Origin: Fidelibacterota bacterium
GTDB taxonomy: Bacteria; Fidelibacterota; Marinisomatia; Marinisomatales; UBA1611
Direction: 5' to 3'
Assembly (NCBI GenBank): GCA_028338895.1
Contig: JAOLAV010000004.1
Span: 1 to 55,630, forward strand
DNA: 55,630 nucleotides
Shown here: positions 1-55,630 of the stretch, piece after piece
Position numbering within the stretch: the stretch's first letter is position 1
How the letters are laid out: the number at the start of each line of letters is the position of its first letter
Program-made: the position numbers and the translations under genes
The notes under the pieces: generated by a model
What the model was told of the DNA's origin: nothing
The model's input: only the letters and a program-made list of their open reading frames with translations
Database searches by the model: none

Positions 1-67
1 TTATGTTTTTTTCACGTCTTATGTTTAATAATCTCTAATTAAAAATTTATTTCAAAAAGAGGTTGTT

Positions 68-649
68 ACGAACATATTTTATTTATTATCGGCGCTTATT
101 ATTTTTTCTTGTGGAAAAAAAGAAATTAATTTCGAAGAAAATCTGTATGAAAAAGAGGGTGTTTTTTATATCAATGATACAAATGAAGCTTTCAGCGGGA
201 ATGTTTTTTCTCATTATGACAATAACGTAATCGCGGCTAGAGGAGTACTCGAAGCTGGTAAGAGAGATCAATCATGGATGTTTTGGTATAAAAATAAGCA
301 AAAAAAAGAAGAAAGTATATATTCTAATGGTTATAAAAATGGACTTTCTACGAAGTGGTATATAAATGGTGTTAAGAAAGTACAAGGTAGTTTTAAAAAA
401 GGAACACCTGATGGTTTATATACTGAATGGTATAAAAACAGGCAAAAATCGGTAGAAGGAGTTTTCTTAAACGGGGAAGAAAATGGTCTATCCACACGAT
501 GGTACATTGATGGCAAAAAAAAAGAGGAAGGGTCATATAAAAATGGTGAAAAAGATGGATCTTTTACTTTTTGGTCAAAAAATGGTAAGAAAAAAGTAAA
601 ATATTATAAAAATGGACTCTTAATTCCAGAAAAGATTTTAAAAGAATAA
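68..649 (+). CDS. MORN/YwqK-type repeat lipoprotein (toxin-antitoxin YwqK-like antitoxin family); non-ATG (ACG) start proposed
   Basis: ORF track starts at 278, but the same frame is open upstream and encodes TNIFYLLSALIIFSC|GKKEINFEENLYEKEG..., a lipoprotein signal with a Cys. AAAGAGG lies just upstream of ACG(68-70). Repeats NGxKNGLSTKWYxNGxKK, KNGEKDGSFTFWSKNGKKK. Confidence 0.7.
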   Translation, partial: TNIFYLLSALIIFSCGKKEINFEENLYEKEGVFYINDTNEAFSGNVFSHYDNNVIAARGVLEAGKRDQSWMFWYKNKQKKEESIYSNGYKNGLSTKWYINGVKKVQGSFKKGTPDGLYTEWYKNRQKSVEGVFLNGEENGLSTRWYIDGKKKEEGSYKNGEKDGSFTFWSKNGKKKVKYYKNGLLIPEKILKE

Positions 650-781
650 AGTAATTCAATGTGAACCTTCTTTACTTATATACTTTTTATTTCTTCAGTT
701 TTATATTTATAAAAGCTGAAAAAGACTAAAACGTATTAAAACGGTAATATTAAAAAATTTTGAAATAAATACGAGAATCAT

Positions 782-1276
782 ATGGCAGTAAGAATACTAA
801 TAACAGGTGGGACCTTTGACAAAGAATATGATGAAATAAGAGGAGAGCTCTATTTTAAGGATAGCCATATGGAAGAGCTGCTTAGCCTTGGACGATCTAG
901 ACTTGAGGTAAAAATCTCTAAGATAATGTTGATAGATAGTCTCGACATGAAAAAAAAAGATAGAATAGCTATTTTAGAATCATGTAAAAAAGTCAAAGAA
1001 GACCAGATTGTTATAACTCATGGAACGGATACGATGACAGCAACAGCAAAAGTCCTCGCACAAGGAGAATTGAAAAAAACAATTATTCTAACAGGGGCAA
1101 TGATTCCGTATAAATTTGGTAGTAGTGATGGTTTATTTAACGTTGGAAGCGCACTTGCATTTGCACAGGCATTACCCTTTGGGGTCTACTTAGCCATGAA
1201 TGGTCGTTATTTTAATTGGGACAAGGTACGAAAAAATAAAACTACTGGAGTTTTTGAAGGATTTAATTCAAAATAA
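782..1276 (+). CDS. Single-domain asparaginase-like protein (N-terminal asparaginase domain only)
   Basis: ILITGGTFDKEYDE, ITHGTDTMTATAK, IILTGAMIP motifs of asparaginase N-domain; only 164 aa. Confidence 0.85.
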   Translation: MAVRILITGGTFDKEYDEIRGELYFKDSHMEELLSLGRSRLEVKISKIMLIDSLDMKKKDRIAILESCKKVKEDQIVITHGTDTMTATAKVLAQGELKKTIILTGAMIPYKFGSSDGLFNVGSALAFAQALPFGVYLAMNGRYFNWDKVRKNKTTGVFEGFNSK

Positions 1277-1314
1277 TAAAAAGCACTTTATAGATTTTTA
1301 AAGTGCTTTTTATT
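1275..1314. terminator. Bidirectional intrinsic terminator between convergent genes
   Basis: Perfect 16-bp inverted repeat AATAAAAAGCACTTTA / TAAAGTGCTTTTTATT with 8-nt loop and A/T flanks. Confidence 0.85.
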
Positions 1315-1322
1315 GTATTCAT

Positions 1323-2333
1323 TCACCCGCAAGTTGTTTTAATTAATATTGCACAAACTTGATATGGGTCCATATTAGCTGAAGGCCTACGGTCTTCTAA
1401 ATAGCCAAAACCATCATTTGCCGTTTGCATTGGAATTCTTATAGAGGCTCCTCTATCACTAACAGCATAGCGGAACTCTTTTATACTACATGTTTCATGT
1501 AATCCTGTTAGTCTTTCTTCATTATGTGCACCATAAACGGCAATGTGTTCATCATGGTTTTTACTTAGCTTTTCACAAGCATCCTTAATCACTTTTAAGC
1601 CACCTTCTTCTCGCATAAATCTGGTACTAAAATTTGTATGAGCTCCTGCACCATTCCAGTCCCCTTTTATAGGCTTAGGGTGTAGTGTAGCGCTGACACC
1701 ATAATCTTCCGCAATTCTGTATAGTAACCAACGAGATAGCCACATTTGGTCACCTGATTCTAGAGGGCTAAGAGGTCCAATTTGGTATTCCCATTGGCCT
1801 GGCATGACCTCGGCGTTAATACCCGATATCTCTAGACCAGCATCGATACATAGCTGTAGGTGTTCTTCAACAATATCACGCCCATAAACTTCATCGGCAC
1901 CGACACCGCAATAAAACGGACCTTGTGGTGCTGGGTATCCACCTTCTGGCCAACCAAGAGGATTTCTTCCATCAAATAAAGTATACTCCTGTTCAATTCC
2001 AAACCATGCTTTTTGATCTTTAAATTTTTCAGAAACTTTTCTTAGTTCAGCTCTCGAATTCGAGGAGTGAACTGTACCATCCGCATTCATAACTTCACAG
2101 AGTACGAGTAAATCATGACCACCTCGAATAGGATCAGGAACTTTACAAACAGGCTTAAGCAAGCAATCGCTGTTGTTTCCCTCTGCTTGATTTGTACTTG
2201 ACCCGTCAAACCCCCAGTCTGGAATATCTTCTAAAGAATCAATAATGCCTTCCATTACCTTCGTTTTTGACCTAAGTTTTTGAGTAGGCTTGTGCCCATC
2301 CATCCAAATATATTCTAATCTTACTTTACTCAT
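1323..2333 (-). CDS. glnA: Glutamine synthetase, GSII (eukaryote-like) type
   Basis: EYIWMDG, WGFDGSSTNQAEGNNSDCLLKP, WFGIEQEYTLF, NAEVMPGQWEYQIGP, GDWNGAGAHTNFST motifs. Confidence 0.93.
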   Translation of the reverse strand: MSKVRLEYIWMDGHKPTQKLRSKTKVMEGIIDSLEDIPDWGFDGSSTNQAEGNNSDCLLKPVCKVPDPIRGGHDLLVLCEVMNADGTVHSSNSRAELRKVSEKFKDQKAWFGIEQEYTLFDGRNPLGWPEGGYPAPQGPFYCGVGADEVYGRDIVEEHLQLCIDAGLEISGINAEVMPGQWEYQIGPLSPLESGDQMWLSRWLLYRIAEDYGVSATLHPKPIKGDWNGAGAHTNFSTRFMREEGGLKVIKDACEKLSKNHDEHIAVYGAHNEERLTGLHETCSIKEFRYAVSDRGASIRIPMQTANDGFGYLEDRRPSANMDPYQVCAILIKTTCG

Positions 2334-2401
2334 TTTTCACCTTATTAATTTTTTTGTTTTTATTAAAAATATAACGCGATTATCTTTTAAATATAAAAAA
2401 A

Positions 2402-2444
2402 TAAAGAAATTAATAAAAATACTTTATTTTTATTAATTTCTTTA
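2402..2444 (-). terminator. Long AT-rich hairpin, probable terminator of lrp on the minus strand
   Basis: Perfect 20-bp inverted repeat TAAAGAAATTAATAAAAATA / TATTTTTATTAATTTCTTTA, 3-nt loop; T-rich tract follows on the minus strand. Confidence 0.7.
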
Positions 2445-2484
2445 AACCATTTACTTCATTATATACTTAGTCCTCCTTAACTAT

Positions 2485-2934
2485 TTAAATGGGTACTGTA
2501 TTACCAAGTTTAAAAGAAGAAAGTATAATTTGAGTTTCTGTTCTTATAACACCTGGCCATCTTTGGATTTTTCTAAGTAGTTCTTCAAGCGTATTAGAGT
2601 TTTTAGTAATTACAAAAAGCATATGAGATCCATTTCCTGTCGTGCTAAAGCATTGTACGACCTCTGATGTTTCTTCGGCTGCCAGGGTAACATCTTTATA
2701 ATATTGTGATGATCCTGAGATTACTGTAATTATTGCCCCAACGTCTAAGCCGACAGATCCAGGATCTATGATTGCTTGAAATCCCTGAATGATACCGCTT
2801 TCTTGAAGCTTTCTAATCCTTTCTGTTACAGTTGGGATGGAGACATTTATTTTTTCTGCTATGTGGCTTGCAGATTCGCGACCATCTTTTTGAAGTGCTT
2901 TTAAAATTTGTATATCTGTTTCGTCAGTTTTCAT
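2485..2934 (-). CDS. Lrp/AsnC family transcriptional regulator
   Basis: TDIQILKALQKDGRESASHIAEKINVSIPTVTERIRKLQESGIIQGF HTH plus RAM-like domain. Confidence 0.92.
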   Translation of the reverse strand: MKTDETDIQILKALQKDGRESASHIAEKINVSIPTVTERIRKLQESGIIQGFQAIIDPGSVGLDVGAIITVISGSSQYYKDVTLAAEETSEVVQCFSTTGNGSHMLFVITKNSNTLEELLRKIQRWPGVIRTETQIILSSFKLGNTVPI

Positions 2935-3082
2935 TTTTTTACTTTTTTTAATATTCTCAAATATACAAAAGTATGTTTTTTAAAATCTTAGTATTTAACA
3001 AAAACTATTTATTTAAATTGAAAAATTAAAAATAGTATATTGTGCTTATAAGAAATTTATTGTTTCAAAAAAGAGAGGAAAA

Positions 3083-3448
3083 ATGAAAAAATTTATATTA
3101 TACCACAACCCCAGATGAGGTAAAAGTCGAGAAGCCGTGCAGCTTCTAAAAAAAGAAAATATAGAATTTCAAGTTATTGAATACCTAAAGAACCCTTTGT
3201 CAAAAAAAGAAGTTCTAAGTCTTTCCAAAAAGCTTGGAATTCCACCATCTGGTTTCATAAGAAAAAGAGAACCCGACTTTAAGCAAAACAATTTAAATAA
3301 AGATATTGAAGACAATGAGAAAATAGCGGAAGCTATTTCCCTATTTCCTAAAATCATGGAACGACCCATTGCTGTTATTGGTGAATGTGCTGTTATTGGT
3401 CGGCCTCCAGAAAAAGTATTAAGTTTATGGATTAAGGAGAATAAATAA
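3083..3448 (+). CDS. arsC: ArsC/Spx-family arsenate reductase-like protein, probable selenoprotein (UGA 3116-3118 as Sec)
   Basis: ATG(3083) with GAGAGG RBS; reading through TGA gives MKKFILYHNPR(U)GKSREAVQLLKKENIEFQVIEYLKNPLSKKEVL...RPIAVIGECAVIGRPPEKVLSLW. ORF track begins only at 3137. Confidence 0.85.
3130..3147 (+). promoter_or_regulatory. Candidate bacterial SECIS hairpin
   Basis: AGAAGC-CGTGCA-GCTTCT: 6-bp perfect stem, 6-nt apical loop with G as its second nucleotide; loop starts 17 nt after the TGA. Confidence 0.65.
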
Positions 3449-4614
3449 TGAAGCTTATAATCATTTTATCATTTTTAGTGTTAATCTTTAGTTGCGACCC
3501 TTTTGTCAATGAGTTTTCGGATATTGGTAAGGCAAGCATGTATAAAGCCTCTAATCTTCCAGACACATTACTCGTATATAGTAGTGGAGCCCCCATAAAA
3601 GTTGTTACCTGGAATATTCGTTTCGGTTCCGGACGGTTTCCATTTTTTGGTGATTCATGCGGAGATGAGGTTATTGCAGATAATCAATTGGTTGATAATA
3701 ACATGAGAGCAATAGCAGATAAGCTAAATGAATTAGATGCTGACATAGTTCTTTTACAGGAGGTGGATATTTCTTCCAAGAGAACGGGTTATATGGACCA
3801 AGTTCAATATTTATTAAATAATACATCTCTTAATTATGGTAGTTACGCTTCAATGTGGGAGGCCGATTTTATACCTACAGATGGAATTGGAAAAATTAAT
3901 ACTGGAAATGCAATTCTTTCAAAATATGAGCTCACAGAGGCTGAAAGAATTCAGCTACGTTTGAGAACAGACCAAGATAATTTAGTCCAATACTTTTATT
4001 TAAGGAGGAATATCTTAAAGGTAAAGATTCCGTCGTTAAGTCAAGGCGGTAAAGATTTTTTTGCCGTGGATATACATGCAACTGCTTTTGCTACAGATGA
4101 CACCAAAGAGCAGCACATAAATAAATACACTGAAGTACTAAGCAATATTGTTGTAGGAGATGCAATTTTTGTTAGTGGTGGAGATCTCAACTCTGTACCG
4201 CCGGGCTCCGGTTTTGATTTTTGTTCTTTTGATAAATGTGATACGGAAAGATACGAAAACCCTGATGGTACCGAAGTAGAATACCATTCCATAGACTCTG
4301 TATCTGGACCACACAAAGAAGGCTCTTTCTTTAATAATTTTGATGGTGAACCGGATATTTTATCTGATCTCTATTCTAATTATCAACCAGCAATAGATCA
4401 TGATGGAGGGTTGAGTCTATTGCCCGAGCATTTTACTCATGCTCCTAGTACGAGTATGTTAGATGACACAACCGTTACTAAATACGATCGTAAACTAGAC
4501 TATCTTTTTACAAACGGTAGTTGGGTTTCTGGGTCTGGTTTTACACATCAAGAAGTTTGGGATCTTAGCGATCATATGCCAGTCAGTGCTTCTTTCTTGC
4601 CGGAGGAAAACTAA
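3448..4614 (+). CDS. Endonuclease/exonuclease/phosphatase-family lipoprotein
   Basis: Lipobox LVLIFSC; VVTWNIRFGSGRF, DIVLLQEVD, VSGGDLNSVP, DLSDHMPVSA EEP motifs. Confidence 0.88.
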   Translation: MKLIIILSFLVLIFSCDPFVNEFSDIGKASMYKASNLPDTLLVYSSGAPIKVVTWNIRFGSGRFPFFGDSCGDEVIADNQLVDNNMRAIADKLNELDADIVLLQEVDISSKRTGYMDQVQYLLNNTSLNYGSYASMWEADFIPTDGIGKINTGNAILSKYELTEAERIQLRLRTDQDNLVQYFYLRRNILKVKIPSLSQGGKDFFAVDIHATAFATDDTKEQHINKYTEVLSNIVVGDAIFVSGGDLNSVPPGSGFDFCSFDKCDTERYENPDGTEVEYHSIDSVSGPHKEGSFFNNFDGEPDILSDLYSNYQPAIDHDGGLSLLPEHFTHAPSTSMLDDTTVTKYDRKLDYLFTNGSWVSGSGFTHQEVWDLSDHMPVSASFLPEEN

Positions 4615-5447
4615 TGAAAGTTTTTCAAAGGGTATTAAAATTTATAATTCTTATCAGTTTTTTATGTTCAGAAAGCCGCTCATGGAATTCTCATTCAGCT
4701 AATATTTTAGAAAAAGGGAGATGGGAAATGGGGTTATTCCAGCCTTTTAGGTATGGATATTCTGAAAAGATAGAATACAGCACGCATCCTTTAGTCTTTT
4801 TTGTAATACCAAATGTTTCAATTAAAAAAGCTGAAAGTGATATGTGGGGATTTAATTCTGCAAGTCAATTTTCTTTAACATATCCAACACCAATGTTGAA
4901 TATGTTGTCTAGGAAAGGTATAGGTGGTTTAATTGATCCTAATTTAGATATTCCACCGATGCTTGGGTTATCGTTTGCTTGGTTGATGTCGAAGTCAGTA
5001 TCGGGCATTGATTTGACGATTACGAATGGGGTTGACTTTGGCTTGGTTTATGGTTCTATGGATAAAAGAGTTTCTATTGATCTTCCTCTGATTTATCATC
5101 GTTTAGGAGTTTTTAGCAATGGCTGGGGTTTTCAAACAGGGTTGGATATACAAAAACCTCTTTATAAAAATTTCTCCATACTTGTTGATCTTGATCTGCT
5201 GTTGCTTCCTAGAATAGCAGACGCTAAGTCAAATTCAGATTTTAAATATCTCAGAGGTTATTATTCAATGGAGCATAAATTATTAGTTAGTTGGAGTAAG
5301 TCAGAAAACTTCAGATTAACAACTGGATATAAAATAATAAATGCTGAATTTCCATTTGGAAATCAAACAAGACTGCTTCCTTATCTTCCCTTAATTGAAA
5401 AGTGGGTTCCTATTATTGAACTACAATGGGCAGGCTTTACAAAATAA
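4614..5447 (+). CDS. Hypothetical exported protein, probable outer-membrane beta-barrel
   Basis: N-terminal signal; alternating aromatic/hydrophobic strands; ATG overlaps upstream stop (TAATG). Confidence 0.6.
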   Translation: MKVFQRVLKFIILISFLCSESRSWNSHSANILEKGRWEMGLFQPFRYGYSEKIEYSTHPLVFFVIPNVSIKKAESDMWGFNSASQFSLTYPTPMLNMLSRKGIGGLIDPNLDIPPMLGLSFAWLMSKSVSGIDLTITNGVDFGLVYGSMDKRVSIDLPLIYHRLGVFSNGWGFQTGLDIQKPLYKNFSILVDLDLLLLPRIADAKSNSDFKYLRGYYSMEHKLLVSWSKSENFRLTTGYKIINAEFPFGNQTRLLPYLPLIEKWVPIIELQWAGFTK

Positions 5448-5571
5448 TTTTTAACTTTAAGCTAAATACATAGTTGAAAAATAGTTTTTCCAAGTGTTCA
5501 AATATCATTTTTTAATGATAAAGAGACAATTATTTATAAAAAAGTAGGCAAGAATTTTTAACTTGACTACT

Positions 5572-5606
5572 AATCAGTGAGTTTTTAGGTTTCACTGATT
5601 GTTTTT
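5572..5606 (+). terminator. Intrinsic terminator (or attenuator) upstream of TonB receptor gene
   Basis: AATCAGTGA...TCACTGATT 9-bp stem followed by GTTTTTT. Confidence 0.75.
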
Positions 5607-5740
5607 TGGGATATTGAGGTTGCCAAGTAGTGCAATCCTCAAAACAATGTTTAATCTTTACAGTAAGTAATGTTTAATCATTGCCTTTGTTCCCCGAAAT
5701 ATTAAAATTTTTAATAAAACTCTATAACGGAGGCTGTATA

Positions 5741-8700
5741 ATGAAACGAATTATGTACTTAACCTACCTATCCCTGTTTTTAACAGCGGGTTGGTCTCAA
5801 ACAACTGGGAAACTTGTTGGTGATGTTAAAGACGCCGACGGCTCTTCACTAGTTGGTGCAAACGTGATTGTTCTCGGAACTGGATCGGGTGCTTCTGCTG
5901 GAGCAGAAGGCGATTTCACCATTTTAAATGTTCCGGCTGGTTCTTATACGGTTATGGCCACATATATTGGTTATGCAACTCAAGAAATTACGAATGTACA
6001 GGTTATATCCGGATTAAGTACAGAGTTGAACTTTTCGCTCTCTACGAGCTCAATTGAAGGAGAAGTTGTTCAGGTTATGGCTGTGAAACCTTTAATTCAG
6101 AAAGATGAGACATCATCTGTTAGTACTGTTTCAAGCCAACAACTTAGGAATATGCCAATTAGAGATTTAAACTCAGTTTTGGCTACGATTCCTGGTGTTG
6201 TAGTCCAGAACGATGAAGTATATATTAGAGGTGGTAGGAATAATGAAGTAGCCTATTATTTAAATGGTGCAGGTACAACAAACTTAGGGGATAGGTCAAA
6301 CCTTGTTTATGTTCCGCAAGAAGCTGTTGAAGAACTTCAGGTTCAAGTTGGTGGTTATGATGCGGAAATAAGTGGTGCGAACTCTGGAGTTATCAAACGT
6401 ACGCTTAAGCAAGGAACATCTGAATATTCTGGATCTTTCTCACTCCAGAATGATGGAGCGGGTTCTGGAGAGGGATCATTTGGCGACGGTTACTCATATG
6501 GTCACCAAACAGTTTTAGCTTCTGTTGGCGGTCCTTTATTACCTGGAAGTGAAAGTTTGAAATTTTTTGGAGCTGTTGAAAGTAGCAAAGAAGAAGATTC
6601 TTTTGTAAAAATTGCAAATGGATTTGAATTCTTAGATCAGCAAGATGAAAGAACAGATAATTCTGCATATGTTGACCAATTTGATTTATCTTGGAAAGAT
6701 GGAACATCTCCTGGTCGCCAAGATGAATACTTGAACTTTACCGGTTCATTATCATATGACGGTGGTCCTTTAAGAGCCAACGTTGGTATTGTGAACAATA
6801 GCGGTACCACAAATAATGGTGGTGGCATTATGTCTCAACTGCAATGGGGTGGGGCAATGGTTAACACGCAAAATGATACTGGTGCATTCCTTAACTCATT
6901 TGACGTAAGTCCTAGGTTTAGAACAAATGAGTATGCGAACAACATGTTAGTTGCTGAATTAACTTACGCTCTCAGTAACAATACAATTTTAAGAGCAAAT
7001 GCAAGCAGTTTTAAAAATGAATACGAAGCAAAAGATAATTTATTAGGCACAGACTGGACATTATGGGGCGATTCAGTAGCTGTTCAAGCCAAGCTGGGTT
7101 TTTCCGATACTGATGTATCTGTTCCTGTTTTAAACGATGATGGTGATACTACTGGTTATGAAACTACGAGTTTTGGTTATACACCATTTATTAGTCGTTA
7201 TGTAGAAAAAGCAGACTATTTAATAAATGGGATGCCGGTAACAAGACCTGGCACTATGCCGGGTGGTTATTACAAGGGTGCCTATGAAAAAACAGGATTT
7301 TCCGCTAGTTTGCAACATGTTATGGGTAACCATGATATCAAAGCAGGCGTTGATTATAATAAGCATACAATTAGAAATTATTTTGCTAATCCCACGGTTA
7401 TGAAGTTTGCTCAAGATGCTGCAGGTTCGTACGGTTATACGACTTATGGTTCATTTGAGAACATTCCTGCCTGGATCTGGAGACCGTATATTGATGGATT
7501 TGGTTATGATGTTAATGGTTCTGAAATAGATGCTAGACAAGAATACACAGGAACACCGGCAGGTCAGACAGGGGTAGACGTCTCCTATCTTGATGGAGCA
7601 AAAACACCTTCAGAGATTGGTTTTTATATCCAAGATAAAATGGAGTTTGATGATATTATTGTAAACGTTGGTCTTAGAATTGATCAATTAGATCCGTCTG
7701 AAACAGCACCAGCTAGAGCAGATTCATTAACATTCTATGATGTCTCAAAATATGTTGATCCAACTTCATGGGACAAAATTGACCCTTACACTGAAATCCA
7801 ACCTAGAATAGGTATTTCATTTCCGTTTACAGATAAAACTAATGTCTACGGTTATTATGGGCGTTTTTCTCAGCTAGTAGATCTTAATTCAATGTACTAT
7901 ACTGCTTATGATTACAGAACGCAAATGGGTGTAGGTGGAAATTTTTATAATAATCCAATTGGTTTTGGTCTAGAGCCAGTTCGTACAACTCAGTACGAGA
8001 TTGGTTTTAAGCAGCAAATTTCTAATGATGCTGCATTGAAAGTGACAGGTTTCTATAAAAATCAAAAAGGGCTTATCCAAGCTGATCGTGTTTCAAGTCA
8101 AACACTTGCTGGGGATTTAGATACTCCTTATAATTACGTTCGCAATGGAGATTTTGCAACAACGAAAGGTGTAGAGTTTACCTTGGCTTTGAGAAGTTCA
8201 AACGGATTAACGGTTGATATGAATTACACAGCAGGTCAAGCAGAGGGTACTGGTTCAGGAAGGTCAAGTTATTTAGCGGCCCTAGACAGAGGAACTCAAG
8301 CTCCTACGATGATTAATCCTGTTGACTTCAATCAGACTCATTCTGGATCAATTAACCTAGACTACAGGTTAAATGGTACACAAACATTTCTTGATGGGTT
8401 AGGAAGTAATTTGCTATTTACTTTTAATAGTGGACACGCTTTTACATATGTTTATCGCCCGGTTGGTGGACAAGTTAGTGCATTTGATGCTGGTGTTGAT
8501 TACATGGATGACACACGCTCCAGGCAAGCTCTTGAGCCAGTTGGAGCTTCTACAACACCTTGGGTTTATAATCTTGATTTAAAACTTGACAAGGATTTTA
8601 CCTTTGGTAATTATGGTCTAAAAGTTTTTGCGAGGGTAAACAATCTTTTAGATCGTAGAAATGCTCTCAATGTATATCAGGCAACTGGTTCCGCTTCAGA

Positions 8701-8905
8701 TGATGGTTTTTATGGTAATGATGTTTATTCAGAATCATTTGTTGATCTTTATGGCGATGATCCAGACGGTGATGGCGTAACAGATTACGAAGAGATGTAC
8801 AAAGCTATTAATATAGATAATGATGAGTCTTATAGAGTTGCTACAGGAGATAACCTCATCAGTGCTCCAAGGCAGGTCTTCATTGGCTTTGCGATTAACT
8901 TCTAA
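5741..8905 (+). CDS. TonB-dependent receptor with N-terminal carboxypeptidase-regulatory-like domain
   Basis: Signal peptide MKRIMYLTYLSLFLTAGWSQ; GKLVGDVKDADGSSLVGANVIVLGTGSG; plug DLNSVLATIPGVVVQNDEVYIRGGRNNEVAYYLNG; C-terminal VFIGFAINF. Start at 5741 (GGAGG RBS) preferred over TTG at 5681. Confidence 0.9.
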   Translation: MKRIMYLTYLSLFLTAGWSQTTGKLVGDVKDADGSSLVGANVIVLGTGSGASAGAEGDFTILNVPAGSYTVMATYIGYATQEITNVQVISGLSTELNFSLSTSSIEGEVVQVMAVKPLIQKDETSSVSTVSSQQLRNMPIRDLNSVLATIPGVVVQNDEVYIRGGRNNEVAYYLNGAGTTNLGDRSNLVYVPQEAVEELQVQVGGYDAEISGANSGVIKRTLKQGTSEYSGSFSLQNDGAGSGEGSFGDGYSYGHQTVLASVGGPLLPGSESLKFFGAVESSKEEDSFVKIANGFEFLDQQDERTDNSAYVDQFDLSWKDGTSPGRQDEYLNFTGSLSYDGGPLRANVGIVNNSGTTNNGGGIMSQLQWGGAMVNTQNDTGAFLNSFDVSPRFRTNEYANNMLVAELTYALSNNTILRANASSFKNEYEAKDNLLGTDWTLWGDSVAVQAKLGFSDTDVSVPVLNDDGDTTGYETTSFGYTPFISRYVEKADYLINGMPVTRPGTMPGGYYKGAYEKTGFSASLQHVMGNHDIKAGVDYNKHTIRNYFANPTVMKFAQDAAGSYGYTTYGSFENIPAWIWRPYIDGFGYDVNGSEIDARQEYTGTPAGQTGVDVSYLDGAKTPSEIGFYIQDKMEFDDIIVNVGLRIDQLDPSETAPARADSLTFYDVSKYVDPTSWDKIDPYTEIQPRIGISFPFTDKTNVYGYYGRFSQLVDLNSMYYTAYDYRTQMGVGGNFYNNPIGFGLEPVRTTQYEIGFKQQISNDAALKVTGFYKNQKGLIQADRVSSQTLAGDLDTPYNYVRNGDFATTKGVEFTLALRSSNGLTVDMNYTAGQAEGTGSGRSSYLAALDRGTQAPTMINPVDFNQTHSGSINLDYRLNGTQTFLDGLGSNLLFTFNSGHAFTYVYRPVGGQVSAFDAGVDYMDDTRSRQALEPVGASTTPWVYNLDLKLDKDFTFGNYGLKVFARVNNLLDRRNALNVYQATGSASDDGFYGNDVYSESFVDLYGDDPDGDGVTDYEEMYKAINIDNDESYRVATGDNLISAPRQVFIGFAINF

Positions 8906-8933
8906 CTCTAATAATTAAAAGAAAAGAGGAAAC

Positions 8934-11900
8934 ATGAAATATCTTAATTACATGACTGCTGGACTGCTTTTAGCTTCCAGTTTATATGCGAAAGATCTTC
9001 CAGAAAATAATTCTTGGAGCAACTTACGATTTTCTCCAAAACTTGCTGCAGATAACCCAGCATATTCCTTGATTAATATCGGGAATTTTGGGTATTGGCA
9101 AAAATCTGATGCTACATCAGCTCATACTCCAAGTGCTGGAAGTGGTGGTATCTATCCTAGAGGGACTGCTGCTAATGTCTACCTTGATGGTGTTTTAGTC
9201 GGTGGATATACGGATTCAGATAATGATGGTACGGGTGATTTATTACATGTATCGGGATCTATTTATACAAATGGTCTAGTCTCTGGATATATTGATGATG
9301 TAACGGGGAATCTAACTACTGGTGATGATGTAAGGCTATATCGTATCAGAAAAGGATGGGAAACACTTACGTACGATCAAGTGAGAGTTGATGCTGCTGA
9401 AATGAATGAAACAACGGTTTCTGGAGTTTCTGATGCTCAAATTCAAGCTATTTTAGATCAATATGAAGAAGATTGGAATAATTGGCCTACTCACTTAGGT
9501 GCTCCTTTTTATGATTTAGATAACGATGGTCTTTATGAGCCTTTGGGCTATGCTGATGCTGTGACTGGTGAGATGGTATATGAAACACCGGGTATTGCAG
9601 ATGCAGATCAGGTCATCTGGTATGTGGCTACTGACGCAGATGTTGGAGCTACCGCTTCTTTATATGGTACAGATCCAATTGGCTTAGAAATGCAGTTTAC
9701 GCTCTGGGGATATAATCAGCCAGGCGCTGCACTAGGGCAAATAATATTTAAAAATATACGTCTGATTAATAAAGGTTCTAAAAACCTTTCTGATGCATAT
9801 ATTTCATTATGGTGTGATCCAGATATCGGAGATTACACAAATGACTTTGTAGGTGTGGACACTTCTACAAGTATGATGTTTGGATACAATGGTGTTGCCG
9901 ATGACGGTGACTATGCCGCTTTTGGTCTCGCACCAGCTGCTGTTGGTTACGACTTTTTTGCAGGTCCAATTGTTGAAAGTGCTGGTGATACAGCAATTTT
10001 TAATTTGAAAAAGCGACCTGGCTTTAGAAATTTACCAGCTTCTAGTTTTGGCTATTTTGTTGCTGGTGGTGAATATTCTGATCCTAGTCCATATGGTGAT
10101 GTTACCTCCGCTCAAAGATATTATAATTTAATGAGAGGTTTTACTCCTGCTATTGATCTGGAAAATCCAGATCCTTGGACAAACTCTGATGGAACTGTTA
10201 CAAAGTTTCCTTTAGCTGGAGATCCTGTTGCTGGAACTGGTGAACTTGATTCTGGTCCAGCTGATAGACGTATGTTGATTAATGCTGGTCCTTTTGTATT
10301 GGCAGTTGGAGACACACAGGATATAGTTACCGCTGTAATTGGCGGAATAGGTGATACTTATTTAACCTCTGTTACTGATGTCAAAAATACTGATTTAGTA
10401 GCTCAAACATTATTTGATGATCTTTTTTCATCGGTTCCTTCTGCACCACCAGCACCAGTAGTTATTGCTACAGCTTTTGAAGAGCAGGTTCTATTAGACT
10501 GGTCTGGTTCTGTATCTGTGCAAGCAACAGAAAGTTCAGTTGTTTCAGGATATGCATTCCAAGGTTACAATGTTTATCAGCTTCCTAGCGCCACATCAAC
10601 TGTTGGTGATGCCGTACGTATTGGAACTTTTGATTTAAATGATGGTGTTCAGACAATTATGGGTAATGTTTTTATCCCTGAATATGGTCAGTCTGTTGAA
10701 ATTCCGGTTCAATATGGTCTTGACAAAGGTGTGAAAAGACAAATAGTCATTTCAAAAGACTATTTAACAGGTGGCCCACTTTATGTTGGCTCAGAATACT
10801 TTTTTGCAGTAAGTGCTTATAATTATAATGCCGAACCTCCTTTGATTGAGGATAAAGCACTTGAAACAGCTCTTACTCCTATTCCTGTTAAATTAACTCC
10901 TGCTGGTTTCGGAAAAACTTATACATCTGCGGCTGGAGATGGACTTGAGATAACTCATACTGGACCTGGACAAGGTGCAGTTTCTGCTACGGTAACAAAC
11001 CCAGCAGAGCTTACTGGTGATTCATATCGTGTCTCTTTTACTCAAGATACTTCCTATGTTCATTATAATGGTGAAACTATAAGTGGTGACTTGTGGAGTT
11101 TGACTAATACGACAACAAATGAGGTATTAGTACCATTCTTTAAGCAAGCTGCTGACCAAAATGATGTTGATCAACCGATTGCCCAAGGATTGCAAGTTGT
11201 TGTTAGTGGCCCCGCTCCTCAGACAATCATTGAGATTGATGAATATTCATCATGGCCGAGTTCTGAAACTCTTGTAGATGGAACAACGGATTCTCATTTA
11301 TCACCAAGTCTTTCACAGTCAGGGATGATATGGGATAATAGAGCTGGAGCCGTTAATCAGCCATCTTATGCTAGAGATTATGATCGTTTTGATTATTGGG
11401 GTTTTGATGATGTGATTATTGACTTTGGTGATTCTTCTCTTAGTTGGGAGTATTACTCTGGTTGGTTGCATACCGATTCATCGGATGCCTCTAGCCCTAC
11501 ATATGGAGATCCTGTTTATCAGCCATTTGCCATGTATCGCGTGAAGCCATTTGGTGGAGATACACTTAGGTTATTTGCTGGAGTCTGGGATAGTAACAAT
11601 GATGGTCATTGGAGTGTTAATTCAGAAGCTGACCCAGATGCACCGGGAGAACTTATATATGACTGGGTTACACCAACGTTTGGAGTTGAGTCATGGGAAC
11701 CTATTTATGCTGTTCAAGGTTATAATAAAGATGGATCAGAAAGAAGCTATAACCCTGACTCTGTTAACGCTTATATTGCATATGGAAAAGGACAAACCAT
11801 TGATGGTGAATTTTATGATGGTCTAAATCTATCCGCTAACTCAGCATGGGGTGCATCTCCTGGTGAGTTTGCATATCCTTTTGTTACCGCAACGCTTTTT

Positions 11901-12446
11901 GGTTGTTACTATGGACCAAATGAAGCGGGTAGTTATGTAGATGGTTCTGCTGCTGGTGGAGCATCATCCCTTCCGAAAGCTGGTAACTATGATAAAACAG
12001 GTACAATGTTAACTGTTGATCATTATTTTAAGTTTCAAACAGCGAAAGGGAATACCGCAACTGATATTTTTGAGTTTACATCTGTCGCACCAACAGCATC
12101 AGATGATAAGATAAAATCAGATTTAGAGATGATTAATGTATTTCCAAATCCTTATTACGCTGCTAATGAACAAGAAACTAGTAGATTTGATAATTTCGTT
12201 ACCTTTAGCCATCTACCGGATGATGGAACGGATGTTCATATCAAAATATATTCAATTGATGGTGTTCTTGTTAGAAAAATGGAACATAACTCAACGGCGA
12301 GTCAATATGTGAAGTGGGATTTGAGAAATGGAAGCGGACTTCCTGTTGGAAGTGGACCATACGTTGTAAATATTCTTACCGATCATGGCGAGAAGATTCT
12401 AAAGCTTTACATTGTTCAGCGTAATCAAGTCGTCCAGTACTATTAA
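8934..12446 (+). CDS. Large secreted protein with T9SS/FlgD-like C-terminal sorting domain
   Basis: Signal peptide; C-terminus INVFPNPYYAANEQETSRFDNFVTFSHLPDDGTDVHIKIYSIDGVLVRKMEHN...YVVNILTDHGEKILKLYIVQ resembles FCB-group secretion tails. Confidence 0.8.
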   Translation: MKYLNYMTAGLLLASSLYAKDLPENNSWSNLRFSPKLAADNPAYSLINIGNFGYWQKSDATSAHTPSAGSGGIYPRGTAANVYLDGVLVGGYTDSDNDGTGDLLHVSGSIYTNGLVSGYIDDVTGNLTTGDDVRLYRIRKGWETLTYDQVRVDAAEMNETTVSGVSDAQIQAILDQYEEDWNNWPTHLGAPFYDLDNDGLYEPLGYADAVTGEMVYETPGIADADQVIWYVATDADVGATASLYGTDPIGLEMQFTLWGYNQPGAALGQIIFKNIRLINKGSKNLSDAYISLWCDPDIGDYTNDFVGVDTSTSMMFGYNGVADDGDYAAFGLAPAAVGYDFFAGPIVESAGDTAIFNLKKRPGFRNLPASSFGYFVAGGEYSDPSPYGDVTSAQRYYNLMRGFTPAIDLENPDPWTNSDGTVTKFPLAGDPVAGTGELDSGPADRRMLINAGPFVLAVGDTQDIVTAVIGGIGDTYLTSVTDVKNTDLVAQTLFDDLFSSVPSAPPAPVVIATAFEEQVLLDWSGSVSVQATESSVVSGYAFQGYNVYQLPSATSTVGDAVRIGTFDLNDGVQTIMGNVFIPEYGQSVEIPVQYGLDKGVKRQIVISKDYLTGGPLYVGSEYFFAVSAYNYNAEPPLIEDKALETALTPIPVKLTPAGFGKTYTSAAGDGLEITHTGPGQGAVSATVTNPAELTGDSYRVSFTQDTSYVHYNGETISGDLWSLTNTTTNEVLVPFFKQAADQNDVDQPIAQGLQVVVSGPAPQTIIEIDEYSSWPSSETLVDGTTDSHLSPSLSQSGMIWDNRAGAVNQPSYARDYDRFDYWGFDDVIIDFGDSSLSWEYYSGWLHTDSSDASSPTYGDPVYQPFAMYRVKPFGGDTLRLFAGVWDSNNDGHWSVNSEADPDAPGELIYDWVTPTFGVESWEPIYAVQGYNKDGSERSYNPDSVNAYIAYGKGQTIDGEFYDGLNLSANSAWGASPGEFAYPFVTATLFGCYYGPNEAGSYVDGSAAGGASSLPKAGNYDKTGTMLTVDHYFKFQTAKGNTATDIFEFTSVAPTASDDKIKSDLEMINVFPNPYYAANEQETSRFDNFVTFSHLPDDGTDVHIKIYSIDGVLVRKMEHNSTASQYVKWDLRNGSGLPVGSGPYVVNILTDHGEKILKLYIVQRNQVVQYY

Positions 12447-12472
12447 ACAAATTCGATAACGGAGATATAAAA

Positions 12473-13486
12473 ATGATTAAAACACTTAAAATAGTTTTAC
12501 CATCGGTATTAGCTCTAGGAGTACTGTTCGGTGGTGATGAGTCTAGGATTGGTACAAGTGGTGGAAACCAAGTACTTGTTCCTGTAGGCGCAAGAGGTAT
12601 AGCTATGGCTGGATCCGAGCGAGTTTTTTCAGGAGGACTTGAGTCTATTTATTGGAACCCTGCTGGACTTGCAAGGAATACAAATACTTCAGCATTAGCA
12701 ACTAGTATGGACATGTTTGGTGATGTTGGTGTTAACTACTTTGGAGTTTCATCTAGTGTTGGACAAACCGGTGCACTTGGTGTAACGGTTAAAACAATTG
12801 ATATGGGTGATATTCCTGTAACAACTGTCCAGGATATGGATGGTGTTGGAGGAGGTACTTACAAACCTACTCTTTCAACATTTGGACTAACATATGCAAA
12901 TGCATTCTCAGATCGTGCTTTTTTTGGAGTTACGGGTAAATTAGTTTATGAGAGTATTCCTCGTGCTAGTGCATCAGCATTAGCTCTTGATATCGGTGTT
13001 CAATATACAGGTTTTGCTAATATTGAGGGGTTAGGACTTGCTCTAGCTTTAATGAATATTGGTACGGATATGAATTATAGTGGAAGTGGTTTAACGACTC
13101 AAGCTACTGGTTCAGATGGTGTTCAAGATTTTTATAATTCTGAAGCATCTCATGATAAATTACCATCAACCTATAATATGTCTTTATCGTATAGTGTATC
13201 AGGTGCCATCCTTGGAATGACATACACAAGTCATAATTTTTCTTATGATGAATTAAATTTTGGTGCAGAGTATACTATAAATGATATGATTTATCTTAGG
13301 GGTGGTCTTACTTCAGCACTGCTTGAAGAGGACTCAGCTAATAAAGATGAAACTTTATTCAGCACAAATTTTGGTGCTGGTTTAAAATATGCTCTTTATG
13401 GTGTTAACATGGTCGTTGATTATACTTATAGAGGTACAGACTCGTTTGATCCTAGTAGCGTTCTTAGTTTGGGATTATTGTTCTAA
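12473..13486 (+). CDS. PorV/PorQ family outer-membrane protein
   Basis: GTSGGNQVLVPVGARGIAMAGSERVFSGGLESIYWNPAGLARN signature and beta-barrel strands; follows the secreted-protein gene. Confidence 0.85.
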   Translation: MIKTLKIVLPSVLALGVLFGGDESRIGTSGGNQVLVPVGARGIAMAGSERVFSGGLESIYWNPAGLARNTNTSALATSMDMFGDVGVNYFGVSSSVGQTGALGVTVKTIDMGDIPVTTVQDMDGVGGGTYKPTLSTFGLTYANAFSDRAFFGVTGKLVYESIPRASASALALDIGVQYTGFANIEGLGLALALMNIGTDMNYSGSGLTTQATGSDGVQDFYNSEASHDKLPSTYNMSLSYSVSGAILGMTYTSHNFSYDELNFGAEYTINDMIYLRGGLTSALLEEDSANKDETLFSTNFGAGLKYALYGVNMVVDYTYRGTDSFDPSSVLSLGLLF

Positions 13487-13503
13487 ATTTTATTGATTAA
13501 AAG

Positions 13504-13536
13504 AAAAAAGGGTAGATTTATCTACCCTTTTTTTTT
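13504..13536. terminator. Bidirectional intrinsic terminator
   Basis: AAAAAAGGGTAGA-TTTA-TCTACCCTTTTTT between convergent genes. Confidence 0.85.
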
Positions 13537-14263
13537 AATTAAAAATACGAGTTAACATATTAAATAATTCAGGATTACTCATATTACGACCTAAATATAT
13601 TTCTTCTTTATCTCGCTGGAGAATCATTTCCCAATGTAAATGTGATCCAGATTTTGAACCTAGTGTACTCTCTCTCATCCCAGTATTGCCGGATTTACCT
13701 ATTATTTGACCCGCTTTAATTTGTTCCCCAGGTTTTATTTTCTTTTTTATATGTGAAAGGTGTGCATATATAGTTATGACTCTAAACCCAGGTATTAAAT
13801 CAAAACCATGATCTAAAAAAACAGCTTTTCCAAGAAGGATACTATTAAAAATATCAGATGGAGTATTTCCAACTTTTGCGCTAGCATCGAGCATAGTCTC
13901 TCTAAAATCAGCAGGAACCTCTTTATAATAAGTATCCGACCTAACGATAATACCATCCGCAACAGCTCTTACAGGAGTACCCCAATTAGCAAAAAAATCT
14001 ATACCACGATGTATTCCATTACGATAGTCTCTTGGTGCGTTGGGTAGTCTCATAGATCTTTTAGGAACCATTACTCCCTCGCAAGGTAAAATTAATTTTA
14101 AGGAGTCTACCCATTCAGGTTTAAAGTCCTCTATAATTTGTGTAATAGATGTATCCTTCTTTGAAATAGTAGAAAGAAGATAAAGTGCAGAGTTTTTTGA
14201 TTGTTCCGAGGTTTGAGAAAATAAAAAATTTCCCATGATGAGAAAAAATAGAGTTTTATTCAT
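13535..14263 (-). CDS. M23 family metallopeptidase (LytM domain)
   Basis: NGIHRGIDFFANWGTPVRAVADGIIVRSD, KAGQIIGKSGNTGMRESTLGSKSGSHLHWEM. Confidence 0.85.
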   Translation of the reverse strand: MNKTLFFLIMGNFLFSQTSEQSKNSALYLLSTISKKDTSITQIIEDFKPEWVDSLKLILPCEGVMVPKRSMRLPNAPRDYRNGIHRGIDFFANWGTPVRAVADGIIVRSDTYYKEVPADFRETMLDASAKVGNTPSDIFNSILLGKAVFLDHGFDLIPGFRVITIYAHLSHIKKKIKPGEQIKAGQIIGKSGNTGMRESTLGSKSGSHLHWEMILQRDKEEIYLGRNMSNPELFNMLTRIFN

Positions 14264-14686
14264 TTATTTTAGAAGAGAATTTAATCCCTCAAGGCAGGTC
14301 TCTATTGGATTTCCAGTGAAGGACTTTATGTCTTTTCCATTTATAATTGAATTTTTTTCATTTGTTCCAAAAGAAAACGGATTTGAAAAATAAATTATAG
14401 ATGTTTTAAGACTGATAACTTTTAAGGTTTCGTATATATTGTAATTATTTCTTGCCCAAGATGTTGGAATGAGAAGTAATCCTTCAGCCCAACTTCTATT
14501 TCTTTGAAGAAAGTTTAGAGCTTGAAATTCTTTATGTGTTTGTAGAATTTTCAAATTTACGTTTTTAGAACGAAGGTCCAATCTAATAGCTTTATTTAAT
14601 TTAGCTAAAGTTAGTTTCTCTGTATTTTGAGATGATTTTAAGCCTAATAAGTTCATATTAGGACCTTGTAAAATTAAAATATTCAT
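14264..14686 (-). CDS. Degenerate type II 3-dehydroquinate dehydratase (AroQ)-like protein, probably not catalytic
   Basis: MNILILQGPNMNLLG retained; other AroQ active-site blocks substituted. Confidence 0.65.
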   Translation of the reverse strand: MNILILQGPNMNLLGLKSSQNTEKLTLAKLNKAIRLDLRSKNVNLKILQTHKEFQALNFLQRNRSWAEGLLLIPTSWARNNYNIYETLKVISLKTSIIYFSNPFSFGTNEKNSIINGKDIKSFTGNPIETCLEGLNSLLK

Positions 14687-15072
14687 TTTAGTGGAATTAA
14701 GTTCCCTAAAATATAACCAAGTATAATTCCGATCAGAAGTGCTAGAGTGACAATCCTTCCTTTCCCCAATTCTGTTGCATAACCTTTTTTAATTGCTAAA
14801 CCAGAAACAATAGTACCCAATGCATTTAATATCCAAAAAATAGGTATTGAAATAGCTTTTATTATTAGTGGCCCAATTATTGGAATCGTAGCAATTAACG
14901 CACTTAGGCCAACAAATATTTCCGTAAAAATTGTGATAGTAAAAGTAATGAAAATGATTATTTTTTTGTCTACTCCAAAATAAAGAGCAAATCCAATGAA
15001 AAAAGTTGTTAACAACCAGCCAAGATATTTTTTTCTATATTTTTTTAAACGTGAATATTTATGCGAAACCAA
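14683..15072 (-). CDS. Hypothetical multi-pass membrane protein
   Basis: 129 aa with several hydrophobic segments; ATG overlap with downstream gene. Confidence 0.6.
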   Translation of the reverse strand: MVSHKYSRLKKYRKKYLGWLLTTFFIGFALYFGVDKKIIIFITFTITIFTEIFVGLSALIATIPIIGPLIIKAISIPIFWILNALGTIVSGLAIKKGYATELGKGRIVTLALLIGIILGYILGNLIPLK

Positions 15073-15088
15073 TTTTAAACTTTTATTT

Positions 15089-15508
15089 TTAATTAATTTT
15101 ATATTTTAAAATTGTACTACTTGCATAGAAACTGTCTGATTCAGTTTCTGAGGTTATAATCGATAATTCTTTATTTTTAATTGTGAATGAGCCAAATGTT
15201 GTATCCTTATCGACAATAATCGTAATAAAATTATCGTCTGAAGACCAAAAACCATTACCTTCTTTTTTTATGCCATCATTCATCACATTATATTTTATTA
15301 AATTTGAATCTCTAAAGGATAGTGTTTCGAGGTTCTTTTTATCCTTATAAACGATAGTTATTTCCTCTCGTGGTGATTTGGTAATTGTAGTCATTGACTC
15401 AAAATACCAGGTACCAATTAATTGTTGATTATTATCTTGAGCAATTAATGAAAGGAAAGTGATAAAAAAAACAAGATATTTAAATATACTTTTATAGATA
15501 TGCATCAA
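15089..15508 (-). CDS. Hypothetical secreted lipocalin-like protein
   Basis: Signal peptide then QQLIGTWYFESMTTI, GFWSSDDNFITI. Confidence 0.5.
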   Translation of the reverse strand: MMHIYKSIFKYLVFFITFLSLIAQDNNQQLIGTWYFESMTTITKSPREEITIVYKDKKNLETLSFRDSNLIKYNVMNDGIKKEGNGFWSSDDNFITIIVDKDTTFGSFTIKNKELSIITSETESDSFYASSTILKYKIN

Positions 15509-15532
15509 AACTTTCCTATTTTTTTAAATTTA

Positions 15533-16246
15533 CTAAATCCTTTTATTTTCAACAATTTTTATATCTATGTTAAAAGGAGATACTTTAATTTTCATTAAAA
15601 TTATTTTTTTCTTCTTTTTAGATACCCATATTTCTTTTACCTGGTTATTTTGATCTAAGTAACTACTTAAAAAATCAACTTGTTCAAATAAACTACTTTC
15701 ACGCTCAGGTATGTCTATATCTAAACGATAGTGATCACACATAATAGAATCATTGTTGACAAAAATATTTGTTGAATCAGACCAAATAAAACGCGCTCTT
15801 CCAAGTTCCCCAATGGACTCATAATTAAACCATTTAGTATCAAATGAAGATGTATTTTTTGTTTCGAGTATTGAAATTAATGTGAAAAAGTTATGTACTG
15901 AGTTCTTTAAAAAAAGAGTATCTTTTTTATTATAAATTAAATTATAGGAAGAATCGGTTTGTGCGTCATATACTATATCAAAATCTAATTGATTTATATC
16001 ATAATTATATTTTTCTAAAAAAAAAGTCGAAGAGTCATAATTAGTCAAATAATTATTTTTCGCAGGAAATAATAAGTCTGCTATACCGCGACTTTGTAAT
16101 TCGAATCTTTTCTCACCTGAATTTTTTGTTGTTATCTCTATATTTGCTATGGTATACCCAAGCACTGAAACAGTATAAGATTGGGAGTAAAGAACACTAA
16201 ATAATAAAAGAATATTAATTGATATAAAGCGGTTTATTGTTTCCAT
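15533..16246 (-). CDS. Hypothetical exported protein, DUF3108-like
   Basis: METINRFISINILLLFSVLYSQSYTVSVLGYTIANIEI; start at 16246 preferred because of the signal peptide and short overlap with the GT2 gene. Confidence 0.55.
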   Translation of the reverse strand: METINRFISINILLLFSVLYSQSYTVSVLGYTIANIEITTKNSGEKRFELQSRGIADLLFPAKNNYLTNYDSSTFFLEKYNYDINQLDFDIVYDAQTDSSYNLIYNKKDTLFLKNSVHNFFTLISILETKNTSSFDTKWFNYESIGELGRARFIWSDSTNIFVNNDSIMCDHYRLDIDIPERESSLFEQVDFLSSYLDQNNQVKEIWVSKKKKKIILMKIKVSPFNIDIKIVENKRI

Positions 16247-17322
16247 GTAAATTTTTCTTTTAAACCTAAAATAGAAATAAGTGGAATATAAAATGGTTGA
16301 ATTATTGACCAAATTAAAAAAGGAATAAAACTTATATTGGTATTAAACAGTTTTGAACCAAAAAAGAGTACTAGACCATCACAAATTAATTTTAATAAAA
16401 ATAAAGAAATCAAAAACTGATTGGTTAGAAGCGAAATTAAAATATTACAATTAATTAAAAGTGTACTTAATAAAAAAGAAAAAAAGAAAAAGTTTCCTCG
16501 GAAATTTAGTTTTGCATTTGAAGACCATCGTATTCTTTGGTTTATAAAACCTTTTACTGTTTTCATTGGCTCCGTCTCTACGAACGAATTTTTATCAATA
16601 TTTATAATTCCTTTTCTAAATTTAGTTATAGATTGTACAAGGTACATATCATCACCAGAGATTTTTTCTTTAACGGGATTAAAGCCATCAATTATAGTGA
16701 AGTCATTTTTGAAGTAAGCCAAGTTTTGTCCAGATCCAGACCAAAACTGATTCCAACCTCCAGCACCAGCATTCGCTGCCATAATACCTAAAAAATCAAT
16801 CTTCTGGTAATTTTCAAAAAATAAACTCCCTTTAATTTTTGAATATCCAATAGAGATAGAATTATTGTTAATAACGCTATAAGCCATACTCGAAACCCAG
16901 AGATGCCCAACTCTACAATCAGCATCCGTTGATACAATAATATCTCCAACCGCTGAATCAATTCCAATTGTCAATGCATGTTTTTTGGGGGTCATTTCCA
17001 ATGACTTTTCAGTAATACTGATATAATTAATAAAACCATAATCACCTGAAGCTTTATCTAATATTGCTTTTGTTTGATCTGAAGAACGATCATCAATGAA
17101 TATTATTTCTAACTTATTAAGCGGATACTCTTGATTAACTAAATCATGAATTAAATCAGGTAAATTTTTCTCTTCATTCCTTGCTGCAATAACAACAGAG
17201 ACTTTTGGAAGCTCTTTTGATAAAGAAATTTCAGATAAATCATGTCTAAATAATCCTGTAATTATAAATATTATAAATAAAGAATATAGGACAGCGCAGA
17301 TAAGTGTGACTAGATAGAACAA
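16234..17322 (-). CDS. Family 2 glycosyltransferase, membrane-associated
   Basis: PKVSVVIAARNEEKNLPDLIHDL, IIFIDDRSSDQT, VSTDADC, QRIRWSSNAK; C-terminal TM helices. Confidence 0.88.
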   Translation of the reverse strand: MFYLVTLICAVLYSLFIIFIITGLFRHDLSEISLSKELPKVSVVIAARNEEKNLPDLIHDLVNQEYPLNKLEIIFIDDRSSDQTKAILDKASGDYGFINYISITEKSLEMTPKKHALTIGIDSAVGDIIVSTDADCRVGHLWVSSMAYSVINNNSISIGYSKIKGSLFFENYQKIDFLGIMAANAGAGGWNQFWSGSGQNLAYFKNDFTIIDGFNPVKEKISGDDMYLVQSITKFRKGIINIDKNSFVETEPMKTVKGFINQRIRWSSNAKLNFRGNFFFFSFLLSTLLINCNILISLLTNQFLISLFLLKLICDGLVLFFGSKLFNTNISFIPFLIWSIIQPFYIPLISILGLKEKFTWKQ

Positions 17323-18693
17323 TTAAATATTTAAAAGTGATCCTGCAATAAAAAAATAGAGTAAAACACCTAGAATATCAATGCTAGTGGTAACAAATGG
17401 CCCAGTTGCAATAGCAGGGTCAATGTCTAACTTTCTGAGTATAAGGGGTGTAAAGGAGCCAACCGCTGTTGCTAGGAGCATAGAACAACAAATACTTAAA
17501 CCAACAACGACACCGAGCAAAGGATCTGTATCTATAAATTTAAAATTTGCAAAAAGACCAAGCAAAAGCCCGTAAAGACTTCCGAGGATTAGACCAACTC
17601 GTATTTCTTTGAATAAAATTTTAAATTCATTCCCAAGTTCAATTCTTCCTGTCGCCATTCCCCTAACAATAATAGTTGATGATTGAGTTCCAATATTACC
17701 ACCCATACCAATAATAACAGGTATAAAAGCTGCTAACGCAATAAAGCTTTCAAGCATGTACTCAAATCGACCAATAATAGAAGCGGCAATAATCCCGCCA
17801 ATCCAACTAGCAAAAAGCCAGGGGAGTCGAGCTTTTGCATTTTCCCAACTTGATTTTAATAATATTTCTCTGTCTTTACCTGCACCAGCCATTTGTAAAA
17901 AATCTTCAGTTGCTTCTTCTCTAATTACATCAACAACATCATCAACCGTAACAATTCCAAGTAGAAAATTATCTGAATCAACGACTGGAACAGCTAAATA
18001 GTTATATTGAGCGACAATTTGTGCAACATCTTCTTGATCTGTTTCTGGCCGAACAGTGTGTACTCTTTTTACCATGATTTCATTCAAAATTTTATCAGAG
18101 GGTGTTGTTGCTAAAGCTCTTAGAGATGCAACACCAACAAGGTTATCATCTTCATTCGTTATATATAAATAAAAAACCATTTCAGCATCTTTTTGATCCT
18201 GCAAAGCTTTAATTGCGTCACCACAAGTTGTATCTTGATATAATGTGAATACATCAGTTGTCATCATTGTTCCAGCTGAGTCTTCTGGGTAACCCATTAT
18301 CTCTTCAATTTCTTCTTTTTCTTCTATTTTTAAGAGGTCAATTACTGATTGAGATTGATTTTCTTTTAATATACCAAGTAGATAACTCTGGTCATTGGCT
18401 GAGGCATCCTGAATTAGGTTTACAATTTTCTCAGGTTTTTCAAGGTTTAATAGACTTGCGACCAAAGTGTCATCTAATTCAATTAAAAACTCCACGGTTT
18501 CATCACTTTTTGGCATAAGGTTGAAAACTTGCAGCTGCTCATCTTCATTAAAATATCTAAAGACAATTGCCAGGTCAGCGGGGTGTGTTTTTTTTATTAA
18601 TTTTATGAGATTTGTTTCTGCATTTCTCCGCAATAAACGGCTGAAGGTATCTTTGATAATTCTAATCTCATGTTTAAAGATCTCTTTTTTCAT
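17323..18693 (-). CDS. mgtE: Magnesium transporter MgtE
   Basis: MgtE_N domain, EEIMGYPEDSAGTMMTTD, CBS pair, IGMGGNIGTQSSTIIVRGMATG. Confidence 0.95.
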   Translation of the reverse strand: MKKEIFKHEIRIIKDTFSRLLRRNAETNLIKLIKKTHPADLAIVFRYFNEDEQLQVFNLMPKSDETVEFLIELDDTLVASLLNLEKPEKIVNLIQDASANDQSYLLGILKENQSQSVIDLLKIEEKEEIEEIMGYPEDSAGTMMTTDVFTLYQDTTCGDAIKALQDQKDAEMVFYLYITNEDDNLVGVASLRALATTPSDKILNEIMVKRVHTVRPETDQEDVAQIVAQYNYLAVPVVDSDNFLLGIVTVDDVVDVIREEATEDFLQMAGAGKDREILLKSSWENAKARLPWLFASWIGGIIAASIIGRFEYMLESFIALAAFIPVIIGMGGNIGTQSSTIIVRGMATGRIELGNEFKILFKEIRVGLILGSLYGLLLGLFANFKFIDTDPLLGVVVGLSICCSMLLATAVGSFTPLILRKLDIDPAIATGPFVTTSIDILGVLLYFFIAGSLLNI

Positions 18694-19484
18694 TTAGAGG
18701 AACCTTGATTTATACCTTTAAAACCGATAATAATAAATATTAACGCTAGGAACATTATCCATGGAGCGATGTGGCCTTTCCAAATATAAAAACTACTTTC
18801 ACTAATTTTAGTAAAAGAAAATATGAGTGCCATTGAATTATTTATTCCATGCAGAATTAATGAAGGAATAATTGAATTTGTCTTCCAAGCCAAAAAACCT
18901 AGAATAATACCTAAAATGTAAATTTGTGCAAACCAAAATGGATTCATATGAATAAAAGCAAAAATCATCGCTGTGACTAGAACCGATCGAGTAATATCTT
19001 TCCAATGTTTTTCTAAAATTTGTTGAAAAAAACCTCTGAAAAGTAACTCTTCACCTAGAGGGGCTATAATTGAAACAGCTATAAAAAGTAAAATAAATCC
19101 TAACAATGATTCTGGTCGAAGTAACCCATTTAGATCAACTACATATTCAGGAGCTTGGATAAAAACTTGAATTATTTTATCTAATTCATCTGAAAAAATT
19201 ATAATACCAAAAGATAATAAAATAGTGTTGTAAAGTGTTGAGATTGAAACTTTTTTAATTCTTAGCCTATCTAAAATAGGTTGTTTTTTAACCATTAAAA
19301 ACCATATCAGAGGGACAATCATAAAACTTTGGCCAATTATGAAAGAAAGGAATGTATATATTTTTTGAGGACTATCGGGATTGGATAATCCAATACCAAG
19401 GACTACTGCCCCCGCCATAAAAGCTGAAATTATGGATGCAATTACGATGAGAATTGCTGACTGAATAGTAAGGGTTTTATTCAT
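18690..19484 (-). CDS. CPBP family intramembrane metalloprotease
   Basis: EELLFRGFFQQ, AFIHMNPFWFAQIYILGIILGFL, ILHGINN. Confidence 0.88.
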   Translation of the reverse strand: MNKTLTIQSAILIVIASIISAFMAGAVVLGIGLSNPDSPQKIYTFLSFIIGQSFMIVPLIWFLMVKKQPILDRLRIKKVSISTLYNTILLSFGIIIFSDELDKIIQVFIQAPEYVVDLNGLLRPESLLGFILLFIAVSIIAPLGEELLFRGFFQQILEKHWKDITRSVLVTAMIFAFIHMNPFWFAQIYILGIILGFLAWKTNSIIPSLILHGINNSMALIFSFTKISESSFYIWKGHIAPWIMFLALIFIIIGFKGINQGSSK

Positions 19485-19592
19485 AAAAAAAGTCCTAACA
19501 ATAAATGTACTTTAATTTTTTTTAAATATTTTATACTAAAAAAACCGGTTAGAAATTACCAATTCTGTAAAATAGATGGATTGTTTTTCTTT

Positions 19593-20333
19593 TTAACGCT
19601 CGCTCAAAAAATGCATTATTATTGAGCTAGCAGAAGCAACATTTAAAGATTCACCAAAACCCTTTTTTTCTATTGAAACAAACTGATCTAAAGACTTCAA
19701 AGAATCTTCTGTTAAGCCATGAGCTTCATTACCAAATACAATAACATACTTTTCAGGGTATTGAAAATTTTTATAATTTTTTCCTCTTTGATCTGCCCCA
19801 ATTAATAAATGTGTTGGCTTAAATTGATTAAGGTCAGTATCCATAATTAGCGAAACTCGAAAATGTGCGCCCATACCAGCTCTAATTACTTTAGGGTTAA
19901 ATGGGTCAACGCATTTTTTTGATAGAGCAATATTTATAAAATTAAAATAGGCGGCAGATCGTAAAATAGTACCCATATTACCTGGATCTGAAATTCCATC
20001 TAGAAATAACCAACATTTATTATCTAGAGGTAATATATTTTTTTCTGGCATTTTGCATATAGCACCTATCCCAGGAGATGTTTTTGTAAAAGAAATTTGT
20101 TCTATCTGTTTAGTCTTAATCACAGTGTGGTTAAGGTTCTTTTTTAGAATTGAATCAACTAAAGTAGAGTTTTGAGCAAAAAAATCATGAGTCATGTAAA
20201 TATTTTTTATATCAGCCCCGTATAAAATAGCAGATTCAATTAATCTTTTGCCTTCGATGAAAAAAACACCTAACTCTTTTCTGTTTTTACTTCTATTTAA
20301 GCTTTTAATATATTTTAATTGACTATTGTTCAT
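19593..20333 (-). CDS. TrmH/SpoU family RNA methyltransferase
   Basis: KELGVFFIEGKRLIESAI, LDGISDPGNMGTILRSAAYF, VFGNEAHGLTED, SLNVASASSIIMH. Start MNNSQLKY preferred over 20357. Confidence 0.9.
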   Translation of the reverse strand: MNNSQLKYIKSLNRSKNRKELGVFFIEGKRLIESAILYGADIKNIYMTHDFFAQNSTLVDSILKKNLNHTVIKTKQIEQISFTKTSPGIGAICKMPEKNILPLDNKCWLFLDGISDPGNMGTILRSAAYFNFINIALSKKCVDPFNPKVIRAGMGAHFRVSLIMDTDLNQFKPTHLLIGADQRGKNYKNFQYPEKYVIVFGNEAHGLTEDSLKSLDQFVSIEKKGFGESLNVASASSIIMHFLSER

Positions 20334-21945
20334 TACTCTGATAAACAATTTTTCCATTTAAAATCGTAAAGAGAACACGAGCATCTAAGATCATCTCTAA
20401 ATTGGTGGACTTAAGCTCTTGATCAAGTACAGTAAAATCAGCATAAAAATTTTCTTTGATTTTACCCTTTATTTTTTCTTCATATGATGCATAAGCACCC
20501 CATTCAGTATATGATTTTATTGCTTCTTTTAAAGTCATTTTTTGTTCAGAGTACCAACCTTTTTCTGGCAAACCATTTTTATCTTTTCTTGTTACGGATG
20601 CGTATATACCTTCAATTGGATTCGGTGATTCTATAGGGGCATCCGATCCACCAGGGACAGGAATATTTAATTTAATAAAGGACTTCCAGGGATATGCTTC
20701 ATGCATTCTTTCTAAGCCAATTCTTTCCTCAACCCAAGGCATATCACTGGTACAATGCGTTGATTGCATTGCTGGAATTACATTTAACTCTTTAAATCTT
20801 GGAACATCATCCGGATGAACAATTTGGGAATGCTCTATCCGATTTCTTATCTTGGTATTTGCAACTTCTTCATAATTGTCTAAAATTATTCTTATTGCGC
20901 GATCACCAATCCCATGAGTATTTACTTGAAAGCCAGATTTACTAAACTTTTTAACTAAACTTTTATGCTCAGAAGGTTTAATTATTAACAAACCATTTTC
21001 ACTTGGTGAGTCGGAATAGGGCTCTAATAAAGCGGCCCCTCGAGAGCCAAGAGCACCATCTAAGTAAATTTTAATTGACTGAACTTTTATAAATGGATTT
21101 TCTATTTCAGGACCACTTTCTAAAAATGAATCATAGTCTTTTGGGTTATTATTTAACATAGTATATACTCGAAGGGACAGCTCTTCGTTCTTAATCATTT
21201 TTTTAAGAATTTTTATTTCTTTTTTAGAGGTTCCAGCATCATGAATTGAAGTTATTCCAAATTTATTAAGCATAGTTTGAGCTTTGATTATTTGCCTATA
21301 AATATCCTGCTCTGTTTTTTCTGGGATTTGAGACTCAATAAGATCAAGGGCATTATCAATAAATATTCCGGTTGGATAACCAATGTCATCTCTTATAATT
21401 ATTCCTCCATTGACATCAACCGTATTTTCACTAATATTTGCCAACTTCATTGCAAGTGTATTTGTCCAAGCAGCATGGCCATCAATCCTCCTGAAAATCA
21501 TTGGATGGTCCATAGAGATTAAATCTAAGTCTGTAGCTTTTGGATATTCTGATTTTGACCAATCATTTTGGTCCCAACCACGGCCTAGTACCCAAGTACC
21601 TTTCGGGGTATTTTTTATTTCTTCTTTAATTTTTTTTAGGGCATCTAATTTAGAAGTTGTTCCAACTAAGTCTACTGATTCTAGCGACCATCCAAGACCT
21701 GTTAGGTGCATATGTGAGTCTATAAAGCCAGGATAAACCCATCCTCCTTTGAGATCTATTCTTTTGCCTGAATTAATATTCCCACTGGGTAGCAGTTGAA
21801 TTATCTTTCCTTTATTACAAAGGATGGCTTTTATATCGGGTCTTTCATAAACATTACAATTTGTATAAAGTATCATGGTATTTCTTTCACAACTGATTAT
21901 TAAAATTAGTACAACCGGAAATAATAATTTGAATAGTTTAAACAC
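20323..21945 (-). CDS. Amidohydrolase family protein (YtcJ-like)
   Basis: GGWVYPGFIDSHMHLTGLG, WVLGRGWDQNDW, NTHGIGDRAIRIILDNYE, GSDAPIESPNPIEGIYASVTRKD. Confidence 0.88.
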   Translation of the reverse strand: MFKLFKLLFPVVLILIISCERNTMILYTNCNVYERPDIKAILCNKGKIIQLLPSGNINSGKRIDLKGGWVYPGFIDSHMHLTGLGWSLESVDLVGTTSKLDALKKIKEEIKNTPKGTWVLGRGWDQNDWSKSEYPKATDLDLISMDHPMIFRRIDGHAAWTNTLAMKLANISENTVDVNGGIIIRDDIGYPTGIFIDNALDLIESQIPEKTEQDIYRQIIKAQTMLNKFGITSIHDAGTSKKEIKILKKMIKNEELSLRVYTMLNNNPKDYDSFLESGPEIENPFIKVQSIKIYLDGALGSRGAALLEPYSDSPSENGLLIIKPSEHKSLVKKFSKSGFQVNTHGIGDRAIRIILDNYEEVANTKIRNRIEHSQIVHPDDVPRFKELNVIPAMQSTHCTSDMPWVEERIGLERMHEAYPWKSFIKLNIPVPGGSDAPIESPNPIEGIYASVTRKDKNGLPEKGWYSEQKMTLKEAIKSYTEWGAYASYEEKIKGKIKENFYADFTVLDQELKSTNLEMILDARVLFTILNGKIVYQSNEQ

Positions 21946-22052
21946 TATATAAAATAATGTATTTATGGTTCAGAATTCTAAATAAATCTGACTTGGTGTA
22001 GCCAATGACCTCCGGTAATTTTAGATTGAACTGAAAAAAGGATTTTATCTTT

Positions 22053-23519
22053 ATGAGCAAAAAATTACCAAAGAGGGAAGATGGCTTTTCAAGTTGGTAC
22101 ACTCAAGTCGTCAATAAAGCAGGTTTAGCTGATTATGGGCCAGTTAAAGGTACAATGGTCATAAAGCCCTATGGCTTTCAGATTTGGGAAAATATAAAAG
22201 AGATATTTGATAAAATGATTAAAGAGACTGGACATGTAAATGCCTATTTTCCACTTTTTATTCCCAAATCATTTCTAGCTCGTGAAGCAGAACATATTGA
22301 GGGTTTTGCCAAAGAGTGCGCTATTGTAACTCATACCAAGTTAAAGTCAGATGGCGATAATGGAATTATTGTAGATCCAGATTCAAAATTGGAGGAAGAG
22401 TTAATTGTTAGGCCTACTTCTGAAACTATAATTTGGTCAATGTATAAAAAATGGATTCAATCTTACCGAGATTTACCCATTTTAATAAATCAATGGGCTA
22501 ATGTTGTTAGGTGGGAAATGCGTACTAGATTATTTCTACGAACTTCAGAGTTTTTATGGCAGGAAGGTCACACTGCTCATGCAACAAAAGAAGAAGCTCA
22601 AAAAGAAACATTAGATATTTTAGAATTATATAAAAGTTTAGCAGAGAATTATTTAGCTATTCCTGTTATAACGGGTATAAAAACAGAAGCAGAAAAATTT
22701 GCCGGAGCTGAAAGAACTTATTGTATAGAAGCAATGATGGGGGATAAAAAAGCATTGCAGGCGGGTACATCTCATAACCTTGGTCAAAACTTTGCAAAAG
22801 CATTTGATGTTAAATATCAAACAAAAGACAATAAGGAGGAATTAGTTTGGGCAACTAGCTGGGGTGTTAGTACAAGACTCATAGGGGCTATTATTTTGAC
22901 TCATGGCGATGATAAAGGCTTAAGACTTCCACCCAAAATTGCGCCTATTCAGGTTGTTATAATTCCAATTTATAAAAGTGATGAACAGAAAAGTTTAGTT
23001 AAACAATATTTAGTTGAAATTATTACAAACTTAGAAAGTCTTGGTATACGTATATATCAAGATTGGACAGATAATACACCGGGTTATAAGTTTAATAATT
23101 GGGAGATGAAAGGTGTTCCTTTAAGATTAGAGGTAGGTCCTCGTGATGTTGAAAATAATAATATTGTTCTAGCTCGGCGAGATATAGATGGGAAATTATT
23201 TTTATCCAAAGAGGTTACAATTAAAAAAATACCTGAACTTCTAAATGAAATTCAAAATAATTTATTTTCCCAAGCTCTTGAGTTCAGGGATAGTAATACT
23301 CATCAAGCATCAAACTTTGATGAATTAAAAAAAGTAATAAAGGAAGGTGGCTTTGCTCGATGTGGTTGGGATGGAAAAGCAAGTACTGAAACTTTAATTA
23401 AAGAAGAAACAAAAGCGACAATAAGATGCATCCCCTTGGATGAAAAACCAGAGAATCTTAAGTGTGTGTTTACAGGGACTCCAGCTAAGCATGAAGTCAT
23501 TTTTGCAAAAGCATATTAA
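22053..23519 (+). CDS. proS: Prolyl-tRNA synthetase, archaeal/eukaryotic-type
   Basis: [10 protein letters not shown]-like N-terminus, [75 protein letters not shown]. Confidence 0.95.
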
Positions 23520-23531
23520 TATCTGTCTTTC

Positions 23532-24221
23532 GTGATAATAGATACACCCGCTATAGTTTTAAAGTCTTTCTCGTATGGCGAAACGTCAATAATCACAAGG
23601 TGCTTTACCGAAAAAAAAGGAAAAATTAGCTTAATCGTTAGAGGTGCTAGAAGTAAAAAATCATCTAAGTTTTCACATTTTCAACCAATGAGTTATATCG
23701 ATATAATTTATAACCATAAGTTAAAGAATGAACTTCAGACCCTTTCCAAAGTAAGTTTTCGGGAGTACTGGTCACATATTTTAGATGATTTACGATCAGT
23801 CACATTTTCTATGACAATTTTAGATATAACAGAAAGAACACTTTCTTTAGAAGATCCGTTTCCCGGTTTATTTAAAATTTTAAAGAATGTTTTACGTTCT
23901 TTTAATCAAAAAGATAAAGATCCAAGTTTGTTATTTTGGTTTTATGAATGTTCACTTTTGACACATTTTGGTTTTAAACCTAATTTGGATAAAGTAGAAT
24001 TACCGGGATTGTTGTTACCAGACCCCAATAGTGGACCAAACAGCGGGTCTATATTAGCTAGTTTATTATCCGGCGATCTAGATCTATTACCTGAGGATGA
24101 AATTACACCTATAGATAGATCTATTATTAATAACTACCTCTGGACTTTACTCTGTTATCATTTTGAGGGTTTGGAAAAAATTAAATCAATGTCAACAACT
24201 AGAAAAATTTTATCAAAATAA
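23532..24221 (+). CDS. recO: DNA repair protein RecO
   Basis: TPAIVLKSFSYGETSIITRCFTEKKGKISLIVRGARSKKS, FEYECSLLTHFGFKPNLD-like region. Confidence 0.88.
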   Translation: MIIDTPAIVLKSFSYGETSIITRCFTEKKGKISLIVRGARSKKSSKFSHFQPMSYIDIIYNHKLKNELQTLSKVSFREYWSHILDDLRSVTFSMTILDITERTLSLEDPFPGLFKILKNVLRSFNQKDKDPSLLFWFYECSLLTHFGFKPNLDKVELPGLLLPDPNSGPNSGSILASLLSGDLDLLPEDEITPIDRSIINNYLWTLLCYHFEGLEKIKSMSTTRKILSK

Positions 24222-24285
24222 GAATGATGAATAATTATTACATAGACTATTTCTATTTTAAATGATTCTGTATATTTAGCTTATA

Positions 24286-25113
24286 ATGAGATATCAATTT
24301 CAGTCACCCCCAGGGAATGTATCATACCGACCATCTCTATTCCCGGATGCTATTAAAATATTAGTATCTATTAACTTTGGTATTTTCATACTTCAGACTA
24401 TATCAAGATCGGAAAACTTACTTTTCCCGCTATTTGGATTGGTCCCAAAATTAGTTTGGTCTGAATTTATGATTTGGCAACCAGTCACATATCTATTCTT
24501 CCATGGAGGAATCTGGCATGTCCTCATAAATATGTTTGTACTTTGGATGTTCGGAAGTGAGCTTGAACGTCTTTGGGGAAAGGAACACTTTCTTAAATTC
24601 TATTTTACAACGGGGATAGGCGCGGGAATTTTAACTATGTTATTTGGCTTGAATTCAATCGTTCCAATCGTTGGTGCGAGCGGTGCCGTTTATGGCGTTT
24701 TATTAGCCTATGGGATTACATACCCTAATAGAAAAATATATTTGTATGGTATAATACCGATCAAATCATTGTGGTTTGTAATTGGAGTAGGTTTAATTGC
24801 TTTTTTTTCTTCCTTTAGTAACGCTTCACAGATTAGTCATTTAACCCATCTATCTGGAATGATCATAGGCTATTTAATATTAAAAAAGCCTGTTCGCTGG
24901 AATGAACTCGTTTTTAAGCTCAGAAAAAAAACAATAGAGTATAAAATACAGAAAGAGCATAAAGTTTTAAGTCAACAAAGTAATATAGAACGAGAAATAG
25001 ACTCAATTCTTGATAAAATTAATAGAGAGGGCTTTGACAGTTTATCCGAAGATGAGCAGGAACGTTTGTATAAAGGAAGTCAATCATTGTCAAAAAATAG
25101 AAAAAAAGATTAA
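24286..25113 (+). CDS. Rhomboid family intramembrane serine protease
   Basis: WQPVTYLFFHGGIWHVLINMFVLWMFG, GASGAVYGVLLAYG, ISHLTHLSGMIIGY. Confidence 0.92.
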   Translation: MRYQFQSPPGNVSYRPSLFPDAIKILVSINFGIFILQTISRSENLLFPLFGLVPKLVWSEFMIWQPVTYLFFHGGIWHVLINMFVLWMFGSELERLWGKEHFLKFYFTTGIGAGILTMLFGLNSIVPIVGASGAVYGVLLAYGITYPNRKIYLYGIIPIKSLWFVIGVGLIAFFSSFSNASQISHLTHLSGMIIGYLILKKPVRWNELVFKLRKKTIEYKIQKEHKVLSQQSNIEREIDSILDKINREGFDSLSEDEQERLYKGSQSLSKNRKKD

Positions 25114-25148
25114 ATTAAACGCATTAACATATAATAAAATATTTAAAA

Positions 25149-25980
25149 ATGGATAATATCAAAAAAACTACTGATTATGGTACTCTTCTAGGTCTTTTTG
25201 CTGGAATTGCAATAATTTTTATAGGGATAATACAAAGTGGTGGGAGTTTATATTGGTTTTTTAATTTAAACTCTATTTTAATAGTTGTTGGTGGAACCTT
25301 TGCCGCAACAATGGTAAATCTACCATTAGGAGCATTGAAAAACTTCCCAAGTATATTACGGAATGTATTTAGAGCCGACGACTATGATTATAATGCTATT
25401 ATTGAAGAAATTGTTGAAAAAGCTCAAAAAGCTAAAAAAGATGGATTGCTCTCTCTCGAAGCCGATTTACCAAAGATGAGAAATGGCTTTTTCAAAAAAT
25501 GGAATTGAACTAGCAATTAACGAAAGAGAATCAACGCGCTTAAGGACATTTTTAAATTTGGAGCTAAATAATATTTCAAGTCGTCATATCGCTGGGCAAG
25601 AATTATTCCTTTATATGGCTTCATATGCTCCAGCTTTTGGTATGCTCGGCACAGTTCTTGGATTAATTGTCATGATGAATAATTTTTCAGGAGGAGGAGG
25701 TAGCGTAGACTCTTCAGGGGATGTAGCCGAAAGATTTGCAGAACTTTTATCCGGGATGGGATTAGCACTAATTACAACTTTTTATGGTGTTTTTTTTGCG
25801 AATATGATTTTTTTACCGGTAGGTGGGAAACTTAAAAGATTATCTGAAAATGAAATGATGATAAAAAGTATTGTTGTGGAAGGTATTATTAGTATCCATG
25901 CCAGAGAGCATCCAATACTTATAAAAGAAAAATTAATGACATTTGTCCCATCTCAGTTTCGTTACAATAATACAGATTAA
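25149..25980 (+). pseudogene. motA: MotA-type motor/stator protein, split by a +1 nt frameshift at A6 (25494-25499)
   Basis: ORFs 25149-25508 and 25483-25980 are one MotA: ...GLLSLEADLPKMRNGFF | KNGIELAINERES...RHIAGQELFLYMASYAPAFGMLGTVLGLIVMM. Confidence 0.88.
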
Positions 25981-26006
25981 AATTATCCCATTATTGTGAG
26001 AGTAGT

Positions 26007-26720
26007 ATGAGTTTTCAAAAAAAATCAATTAGTATTGATGAGAGACAAGCAAAATCAACAGCATGGGCATTAACATTTGCAGATGTTGTTACACTTTTAT
26101 TGACCTTTTTTGTATTGTTACTTGTCATGCTTAATGATGCAGAAAAAAGTATAAATGTTGAAATTGATAAGTTATTAGATAAAACCTATCAAGAGATGAT
26201 TCAAAATTTAGAATCTGATAAAATAGTTATCGAAAGAGAAACAAAAGGGATTAAAATTACCCTAAGAGGTAATTTGTTTAAATCGGCATCTTCTGATATT
26301 GAGCCTCAATATCTCCCATTGATAAACAAGATTGGTAATATTATCAAACAATCTGATTTGATAAATATTGAAGAGAAAGGGCAGTATGAAAAGCTCCTTA
26401 AAACAATAGAAAAAAGAGGATCATCATTGAATGTAGAGGTTCGCTGCGAAGGACATACTGATGATGCTGCTTTACCTAAAGAATCTCAATACCCAAGTAA
26501 TTGGGAGCTCTCAGCATCACGCTCACTAAAGTTAGTTAGAATAATGAACAAAAGTGCTTTAATGCCAGAAAAATATTTTTCTGCTATGGGGTATGGTCAG
26601 TTTAGGCCGATAGTTGATATTACATCTATATCAAATTTTAAAGATAAAAAAATTGCTCGAGCCTCTAACAGGCGCGTTGAAGTTTATTTAGATGCTTTCT
26701 TAGTTGAAAAGATAGAATAA
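26007..26720 (+). CDS. motB: MotB-type protein with OmpA-like peptidoglycan-binding domain
   Basis: TM helix ALTFADVVTLLLTFFVLLLVM with the conserved Asp; EGHTDDAALPKESQYPSNWELSASRSLKLVR. Confidence 0.88.
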   Translation: MSFQKKSISIDERQAKSTAWALTFADVVTLLLTFFVLLLVMLNDAEKSINVEIDKLLDKTYQEMIQNLESDKIVIERETKGIKITLRGNLFKSASSDIEPQYLPLINKIGNIIKQSDLINIEEKGQYEKLLKTIEKRGSSLNVEVRCEGHTDDAALPKESQYPSNWELSASRSLKLVRIMNKSALMPEKYFSAMGYGQFRPIVDITSISNFKDKKIARASNRRVEVYLDAFLVEKIE

Positions 26721-26734
26721 AGCGATACGGAGCA

Positions 26735-27070
26735 TTATTTCTCTTTATTAGGTAGAACTCTAAATACTTTTTCTCCAGGTTTAGACATTAAATAATTTTC
26801 CCTTGCTAATTTTTCAAGATATTTCATATCATTTTCGAGCTTATTTTTTTCTATTTTTAGTTTTTCTCGCTCATCTCGCAAGTTAGAGATATAGTTTATA
26901 ACTGATTTTTTTTCTTTTTCTAACTTGTACAATTGAAAAAGACCATGATTTCCAAAAATAAAAATAAAAATTAAAGTAAAACCTATTAAAAAAAGAACTC
27001 CTTGAATTATTTTTTTTTGAGTGTTAGCAATTTGCTCACTAGAAGATCTAGTTTTCTTTTTTGTAATCAT
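26735..27070 (-). CDS. FtsB/DivIC-type septum formation protein
   Basis: Short protein: one TM helix, coiled coil, ...LEKLARENYLMSKPGEKVFRVLP. Confidence 0.8.
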   Translation of the reverse strand: MITKKKTRSSSEQIANTQKKIIQGVLFLIGFTLIFIFIFGNHGLFQLYKLEKEKKSVINYISNLRDEREKLKIEKNKLENDMKYLEKLARENYLMSKPGEKVFRVLPNKEK

Positions 27071-27076
27071 GAAAAA

Positions 27077-28366
<1,290 letters not shown>

Positions 28367-28481
28367 TTACTCCACAAAATGTTAATTATAAATTAGATTT
28401 TAATGAAAATACTCACCAATAGTATTAACTTAGTTTATAAAGATTATTAAAACCTTAATAAATAATTGTTAAATTAACCAA

Positions 28482-29447
28482 ATGTTTAAAGTTCTACGAT
28501 ATAATAGTAAAAATCAATCTGAATGGGATTCTTTTGTACCAAAAAAAAACAATGGTACTCTTTTTCATCTGAGGTCATTCCTAAGCTATCATCCTGAAGA
28601 AAAGTTTATAGATCATAGTTTATTATTTTTTAAAAAAAGTAGTTTATTTGCGGTTTTTCCAGCTGCTGAAAATAAAAATAAAAATAATTTAGGTCTTATT
28701 TCTCATCCAGGTTCTACATTGGGCTCTTTTATTTTGCCGGAAGATCTTTCTATCGCGGATGCAATTGGCTTAGTTGAGTGTTTATTACTTTATTGTAAAA
28801 GGGAAAAATTTAATAATATTAGAATCACAATTCCACCGACTATGTATCAACACAGATTATCTAACTATATAGATTTTGCATTTATGAAAAATAATTTTTT
28901 TTACTCAAAAAGAGATGTCACAAGTATACTATACTTAGAAAAAAGTATTGATGAAACACTAGAAAAGTTTAGACCCTCTCATAAAAGAGCTGTTAAAAAA
29001 GCTTTAGGTAAAGGGCTTGTTTGCAAAGAGTCAGTAGACATTGATTCCTTTTATAAAATTCTAGAAAAAAATCTAAAAATAAGACACAACACAACACCTA
29101 CACATACTTCAAAGGAATTAAAACAACTCTTTAAAATGTTTCCAGATAAAATTAAACTATTTGCAGCTTTTGATAATGGTTGTATGATTGCAGGAGTTGT
29201 CAATTTTATTGTAAATAAACATGTTGTGTTAGCTTTTTATATTAGTCATGATGAAGACTTTATTGAAATGAGGCCTTTAAACCTTTTATTTTATACTATT
29301 TTTAAATGGGCAATAGATATAAAAATTAAAATTTATGATTTTGGTATTTTCACTGTTGATGGTAATCCAAATATGGGGCTTGGACGATTTAAAGAAAACT
29401 TTGGTGCTAGTGGTATTTTTAGGGATACAATAGAAATAAATTTATAG
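28482..29447 (+). CDS. FemAB/GNAT-like acyltransferase
   Basis: FHLRSFLSYHP, KFRPSHKRAVKKALGKGL, IKIYDFGIFTVDGNPNMGLGRFKENFGA. Confidence 0.72.
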   Translation: MFKVLRYNSKNQSEWDSFVPKKNNGTLFHLRSFLSYHPEEKFIDHSLLFFKKSSLFAVFPAAENKNKNNLGLISHPGSTLGSFILPEDLSIADAIGLVECLLLYCKREKFNNIRITIPPTMYQHRLSNYIDFAFMKNNFFYSKRDVTSILYLEKSIDETLEKFRPSHKRAVKKALGKGLVCKESVDIDSFYKILEKNLKIRHNTTPTHTSKELKQLFKMFPDKIKLFAAFDNGCMIAGVVNFIVNKHVVLAFYISHDEDFIEMRPLNLLFYTIFKWAIDIKIKIYDFGIFTVDGNPNMGLGRFKENFGASGIFRDTIEINL

Positions 29448-29452
29448 TTTTT

Positions 29453-30892
29453 ATGGGAATTAAAAACTTAGGAAAACAAACACTTATTTATGGTTTAGGT
29501 CATGTCATGGCTAGGCTAATTACTTTTTTATTACTTCCTTTATATACTCATTCATTTACAAAAGAAGAATATGGAGCTTTATCACTAGCATACGCTTTCA
29601 TGGGTTTTGCTCTAATATTATATCGATATGGTATGGACACTGCTCTGATGAAGTTCTCCTCTCAACAAGAAGGTGAAGAAAAAAAACATTATATCTCTGT
29701 CATAATCATAACTCAATTGGCAACGAGTATCTTTTTCAGTTTAATGCTGTATTTCTCTAGGAATATTATTGTAGAACTTGTCCTTGGAGTAAACAAACCC
29801 GATTGGATGGTTTTTCTAATCGTAATTTTATTTTTAGACTCCTTCTGGAACTTGCCAATGTTAATTCTTCGTGCAGAAGAAAGAGCAATCCCATTTATTA
29901 CTTTTAGCCTAGTTAATGTTATCTCTACAATGGTTTTAAATATTTATTTTGTTGTTTATTTGAGTGAAGGTATAGAAGGAGTGTTCAAAGCAAATATTAT
30001 AGCATCAGGGATTGTGTCTTTATTATCTCTTCCAATTCTTTTTAAGGTTATAAGATTCAAGTTTGTCAAGCGAGAAGTTTTAATAAAAGTACTTTATTTT
30101 TCATTACCATTTCTACCTGCAGGTATCTTTACAATGACAATGGAGTTATCAGATCGTTACATACTAGAATGGCTTTTGGGGACATCTGAAGTTGGGCTCT
30201 ATTCTGCTGGTAAGAAAATGGGAATGCTTGGTTTAACTATCGTAATGGGCTTTAATATGGGCTGGACTCCTTATTTTTTGAAAAGAGGTAAAAATGAGAA
30301 TGCAAAAGTTGAATTTAGGCTCATAACAACAATTTTTTTAGGTATAATGGGTTATCTTTGTTTTTTAGTTAGTCTTTGGGTACCTGAAATTATGCGGTTG
30401 ACAATATCAGGAAAGCCTTTAATAGGATCAGATTTTTGGGGTTGTGAGCCGATAGTTAGTATGATTTTACTTGGATACTTTTTTTTTGGAACTTATGTAA
30501 TTCAATTACCGGGTATCTATATTAAAGAAAAAACAAAGTGGGTGCCAGTTTTTAGAGTTATTGGCGCATCTGTCCTCTTAATATCGAGTATCATAGCAAT
30601 ACCAATCTTCGGTATAATTGGTGCTGCTTTGGGTGTTGTCCTAGCATTTATTTCTATGAGTATAGCAATATATTTTAAAACTCAATCTGTGTATCCGATT
30701 GCATATAATTGGCGAGGTATATTATTTCCAATATTCTTTTTAATCTTGGCTCAGGTAGGATTTCAAGGGCTTTTAATTAGAATCCTTGGTACGATCTTCT
30801 TTCCAGTCTTATGGTATATATTTGCAACAACAAATATAGAAAAAAAAATATACCATGATCAGTTAAGTCGTATAATTAAAACAAACTCCTAA
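29453..30892 (+). CDS. Polysaccharide biosynthesis flippase (Wzx/MATE-like)
   Basis: 12+ TM segments; LPFLPAGIFTMTMELSDRYILEWLLGTSEVGLYSAGKKMG. Confidence 0.88.
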   Translation: MGIKNLGKQTLIYGLGHVMARLITFLLLPLYTHSFTKEEYGALSLAYAFMGFALILYRYGMDTALMKFSSQQEGEEKKHYISVIIITQLATSIFFSLMLYFSRNIIVELVLGVNKPDWMVFLIVILFLDSFWNLPMLILRAEERAIPFITFSLVNVISTMVLNIYFVVYLSEGIEGVFKANIIASGIVSLLSLPILFKVIRFKFVKREVLIKVLYFSLPFLPAGIFTMTMELSDRYILEWLLGTSEVGLYSAGKKMGMLGLTIVMGFNMGWTPYFLKRGKNENAKVEFRLITTIFLGIMGYLCFLVSLWVPEIMRLTISGKPLIGSDFWGCEPIVSMILLGYFFFGTYVIQLPGIYIKEKTKWVPVFRVIGASVLLISSIIAIPIFGIIGAALGVVLAFISMSIAIYFKTQSVYPIAYNWRGILFPIFFLILAQVGFQGLLIRILGTIFFPVLWYIFATTNIEKKIYHDQLSRIIKTNS

Positions 30893-30908
30893 CTTTACAA
30901 AAGTATAA

Positions 30909-32006
30909 ATGATATGTATTACTTCAAGTAGCCACTTTCCAGATGATGAAAGAATTTATCATAGGCAGATTAAGTCTTTGGTGAAAAACAAAAAAAAAAT
31001 ACTGTATATAACTCGATCTCAAAAAAATATTGATTTATCAAATGATTTGTTAAATCATATTAATTTGGATATAACCCTTTCTTCTTTTTTAGAGAATGCT
31101 CTAAGCATAATAAAAAATAATAATATTTCGCACCTGCAAGTACATGAAACCAATCTTTTACCATTAATTAAATCGATAAAGAGATTAGAACCATCGGTAG
31201 TTACTATATATGATGTTCATGAAGATATGAAGTCTCTCTATAGGACTTTTACAACCAGGAATATATTTATAAGCGAAGTCGCAATATACTTTCGAAATAA
31301 AAAAGAAGAATATTATTTAAAATATGTAGATAAAATTATTTTAGCTAACTCGACTATAAAAAAATCTTCATATAAAAATTTTAAAAAAGAAATGTACTTT
31401 TTAGAAAATTTCCCACAAAAAAAATATATCAGATCTTCAATAAAGAATAAAGTGAGAGCTCCTTTAATTGTTTATCATGGTCATTTAGCCCCTGAAAGAG
31501 GAATTTCAGATCTAGTTGAAGCAATGGTCGAAGTATTAAAAGCAGAGCCCCTTGCAACTCTAACGCTTTTAGGTACTTTTAGAATTGAGAGTTTTAAAAA
31601 AGAAGTTACCGCATTAATAAAAAAATATAAATTAGAAGATTGTATTAGTGTTAGAGCTCAAATTCCATATGAAGAGGTCTGGGGTGTGCTGAGAAAGCAT
31701 GCTATTGGTGTTATCCCGTTTAGAAGCAATCCATTAACAGAGAACAATACACCAACAAAGCTTTTTGAAATGATGGCTTCAGGCCTTGAGATTGTTGCAA
31801 CAGATTTACATCCAATAAGATATTTTTTAAATAAAACTATTTTTTGGGCTACACCAAACCAATCATCGTCTCTTGCAGAAAGTTTAATACAAGCTATAAA
31901 AAATCTAGAAGATGACTCTAACCTTAATGAAAATTTAGAATTAGTTAATCAAAGATATAATTGGGAGAAGATAGAATTAAAATATCTGTCAACTTTTCAA
32001 CAATAA
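30909..32006 (+). CDS. Glycosyltransferase (GT4-like)
   Basis: IVYHGHLAPERGISDLVEAM, VIPFRSNPLTENNTPTKLFEMMASGLEIVATDLHP. Confidence 0.85.
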   Translation: MICITSSSHFPDDERIYHRQIKSLVKNKKKILYITRSQKNIDLSNDLLNHINLDITLSSFLENALSIIKNNNISHLQVHETNLLPLIKSIKRLEPSVVTIYDVHEDMKSLYRTFTTRNIFISEVAIYFRNKKEEYYLKYVDKIILANSTIKKSSYKNFKKEMYFLENFPQKKYIRSSIKNKVRAPLIVYHGHLAPERGISDLVEAMVEVLKAEPLATLTLLGTFRIESFKKEVTALIKKYKLEDCISVRAQIPYEEVWGVLRKHAIGVIPFRSNPLTENNTPTKLFEMMASGLEIVATDLHPIRYFLNKTIFWATPNQSSSLAESLIQAIKNLEDDSNLNENLELVNQRYNWEKIELKYLSTFQQ

Positions 32007-33088
32007 TGAAAATTCTTTATATCTCACCAGAAAACACCGTTGGTACCTTGACTTTATGGAAAAGAATACATGAAGAAAATGGGAATGAGTGTAGAACAAT
32101 AACTTTTTTTCATTCTCCAAAAAATTTCAAAGAAGATATTTGTTTAAAATTACCATTTAATTTTACTTATCCATTTCTTTCTAAATTACGCAATCTTATC
32201 TTTATGATTTATCGAGGAAGCGAGGGATATTTTCAAGAAAAACCGGGATGTCCTCCTATTTGGGAAAAAGAAGGCTTAATTGATAGTCTTTTCTTAAAGT
32301 TTAAAGATTTTTTATGGCGTCCAAAAATAATGAGAGCTATTCAAGATTATAATTTATATGACTTTGATGTCTATCACTTTGAAAGTGGTATGGATTTTCT
32401 TAAAAATGAATTTTTTGTTAAAAGATTACATTCTCTAGGAAAGAAAATCATTTGCCATTACCATGGAGAAGATTTGAGGAGCAGGGGGGTAATGCCTTAT
32501 ATAAATAAATACTCGAGTCTCAATATAACAAATGAAGTTGACCTACTAGAAAAGCACCCTAACATTAAATATCTATTCTTACCTTTTCAAACTAAGACAT
32601 TCAACAAAAAAGATATAAAAAACAAAGTCATACGAGTCGCACATGCCCCAACAAATCGATTTTATAAAGGCTCTGATCATATTATTAAAGAATGTAAAAA
32701 ATTAGAATCTTTTGGCTTTATTGAGTTTGATCTAATTGAAGGTTTATCCCACCGAAAAGCCCTTGAAAGAAAAGCAAAGTCGGATATTTTCATTGATCAA
32801 ATTGGAGATAGAGGTGGATGGGGATATGGTATGAATTCAGTTGAATCTTTATCTATGGGCATATGCACGCTGACTGAAATAAATAACAGATATAATAACT
32901 TCATACCTGATCATCCATTTATTTCTATTACACAAACTACATTTTTAAGCGTTCTTAAAAACTTAATAGTAGATCCAGATAGAATATCCAAGTATGGGAG
33001 CGAGGGGAAAATTTGGGTTGAAAAATATCATGATATTAAAAGTGTATCAAAAAAACTTTATAATTATTATACTATGATCGGTCTTTAA
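32006..33088 (+). CDS. Glycosyltransferase-like protein
   Basis: MKILYISPENTVGTLTLWKRIHEENGN; HYHGEDLRSRG; YGMNSVESLSMGICTLTEI. Start overlaps upstream stop. Confidence 0.75.
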   Translation: MKILYISPENTVGTLTLWKRIHEENGNECRTITFFHSPKNFKEDICLKLPFNFTYPFLSKLRNLIFMIYRGSEGYFQEKPGCPPIWEKEGLIDSLFLKFKDFLWRPKIMRAIQDYNLYDFDVYHFESGMDFLKNEFFVKRLHSLGKKIICHYHGEDLRSRGVMPYINKYSSLNITNEVDLLEKHPNIKYLFLPFQTKTFNKKDIKNKVIRVAHAPTNRFYKGSDHIIKECKKLESFGFIEFDLIEGLSHRKALERKAKSDIFIDQIGDRGGWGYGMNSVESLSMGICTLTEINNRYNNFIPDHPFISITQTTFLSVLKNLIVDPDRISKYGSEGKIWVEKYHDIKSVSKKLYNYYTMIGL

Positions 33089-33090
33089 AT

Positions 33091-34179
33091 ATGGAGTCCC
33101 GATTGTATAATGCTCGATATGTTTACTTTTCTCGCTTATTAAGTATTTTGGTTTACCCTTATTTTTTTTTTATAAATATATTTAAAAAAAAATACTCTCT
33201 CGAAGAACTTAAAGTGAAGAATATTCTTGTTACAGAATATCATCGTATTGGAGATGTTATTATTATTGCTCCAATATTAAAATCTATTAAGAATAAGTTT
33301 CCAAATTCAAATTTAATTCTGATTTGTAATAAGCAAGTTGCTCATCTAGCAAATCATTTAAATCTAGCTGATGAAATTATTGGATTAGAAGTACCATGGA
33401 CAAATTGGGATTGGTCAATGAAAAAATGGTTTCTGGCTTACTCATTTTCAAAAAAAATAAGAACTAAAAAAATTGATTTAGCATTTGATTTTAAAGGCGA
33501 TTTTAGGAATAGTTGGTTTCTTTGGAAAATGAATCCTAAAATTAGTTTTGGATATGACCATACTGGGGGGGGGTATTTTTTTTCGAACCCACAAAAAATG
33601 AGCCAAAAAACACATCAGCAAAAAAGAGCTTTTAATCTAGTTAAAAAAGTGGGCTGTCTTAATATCTCTTTCAAAAAGATCTCTTTTAGATTCAATGAAG
33701 GCAGTCTTGTAGTCCATCCTGGAGCTATTGATATTAGAAGAGCTTGGCCAGATTCTCATTGGATACAATTTATCAAGCGTATGGTGAAACATCATAAAAT
33801 ATCCGTTGTAGAAGTAGAGTCGTCAAAAAAAATAATAAAGAAATTAAAAAAAGAGAGTTTTAGTCTTGAAGTTTTTAGTGGTGATTTGATAGAATATAAT
33901 GAATGGTTAAAAAAACAAAAACTTATTGTTGCTCCTGATTCAATGGCTGGACATCTTGCTGCTTTTAATAGAATTCCAAGTATTTCAATTTTTGGTTCTC
34001 AAGACCCTACTTTGACTAGGCCATTGAGTGTGAAATCAATGATAGTAGCCCCCGATCAAATTTGTAATCATAGGCGAGATCATTGGAGGCTTTGCGCTGA
34101 ATGTATGAGTTCAATTAATGTTGAAAAAGTTTATACGCGAGCAAGAACTTTCATAAAAAATTTAAAAAACCAAAGATAA
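33091..34179 (+). CDS. Glycosyltransferase family 9 (heptosyltransferase-like)
   Basis: ILVTEYHRIGDVIIIAPILKSIKNKFPNSNLILICNK; LVVHPGAIDIRRAWPDSHWIQFI; APDSMAGHLAAFNRIPSISIFGSQDPTLTRPL. Confidence 0.88.
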   Translation: MESRLYNARYVYFSRLLSILVYPYFFFINIFKKKYSLEELKVKNILVTEYHRIGDVIIIAPILKSIKNKFPNSNLILICNKQVAHLANHLNLADEIIGLEVPWTNWDWSMKKWFLAYSFSKKIRTKKIDLAFDFKGDFRNSWFLWKMNPKISFGYDHTGGGYFFSNPQKMSQKTHQQKRAFNLVKKVGCLNISFKKISFRFNEGSLVVHPGAIDIRRAWPDSHWIQFIKRMVKHHKISVVEVESSKKIIKKLKKESFSLEVFSGDLIEYNEWLKKQKLIVAPDSMAGHLAAFNRIPSISIFGSQDPTLTRPLSVKSMIVAPDQICNHRRDHWRLCAECMSSINVEKVYTRARTFIKNLKNQR

Positions 34180-34285
34180 AAAAATATTGCTAATATATCC
34201 TTTATTAGTAAATTCTAATAATGAATGGGTTTAACCCTTGGTTCTATAGAGTATTTTCAATGGTAAAACCTGTTTTAATAATACG

Positions 34286-34308
34286 GATTAATACACTAAG
34301 TATTAATC
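34286..34308. repeat. Perfect 9-bp inverted repeat upstream of the small protein gene
   Basis: GATTAATAC-ACTAA-GTATTAATC. Confidence 0.75.
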
Positions 34309-34341
34309 ATACCTAAAGAACCAAACCAAGGAGGTATCGGC

Positions 34342-34551
34342 ATGGCTGATGTCAACTCAACCGTATCAAATGCAGCATCTGGAGTTGTAGGTGTAATTAA
34401 AGCTTTAATCGTGCTGTTCGTTTTCGTTAATATTGTCTATTCTACTGGATTTGATCCAATTGGTGGGATTGTAGATCTTGTCAATACGTTTTTAGATGGT
34501 GGTTTTGCTGGTCTATTAGCACTACTTGTCTTCCTCTCATTTCTAGGGTAA
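34342..34551 (+). CDS. Small membrane protein, 69 aa, unknown
   Basis: AAGGAGG RBS; FDPIGGIVDLVNTFLDGGFAGLLALLVFLSFLG; two hydrophobic segments. Confidence 0.75.
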   Translation: MADVNSTVSNAASGVVGVIKALIVLFVFVNIVYSTGFDPIGGIVDLVNTFLDGGFAGLLALLVFLSFLG

Positions 34552-34615
34552 TAGCACAGGGCTTATTAGTGACAGTGTTACGAAATTATCTTATTCCTGA
34601 AAACAGGAGGAAACT

Positions 34616-34831
34616 ATGTTAAAAGGCTTACAAACTGTAAATCAATGGCTTGGCCAACTCACAGATTTGGCAAAAACATTGGTAGTTATAGGTATTATAG
34701 TAGGGATTTTATTCGATGATTTTTTTGGTGTTATCGCTGGGCTAGGTAGAATTATGTCTCAGTTTGGAGATGCCGGGTTCGCCGGAATACTTTCCTTAAT
34801 GATACTAGTAATGTGGTATGAAAAAAAATAA
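34616..34831 (+). CDS. Small membrane protein, 71 aa, unknown; shares a motif with its neighbour
   Basis: CAGGAGG RBS; FDDFFGVIAGLGRIMSQFGDAGFAGILSLMILVMW matches the upstream protein's D-G-GFAG-L-L region. Confidence 0.75.
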   Translation: MLKGLQTVNQWLGQLTDLAKTLVVIGIIVGILFDDFFGVIAGLGRIMSQFGDAGFAGILSLMILVMWYEKK

Positions 34832-34851
34832 ATAAAACCATGAATACTGAA

Positions 34852-34880
34852 CTACGCCTCATTAAAATTATGAGGCGTAG
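34852..34880. terminator. Hairpin downstream of the small protein pair
   Basis: Perfect 11-bp stem CTACGCCTCAT / ATGAGGCGTAG; no strong T tract. Confidence 0.6.
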
Positions 34881-34984
34881 TCATTTATACAAAATTTGAA
34901 TTAAGCCAAAATTGTCTTATCGCTTTATTCATAGTTCATTTTTTATTTTAAGATTCTCTCTAGAATAAAATATTAATCATTAAA

Positions 34985-36463
34985 ATGAATTTTAAAAATT
35001 TAGCTTATCTCTTTTTTATTTTAAATATTTTATTTTCTGAAGTTCATGTTTTTAACCGAAGCAATGGTACAGAATCTGAAATTGAAACTCTTTCTGGTAT
35101 AACTCCTCTTCATCTATCCGCTAAAGACTTAGCCAATGCATTCTCATCAAAAATTTATGAGAATGAGGAAAGAAGAAAACTTGTTATCTACATTTCTGGT
35201 CATAAAGTAAAAATTTCTGGTAATAGTAGTTTTATTATGATCGATGATAAAGCATATCAAATGACTCAGATAGCTAAAATTGAGTTAAAAGATTTATATG
35301 TCCCAGCTGAAGCATTTATCAACATATTAAAAGCAACAATACTACCAGGTATAAACTTTGATTTGAAAAAAGAATTATTAGATATCGATATAGTTAAATT
35401 CAATATTACGGGTATACATATTGAAACAAAATCGAATGGAACAATTATAAAGCTAGAAACTAAAAAACCTTTTTCAGACCAAAACATTAGTTCTTTTATT
35501 AATAAACATGGATGGTTTTATTTAACCGTGGCAGGTGCGGTAGTTGATACTTTTACAATTAATACAGCTCTTACAAGAGGAATTATTCGCCGAGTAGAAT
35601 CAGACCAAATTGGTAAAACAGCTCAAGTCGCTTTTAAATTAGCAGGTGAAGTCATAAGTCATGAGTGGTACCAAAGCTTGGACCCTTATGAGATCGTAAT
35701 AACTTTGCGTACACCCCTAGGAAAAGTAACTGAGCAGCACATTGATGATGTGAAAAAACGATGGCATTTAGATACTGTAGTTCTTGATGCTGGACATGGG
35801 GGTAAGGATCCTGGTTCGCAAGGGAAGTATGGAACAAAAGAAAAAGATGTTGTTCTAGATATAACAAAAAGAGTGGGGCGCCTGTTAGAGAAAAAAACAG
35901 GTATTAAAGTAATTTATACAAGAGAAGAAGATGTTTTTGTCCCCTTAATTAGCAGGACAAAGATGGCTAATGATGCTAATGGGAAATTATTTGTTAGTAT
36001 TCATGCAAATTCTAACCCGAATAGGAAAGTTCAAGGATTTGAAACATATTTGTTACGCCCAGGTAAAAGTGAAGATGCTATTGAGGTTGCATCACGTGAA
36101 AATGCCGTAATAAAGATGGAAGATAAAACAGGGCATTATGATAAATTATCTGGGGAAAGCTTAATTATGGCTACAATGGCTCAAAGTATGTTTTTGAAAG
36201 AGAGTGAAGACTTAGCTTCTATAATTCAAATGGAATTAGATAAGAGGCTTGATACTCCTAATAGAGGAGTTAAGCAAGCAGGGTTTTATGTTCTAATTGG
36301 AGCTTCAATGCCTAATGTTTTAGTCGAAGTTGGTTATTTGTCAAATCCTGGAGAAGAAAAAAAGTTAAAGCAATCGGAGCATAAAGAAAGGATTGCCCAA
36401 TCCATATTTGAAGGGATTAAACAATTTAAATTTTCACGAGAAAAATTATTGGTAGGAGATTAA
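34985..36463 (+). CDS. N-acetylmuramoyl-L-alanine amidase with AMIN-like domain
   Basis: VVLDAGHGGKDPGSQGKYGTKEKDVVLDITKRVG, SIHANSNPNRKVQGFETYLL, VLVEVGYLSNPGEEKKL. Confidence 0.92.
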   Translation: MNFKNLAYLFFILNILFSEVHVFNRSNGTESEIETLSGITPLHLSAKDLANAFSSKIYENEERRKLVIYISGHKVKISGNSSFIMIDDKAYQMTQIAKIELKDLYVPAEAFINILKATILPGINFDLKKELLDIDIVKFNITGIHIETKSNGTIIKLETKKPFSDQNISSFINKHGWFYLTVAGAVVDTFTINTALTRGIIRRVESDQIGKTAQVAFKLAGEVISHEWYQSLDPYEIVITLRTPLGKVTEQHIDDVKKRWHLDTVVLDAGHGGKDPGSQGKYGTKEKDVVLDITKRVGRLLEKKTGIKVIYTREEDVFVPLISRTKMANDANGKLFVSIHANSNPNRKVQGFETYLLRPGKSEDAIEVASRENAVIKMEDKTGHYDKLSGESLIMATMAQSMFLKESEDLASIIQMELDKRLDTPNRGVKQAGFYVLIGASMPNVLVEVGYLSNPGEEKKLKQSEHKERIAQSIFEGIKQFKFSREKLLVGD

Positions 36464-36466
36464 AAG

Positions 36467-37264
36467 TTGGATAATAGGCCAATTGGTGTTTTTGATTCAG
36501 GGCTTGGTGGGCTTACTGTTTTAAAAGCTCTAAAAATAGCACTACCAAATGAAAATTTTATCTATGTTGGTGATACAGCTAGAGTACCCTATGGTAATAA
36601 AAGCAGAAAAAAAATTAAGCAATATTCTGATCAAATTTCTAAATGGCTAATTGCTCAAGATTGTAAAATGGTTGTAGTTGCTTGTAATACCGCATCAGCG
36701 ATTGCTCTTGAATCATTAAGAATGAAATTTTCAATTCCGATAATAGGTGTAATTAATTCCGGAGTTAGGCGAGCAATTCATTTATCCCAAAATTCTCATA
36801 TTGCTGTTTTAGCTACTGCTGCAACTATAAAATCTGATGAATATGGCAAGCAATTAAAAGCTTTGAACTCTCAAATTATCATAAAAAATATAGCCTGCCC
36901 ATTATTTGTTCCTCTAGTAGAGGAAGGACTCACCAATGATCATTTATCGTTATCAGTAATAAAAATGTATCTAAAAAGCTTGAAAAATTCCAAATTTGAT
37001 ACGGTGATATTAGGTTGTACGCATTATCCGCTCTTAAAAGATCCCATCCAAAATATTCTAGGTGACAAAGTTAAGCTTGTTGATTCAGGTAATGCTATTG
37101 TGAAAGAGGTCGAAGAATTTTTAATGGAAAATAATTTAATGTCAAAAATTAGTCAGGGTATCTTTCATTGTTTTGTTACTGATGAGCCTGAAAGTTTTGA
37201 TAAGATTGCTGAAAGATTTTTACAAACAAAATTAGTTGGAACCTCCCACATTGAACTCTTCTAA
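36467..37264 (+). CDS. murI: Glutamate racemase (TTG start)
   Basis: RPIGVFDSGLGGLTVLKAL, VACNTASA, LGCTHYPLLKDPI. Confidence 0.95.
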   Translation: MDNRPIGVFDSGLGGLTVLKALKIALPNENFIYVGDTARVPYGNKSRKKIKQYSDQISKWLIAQDCKMVVVACNTASAIALESLRMKFSIPIIGVINSGVRRAIHLSQNSHIAVLATAATIKSDEYGKQLKALNSQIIIKNIACPLFVPLVEEGLTNDHLSLSVIKMYLKSLKNSKFDTVILGCTHYPLLKDPIQNILGDKVKLVDSGNAIVKEVEEFLMENNLMSKISQGIFHCFVTDEPESFDKIAERFLQTKLVGTSHIELF

Positions 37265-38513
37265 TATTTCAGAACTTTTAGACTCTTTATATTCTTTAGA
37301 GAGATTAGGCATCAAAATGGGCCTTGAGCATACTGAGGAATTACTTAAGTCGATTGGGAACCCTCAAAAAAGATTAAAATTTATACATATTGCGGGTACA
37401 AATGGGAAAGGGTCTACGAGTGCTCATATTGAAAGTGTTTTAAGGAAAACTGGAAGAAAAGTTGGATTATATACATCTCCGCATTTAATAAATTTTAACG
37501 AGCGAATTAGAATTAATGGAGTGCCAATAACAGATTCAGGAATTGTCTCTTTTTTAGAGCCAAATTGGGCCAGTATAAATAAAATAGAATCTACATTTTT
37601 TGAAACTACAACTGCAATGGCATTTAATTACTTTGACATCAATAATGTGGATATTGCAATTATTGAAACAGGTCTTGGTGGCCGGTTAGACTCGACTAAT
37701 GTAATAAAGCCATTATTCTCTATTATTACATCTATATCATTCGATCACATCGATATTTTAGGTAACAGCCTTGAAGAAATTGCAGAAGAGAAAGCTGGAA
37801 TAATAAAAAAAGGTGTTCCACTTATCACCCTAAAACAAAATATCAAAATAGATAAGGTTCTATCCGATAAAGCAAATAATGTAAAATCAAGAATAGTTCT
37901 ATCCGACCCACCATCTAAAATAAAAATAACTTCTTCAGGCACAGAATTTTTGCAAAATAATACATTTTATAAAACTGGATTGATCGGAAAGCATCAAGCA
38001 GAGAATGCTTCTCTTGCTATAACAGCACTTAAGTTTTTTGATCCTAAAATAAATGATGAAGATATTAATAATAGTTTTATCAGGATTGTTTGGCCAGGAA
38101 GACTTCAAAAACTAGGGTTTAATATTTATTATGATGTAGCGCATAATCAAGATGGTCTTAAACTGATTATCAATTATTTAGAGCATAAATATCCCAACAA
38201 AAAAATATTTGGACTATTTTGTTTAAAAGGCGATAAGGATTTAGGTGGAATTGCAAAGATCCTTTCTAACAAATTTTCAAAATTATATATTTCGACTGAC
38301 AAGAATAATCAGTTATTAAGCGGATTATCTCTATCCAAAACACTAAAGAAAAATGGAGTGGATAGCGATGTACTTTCATCTGTAAAAGTCGGAGTCTCGA
38401 AGCTCATTGGCTTAACAAAAAAAAATAGTGTTGGGCTCATCTTTGGTACACATTATATAGCAGAAGAGGTTTTTAATGAATTTGAAATATCATTTGACAG
38501 AGGAATAATTTAG
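37236..38513 (+). CDS. folC: Bifunctional folylpolyglutamate/dihydrofolate synthase
   Basis: HIAGTNGKGSTSAHIESVLR, GLYTSPHLINFNERIRING, ETGLGGRLDSTN, YDVAHNQDG. Start is TTG, exact position uncertain. Confidence 0.92.
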   Translation: MEPPTLNSSNISELLDSLYSLERLGIKMGLEHTEELLKSIGNPQKRLKFIHIAGTNGKGSTSAHIESVLRKTGRKVGLYTSPHLINFNERIRINGVPITDSGIVSFLEPNWASINKIESTFFETTTAMAFNYFDINNVDIAIIETGLGGRLDSTNVIKPLFSIITSISFDHIDILGNSLEEIAEEKAGIIKKGVPLITLKQNIKIDKVLSDKANNVKSRIVLSDPPSKIKITSSGTEFLQNNTFYKTGLIGKHQAENASLAITALKFFDPKINDEDINNSFIRIVWPGRLQKLGFNIYYDVAHNQDGLKLIINYLEHKYPNKKIFGLFCLKGDKDLGGIAKILSNKFSKLYISTDKNNQLLSGLSLSKTLKKNGVDSDVLSSVKVGVSKLIGLTKKNSVGLIFGTHYIAEEVFNEFEISFDRGII

Positions 38514-38592
38514 TGTAATTTCAATCAGTTCCAATGTTTCCACGGGGCTTATTATTTAAATTTTCCAAAGTTTTACATAGGTTACAAAATAT

Positions 38593-39844
38593 ATGGATCT
38601 TAACGAATTACAATCATTACATATTAAAGAGCTGACTAAGCTAGCTCAAGATTTAAAGATTGAAGGCGGTGTTACAGGCCTCAATAAACAAGAATTAATT
38701 GTTAAAATATTAGAAGCCAATGCTAAAAAAGATGGTTCTTTTTCGGCAAGAGGTGTTTTAGAAGTGATGCCAGATGGTTATGGTTTTTTACGTTCGTCTG
38801 ATTTTAATTACCTCCCAGGTCCTGATGATATTTATGTAAGTCCTTCCCAAATTAAAAGATTTGGTTTAAAAACAGGGCATCTTATTTCTGGTGAGATTAG
38901 GCCTCCAAAATCAAAAGAGCGTTTTTATGCTCTATTAAAAGTATTAACAGTTAATGATAAGCCTCTAGAAGAACTAAAAAATATAATATTATTTGGCAAC
39001 TTCACTCCTCTTTACCCTGAGGAAAAATTCAATCTAGAAACGGATCCAAAAGATTTATCCATGAGAATTATGGATTTAATGTCTCCCATTGGTAAGGGGC
39101 AAAGAGGATTAATCGTCGCACAGCCAAAAAACCGGGAAAACAATACTTTTGCAAACATTAGCAAACTCTATTAGTAAAAACCATCCTGAAACAAAAAGAA
39201 TTGTTCTTCTTATTGATGAAAGACCTGAAGAAGTGACTGATATGAAGAGGAATGTTGATGCTGAAGTAATTAGTTCAACCTTTGATGAGCCGCCGGAGCG
39301 ACATGTCTCTGTAGCAGATATGGTTCTTCAAAAAGCAAAAAGAATGGTCGAATACGGAGACGACGTTGTTATTCTTCTAGATAGCATCACGCGGCTTGCA
39401 AGAGCTCATAATGCTGTTACGCCACATAGTGGTAAAATACTATCAGGTGGTGTTGATTTTAATGCTTTAAAAAAGCCAAAGCAGTTTTTTGGCGCAGCAA
39501 GAAATACTGAAGAAGCTGGAAGCCTGACTATAATATCAACGGCATTGATTGAAACCGGAAGTCGTGCAGATGAAGTTATTTTTGAAGAATTTAAAGGTAC
39601 TGGGAATATGGAGCTTGTTCTTGATAGAGGTTTGAGCGATAGAAGAATGTATCCAGCATTTAATATAATACGCTCCGGAACAAGAAAAGAAGAGCTCTTG
39701 CTTGATCGTAAAGTCTTAGGTCGTATGTGGATTCTGCGTAAACTTTTAAACGATATGAAAGTAGAAGAAGCAATGGCTTTTATGCAAGATAGAATGAAAA
39801 GGACAAAAACAAATGCAGAGTTCCTTGACACAATGAGTCAATAA
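38593..39844 (+). pseudogene. rho: Transcription termination factor Rho, split by a +1 nt frameshift at A6 (39126-39131)
   Basis: ORFs 38593-39174 and 39149-39844 are one Rho: ...[16 protein letters not shown] | [40 protein letters not shown]... after removing one A. Confidence 0.92.
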
Positions 39845-39864
39845 AAATTTGAATAATTTTTTTT

Positions 39865-40947
39865 ATGGCTGATAGTTTTCCTGATATAAAAACAATTGTA
39901 GTTAGGGTTAACACGGATAAACCCGTTAGGAAAACACCTTATCAGGTCAAAGGTGTTTTTATGCGTCAGTTTCCCGATGAAGCTATAGTACCTATGTTAA
40001 ATGGGTCCTTACGAGATCAGTTTTTATATCCAAGAGTCCAAGTCAAAATTTTAAATGAGCAAATATATATTATAGGTATTAACGAAGGTGTTAGTCCCGT
40101 TCTTCAACTATCTGAAAAATTCAAAGCATTTGATTTTGGGAATATTACTTTTGAAGTCGAAAGTTTTGATATCGAAGAATCAAAAGAGCAGTTTATTCCA
40201 TCTTCTAAATTATTAAGATATCGTTTTGTTACTCCTTGGGTTGCTCTTAACCATATGACTGGAGGTAAGTATCGTTTTTTAACCAATCAAGAAAAACCAT
40301 CTTATTTAAATAAATTAATTGGTCAAAATATAGTTTTCTTAGCAAATGAAGTTGGAATCAAATTAAAAGACGATATAGTTACTCGGGTAAATGTATCGAG
40401 CCTATTTCCTAAGCCTGTTGATGATAATAAATGGGGTGCTTTTATGGGTGATTTTGAAACAAACTTCATATTACCAAATTATATTGGAGTGGGTAATGGA
40501 ATTACGAGGGGATTCGGAACAATATTTGGTGTCTTCAACCCCGATCTTTTATCTTTTAATAAAAAAGAATTGGAAGATGATACTGGTTCAAAAGAGCCTT
40601 TAGAAATAGATAAACAAGAAAATCTTGAGGTGATATCCACATTAGATGTTCCAAAACCAAAAAGAAAAAAGCGTAATAACTCAAGAAATAATCGGAAGAA
40701 ACAAAATAAAAAAATAGATTCAAAGAAAGTTCAATCAGAACAAAGCACTTCCAAAAAAAGAATAAACATAAAAAGTCAAAAGAAGAATCAAAGCTCTAAT
40801 AAAAAATATCCTAGGTCAGGAAGAGTCTTTTCAGAAGAATTTGATATTGAACCGGATACAGTTAATGTTAAACCTGATGTTACTAATGATGATATTGATC
40901 AAAAATTTAATACAGAACAGCATCACAAAAAGCAACATAAGTTTTAA
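39865..40947 (+). CDS. Cas6/RAMP-like protein with Lys/Arg-rich C-terminal tail
   Basis: NWGAFMGDFETNFILPNYIGVGNGITRGFGTIFGV: C-terminal glycine-rich loop GhG-x5-GhG typical of Cas6; tail KPKRKKRNNSRNNRKKQNKK. Confidence 0.68.
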   Translation: MADSFPDIKTIVVRVNTDKPVRKTPYQVKGVFMRQFPDEAIVPMLNGSLRDQFLYPRVQVKILNEQIYIIGINEGVSPVLQLSEKFKAFDFGNITFEVESFDIEESKEQFIPSSKLLRYRFVTPWVALNHMTGGKYRFLTNQEKPSYLNKLIGQNIVFLANEVGIKLKDDIVTRVNVSSLFPKPVDDNKWGAFMGDFETNFILPNYIGVGNGITRGFGTIFGVFNPDLLSFNKKELEDDTGSKEPLEIDKQENLEVISTLDVPKPKRKKRNNSRNNRKKQNKKIDSKKVQSEQSTSKKRINIKSQKKNQSSNKKYPRSGRVFSEEFDIEPDTVNVKPDVTNDDIDQKFNTEQHHKKQHKF

Positions 40948-42149
40948 TGACCAAATTTGCAAATAGAGTTCATAAAGTAAAACCATCTTTTACGCTGCAA
41001 ATGGCTACAATTGCAGCCGAGATGAAGTCCAAGGGACTAGATGTCATAAACTTTTCAGTTGGAGAGCCTGATTTTAACACACCCTTAAAAATCATAGAAG
41101 CTGGAAAGAAAGCAATGGATGATGGTTTTACCAAATATACTGCTGGTCCAGGGATGGTAGAATTAAGGCAAGCTATTTGTACTAAGCTTAAAAGAGAGAA
41201 TGGTCTCTCTTATGAGCCAGCTGATATCCTTGTTTCAAACGGTGAAAAGCAAAGCCTTTACAACGTTTGCCAAGCATTATTTGACGAAGGTGATGAAGTT
41301 GTTATTTTTCGACCTTATTGGGTTTCATTTCCAGAATTTGTTCGTCTTTCTGATGCAGAGCCAATTTTAGTTGACACATTACCAGAAAAAAACTTTGAGC
41401 CGGATTTTAATGATTTGAAATCTAAAATAAACTCTAAAATTAAAGGAGTAATTCTTAATTCTCCTTCAAATCCAACGGGAGGTGTTTGGAGTAAAGAGGC
41501 TATTCTTAAATTACTTAAAACTGCAAAAGAGAATAATTGGGTAGTTATTTCAGATGAGTGTTATGAGCGACTCGTCTACGATGGTGAATTTATTAGCACT
41601 GAAAAGTTAAATCGAGATTATAATATCCAAGCAGATGTTGTCACATGTATAAGCTTATCAAAAACATATGCAATGACAGGTTGGAGGATTGGATATGCTG
41701 CAGGTCCCCGAGAAATAATTAAAGCAATGTCAAAAATTCAAGGCCAGGCAACTTCGTGCGCAAATTCAATTGGGCAAAAAGCAGCAATTGAAGCTCTCTT
41801 AGGAGATCAAAGCTGTGTGGAAGAAATGAAAGAGGCATTTAAAGAAAGACGAGACTTAGTTGTAGCCTTATTAAATGATATTCCAAATATATCTTGTCGT
41901 GTACCTGGAGGTGCATTTTATGCTTTTCCTGACTTTAGTTATTATTTGGGAATGTCTGCGAGCGGTAAGTTATTGAAAGATACTTTTGATATTTCTGAGT
42001 ATATTCTAAGCTCAGCTGAAGTAGTAACTGTTCCAGGAGATGGCTTTGGAGCTCCTGGGCATATTAGGTTCTCTTATGCTACTAGTACTGAAATAATTAG
42101 AAAAGGTATAAAGCGGGTAAAACTTGTTTTGAAAAATTTAAATAGTTAG
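40947..42149 (+). CDS. Class I aminotransferase (aspartate aminotransferase-like)
   Basis: NFSVGEPDFNTP, NSPSNPTGGVW, SLSKTYAMTGWRIGYAAGP. Confidence 0.92.
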   Translation: MTKFANRVHKVKPSFTLQMATIAAEMKSKGLDVINFSVGEPDFNTPLKIIEAGKKAMDDGFTKYTAGPGMVELRQAICTKLKRENGLSYEPADILVSNGEKQSLYNVCQALFDEGDEVVIFRPYWVSFPEFVRLSDAEPILVDTLPEKNFEPDFNDLKSKINSKIKGVILNSPSNPTGGVWSKEAILKLLKTAKENNWVVISDECYERLVYDGEFISTEKLNRDYNIQADVVTCISLSKTYAMTGWRIGYAAGPREIIKAMSKIQGQATSCANSIGQKAAIEALLGDQSCVEEMKEAFKERRDLVVALLNDIPNISCRVPGGAFYAFPDFSYYLGMSASGKLLKDTFDISEYILSSAEVVTVPGDGFGAPGHIRFSYATSTEIIRKGIKRVKLVLKNLNS

Positions 42150-42158
42150 AGGTAAATA

Positions 42159-42407
42159 ATGAAAAAAGATGTACATCCAAAAAATTATAGATTAGTTGTT
42201 TTTAAAGATACTTCATGTGAACATACTTTTTTGACTCGATCCACTGTTGAGACAAAAGATACTATTAATTGGGATGATGGTAATGAATATCCATTATATA
42301 AAATTGAAATTTCTAATAAATCACATCCATTTTTTACAGGGAAGCAAAATCTTGTTGATACTGCAGGTCGTATAGAAAAATTTAATAGAAAATACGGTAA
42401 AAAATAA
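42159..42407 (+). CDS. rpmE2: 50S ribosomal protein L31 type B
   Basis: [30 protein letters not shown]...[27 protein letters not shown]. Confidence 0.92.
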
Positions 42408-42424
42408 GCTTACTTATCTTTTAA

Positions 42425-42457
42425 CAGCTCTTTATAAGATCAATGCATAAAGAGCTG
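42425..42457 (+). terminator. Hairpin between rpmE2 and prfA
   Basis: CAGCTCTTTAT / ATAAAGAGCTG 11-bp perfect stem followed by AATTTTATT. Confidence 0.7.
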
Positions 42458-42531
42458 AATTTTATTATATAAATACACTAAATATTCTTTAACGAAAGAT
42501 AGATATTTAGTTCAGTCTCTGAGGTGATAGT

Positions 42532-43599
42532 TTGAAAGAAAAATTAATTGCTATAGTTGATAAATATAATCATTTAGCTGAACAAATGGCTGACCCTCAA
42601 ATTTTTGGAAATCAAGAAAAGCTCACTCCAATTGCTAAGGAACACAGCTCACTTAGTGATATTGTCTCAGTTGGTAAAAGATATATAAATATTTTAGATC
42701 AGATTGATGACGACAAAGAGATGATGGATGGAGAAGATCAAGAATTAAAACAAATAGCTGAAGAAGAAATAAGTGGCTTAGAAGATGAGCTAATTGAAAT
42801 AGAAAAAGATTTAAAAGTTTTATTGTTACCAAAAAATCCAAATGATAATAAAAATTTAATTTTAGAGATTCGTGCTGGAACTGGTGGTGATGAGGCGGCT
42901 CTTTTTGCCTCTGATCTGTTTCGGATTTATATGCGCTATTCTGAAAGAAAAAAATGGGTTTTCGAAGTTTTAGATACTTCACAAACTGGAATTGGAGGAC
43001 TAAAAGAAGCAACTATTTCAATAAAAGGTTCTGGAGCTTTTGGTTTATTAAAGTACGAGAGTGGAGTTCATAGAGTGCAGAGAGTACCAAAAACAGAAAC
43101 AAATGGTCGAGTGCATACATCTGCTGCAACAATTGCTATATTACCTGAAGCCGAAGATATTGATGTAAATATTAATGAAACTGACTTAAAGATTGATACC
43201 TACCGTGCAAGTGGAGCTGGGGGGCAACATGTAAATAAAACAGAATCTGCAATCCGAATAACACATTTGCCGACAGGTTTAGTTGTCACTTGCCAAGATC
43301 AATCATCTCAACATAAAAATCGTGCAGCAGCATTAAAAGTTCTCAAATCTCGATTACTAGCAGCTGAAGAAGAAAAAGCTGCTTCTAAAAGAGCCGCTGA
43401 ACGTAGGAGCCTCGTTTCAACAGGAGATAGGTCCGCAAAAATTAGAACTTATAATTTCCCGCAAGGTCGTGTAACAGACCATCGAATTAATTTTACATCT
43501 TACAGATTGAATGAAATACGCGATGGTGATATTTCCGAACTAATAGAAAAATTAAAAATAGCTGAACAGCAGGAGATAATGGCTGCTGATTTAGTATGA
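42532..43599 (+). CDS. prfA: Peptide chain release factor 1 (TTG start)
   Basis: [48 protein letters not shown]. Confidence 0.95.
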
Positions 43600-43643
43600 T
43601 TTTAAATATTTTAATATAAAATTTTAAAAGAGCCTATATAAAA

Positions 43644-44495
43644 ATGCCAAAAATTTGGCGAATTATTGATATAGTTGAATGGGCTGAGATCTATTTTAAG
43701 GAAAAAGATTTTGATAATCCTAGACTAGAAATTGAGTGGCTTCTTTGTGCGCTTCTAGACTGTAATAGAATAGATATATACCTTCGATTTGAAGAGCCAC
43801 TTTCTAAAGAGCAACTTAAAAACTTAAAAACTTGGATAAGTAGAAGAATAAAAAAAGAGCCACTTCAATATATAACAGGTAGTTGTGATTTTTACGGAAG
43901 GGACTTTATTGTTAATTGTAATGTTCTCATACCAAGACCTGAAACAGAAAGACTCATTGATATAGCTTTGAATAAATTAGATAATTCAAGTGAGCTTAGA
44001 ATTCTAGAGGTTGGAACCGGTTCTGGTTGCATTGCTGTGACGCTAGGTCTAGAAATGCCGAATTCTTATATTTATGCAGTTGATATTTCTCCAAATGCAT
44101 TAGAGGTTGCAAATATAAATAAACAAAGACAAAAAGCAGAAAATGTTAACTTTTTAGAAATGGATATTTTAAAGTTTATACCAGATGAAACCTTTGATTG
44201 TCTTATTTCTAATCCTCCATATATTCCAAAAGAGGAATTAAAAGTTCTTATGAAAGATGTCAAAGATTATGAGCCTTTAATTGCACTAACAGATAATAGT
44301 GATGGCTTAATTTTTTATAAGAAGTTTGCTGATATTGCATCAAATATAATTAAACCGGGAGGTTATATTATTCTAGAAGTTGGTTTGAAAGATCATCCTA
44401 AATTAGTTTCCAGGCTGTTCTCAGAACTAGGCTATGAAACGCAATTAGAAAAGGATTTTAATGGCGATGATAGAGTGATCATTATAAAAGTATAA
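43644..44495 (+). CDS. prmC: Release factor glutamine methyltransferase
   Basis: EPLQYITGSCDFYGRDFIVNCNVLIPRPETERLID, VGTGSGCIAVTLG, DCLISNPPYIP. Confidence 0.95.
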   Translation: MPKIWRIIDIVEWAEIYFKEKDFDNPRLEIEWLLCALLDCNRIDIYLRFEEPLSKEQLKNLKTWISRRIKKEPLQYITGSCDFYGRDFIVNCNVLIPRPETERLIDIALNKLDNSSELRILEVGTGSGCIAVTLGLEMPNSYIYAVDISPNALEVANINKQRQKAENVNFLEMDILKFIPDETFDCLISNPPYIPKEELKVLMKDVKDYEPLIALTDNSDGLIFYKKFADIASNIIKPGGYIILEVGLKDHPKLVSRLFSELGYETQLEKDFNGDDRVIIIKV

Positions 44496-44505
44496 AAAGG
44501 AATTT

Positions 44506-45348
44506 ATGAATATTTTATTATCTCATATATTATTAATCAGGCCGCTAAATGTAATAATGAGTGGATTCTCAATCTTTATAGCATCAGAAGTAATTGAACA
44601 AGATTTAGATAAAAAATTAGTTCTTTTACTCTCTGTTATTGTTATGTTATTTACCAGTGGTGCAAATGCTTTGAATGACGCACTAGATCTTAAAATTGAT
44701 TTGATTAATAGGCCTTTAAGACCAATCCCATCAGGCAAAGTCAATATTAAGACTGCTTTTTTACTTTCATTCATTTTTTTTATTTTTGCGAGTCTTTTAT
44801 GTCTTCAATTAAACAAGAATGCTGAGTTTATTGGTATCTTTATTGCGATGCCTATAATGACTTTATATACTACTTATCTTAAGAATAAACCTCTGATTGG
44901 AAACTTCTCAGTTGCATTTATTCTTAGTTTATCTTTTATCTTTTGTGGAGCAGCATTCAATTCAATCAATCCTATGATTATTCCAACATTATTATGCTTT
45001 GGCTTATCCTTTTTAAGAGAACTGGTAAAAGACATGGCTGATATTGAAGGTGATAAATCTTCAGGTTTGTCTACTTTTCCAATTTATTCAGGATTTGAAA
45101 ATTCAATAAAGTTAGTAATTATAATTAGCTTTTTAATTGGATTAGGCTCTTTTATTCCATTTTTAAACAGTACCTATAATTTATGGTACTTATTTTTTTT
45201 AATTCTAGGAGTTGAGATTCCTATCTTGTTTATTGTATTTTTAATGCTTAAAAAACCAAGTATTAAATCAGCAGAAAAATCTGCGAAAGTTTTAAAGTTT
45301 AGCACCTTTATGGGTTTAATTGCTATTTATACAGGAACTATTTTATGA
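44506..45348 (+). CDS. UbiA-family prenyltransferase, DGGGP-synthase-like
   Basis: GANALNDALDLKIDLINRPLRPIPSGKVN; ELVKDMADIEGDKSSGLSTFPI; multi-TM. Confidence 0.85.
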   Translation: MNILLSHILLIRPLNVIMSGFSIFIASEVIEQDLDKKLVLLLSVIVMLFTSGANALNDALDLKIDLINRPLRPIPSGKVNIKTAFLLSFIFFIFASLLCLQLNKNAEFIGIFIAMPIMTLYTTYLKNKPLIGNFSVAFILSLSFIFCGAAFNSINPMIIPTLLCFGLSFLRELVKDMADIEGDKSSGLSTFPIYSGFENSIKLVIIISFLIGLGSFIPFLNSTYNLWYLFFLILGVEIPILFIVFLMLKKPSIKSAEKSAKVLKFSTFMGLIAIYTGTIL

Positions 45349-48300
45349 ATTCTGAATTTGTACATCTACATAATCATTCGGATTATAGCTTACTTGACGG
45401 GGCGCAACAAGTAAGTCAGCTTATTGAGACTATTAGTGATTTAAACATGGACTCAGTCGCTTTAACTGAGCACGGGAATATGTTTAGTGTCCTTCCATAT
45501 TATAAAGAGGCAAAAAAAGCAGGGATTAAGCCAATCATAGGTTGTGAAGTTTATGTTGCGGTTGGTAGTAGGTTTGACAAAAAAACAACGGCTGAACATG
45601 GTTGGGGAAATAACCATCTTGTTCTTTTAGTCCAAAATTATACAGGTTATAAAAATTTAATGAAGCTTGTGACAGCAGGTTATCTAGAAGGTTTTTATTA
45701 TAGACCTCGAATAGATATAGAACTTCTTCGAGAGTATAATGAAGGTTTAATATGTATGTCAGCATGTTTAAAAGGAGAGGTTCCTGAAAGAATGATCAAA
45801 GGTGATTATGAAGGAGCAAAAAAAGCCGCAATCACTTTCTCGGAAATTTTTCCTGGAAGATATTATTTAGAAATTCAAAATCATGGTATACCTGAAGAAT
45901 TAGAAAATCTTAAAAATATGAAAAAGCTTTCTGCTGAGTTGGGTATTCCACTTGTCTGTAGTAATGATGCACATTATTCAAGGAAAGAACATTGGGAAGC
46001 GCATGATATTCATATCTGTTTAGGCACCGGAAAAGAAAGAAGTGATCCAAATAGATTACGATATGCGACACCAGAGTTCTATTTTAAGTCTCAAGATGAA
46101 ATGTATAATTTGTTCAAAGATTTTCCAAATGCTATTGAGAATACACGTCTGATTGCAGATAGTATAGATATGAAAATTCCAATGGGTAAATATCACCTCC
46201 CAAATTTTCCAATACCAGAGATAGCCACCACGCAAGATCCTGATGAATATTTAAAAATATTAACAAAAGCTGGAGCTGAGTCTTTGTACGGAGAGATATC
46301 ACCAATAATTAACAAACGAATTAATCATGAGTTGACGGTGATTAAGAATATGGGATTTGCTGGATATTTTTTAATTACGGCTGATTTTGTAAAATATGCA
46401 AAAAATTCAAATATACCTGTTGGGCCTGGAAGAGGATCCGCTGCGGGTAGTATTGTTTCTTATGCTCTTGGGATTACTAGCATTGATCCACTAAAACATA
46501 ATTTATTATTTGAAAGGTTTTTAAATCCTGAACGTATAAGTATGCCTGATATTGATATTGATTTTTGTATTGAAAGACGAGGAGAAGTCATTGATTATAT
46601 CAAAAATCAGTATGGAGAAAAATCAGTTACTCAAATAATTACATTTGGTAAAATGAGGGCAAAGCAAGTAGTTAGAGATGTTGGCCGCGTGATGGGATAC
46701 TCTTTCGGAGAGGTTGATAAAATTGCAAAAGCTATACCGAATGAGCTAAATATTACTTTGGATAAAGCTCTGAAAAAGAGTTCCGAGCTTGCAAAAATGG
46801 AAACTGGTGATTTTAAGGAACTGATGTCGCATGCTAAAGTACTAGAGGGAATGAATAGACATGCTTCAATACACGCTGCTGGTGTTGTTATCGCTCCTGG
46901 AGATTTGACAGATTATGTTCCTCTCTATAAATCTTCAACTGATGATATCACAAGCCAATATGATATGAAAGGACTTGAAGAGATTGGTTTACTAAAATTG
47001 GATTTTCTTGGTTTAAGAAATCTTACTGTTATCGACAAAGCTGTTAAGCTTATTCAAGCTAAAGGTAAAACTATTGATATTGAAAAATTATCAATGCAAG
47101 ATGAAAGCGTATATGATTTATTTGCAAGAGGAAATACGATAGGTGTATTTCAATTTGAATCTTCTGGGATGCGTGAATTTTTAAAAAAATTAAAACCAAC
47201 AGTAATAGAAGACCTTATTGCTATGAATGCATTATATCGTCCCGGGCCAATGGAAAATATTGATAGTTTTATTTCTCGTAAACATGGTACAACCGAAATC
47301 TCATATCCTCATGCATTGATGGAGCCCATTTTACGTGAAACTTATGGTATTATAGTATATCAAGAGCAAGTCATGCAAATAGCAAATGAAGTTGCGGGAT
47401 TTACCTTAGCTGAAGCTGATATTATGAGAAGAGCAATGGGTAAAAAGATAAAATCTTTAATGGCTGAATTGGCAATAAAATTTGTTGCTGGAGCTGAAGA
47501 AAAAAACATCAAGAAAAAGAAAGCTGAAGAAATTTTTGCTTTAATTGAGAAATTCGCGCAGTATGGATTCAACAAAAGCCATTCAACGGCTTATGCCTAC
47601 GTTGCATATCAAACAGCATGGTTAAAAGTCCATTATCCTGCTGAATTTATGAGTGCGAACCTTACGAGTGAAATGAGTGTGATTGAACGCATAGTCATTT
47701 TAATTGCTGAGTGTAAAAAATTAGATATTAAAGTCATCCCGCCTGATATTAATATTTCTTATGAAGATTTTCGTCCAGTCGATAAAACGACGATTTCATA
47801 TGGATTAAATGCTATAAAGAATGTGGGCTCAAAAGCACTTGAAACTATTATTTTTGAAAGAGAAGAAAATGGGAAGTATGAATCCATATTTGATTTATGT
47901 GCCAGAGTTGATCAACAAAAAGTGAATAAAAGAGTTATAGAAAGTTTGGTTATGGCTGGTGCACTAGATTCCCTTGAAGGTAATCGAGCCCAAAAGTTTG
48001 CTGCTGTGGATACTGCTGTTAAATATGGCCAGCAAATGCAAAATGAAACAGACCGTAACCAAGTAGATTTATTTGGTAGCGCTGGGTTAGAAGATGATTT
48101 AATAAAGGTTCCATCTTTATCTGTAATCTCAGAATGGGTTGAAAAAGAAACATTGGATAAAGAAAAAGAGGTTTTAGGGACCTATGTCTCTGGGCACCCA
48201 TTATTAGAACATTCAGAGAATTTAGAAGAGTTTACATCTGTTTCTTTTGAAGAAGGTGAAGAATTGAATAAAAAAGATACAGTGGTTGTTGGAGGTATGA

Positions 48301-48779
48301 TAACTCGGATTGTTCGTCGTTTTGATCGTAGAAATAGAGAGATGGCATTTTTTGATATGGATTGCCTTGGAGGTCATGCTGAAATTATAGCATTTAGTGA
48401 TTGTTTTAAAGCGTATGGTAGTTTAATCGAAGAAGGTAGTGTGGTCTTCATAAAAGGCAAGCTCTCTGATAATTCAGACTTTTCAGATTTGAAATTAATA
48501 TCAGATGAAATAATTCCCGTTGATCAAGTAAGAAACCGACTTTCGCAACGGTTAAATATAAATTTTCCAACGGGGAAAGTAGAGCCAGAAGATGTTGAGG
48601 AATTAATGCGTATAGCAAGAAGCTATGAAGGAAACTGTCGCTTAATATTCCATTTACCAAATCAAGGCTCACCCAAACCTCTTAAAATTATGGCGCATAA
48701 TATTTCAGTTTCAACAGAGAGCTCTTTTGTTAAAATATTAAGACAAAAATATGGAAAAGAGAATATTTGGGTTGATTGA
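45345..48779 (+). CDS. dnaE: DNA polymerase III alpha subunit
   Basis: FVHLHNHSDYSLLDGAQ (PHP), GPGRGSAAGSIVSYALGIT, PDIDIDFC, NALYRPGPMENI, HSTAYAYVAYQTAWLKVHYPAEFM. Confidence 0.97.
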   Translation: MNSEFVHLHNHSDYSLLDGAQQVSQLIETISDLNMDSVALTEHGNMFSVLPYYKEAKKAGIKPIIGCEVYVAVGSRFDKKTTAEHGWGNNHLVLLVQNYTGYKNLMKLVTAGYLEGFYYRPRIDIELLREYNEGLICMSACLKGEVPERMIKGDYEGAKKAAITFSEIFPGRYYLEIQNHGIPEELENLKNMKKLSAELGIPLVCSNDAHYSRKEHWEAHDIHICLGTGKERSDPNRLRYATPEFYFKSQDEMYNLFKDFPNAIENTRLIADSIDMKIPMGKYHLPNFPIPEIATTQDPDEYLKILTKAGAESLYGEISPIINKRINHELTVIKNMGFAGYFLITADFVKYAKNSNIPVGPGRGSAAGSIVSYALGITSIDPLKHNLLFERFLNPERISMPDIDIDFCIERRGEVIDYIKNQYGEKSVTQIITFGKMRAKQVVRDVGRVMGYSFGEVDKIAKAIPNELNITLDKALKKSSELAKMETGDFKELMSHAKVLEGMNRHASIHAAGVVIAPGDLTDYVPLYKSSTDDITSQYDMKGLEEIGLLKLDFLGLRNLTVIDKAVKLIQAKGKTIDIEKLSMQDESVYDLFARGNTIGVFQFESSGMREFLKKLKPTVIEDLIAMNALYRPGPMENIDSFISRKHGTTEISYPHALMEPILRETYGIIVYQEQVMQIANEVAGFTLAEADIMRRAMGKKIKSLMAELAIKFVAGAEEKNIKKKKAEEIFALIEKFAQYGFNKSHSTAYAYVAYQTAWLKVHYPAEFMSANLTSEMSVIERIVILIAECKKLDIKVIPPDINISYEDFRPVDKTTISYGLNAIKNVGSKALETIIFEREENGKYESIFDLCARVDQQKVNKRVIESLVMAGALDSLEGNRAQKFAAVDTAVKYGQQMQNETDRNQVDLFGSAGLEDDLIKVPSLSVISEWVEKETLDKEKEVLGTYVSGHPLLEHSENLEEFTSVSFEEGEELNKKDTVVVGGMITRIVRRFDRRNREMAFFDMDCLGGHAEIIAFSDCFKAYGSLIEEGSVVFIKGKLSDNSDFSDLKLISDEIIPVDQVRNRLSQRLNINFPTGKVEPEDVEELMRIARSYEGNCRLIFHLPNQGSPKPLKIMAHNISVSTESSFVKILRQKYGKENIWVD

Positions 48780-48782
48780 AAA

Positions 48783-49220
48783 ATGATATCTGTCCTTCAA
48801 AGATGCCATAATGCAAAAGTTACTATTGATAATCAAATTATTGGTAAGATTGGGAAAGGTTTAGTTTCTTTTTTAGGTATTCAAAAAAATGATGATAAAA
48901 AAAAAGCTGATATTTTAATAGAAAAGACATTAAACCTTCGAATTTTTAATGATTCAAACCAAAAAATGAACTTATGTATTAAAGATGTAAATGCTTCAAT
49001 ACTCGTTGTAAGTCAATTCACATTATGCGCTGATACAAAAAAAGGAAGAAGACCAAGTTTTTTGAATGCTGCGAATCCTGAAGATGCTAATATTTTATAC
49101 CAGTATTTTATTAATTGCCTAAAAAACCATGGATTTCAGGTAGAATCTGGGACTTTTGGAGCAACAATGGATGTCCAATTAATTAATAATGGTCCTGCCA
49201 CGTTTATTCTTAATTCTTGA
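48783..49220 (+). CDS. dtd: D-aminoacyl-tRNA deacylase
   Basis: MISVLQRCHNAKVTIDN, LVVSQFTLCADTKKGRRPSFLNAA, FGATMDVQLINNGPATF. Confidence 0.94.
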   Translation: MISVLQRCHNAKVTIDNQIIGKIGKGLVSFLGIQKNDDKKKADILIEKTLNLRIFNDSNQKMNLCIKDVNASILVVSQFTLCADTKKGRRPSFLNAANPEDANILYQYFINCLKNHGFQVESGTFGATMDVQLINNGPATFILNS

Positions 49221-49274
49221 TGCTAATTAAACTTAATTATGAAGTATTGAGCGAAGCTATTAGTTTTAGGCTAT

Positions 49275-49679
49275 ATGGAACGTAAAATAAGAATTGTTAT
49301 GGGTAAGCCTGGTCTTGATGGTCATGATAGAGGAATAAAAGTCCTCGCTTCATCTTACCGTGATGCTGGGATGGAAGTAATTTACCTTGGTCTAAGGCAG
49401 ACACCAGAAATGATAGTTCATGCGGCTTTGCAAGAGGATGCCGATGTCATTGCTTTATCTAGTCTAAATAATGCTCATAATACTATTTTTACAAATGTTT
49501 TATCTCTAATGAAAGAAAAAGGTTTAAATGATGTTCTATTAGTTGGAGGGGGTATAATTCCCAAAAAAGATATCGCTAGATTGGAAAAAGATGGAGTTGG
49601 GAAACTTTTTGGCCCAGGAACACCAGTACAAGATACAGTTGATTTTATTACTGATTGGGTAAATACAAATAGACGTTAA
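49275..49679 (+). CDS. Cobalamin-binding small subunit (methylmalonyl-CoA mutase C-terminal domain type)
   Basis: [41 protein letters not shown]12-binding DxHxxG motif. Confidence 0.92.
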
Positions 49680-49680
49680 T

Positions 49681-50379
49681 ATGGATTTAAATAATCAAAT
49701 TGAACTAGAACTATATTTTGCCGATCATTTTGATACTGTTCTTTTTCCAGTCTTGGCAGATATTTATCTTCAAAAAAACGATTTAAAACGAGCTCGTAAA
49801 GTTTGTGAGATCGGGTTAAAACATCATAAAAATGATTCAGCGGGATTATTTCTTCTTGCCCAAATTAATAATATTGAGGGAAATTATAAGGAAGCTGAAA
49901 AGCTTTTAGAAAGTGTATTGATGTATTCAGAAGGACATTTAGCAGCGGCAGAAATGTTATGTGAAATCCAAACCGTTCTAGGACGTGCATCAGGTAGACT
50001 TTTAAAATCATGGAAAATTGTACTATCGTTGAGTCCCCAACATAATACGGCAAAAAGTTTTATTGCTAAAGTACAAGATCCTGAGATTGAAAAACAACCT
50101 TCAGTAAATAAAAAAACGCCTAAAAAACCGTTAGTTGATGAACCACCTCCTAAAGAAAAGTCTATTATACGAAAAATTGAGGATGAAATAAGTGAGCCTT
50201 TAAAAGTTAGTTCAAGATTGGCTACTTTTACTTTAGTTTCTGTTTTAAAAAATCAAGGCTTATTTGATCAGGCCCTTAATGTTTTGGATGCCCTGGAAGA
50301 AAAAGGTGAAAACCTTAATTCTATCTCTTTAGAGCGTGAAACGATTCAAACTCTTATAAAAAATTCACAAAAGGATTAA
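49681..50379 (+). CDS. TPR repeat protein
   Basis: ADIYLQKNDLKRARKVCEIGLKHHKNDSAGLFLLAQINNIEGNYKEAEKLLESVL. Confidence 0.8.
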   Translation: MDLNNQIELELYFADHFDTVLFPVLADIYLQKNDLKRARKVCEIGLKHHKNDSAGLFLLAQINNIEGNYKEAEKLLESVLMYSEGHLAAAEMLCEIQTVLGRASGRLLKSWKIVLSLSPQHNTAKSFIAKVQDPEIEKQPSVNKKTPKKPLVDEPPPKEKSIIRKIEDEISEPLKVSSRLATFTLVSVLKNQGLFDQALNVLDALEEKGENLNSISLERETIQTLIKNSQKD

Positions 50380-50386
50380 AATAAAA

Positions 50387-51469
50387 ATGAATGAGTCAAT
50401 TTATATAAAAAGACAAAATGCCCTCAAGTCAGTTTTAAGTGAAAAAGGTTTAGATGGTATTTTAATTACAAACCTAACAAATATTCGGTATATCTGTGGT
50501 TTTACAGGTTCTGCTGCATCTTGTTTAGTGACTCCTGAAGGTCAATATTTCTTATCTGATGGAAGGTATATAGAACAATCGAAAGAGCAAGTTAAAGGCT
50601 TTGATCGATTTTTAGATATGTCTTCACACCTTCACCAAGTTAAAAAAAATAATCTAAATCCAAATGGTTTAAAGTTGGCATTTGAAGGTAGTCATATGAG
50701 CTATTCTAAATACGAAGATATGATTAAACTATTTCCAAAAACCAAATGGGAAAGTTCTTCAATGATTCTTGAAGATCTTGCGGCAGTAAAAGATAAATAT
50801 GAATTAGATTGTATACGTACCGCTGTTGAAGTAACGGATGTGGTTTATGAAGAAATATTATATATGCTGAAGCCGGGATATACAGAAAAACAGGTTGCAA
50901 ATAAAATGGTCTCAAAATATAGAGAATATGCAGAAGGAGAAGCTTACTCTCCGATTGTTGCAACAGGGCCTAATGGTGCGCTTCCTCATGCAATACCTAC
51001 TGATAGAGAATTCAAAAAAGGTGATTTTATTGTGATTGATGCTGCCGCAAAATATGGAGGCTATCATGCTGATATGACTCGCACACCTGTAGTTGGTGAA
51101 TCGTCAGAAAAACATAAAGAAATTTATGGAATTGTTAAAGAAGCTCAACAAAGAGGTTGTGACTCTGCTAAATCAGGAGTCCCTTGTAAAGATGTTGATT
51201 CTGCAACTCGTGATTATATTAGCGAAATGGGATATGGTGAGTTTTATACACATGGTACCGGACATGGTTTAGGTCTAGAGATACATACTTCTCCAAGATT
51301 TAGTCCACAAAGCGATCAGATTTTAGAAAAAAATAACGTTATGACAATTGAGCCTGGAATTTATCTCGCTGGTTGGGGTGGCGTTCGTATTGAAGATGAT
51401 GTCATTATTGGAGATACTGGTTGTGAAATATTAAATAAGACAACCAAAGATTTAGTCGTTGTAAATTAG
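50387..51469 (+). CDS. M24 family aminopeptidase (Xaa-Pro peptidase)
   Basis: FIVIDAAAKYGGYHADMTRTPVVG, HGTGHGLGLEIHTSPRF, NVMTIEPGIYLAGWGGVRIEDDV. Confidence 0.93.
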   Translation: MNESIYIKRQNALKSVLSEKGLDGILITNLTNIRYICGFTGSAASCLVTPEGQYFLSDGRYIEQSKEQVKGFDRFLDMSSHLHQVKKNNLNPNGLKLAFEGSHMSYSKYEDMIKLFPKTKWESSSMILEDLAAVKDKYELDCIRTAVEVTDVVYEEILYMLKPGYTEKQVANKMVSKYREYAEGEAYSPIVATGPNGALPHAIPTDREFKKGDFIVIDAAAKYGGYHADMTRTPVVGESSEKHKEIYGIVKEAQQRGCDSAKSGVPCKDVDSATRDYISEMGYGEFYTHGTGHGLGLEIHTSPRFSPQSDQILEKNNVMTIEPGIYLAGWGGVRIEDDVIIGDTGCEILNKTTKDLVVVN

Positions 51470-51492
51470 AATTCTTTTCTTAAATCCATTCA

Positions 51493-52227
51493 GTGATTGA
51501 TTTATATACTAAACCTGAACTCTATGATGCTATTCATTCTAATTATATGTGGGATGAAAAGATTATTTCAAAAATTGGTAAAAGAGTAGGAGGACCTGTT
51601 TTAGAAATTGCATCTGGTACTGGAAGGTTATCAAATGTGATTATAAAGTTAGGTTTGGAGTACACGGGAATAGACCTAAGTAAAGAATATACAAAAACTG
51701 CAAAGATGCGTTATGGTAATCAAGGTGCTTTTTTTGTGCAAAACATGCAAAAATTTGACTTAGGTACTCAGTTTAAATTTATTTTTATTGGATTTAATTC
51801 TTTTTTACACAATTTGAGCAATGAATCTGCTTTAGATTGCCTTAAATGTATTTATCAGCATTTATCAAATAATGGGACTTTTCTATTATCCATTTATATA
51901 CCAGATCCTTCTTTTTTATATAGAGATCCAAATAATTTATATGCTGCTACGGATTATTTTAACTTTAAAGATTCTAAATGTAGAATAATGGAAAAAAATT
52001 TATTTAATCCAGAAACAGAAATAAATAATTTAAAGTGGTTTTTAGAGGTGGATGGAGTTTTACAGGAAGAAGAGTATAATTTTAGCCAAAAAATGTATTA
52101 TCCTCATGTAATGGATTTATTATTTGAGAAAGCAGGTTTAGTAATAAAAGAGAAATTAGGTGATTATGATAGTTCACCTATGGATCAAGAAAGTAACATG
52201 CAAATTTATATCTGTGGGAAAAGTTGA
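51493..52227 (+). CDS. Class I SAM-dependent methyltransferase (GTG start)
   Basis: GPVLEIASGTGRLSNVIIKLGLEYTGIDLSKEYTKTAKMR. Confidence 0.85.
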   Translation: MIDLYTKPELYDAIHSNYMWDEKIISKIGKRVGGPVLEIASGTGRLSNVIIKLGLEYTGIDLSKEYTKTAKMRYGNQGAFFVQNMQKFDLGTQFKFIFIGFNSFLHNLSNESALDCLKCIYQHLSNNGTFLLSIYIPDPSFLYRDPNNLYAATDYFNFKDSKCRIMEKNLFNPETEINNLKWFLEVDGVLQEEEYNFSQKMYYPHVMDLLFEKAGLVIKEKLGDYDSSPMDQESNMQIYICGKS

Positions 52228-52377
52228 TGCCGCGAATTCAAAAGAGAAGAAGCTACGCCTTTGCTTGCTACCCAGATAGATGAGACTTTGTGCAAGGTTC
52301 TAGAATGCCAGCCTAGTAATATATTAAAATATAGACCAGGTGAAGATATTCCCGAAGAACGTGAAATTTATACTTAA
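52228..52377 (+). pseudogene. Remnant of a short XRE/YozG-type HTH regulator
   Basis: No start codon; open frame reads CREFKREEATPLLATQIDETLCKVLECQPSNILKYRPGEDIPEEREIYT*, resembling the end of small XRE regulators (..TLxKLCxALxCQPGDLLEYxPxE). Confidence 0.5.
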
Positions 52378-52404
52378 CTAAGTATTTTTTAAGAGGACAC
52401 TATT

Positions 52405-54279
52405 TTGAAGAAAATAAATTTAATTTACTTATTAATCATTTTATTAGGATGTGATCAAATGCAAAAAAAAGCACCTTTAATTCCAATGGAAGATTTTTTT
52501 CGGAGTCCAGAAAAATCTTCTTTTAAGATTTCTCCAAATGGAAATCATATTGCATATATGAAGCCTTGGAAGACAAGAATGAATGTATTTGTGATGGATA
52601 TGAAGAATAAAAAAGAAACACGGTTAACATCCTCTGAAGAAAGAGGTCTTTATGGATTTAGTTGGCTTACCGATAAAAGAATTGGGTATGTAAAAGATGA
52701 TGGTGGAAATGAAAATGTACATTTTTATGCTGTAAATATTGATGTATCAAATGAGATTGATCTAACACCATTTAAGAATGTTCAAGCCAGGATCATTGAT
52801 GACTTAGAAGATGATCCAGATCATATAATTATTGGTCTCAATAAGCGAAGCCCTCAAGTTCATGATCCTTATAGAATTAATGTGAATGATGGTAAAATGG
52901 AGATGATAGCTGAAAACCCAGGAAATATTTCCGGATGGATGACAGACCATGATGGAAAATTAAGAATAGCAATTACTAACGATGGCGTCAATACTAGCAT
53001 CCTTCATAGAAAGTTAGAATCTGATAAATTTGAATCAATTTTGACAACTGATTTTAAAGTTAGTGTTTCACCTCTATTTTTTACTTTTGATAATAAAAAC
53101 TTATATGTTGCTTCAAACAGAGGGCAAGATAAATCAGGTATTTTCAAATTTGATTTAATTAATGCCAAAGAAGGAAAATTAATTTTCGAACACGATGAAG
53201 TTGATGTCAGCGGATTGATGTATTCCAGAAAAAGAAAGGTTCTAACAGGAGTTAGTTATACGGTAGCCAAGAATGAAATGATATTTTTTGATACATGGAG
53301 AGAAGACATACAAGAAAAACTAGAAGAAAAATTACCTGGTTATGAGGTAGGTATAACTAGTTTTTCTAAGGACGAGACCAAAGCAGTTGTTGTCTCCTAT
53401 AGCGATAAATCAAGAGGTACATATTATTATTACGATGTAGAGAAAAATAAATTAACAGAATTGGGGAAAGCCAGTCCTTGGTTAAATGAAAATCATATGG
53501 CTGAAATGACTCCCATAAAATACACTTCAAGAGATGGATTGACCATTCATGGCTATCTTACCCTTCCTGAAAATAGTAATGGTAAGAATTTACCCCTTGT
53601 TGTTAATCCACATGGTGGCCCTTGGGCAAGAGATACTTGGGGATATAATCCACAGATACAATTTTTAGCAAACAGAGGATTTGCTGTCCTCCAAATGAAT
53701 TTTAGAGGTAGTACAGGATATGGTAGAGAGTTCTGGGAGATTAGTTTTAAGGAATGGGGAAAGTCCATGCAGGATGATATTACCGATGGTGTTAAATGGC
53801 TTATAGATGAAGGTATAGCAGATCCTAATAGAATTGCTATTTATGGTGCATCTTATGGAGGATATGCAACCTTAGCAGGTCTCGCTTTTACTCCTGACCT
53901 CTACGCATGCGGTGTCGATTATGTTGGCGTATCAAATATCTTTACTTTGCTCGAAACACTTCCACCGTATTGGGAATTAGGTAGGCAGATGATGTATGAG
54001 ATGATTGGGAATCCTGAAACTGAAAGAGATCTTCTTGAAGCAGCATCTCCTATATTTCACGTAGATAGTATCAGAGTTCCTCTATTTGTAGCCCAAGGCG
54101 CTAATGACCCAAGGGTAAAGCAATCTGAGTCTGACCAGATTGTAGAAGCACTTAAAGCCAGGGGTGTAGAAGTACCATATATGCTAAAAGAAGATGAAGG
54201 GCATGGTTTTTATAATGAAGAAAATCAGTTTGATTTTTACAGAGAAATGGAAAAATTTCTTAATAAACATATAAATTGA
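52405..54279 (+). CDS. S9 family prolyl oligopeptidase-like lipoprotein (TTG start)
   Basis: Lipobox LLGCDQ; beta-propeller region; LPLVVNPHGGPWARDTWGYNPQIQFLANRGFAVLQMNFRGSTGYGREFWE; IAIYGASYGGYATLAG; EDEGHGFYNEENQ. Confidence 0.93.
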   Translation: MKKINLIYLLIILLGCDQMQKKAPLIPMEDFFRSPEKSSFKISPNGNHIAYMKPWKTRMNVFVMDMKNKKETRLTSSEERGLYGFSWLTDKRIGYVKDDGGNENVHFYAVNIDVSNEIDLTPFKNVQARIIDDLEDDPDHIIIGLNKRSPQVHDPYRINVNDGKMEMIAENPGNISGWMTDHDGKLRIAITNDGVNTSILHRKLESDKFESILTTDFKVSVSPLFFTFDNKNLYVASNRGQDKSGIFKFDLINAKEGKLIFEHDEVDVSGLMYSRKRKVLTGVSYTVAKNEMIFFDTWREDIQEKLEEKLPGYEVGITSFSKDETKAVVVSYSDKSRGTYYYYDVEKNKLTELGKASPWLNENHMAEMTPIKYTSRDGLTIHGYLTLPENSNGKNLPLVVNPHGGPWARDTWGYNPQIQFLANRGFAVLQMNFRGSTGYGREFWEISFKEWGKSMQDDITDGVKWLIDEGIADPNRIAIYGASYGGYATLAGLAFTPDLYACGVDYVGVSNIFTLLETLPPYWELGRQMMYEMIGNPETERDLLEAASPIFHVDSIRVPLFVAQGANDPRVKQSESDQIVEALKARGVEVPYMLKEDEGHGFYNEENQFDFYREMEKFLNKHIN

Positions 54280-54445
54280 GTTTCTAAAAACAACTACGAT
54301 AGTTAGAGAAAAAATAAATATAGAAAAACTTACCTAGTCTGGTTAATTCAACTGAATTTTCTTTTTTTACGCTATTAATGAGTATAGTTCATTACATTTT
54401 TATTAAAATTAAAAAGATCAATAAACTTAAAAGGCAAAAAATATC

Positions 54446-55630
54446 ATGTCCATTTCAAAAGGTTTAACTCAATCAACTGTTAGCAAGATAGAGAATTCTA
54501 ACTCAATGATTAATGTCTTAGATCCACAGGATGGTAGTTTAGTTGGAACGGTTAAAAATAATACAATATCTCAAGTTAAGTTAGTGATTGAGACCGCAGT
54601 ATTAGGCGCTAAAAAAGCAAAAGCCCTTTCTGCACATGAACGGATGTCAGTGCTTAATCAGGTAGCTGAAAGCTTAAAAAAACAAAAAGAATTATTTGCT
54701 CAAATGATTTCTCGTGAAGGAATTAAGACTATCACAGAATCAAGAAAAGAGGTCTTAAGGTGTATAGAGACATTACGCATTAGCGCTGAAGAGGCTCGAA
54801 GATTGACAGGCGAAACCATTGCATTTGATCAAGCGCCAGGCTCAGAGAATCGATTTGGTTATTATCGTAGAATACCTATTGGCGTAATAGCGGCAATAAC
54901 ACCTTTTAATGATCCTTTGAATTTGGTAGCTCATAAAATAGGTCCGGCAATTGCTGCTGGAAACTCAGTTATTTTATTACCACATCATGAAACTCCTTTA
55001 GTCGCAAAAATGCTAATTAAGCTATTTAAGAGTACACCTCTTCCTGAAGGAGTTTTAAATTTTGTTACAGGGTATGGAGCTGAAATTGGTGATTCTATTA
55101 TTTCTGATCCCCGTATTAATATGGTTTCGTTTACGGGAGGGAAGAAGGTTGGAGATAGAATTTTAAAATTTTCTGGTCTCAAAAAAATATCAATGGAACT
55201 TGGAAGTAATTGTCCGACAATTGTAATGAATGATGCCGACTTTGAAATGGCTGTTAAATGTTGTGTCAGTGGTGCTTTCTGGGCCGCTGGTCAAAACTGT
55301 TTACACGTTCAAAGAATATACATTCAAGAGCAATTATATAAAAAATTCTCTACTGAATTTTGTAAACGTGCGATTCAGATTTCTATGGGAGACAAACTTT
55401 CGGAAAATTCTCAGATGGGTCCGATGATAAATGAAAAAGCAGCAAAAAGAGTTGAAATGATGGTGCAAGATGCTTTAAATAAAAATGCAAAATTATTATG
55501 TGGAGGAAAAAGGAATGGAAACTTTTTTGAACCTACAGTACTTACAAATGTTAGCGATGAATGCATTATAGCTAAAGAAGAAGTATTTGGACCCGTAACT
55601 ATTTTATATAATTTTTCTGAATCACAAGAA
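54446..55630 (+). CDS. Aldehyde dehydrogenase family protein, 3' truncated by window end
   Basis: Open from ATG 54446 to the window end (absent from the ORF track): RRIPIGVIAAITPFNDPLNLVAHKIGPAIAAGN, SMELGSNCPTIVMNDAD, AGQNCLHVQRIYI, EEVFGPV. Confidence 0.92.
   Translation, partial: MSISKGLTQSTVSKIENSNSMINVLDPQDGSLVGTVKNNTISQVKLVIETAVLGAKKAKALSAHERMSVLNQVAESLKKQKELFAQMISREGIKTITESRKEVLRCIETLRISAEEARRLTGETIAFDQAPGSENRFGYYRRIPIGVIAAITPFNDPLNLVAHKIGPAIAAGNSVILLPHHETPLVAKMLIKLFKSTPLPEGVLNFVTGYGAEIGDSIISDPRINMVSFTGGKKVGDRILKFSGLKKISMELGSNCPTIVMNDADFEMAVKCCVSGAFWAAGQNCLHVQRIYIQEQLYKKFSTEFCKRAIQISMGDKLSENSQMGPMINEKAAKRVEMMVQDALNKNAKLLCGGKRNGNFFEPTVLTNVSDECIIAKEEVFGPVTILYNFSESQE

Follow-up and report, generated by a model that had tools for sequence, protein, structure and literature searches.

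The question raised by this locus is whether a TGA standing in frame near the start of an arsC-like gene ends that gene or is read as selenocysteine (Sec). Within the window, by which we mean the whole 55,630-nucleotide stretch of DNA that was analyzed, the frame begins MKKFILYHNPRUGKSREAVQLLKKENIEFQ when the TGA is read as U; the TGA is codon 12, and the frame is open thereafter up to a TAA at 3446 to 3448 (Table 1). We put the probability at roughly 95% that the product is a thioredoxin-fold oxidoreductase of the ArsC family in which Sec takes the place of the nucleophile Cys12, as was predicted in an earlier note on this DNA; cysteine homologues, TGA at the same codon in relatives, a covarying hairpin, the use of TGA as a stop, and other Sec genes of the host all support this prediction. 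The start proposed in the earlier note, ATG 3083 behind a GAGAGG ribosome-binding site, was likewise found as described, as was the truncation of the gene to an internal GTG in the ORF track: the table-11 ORF list reduces it to 3137 to 3448, a 103-amino-acid fragment. The entire window was also scanned for further in-frame TGA codons between open flanks, which revealed no other convincing selenoprotein, and Rfam had no match at gathering score anywhere in the window.

Table 1. Positions of the predicted selenoprotein gene, its recoding signals, and its putative active-site arginines
Feature	Position in window	Strand	Basis
arsC-like selenoprotein gene (predicted), 121 aa with U12	3083..3448	+	Frame reading; Pfam ArsC and TIGR00014 scores of the U12C version
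RBS-like GAGAGG, upstream of ATG 3083	3073..3078	+	Direct reading
In-frame TGA, predicted to encode Sec in place of the catalytic Cys12	3116..3118	+	Homologue and structure alignments
SECIS-type hairpin, 6-bp stem AGAAGC/GCUUCU, loop CGUGCA 17 nt after UGA	3130..3147	+	Folding, covariation, bSECIS model search
Arg60 codon, corresponding to R773 ArsC Arg60 (catalytic arginine)	3260..3262	+	85/85 homologues; solved-chain alignment
Arg94 codon, corresponding to R773 ArsC Arg94	3362..3364	+	83/85 homologues, remainder X; solved-chain alignment
Arg107 codon, corresponding to R773 ArsC Arg107	3401..3403	+	83/85 homologues; solved-chain alignment

With Cys in place of U12, the product scored 51.9 bits against Pfam ArsC (PF03960; gathering score, 24) and 105.7 bits against the TIGR00014 arsenate reductase (glutaredoxin) equivalog, which is 0.35 below the curated cut-off of 106.05. 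With the equivalog cut-off missed, the predicted product is assigned to the broader ArsC family only. The note had named an ArsC/Spx family, of which the ArsC half stands and the Spx half does not: Spx/MgsR identity was rejected on scores of 40.1 bits against TIGR01617 (cut-off, 75.05) and 31.3 bits against NF002459 (cut-off, 123). Among solved structures, the nearest are arsenate reductases or putative ones (3rdw, 3f0i, 2mu0, and 1i9d), and U12 lies opposite their catalytic Cys, exactly where the TGA had been claimed to sit. Arg60, Arg94, and Arg107, the active-site arginines in R773 ArsC, are all kept, so that the nucleophile position (U for C) and all three arginines are present in the arsC-like product.

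Comparison across relatives bears directly on the identity of codon 12. Nearly all of the 85 distinct homologues belong to the same phylum, Neomarinimicrobiota by their best named matches, the named relatives being Candidatus Neomarinimicrobiota/Marinimicrobia. TGA recurs at codon 12 in 67 of them, and the anticipated Cys homologues make up the other 18 (10 with TGC and 8 with TGT); no other residue occurs there. Across the phylum, 245 genomes were searched; the gene is present in most of the host's own family and scattered farther out, mostly with one internal TGA. It is hardly credible that the gene is dead, its nonsense codon being real, or that the GTG-3137 fragment alone is made: that fragment is indeed all that the table-11 listing offers, but it lacks the active site and its GTG lies inside the hairpin loop, there is no further frame break, and the frame is kept across species that have the TGA, together with N9, U/C12, R60, P89, P95, and R107.

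The hairpin beyond the TGA provides a further line of evidence. The note had described a SECIS-like structure starting 11 nt past the TGA, with a 6-bp stem and an early loop G, and every part of this description was confirmed: arms at 3130 to 3135 and 3142 to 3147 enclose the loop CGTGCA (3136 to 3141), in which G is at position 2. As outlined in PMC13188914, the bSECIS model has a G among the first two loop nucleotides with G or U next after it, a loop 16 to 37 nt from the UGA, and an upper stem of 4 to 16 bp, an outline into which the window hairpin fits (loop at +17, 6-bp stem). A strict bSECIS-like hairpin was found in 49 of 60 TGA genes versus 0 of 17 Cys genes (Fisher 4e-10); after synonymous reshuffling, the same strict model matched in 4.4% of cases for the TGA genes and in 3.3% for the window gene itself. 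When the limit was relaxed to 5 bp with two G-U pairs, all 60 TGA genes except L097 had a match.

Covariation points the same way. In class 1 (36 genes, with the loop 17 nt past the UGA), 97.7% of cells are paired, and changes on both sides occur at 3 of the 6 pairs, giving stem versions such as GAAGC/GCUUC, GGAGC/GCUCC, and GAAUC/GAUUC. The covariation score was 0.454 versus 0.240 in shuffles (0/500), every slid register was much worse, and nearly all class-1 genes have the loop motif CGUG. At the class-1 and class-2 stem sites, Cys genes are paired in 51% and 39% of cases, which is the shuffle level; the hairpin is thus maintained through compensatory changes in the TGA genes and is missing from the Cys genes. 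A minimum-free-energy test was weak because short hairpins have little energy (mean z, -1.45 for TGA genes versus -0.31 for Cys genes; Mann-Whitney P, 3e-4), and the weight is carried by the covariation and model tests instead. An error of sequencing or assembly that hid a true TGC or TGT would require a single substitution, and the host assembly is a draft (1.18 Mb in 74 contigs, 55% complete), but 67 distinct homologues from many species share the TGA at this codon, and the hairpin that goes with it is missing from the Cys-codon genes, which makes such an error exceedingly improbable.

The ArsC selenoprotein family carries its hairpin in two registers, with the loop either 17 or 30 nt after the UGA. 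In the 19 class-2 genes the class-1 stem is lost, and another stem, for example GCUGUUG-CGUGA-CAACGGC, places a CGUGA loop at 30 nt; this stem is 99.2% paired, with both-side changes at 4 of its 7 pairs. The class-2 hairpin encodes LLRDNG or LLRDSG, and its carriers are mostly of one family (f8). The class-1 loop region encodes A/S-V at residues 18 and 19, and residue 19 is Val in class-1 Sec genes and Leu in most of the Cys genes listed. We would give even odds to a reading in which one orthologous gene has its SECIS at two places, either because the signal moved and Sec stayed or because Cys forms gave rise to Sec twice, and in which the enzyme may be a Sec-dependent redox protein unrelated to arsenic. 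In genus g2 of the host's own family (f1), the class-2 Sec-ArsC genes (L026, L028, and L030) nest within the f8 sequences with starred support, as if by horizontal transfer between families. A few TGA genes fall outside both main classes (L082, L091, L097, L106, and L111), with loops of at most 5 nt or at +22, and their hairpins may be further SECIS variants.

Cys12 is used by one genus of the host's own family (g10) and by several outer groups, and the former is a candidate Sec-to-Cys reversion. Three of the four genomes with the g10 Cys12 genes (L022, L029, L034, and L037) nevertheless have SelB above its cut-off. Parsimony gives a tentative 7 to 9 Sec/Cys switches in the family on a poorly resolved tree (117 columns, 85 rows), and any history of the two hairpin registers read from this tree would be equally tentative.

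The host genome contains further genes of the same kind. Its full selD (L046:478-1510, G000:C45) carries an in-frame TGA at SG-U-ACK, and selenophosphate synthetase is therefore itself a predicted selenoprotein. Four of ten AhpC-TSA matches have TGA at the catalytic Cys (TPGU twice, TWUGGC, and FYUGTC); these peroxiredoxin/thioredoxin-like genes, L137 (C6), L138 (C1), L139 (C42), and L140 (C1), are followed by hairpins of varying strength. The loops are similar to that of the arsC-like gene, being CGGGAU and CGUGAU in the peroxiredoxins and, by eye, CGGGU in selD. Counting selD, the four peroxiredoxin/thioredoxin-like genes, and the arsC-like gene, we predict at least six selenoprotein genes in this genome.

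Of the Sec machinery for which the earlier note had suggested a search, selD was thus found, with its own TGA, while searches of the 55%-complete assembly turned up no selA, selB, or tRNA-Sec. Five sub-cut-off matches to the tRNA-Sec model were rejected as ordinary tRNAs (Leu, Met, Phe, Tyr, and Cys), and the SelA match as covering 37 residues at 17 bits. The SelB matches were also rejected: they lie in frames of 414 and 601 aa, and their lengths and scores are those expected of EF-Tu and of a LepA-size GTPase, respectively. Incompleteness is the likely reason for the missing genes, since SelB is above cut-off in 53 and tRNA-Sec in 36 of 61 genomes (the host and 60 relatives), both being widespread in the host's family and order; at the stated completeness, three unlinked genes would all be missed with a chance of roughly 0.45^3, or ~0.09. 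The sister genome G001, which is 60% complete, likewise yielded neither SelB nor tRNA-Sec, though it holds peroxiredoxin-family matches with an internal TGA. The missing SelB and tRNA-Sec would also be expected if the whole genome read TGA as Trp, Gly, or Cys, or if TGA were leaky, selenium playing no part. The chance of this is very small given the occurrence of SelB and tRNA-Sec across the 61 genomes, the placement of in-frame TGA at Cys-aligned redox positions (ArsC, SelD, and the four peroxiredoxin/thioredoxin genes), a hairpin constraint that tracks the TGA codon, and the 10 of 50 window ORFs that terminate at TGA, the last in agreement with the claim that TGA serves as a stop elsewhere. 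Sequencing error, a dead gene, and a genome-wide code change are all very unlikely in view of the TGA/Cys pattern among relatives, the hairpin, the Sec genes of the host, and the TGA stops.

If the gene is translated as a selenoprotein, SelB would bind the hairpin (loop CGUG) and bring Sec-tRNA-Sec to the UGA, and the ribosome would continue to the TAA at 3446. By analogy with ArsC, the selenolate of U12 should act like Cys12: following R773-type ArsC chemistry, and held by Arg60/94/107, it may attack an oxyanion such as arsenate, or else a small disulfide or oxidized thiol. U12 would afterwards be reduced by a low-molecular-weight thiol, glutaredoxin, or thioredoxin. As a pointer to the reductant, glutathione synthetase was looked for in the host genome, with an ambiguous result, a weak ATP-grasp match of 30 bits.

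What the enzyme acts on is a separate matter, as a true selenoprotein with an ArsC active site could serve as a general, glutaredoxin-like oxidoreductase and not in arsenate detoxification, a possibility to which we give a little less than an even chance. No Acr3 was found in the host genome, Acr3 is above cut-off in only 12 of the 61 genomes, and it is missing from several Sec-ArsC genomes that are at least 95% complete (G003, G008, G038, G039, G051, G057, and G058). The window neighbors of the gene are an Lrp/AsnC regulator, glutamine synthetase, an asparaginase domain, and an endonuclease/exonuclease/phosphatase (Exo_endo_phos) protein, several of which recur in relatives; no arsenic genes flank it, and arsenate is therefore only a putative substrate. 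The 0.35-bit shortfall against TIGR00014 leans in the same direction. Against a general redox role stand the retention of all three arginines and the nearest solved relatives being arsenate reductases or putative ones; moreover, the pump search covered Acr3 and left out ArsB-type pumps. The asparaginase-domain neighbor, a 164-aa ORF at 782 to 1276, consists of the N-terminal domain alone, and its homologues lie near arsC in many relatives and directly upstream of it in genus g10.

The predicted enzyme resembles several known systems. With the R773/E. coli-type, glutaredoxin-linked ArsC (1i9d and 1jzw; 3rdw, 3f0i, and 2mu0) it shares the HNP-x-C12-xxSR motif and Arg60/94/107, but it differs in having Sec for Cys12, no adjoining ars operon, and a score narrowly below the equivalog cut-off. 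Spx/MgsR and "arsenate reductase 2" are ArsC-like thioredoxin-fold relatives, the latter with UxxC, whereas the motif here is UxxS. The NCBIfam UXX-star glutaredoxin-like (seleno)proteins (NF041211 and NF041212) are also thioredoxin-fold Sec proteins; the local similarity is weak (residues 5 to 49), and membership was rejected because the score, 20 bits, falls short of both cut-offs (100 and 66).

The closest counterpart is the UxxS arsenate reductase selenoprotein (COG1393/PF03960), which is alike in fold family, Sec at the nucleophile, UxxS, and a downstream bacterial SECIS. The note had mentioned ArsC-like selenoproteins from marine metagenomes, and the literature agrees: an ArsC UxxS selenoprotein was reported with 14 Sargasso Sea sequences in 2005 (PMC1088965) and 77 "ArsC 1" sequences in GOS in 2008 (PMC2398784), and a UxxS arsenate reductase appears in the TIGR00014 row of a 2026 catalogue (PMC13188914). 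The window gene is thus an addition to a family known from ocean DNA since 2005. The parts of these accounts consulted give no phylum for the sequences and no mention of two hairpin positions in one gene family, within a literature search that was not exhaustive, whereas here the long-known "marine metagenome" family is assigned to genomes of the Neomarinimicrobiota type, its hairpin covaries, and its SECIS has two registers. Standard ORF calling drops the active site of this enzyme and keeps the 103-aa fragment alone. Sec and Cys orthologues with two hairpin positions amount to a usable natural experiment in how a SECIS originates, how it moves within coding sequence, and how it constrains the protein.
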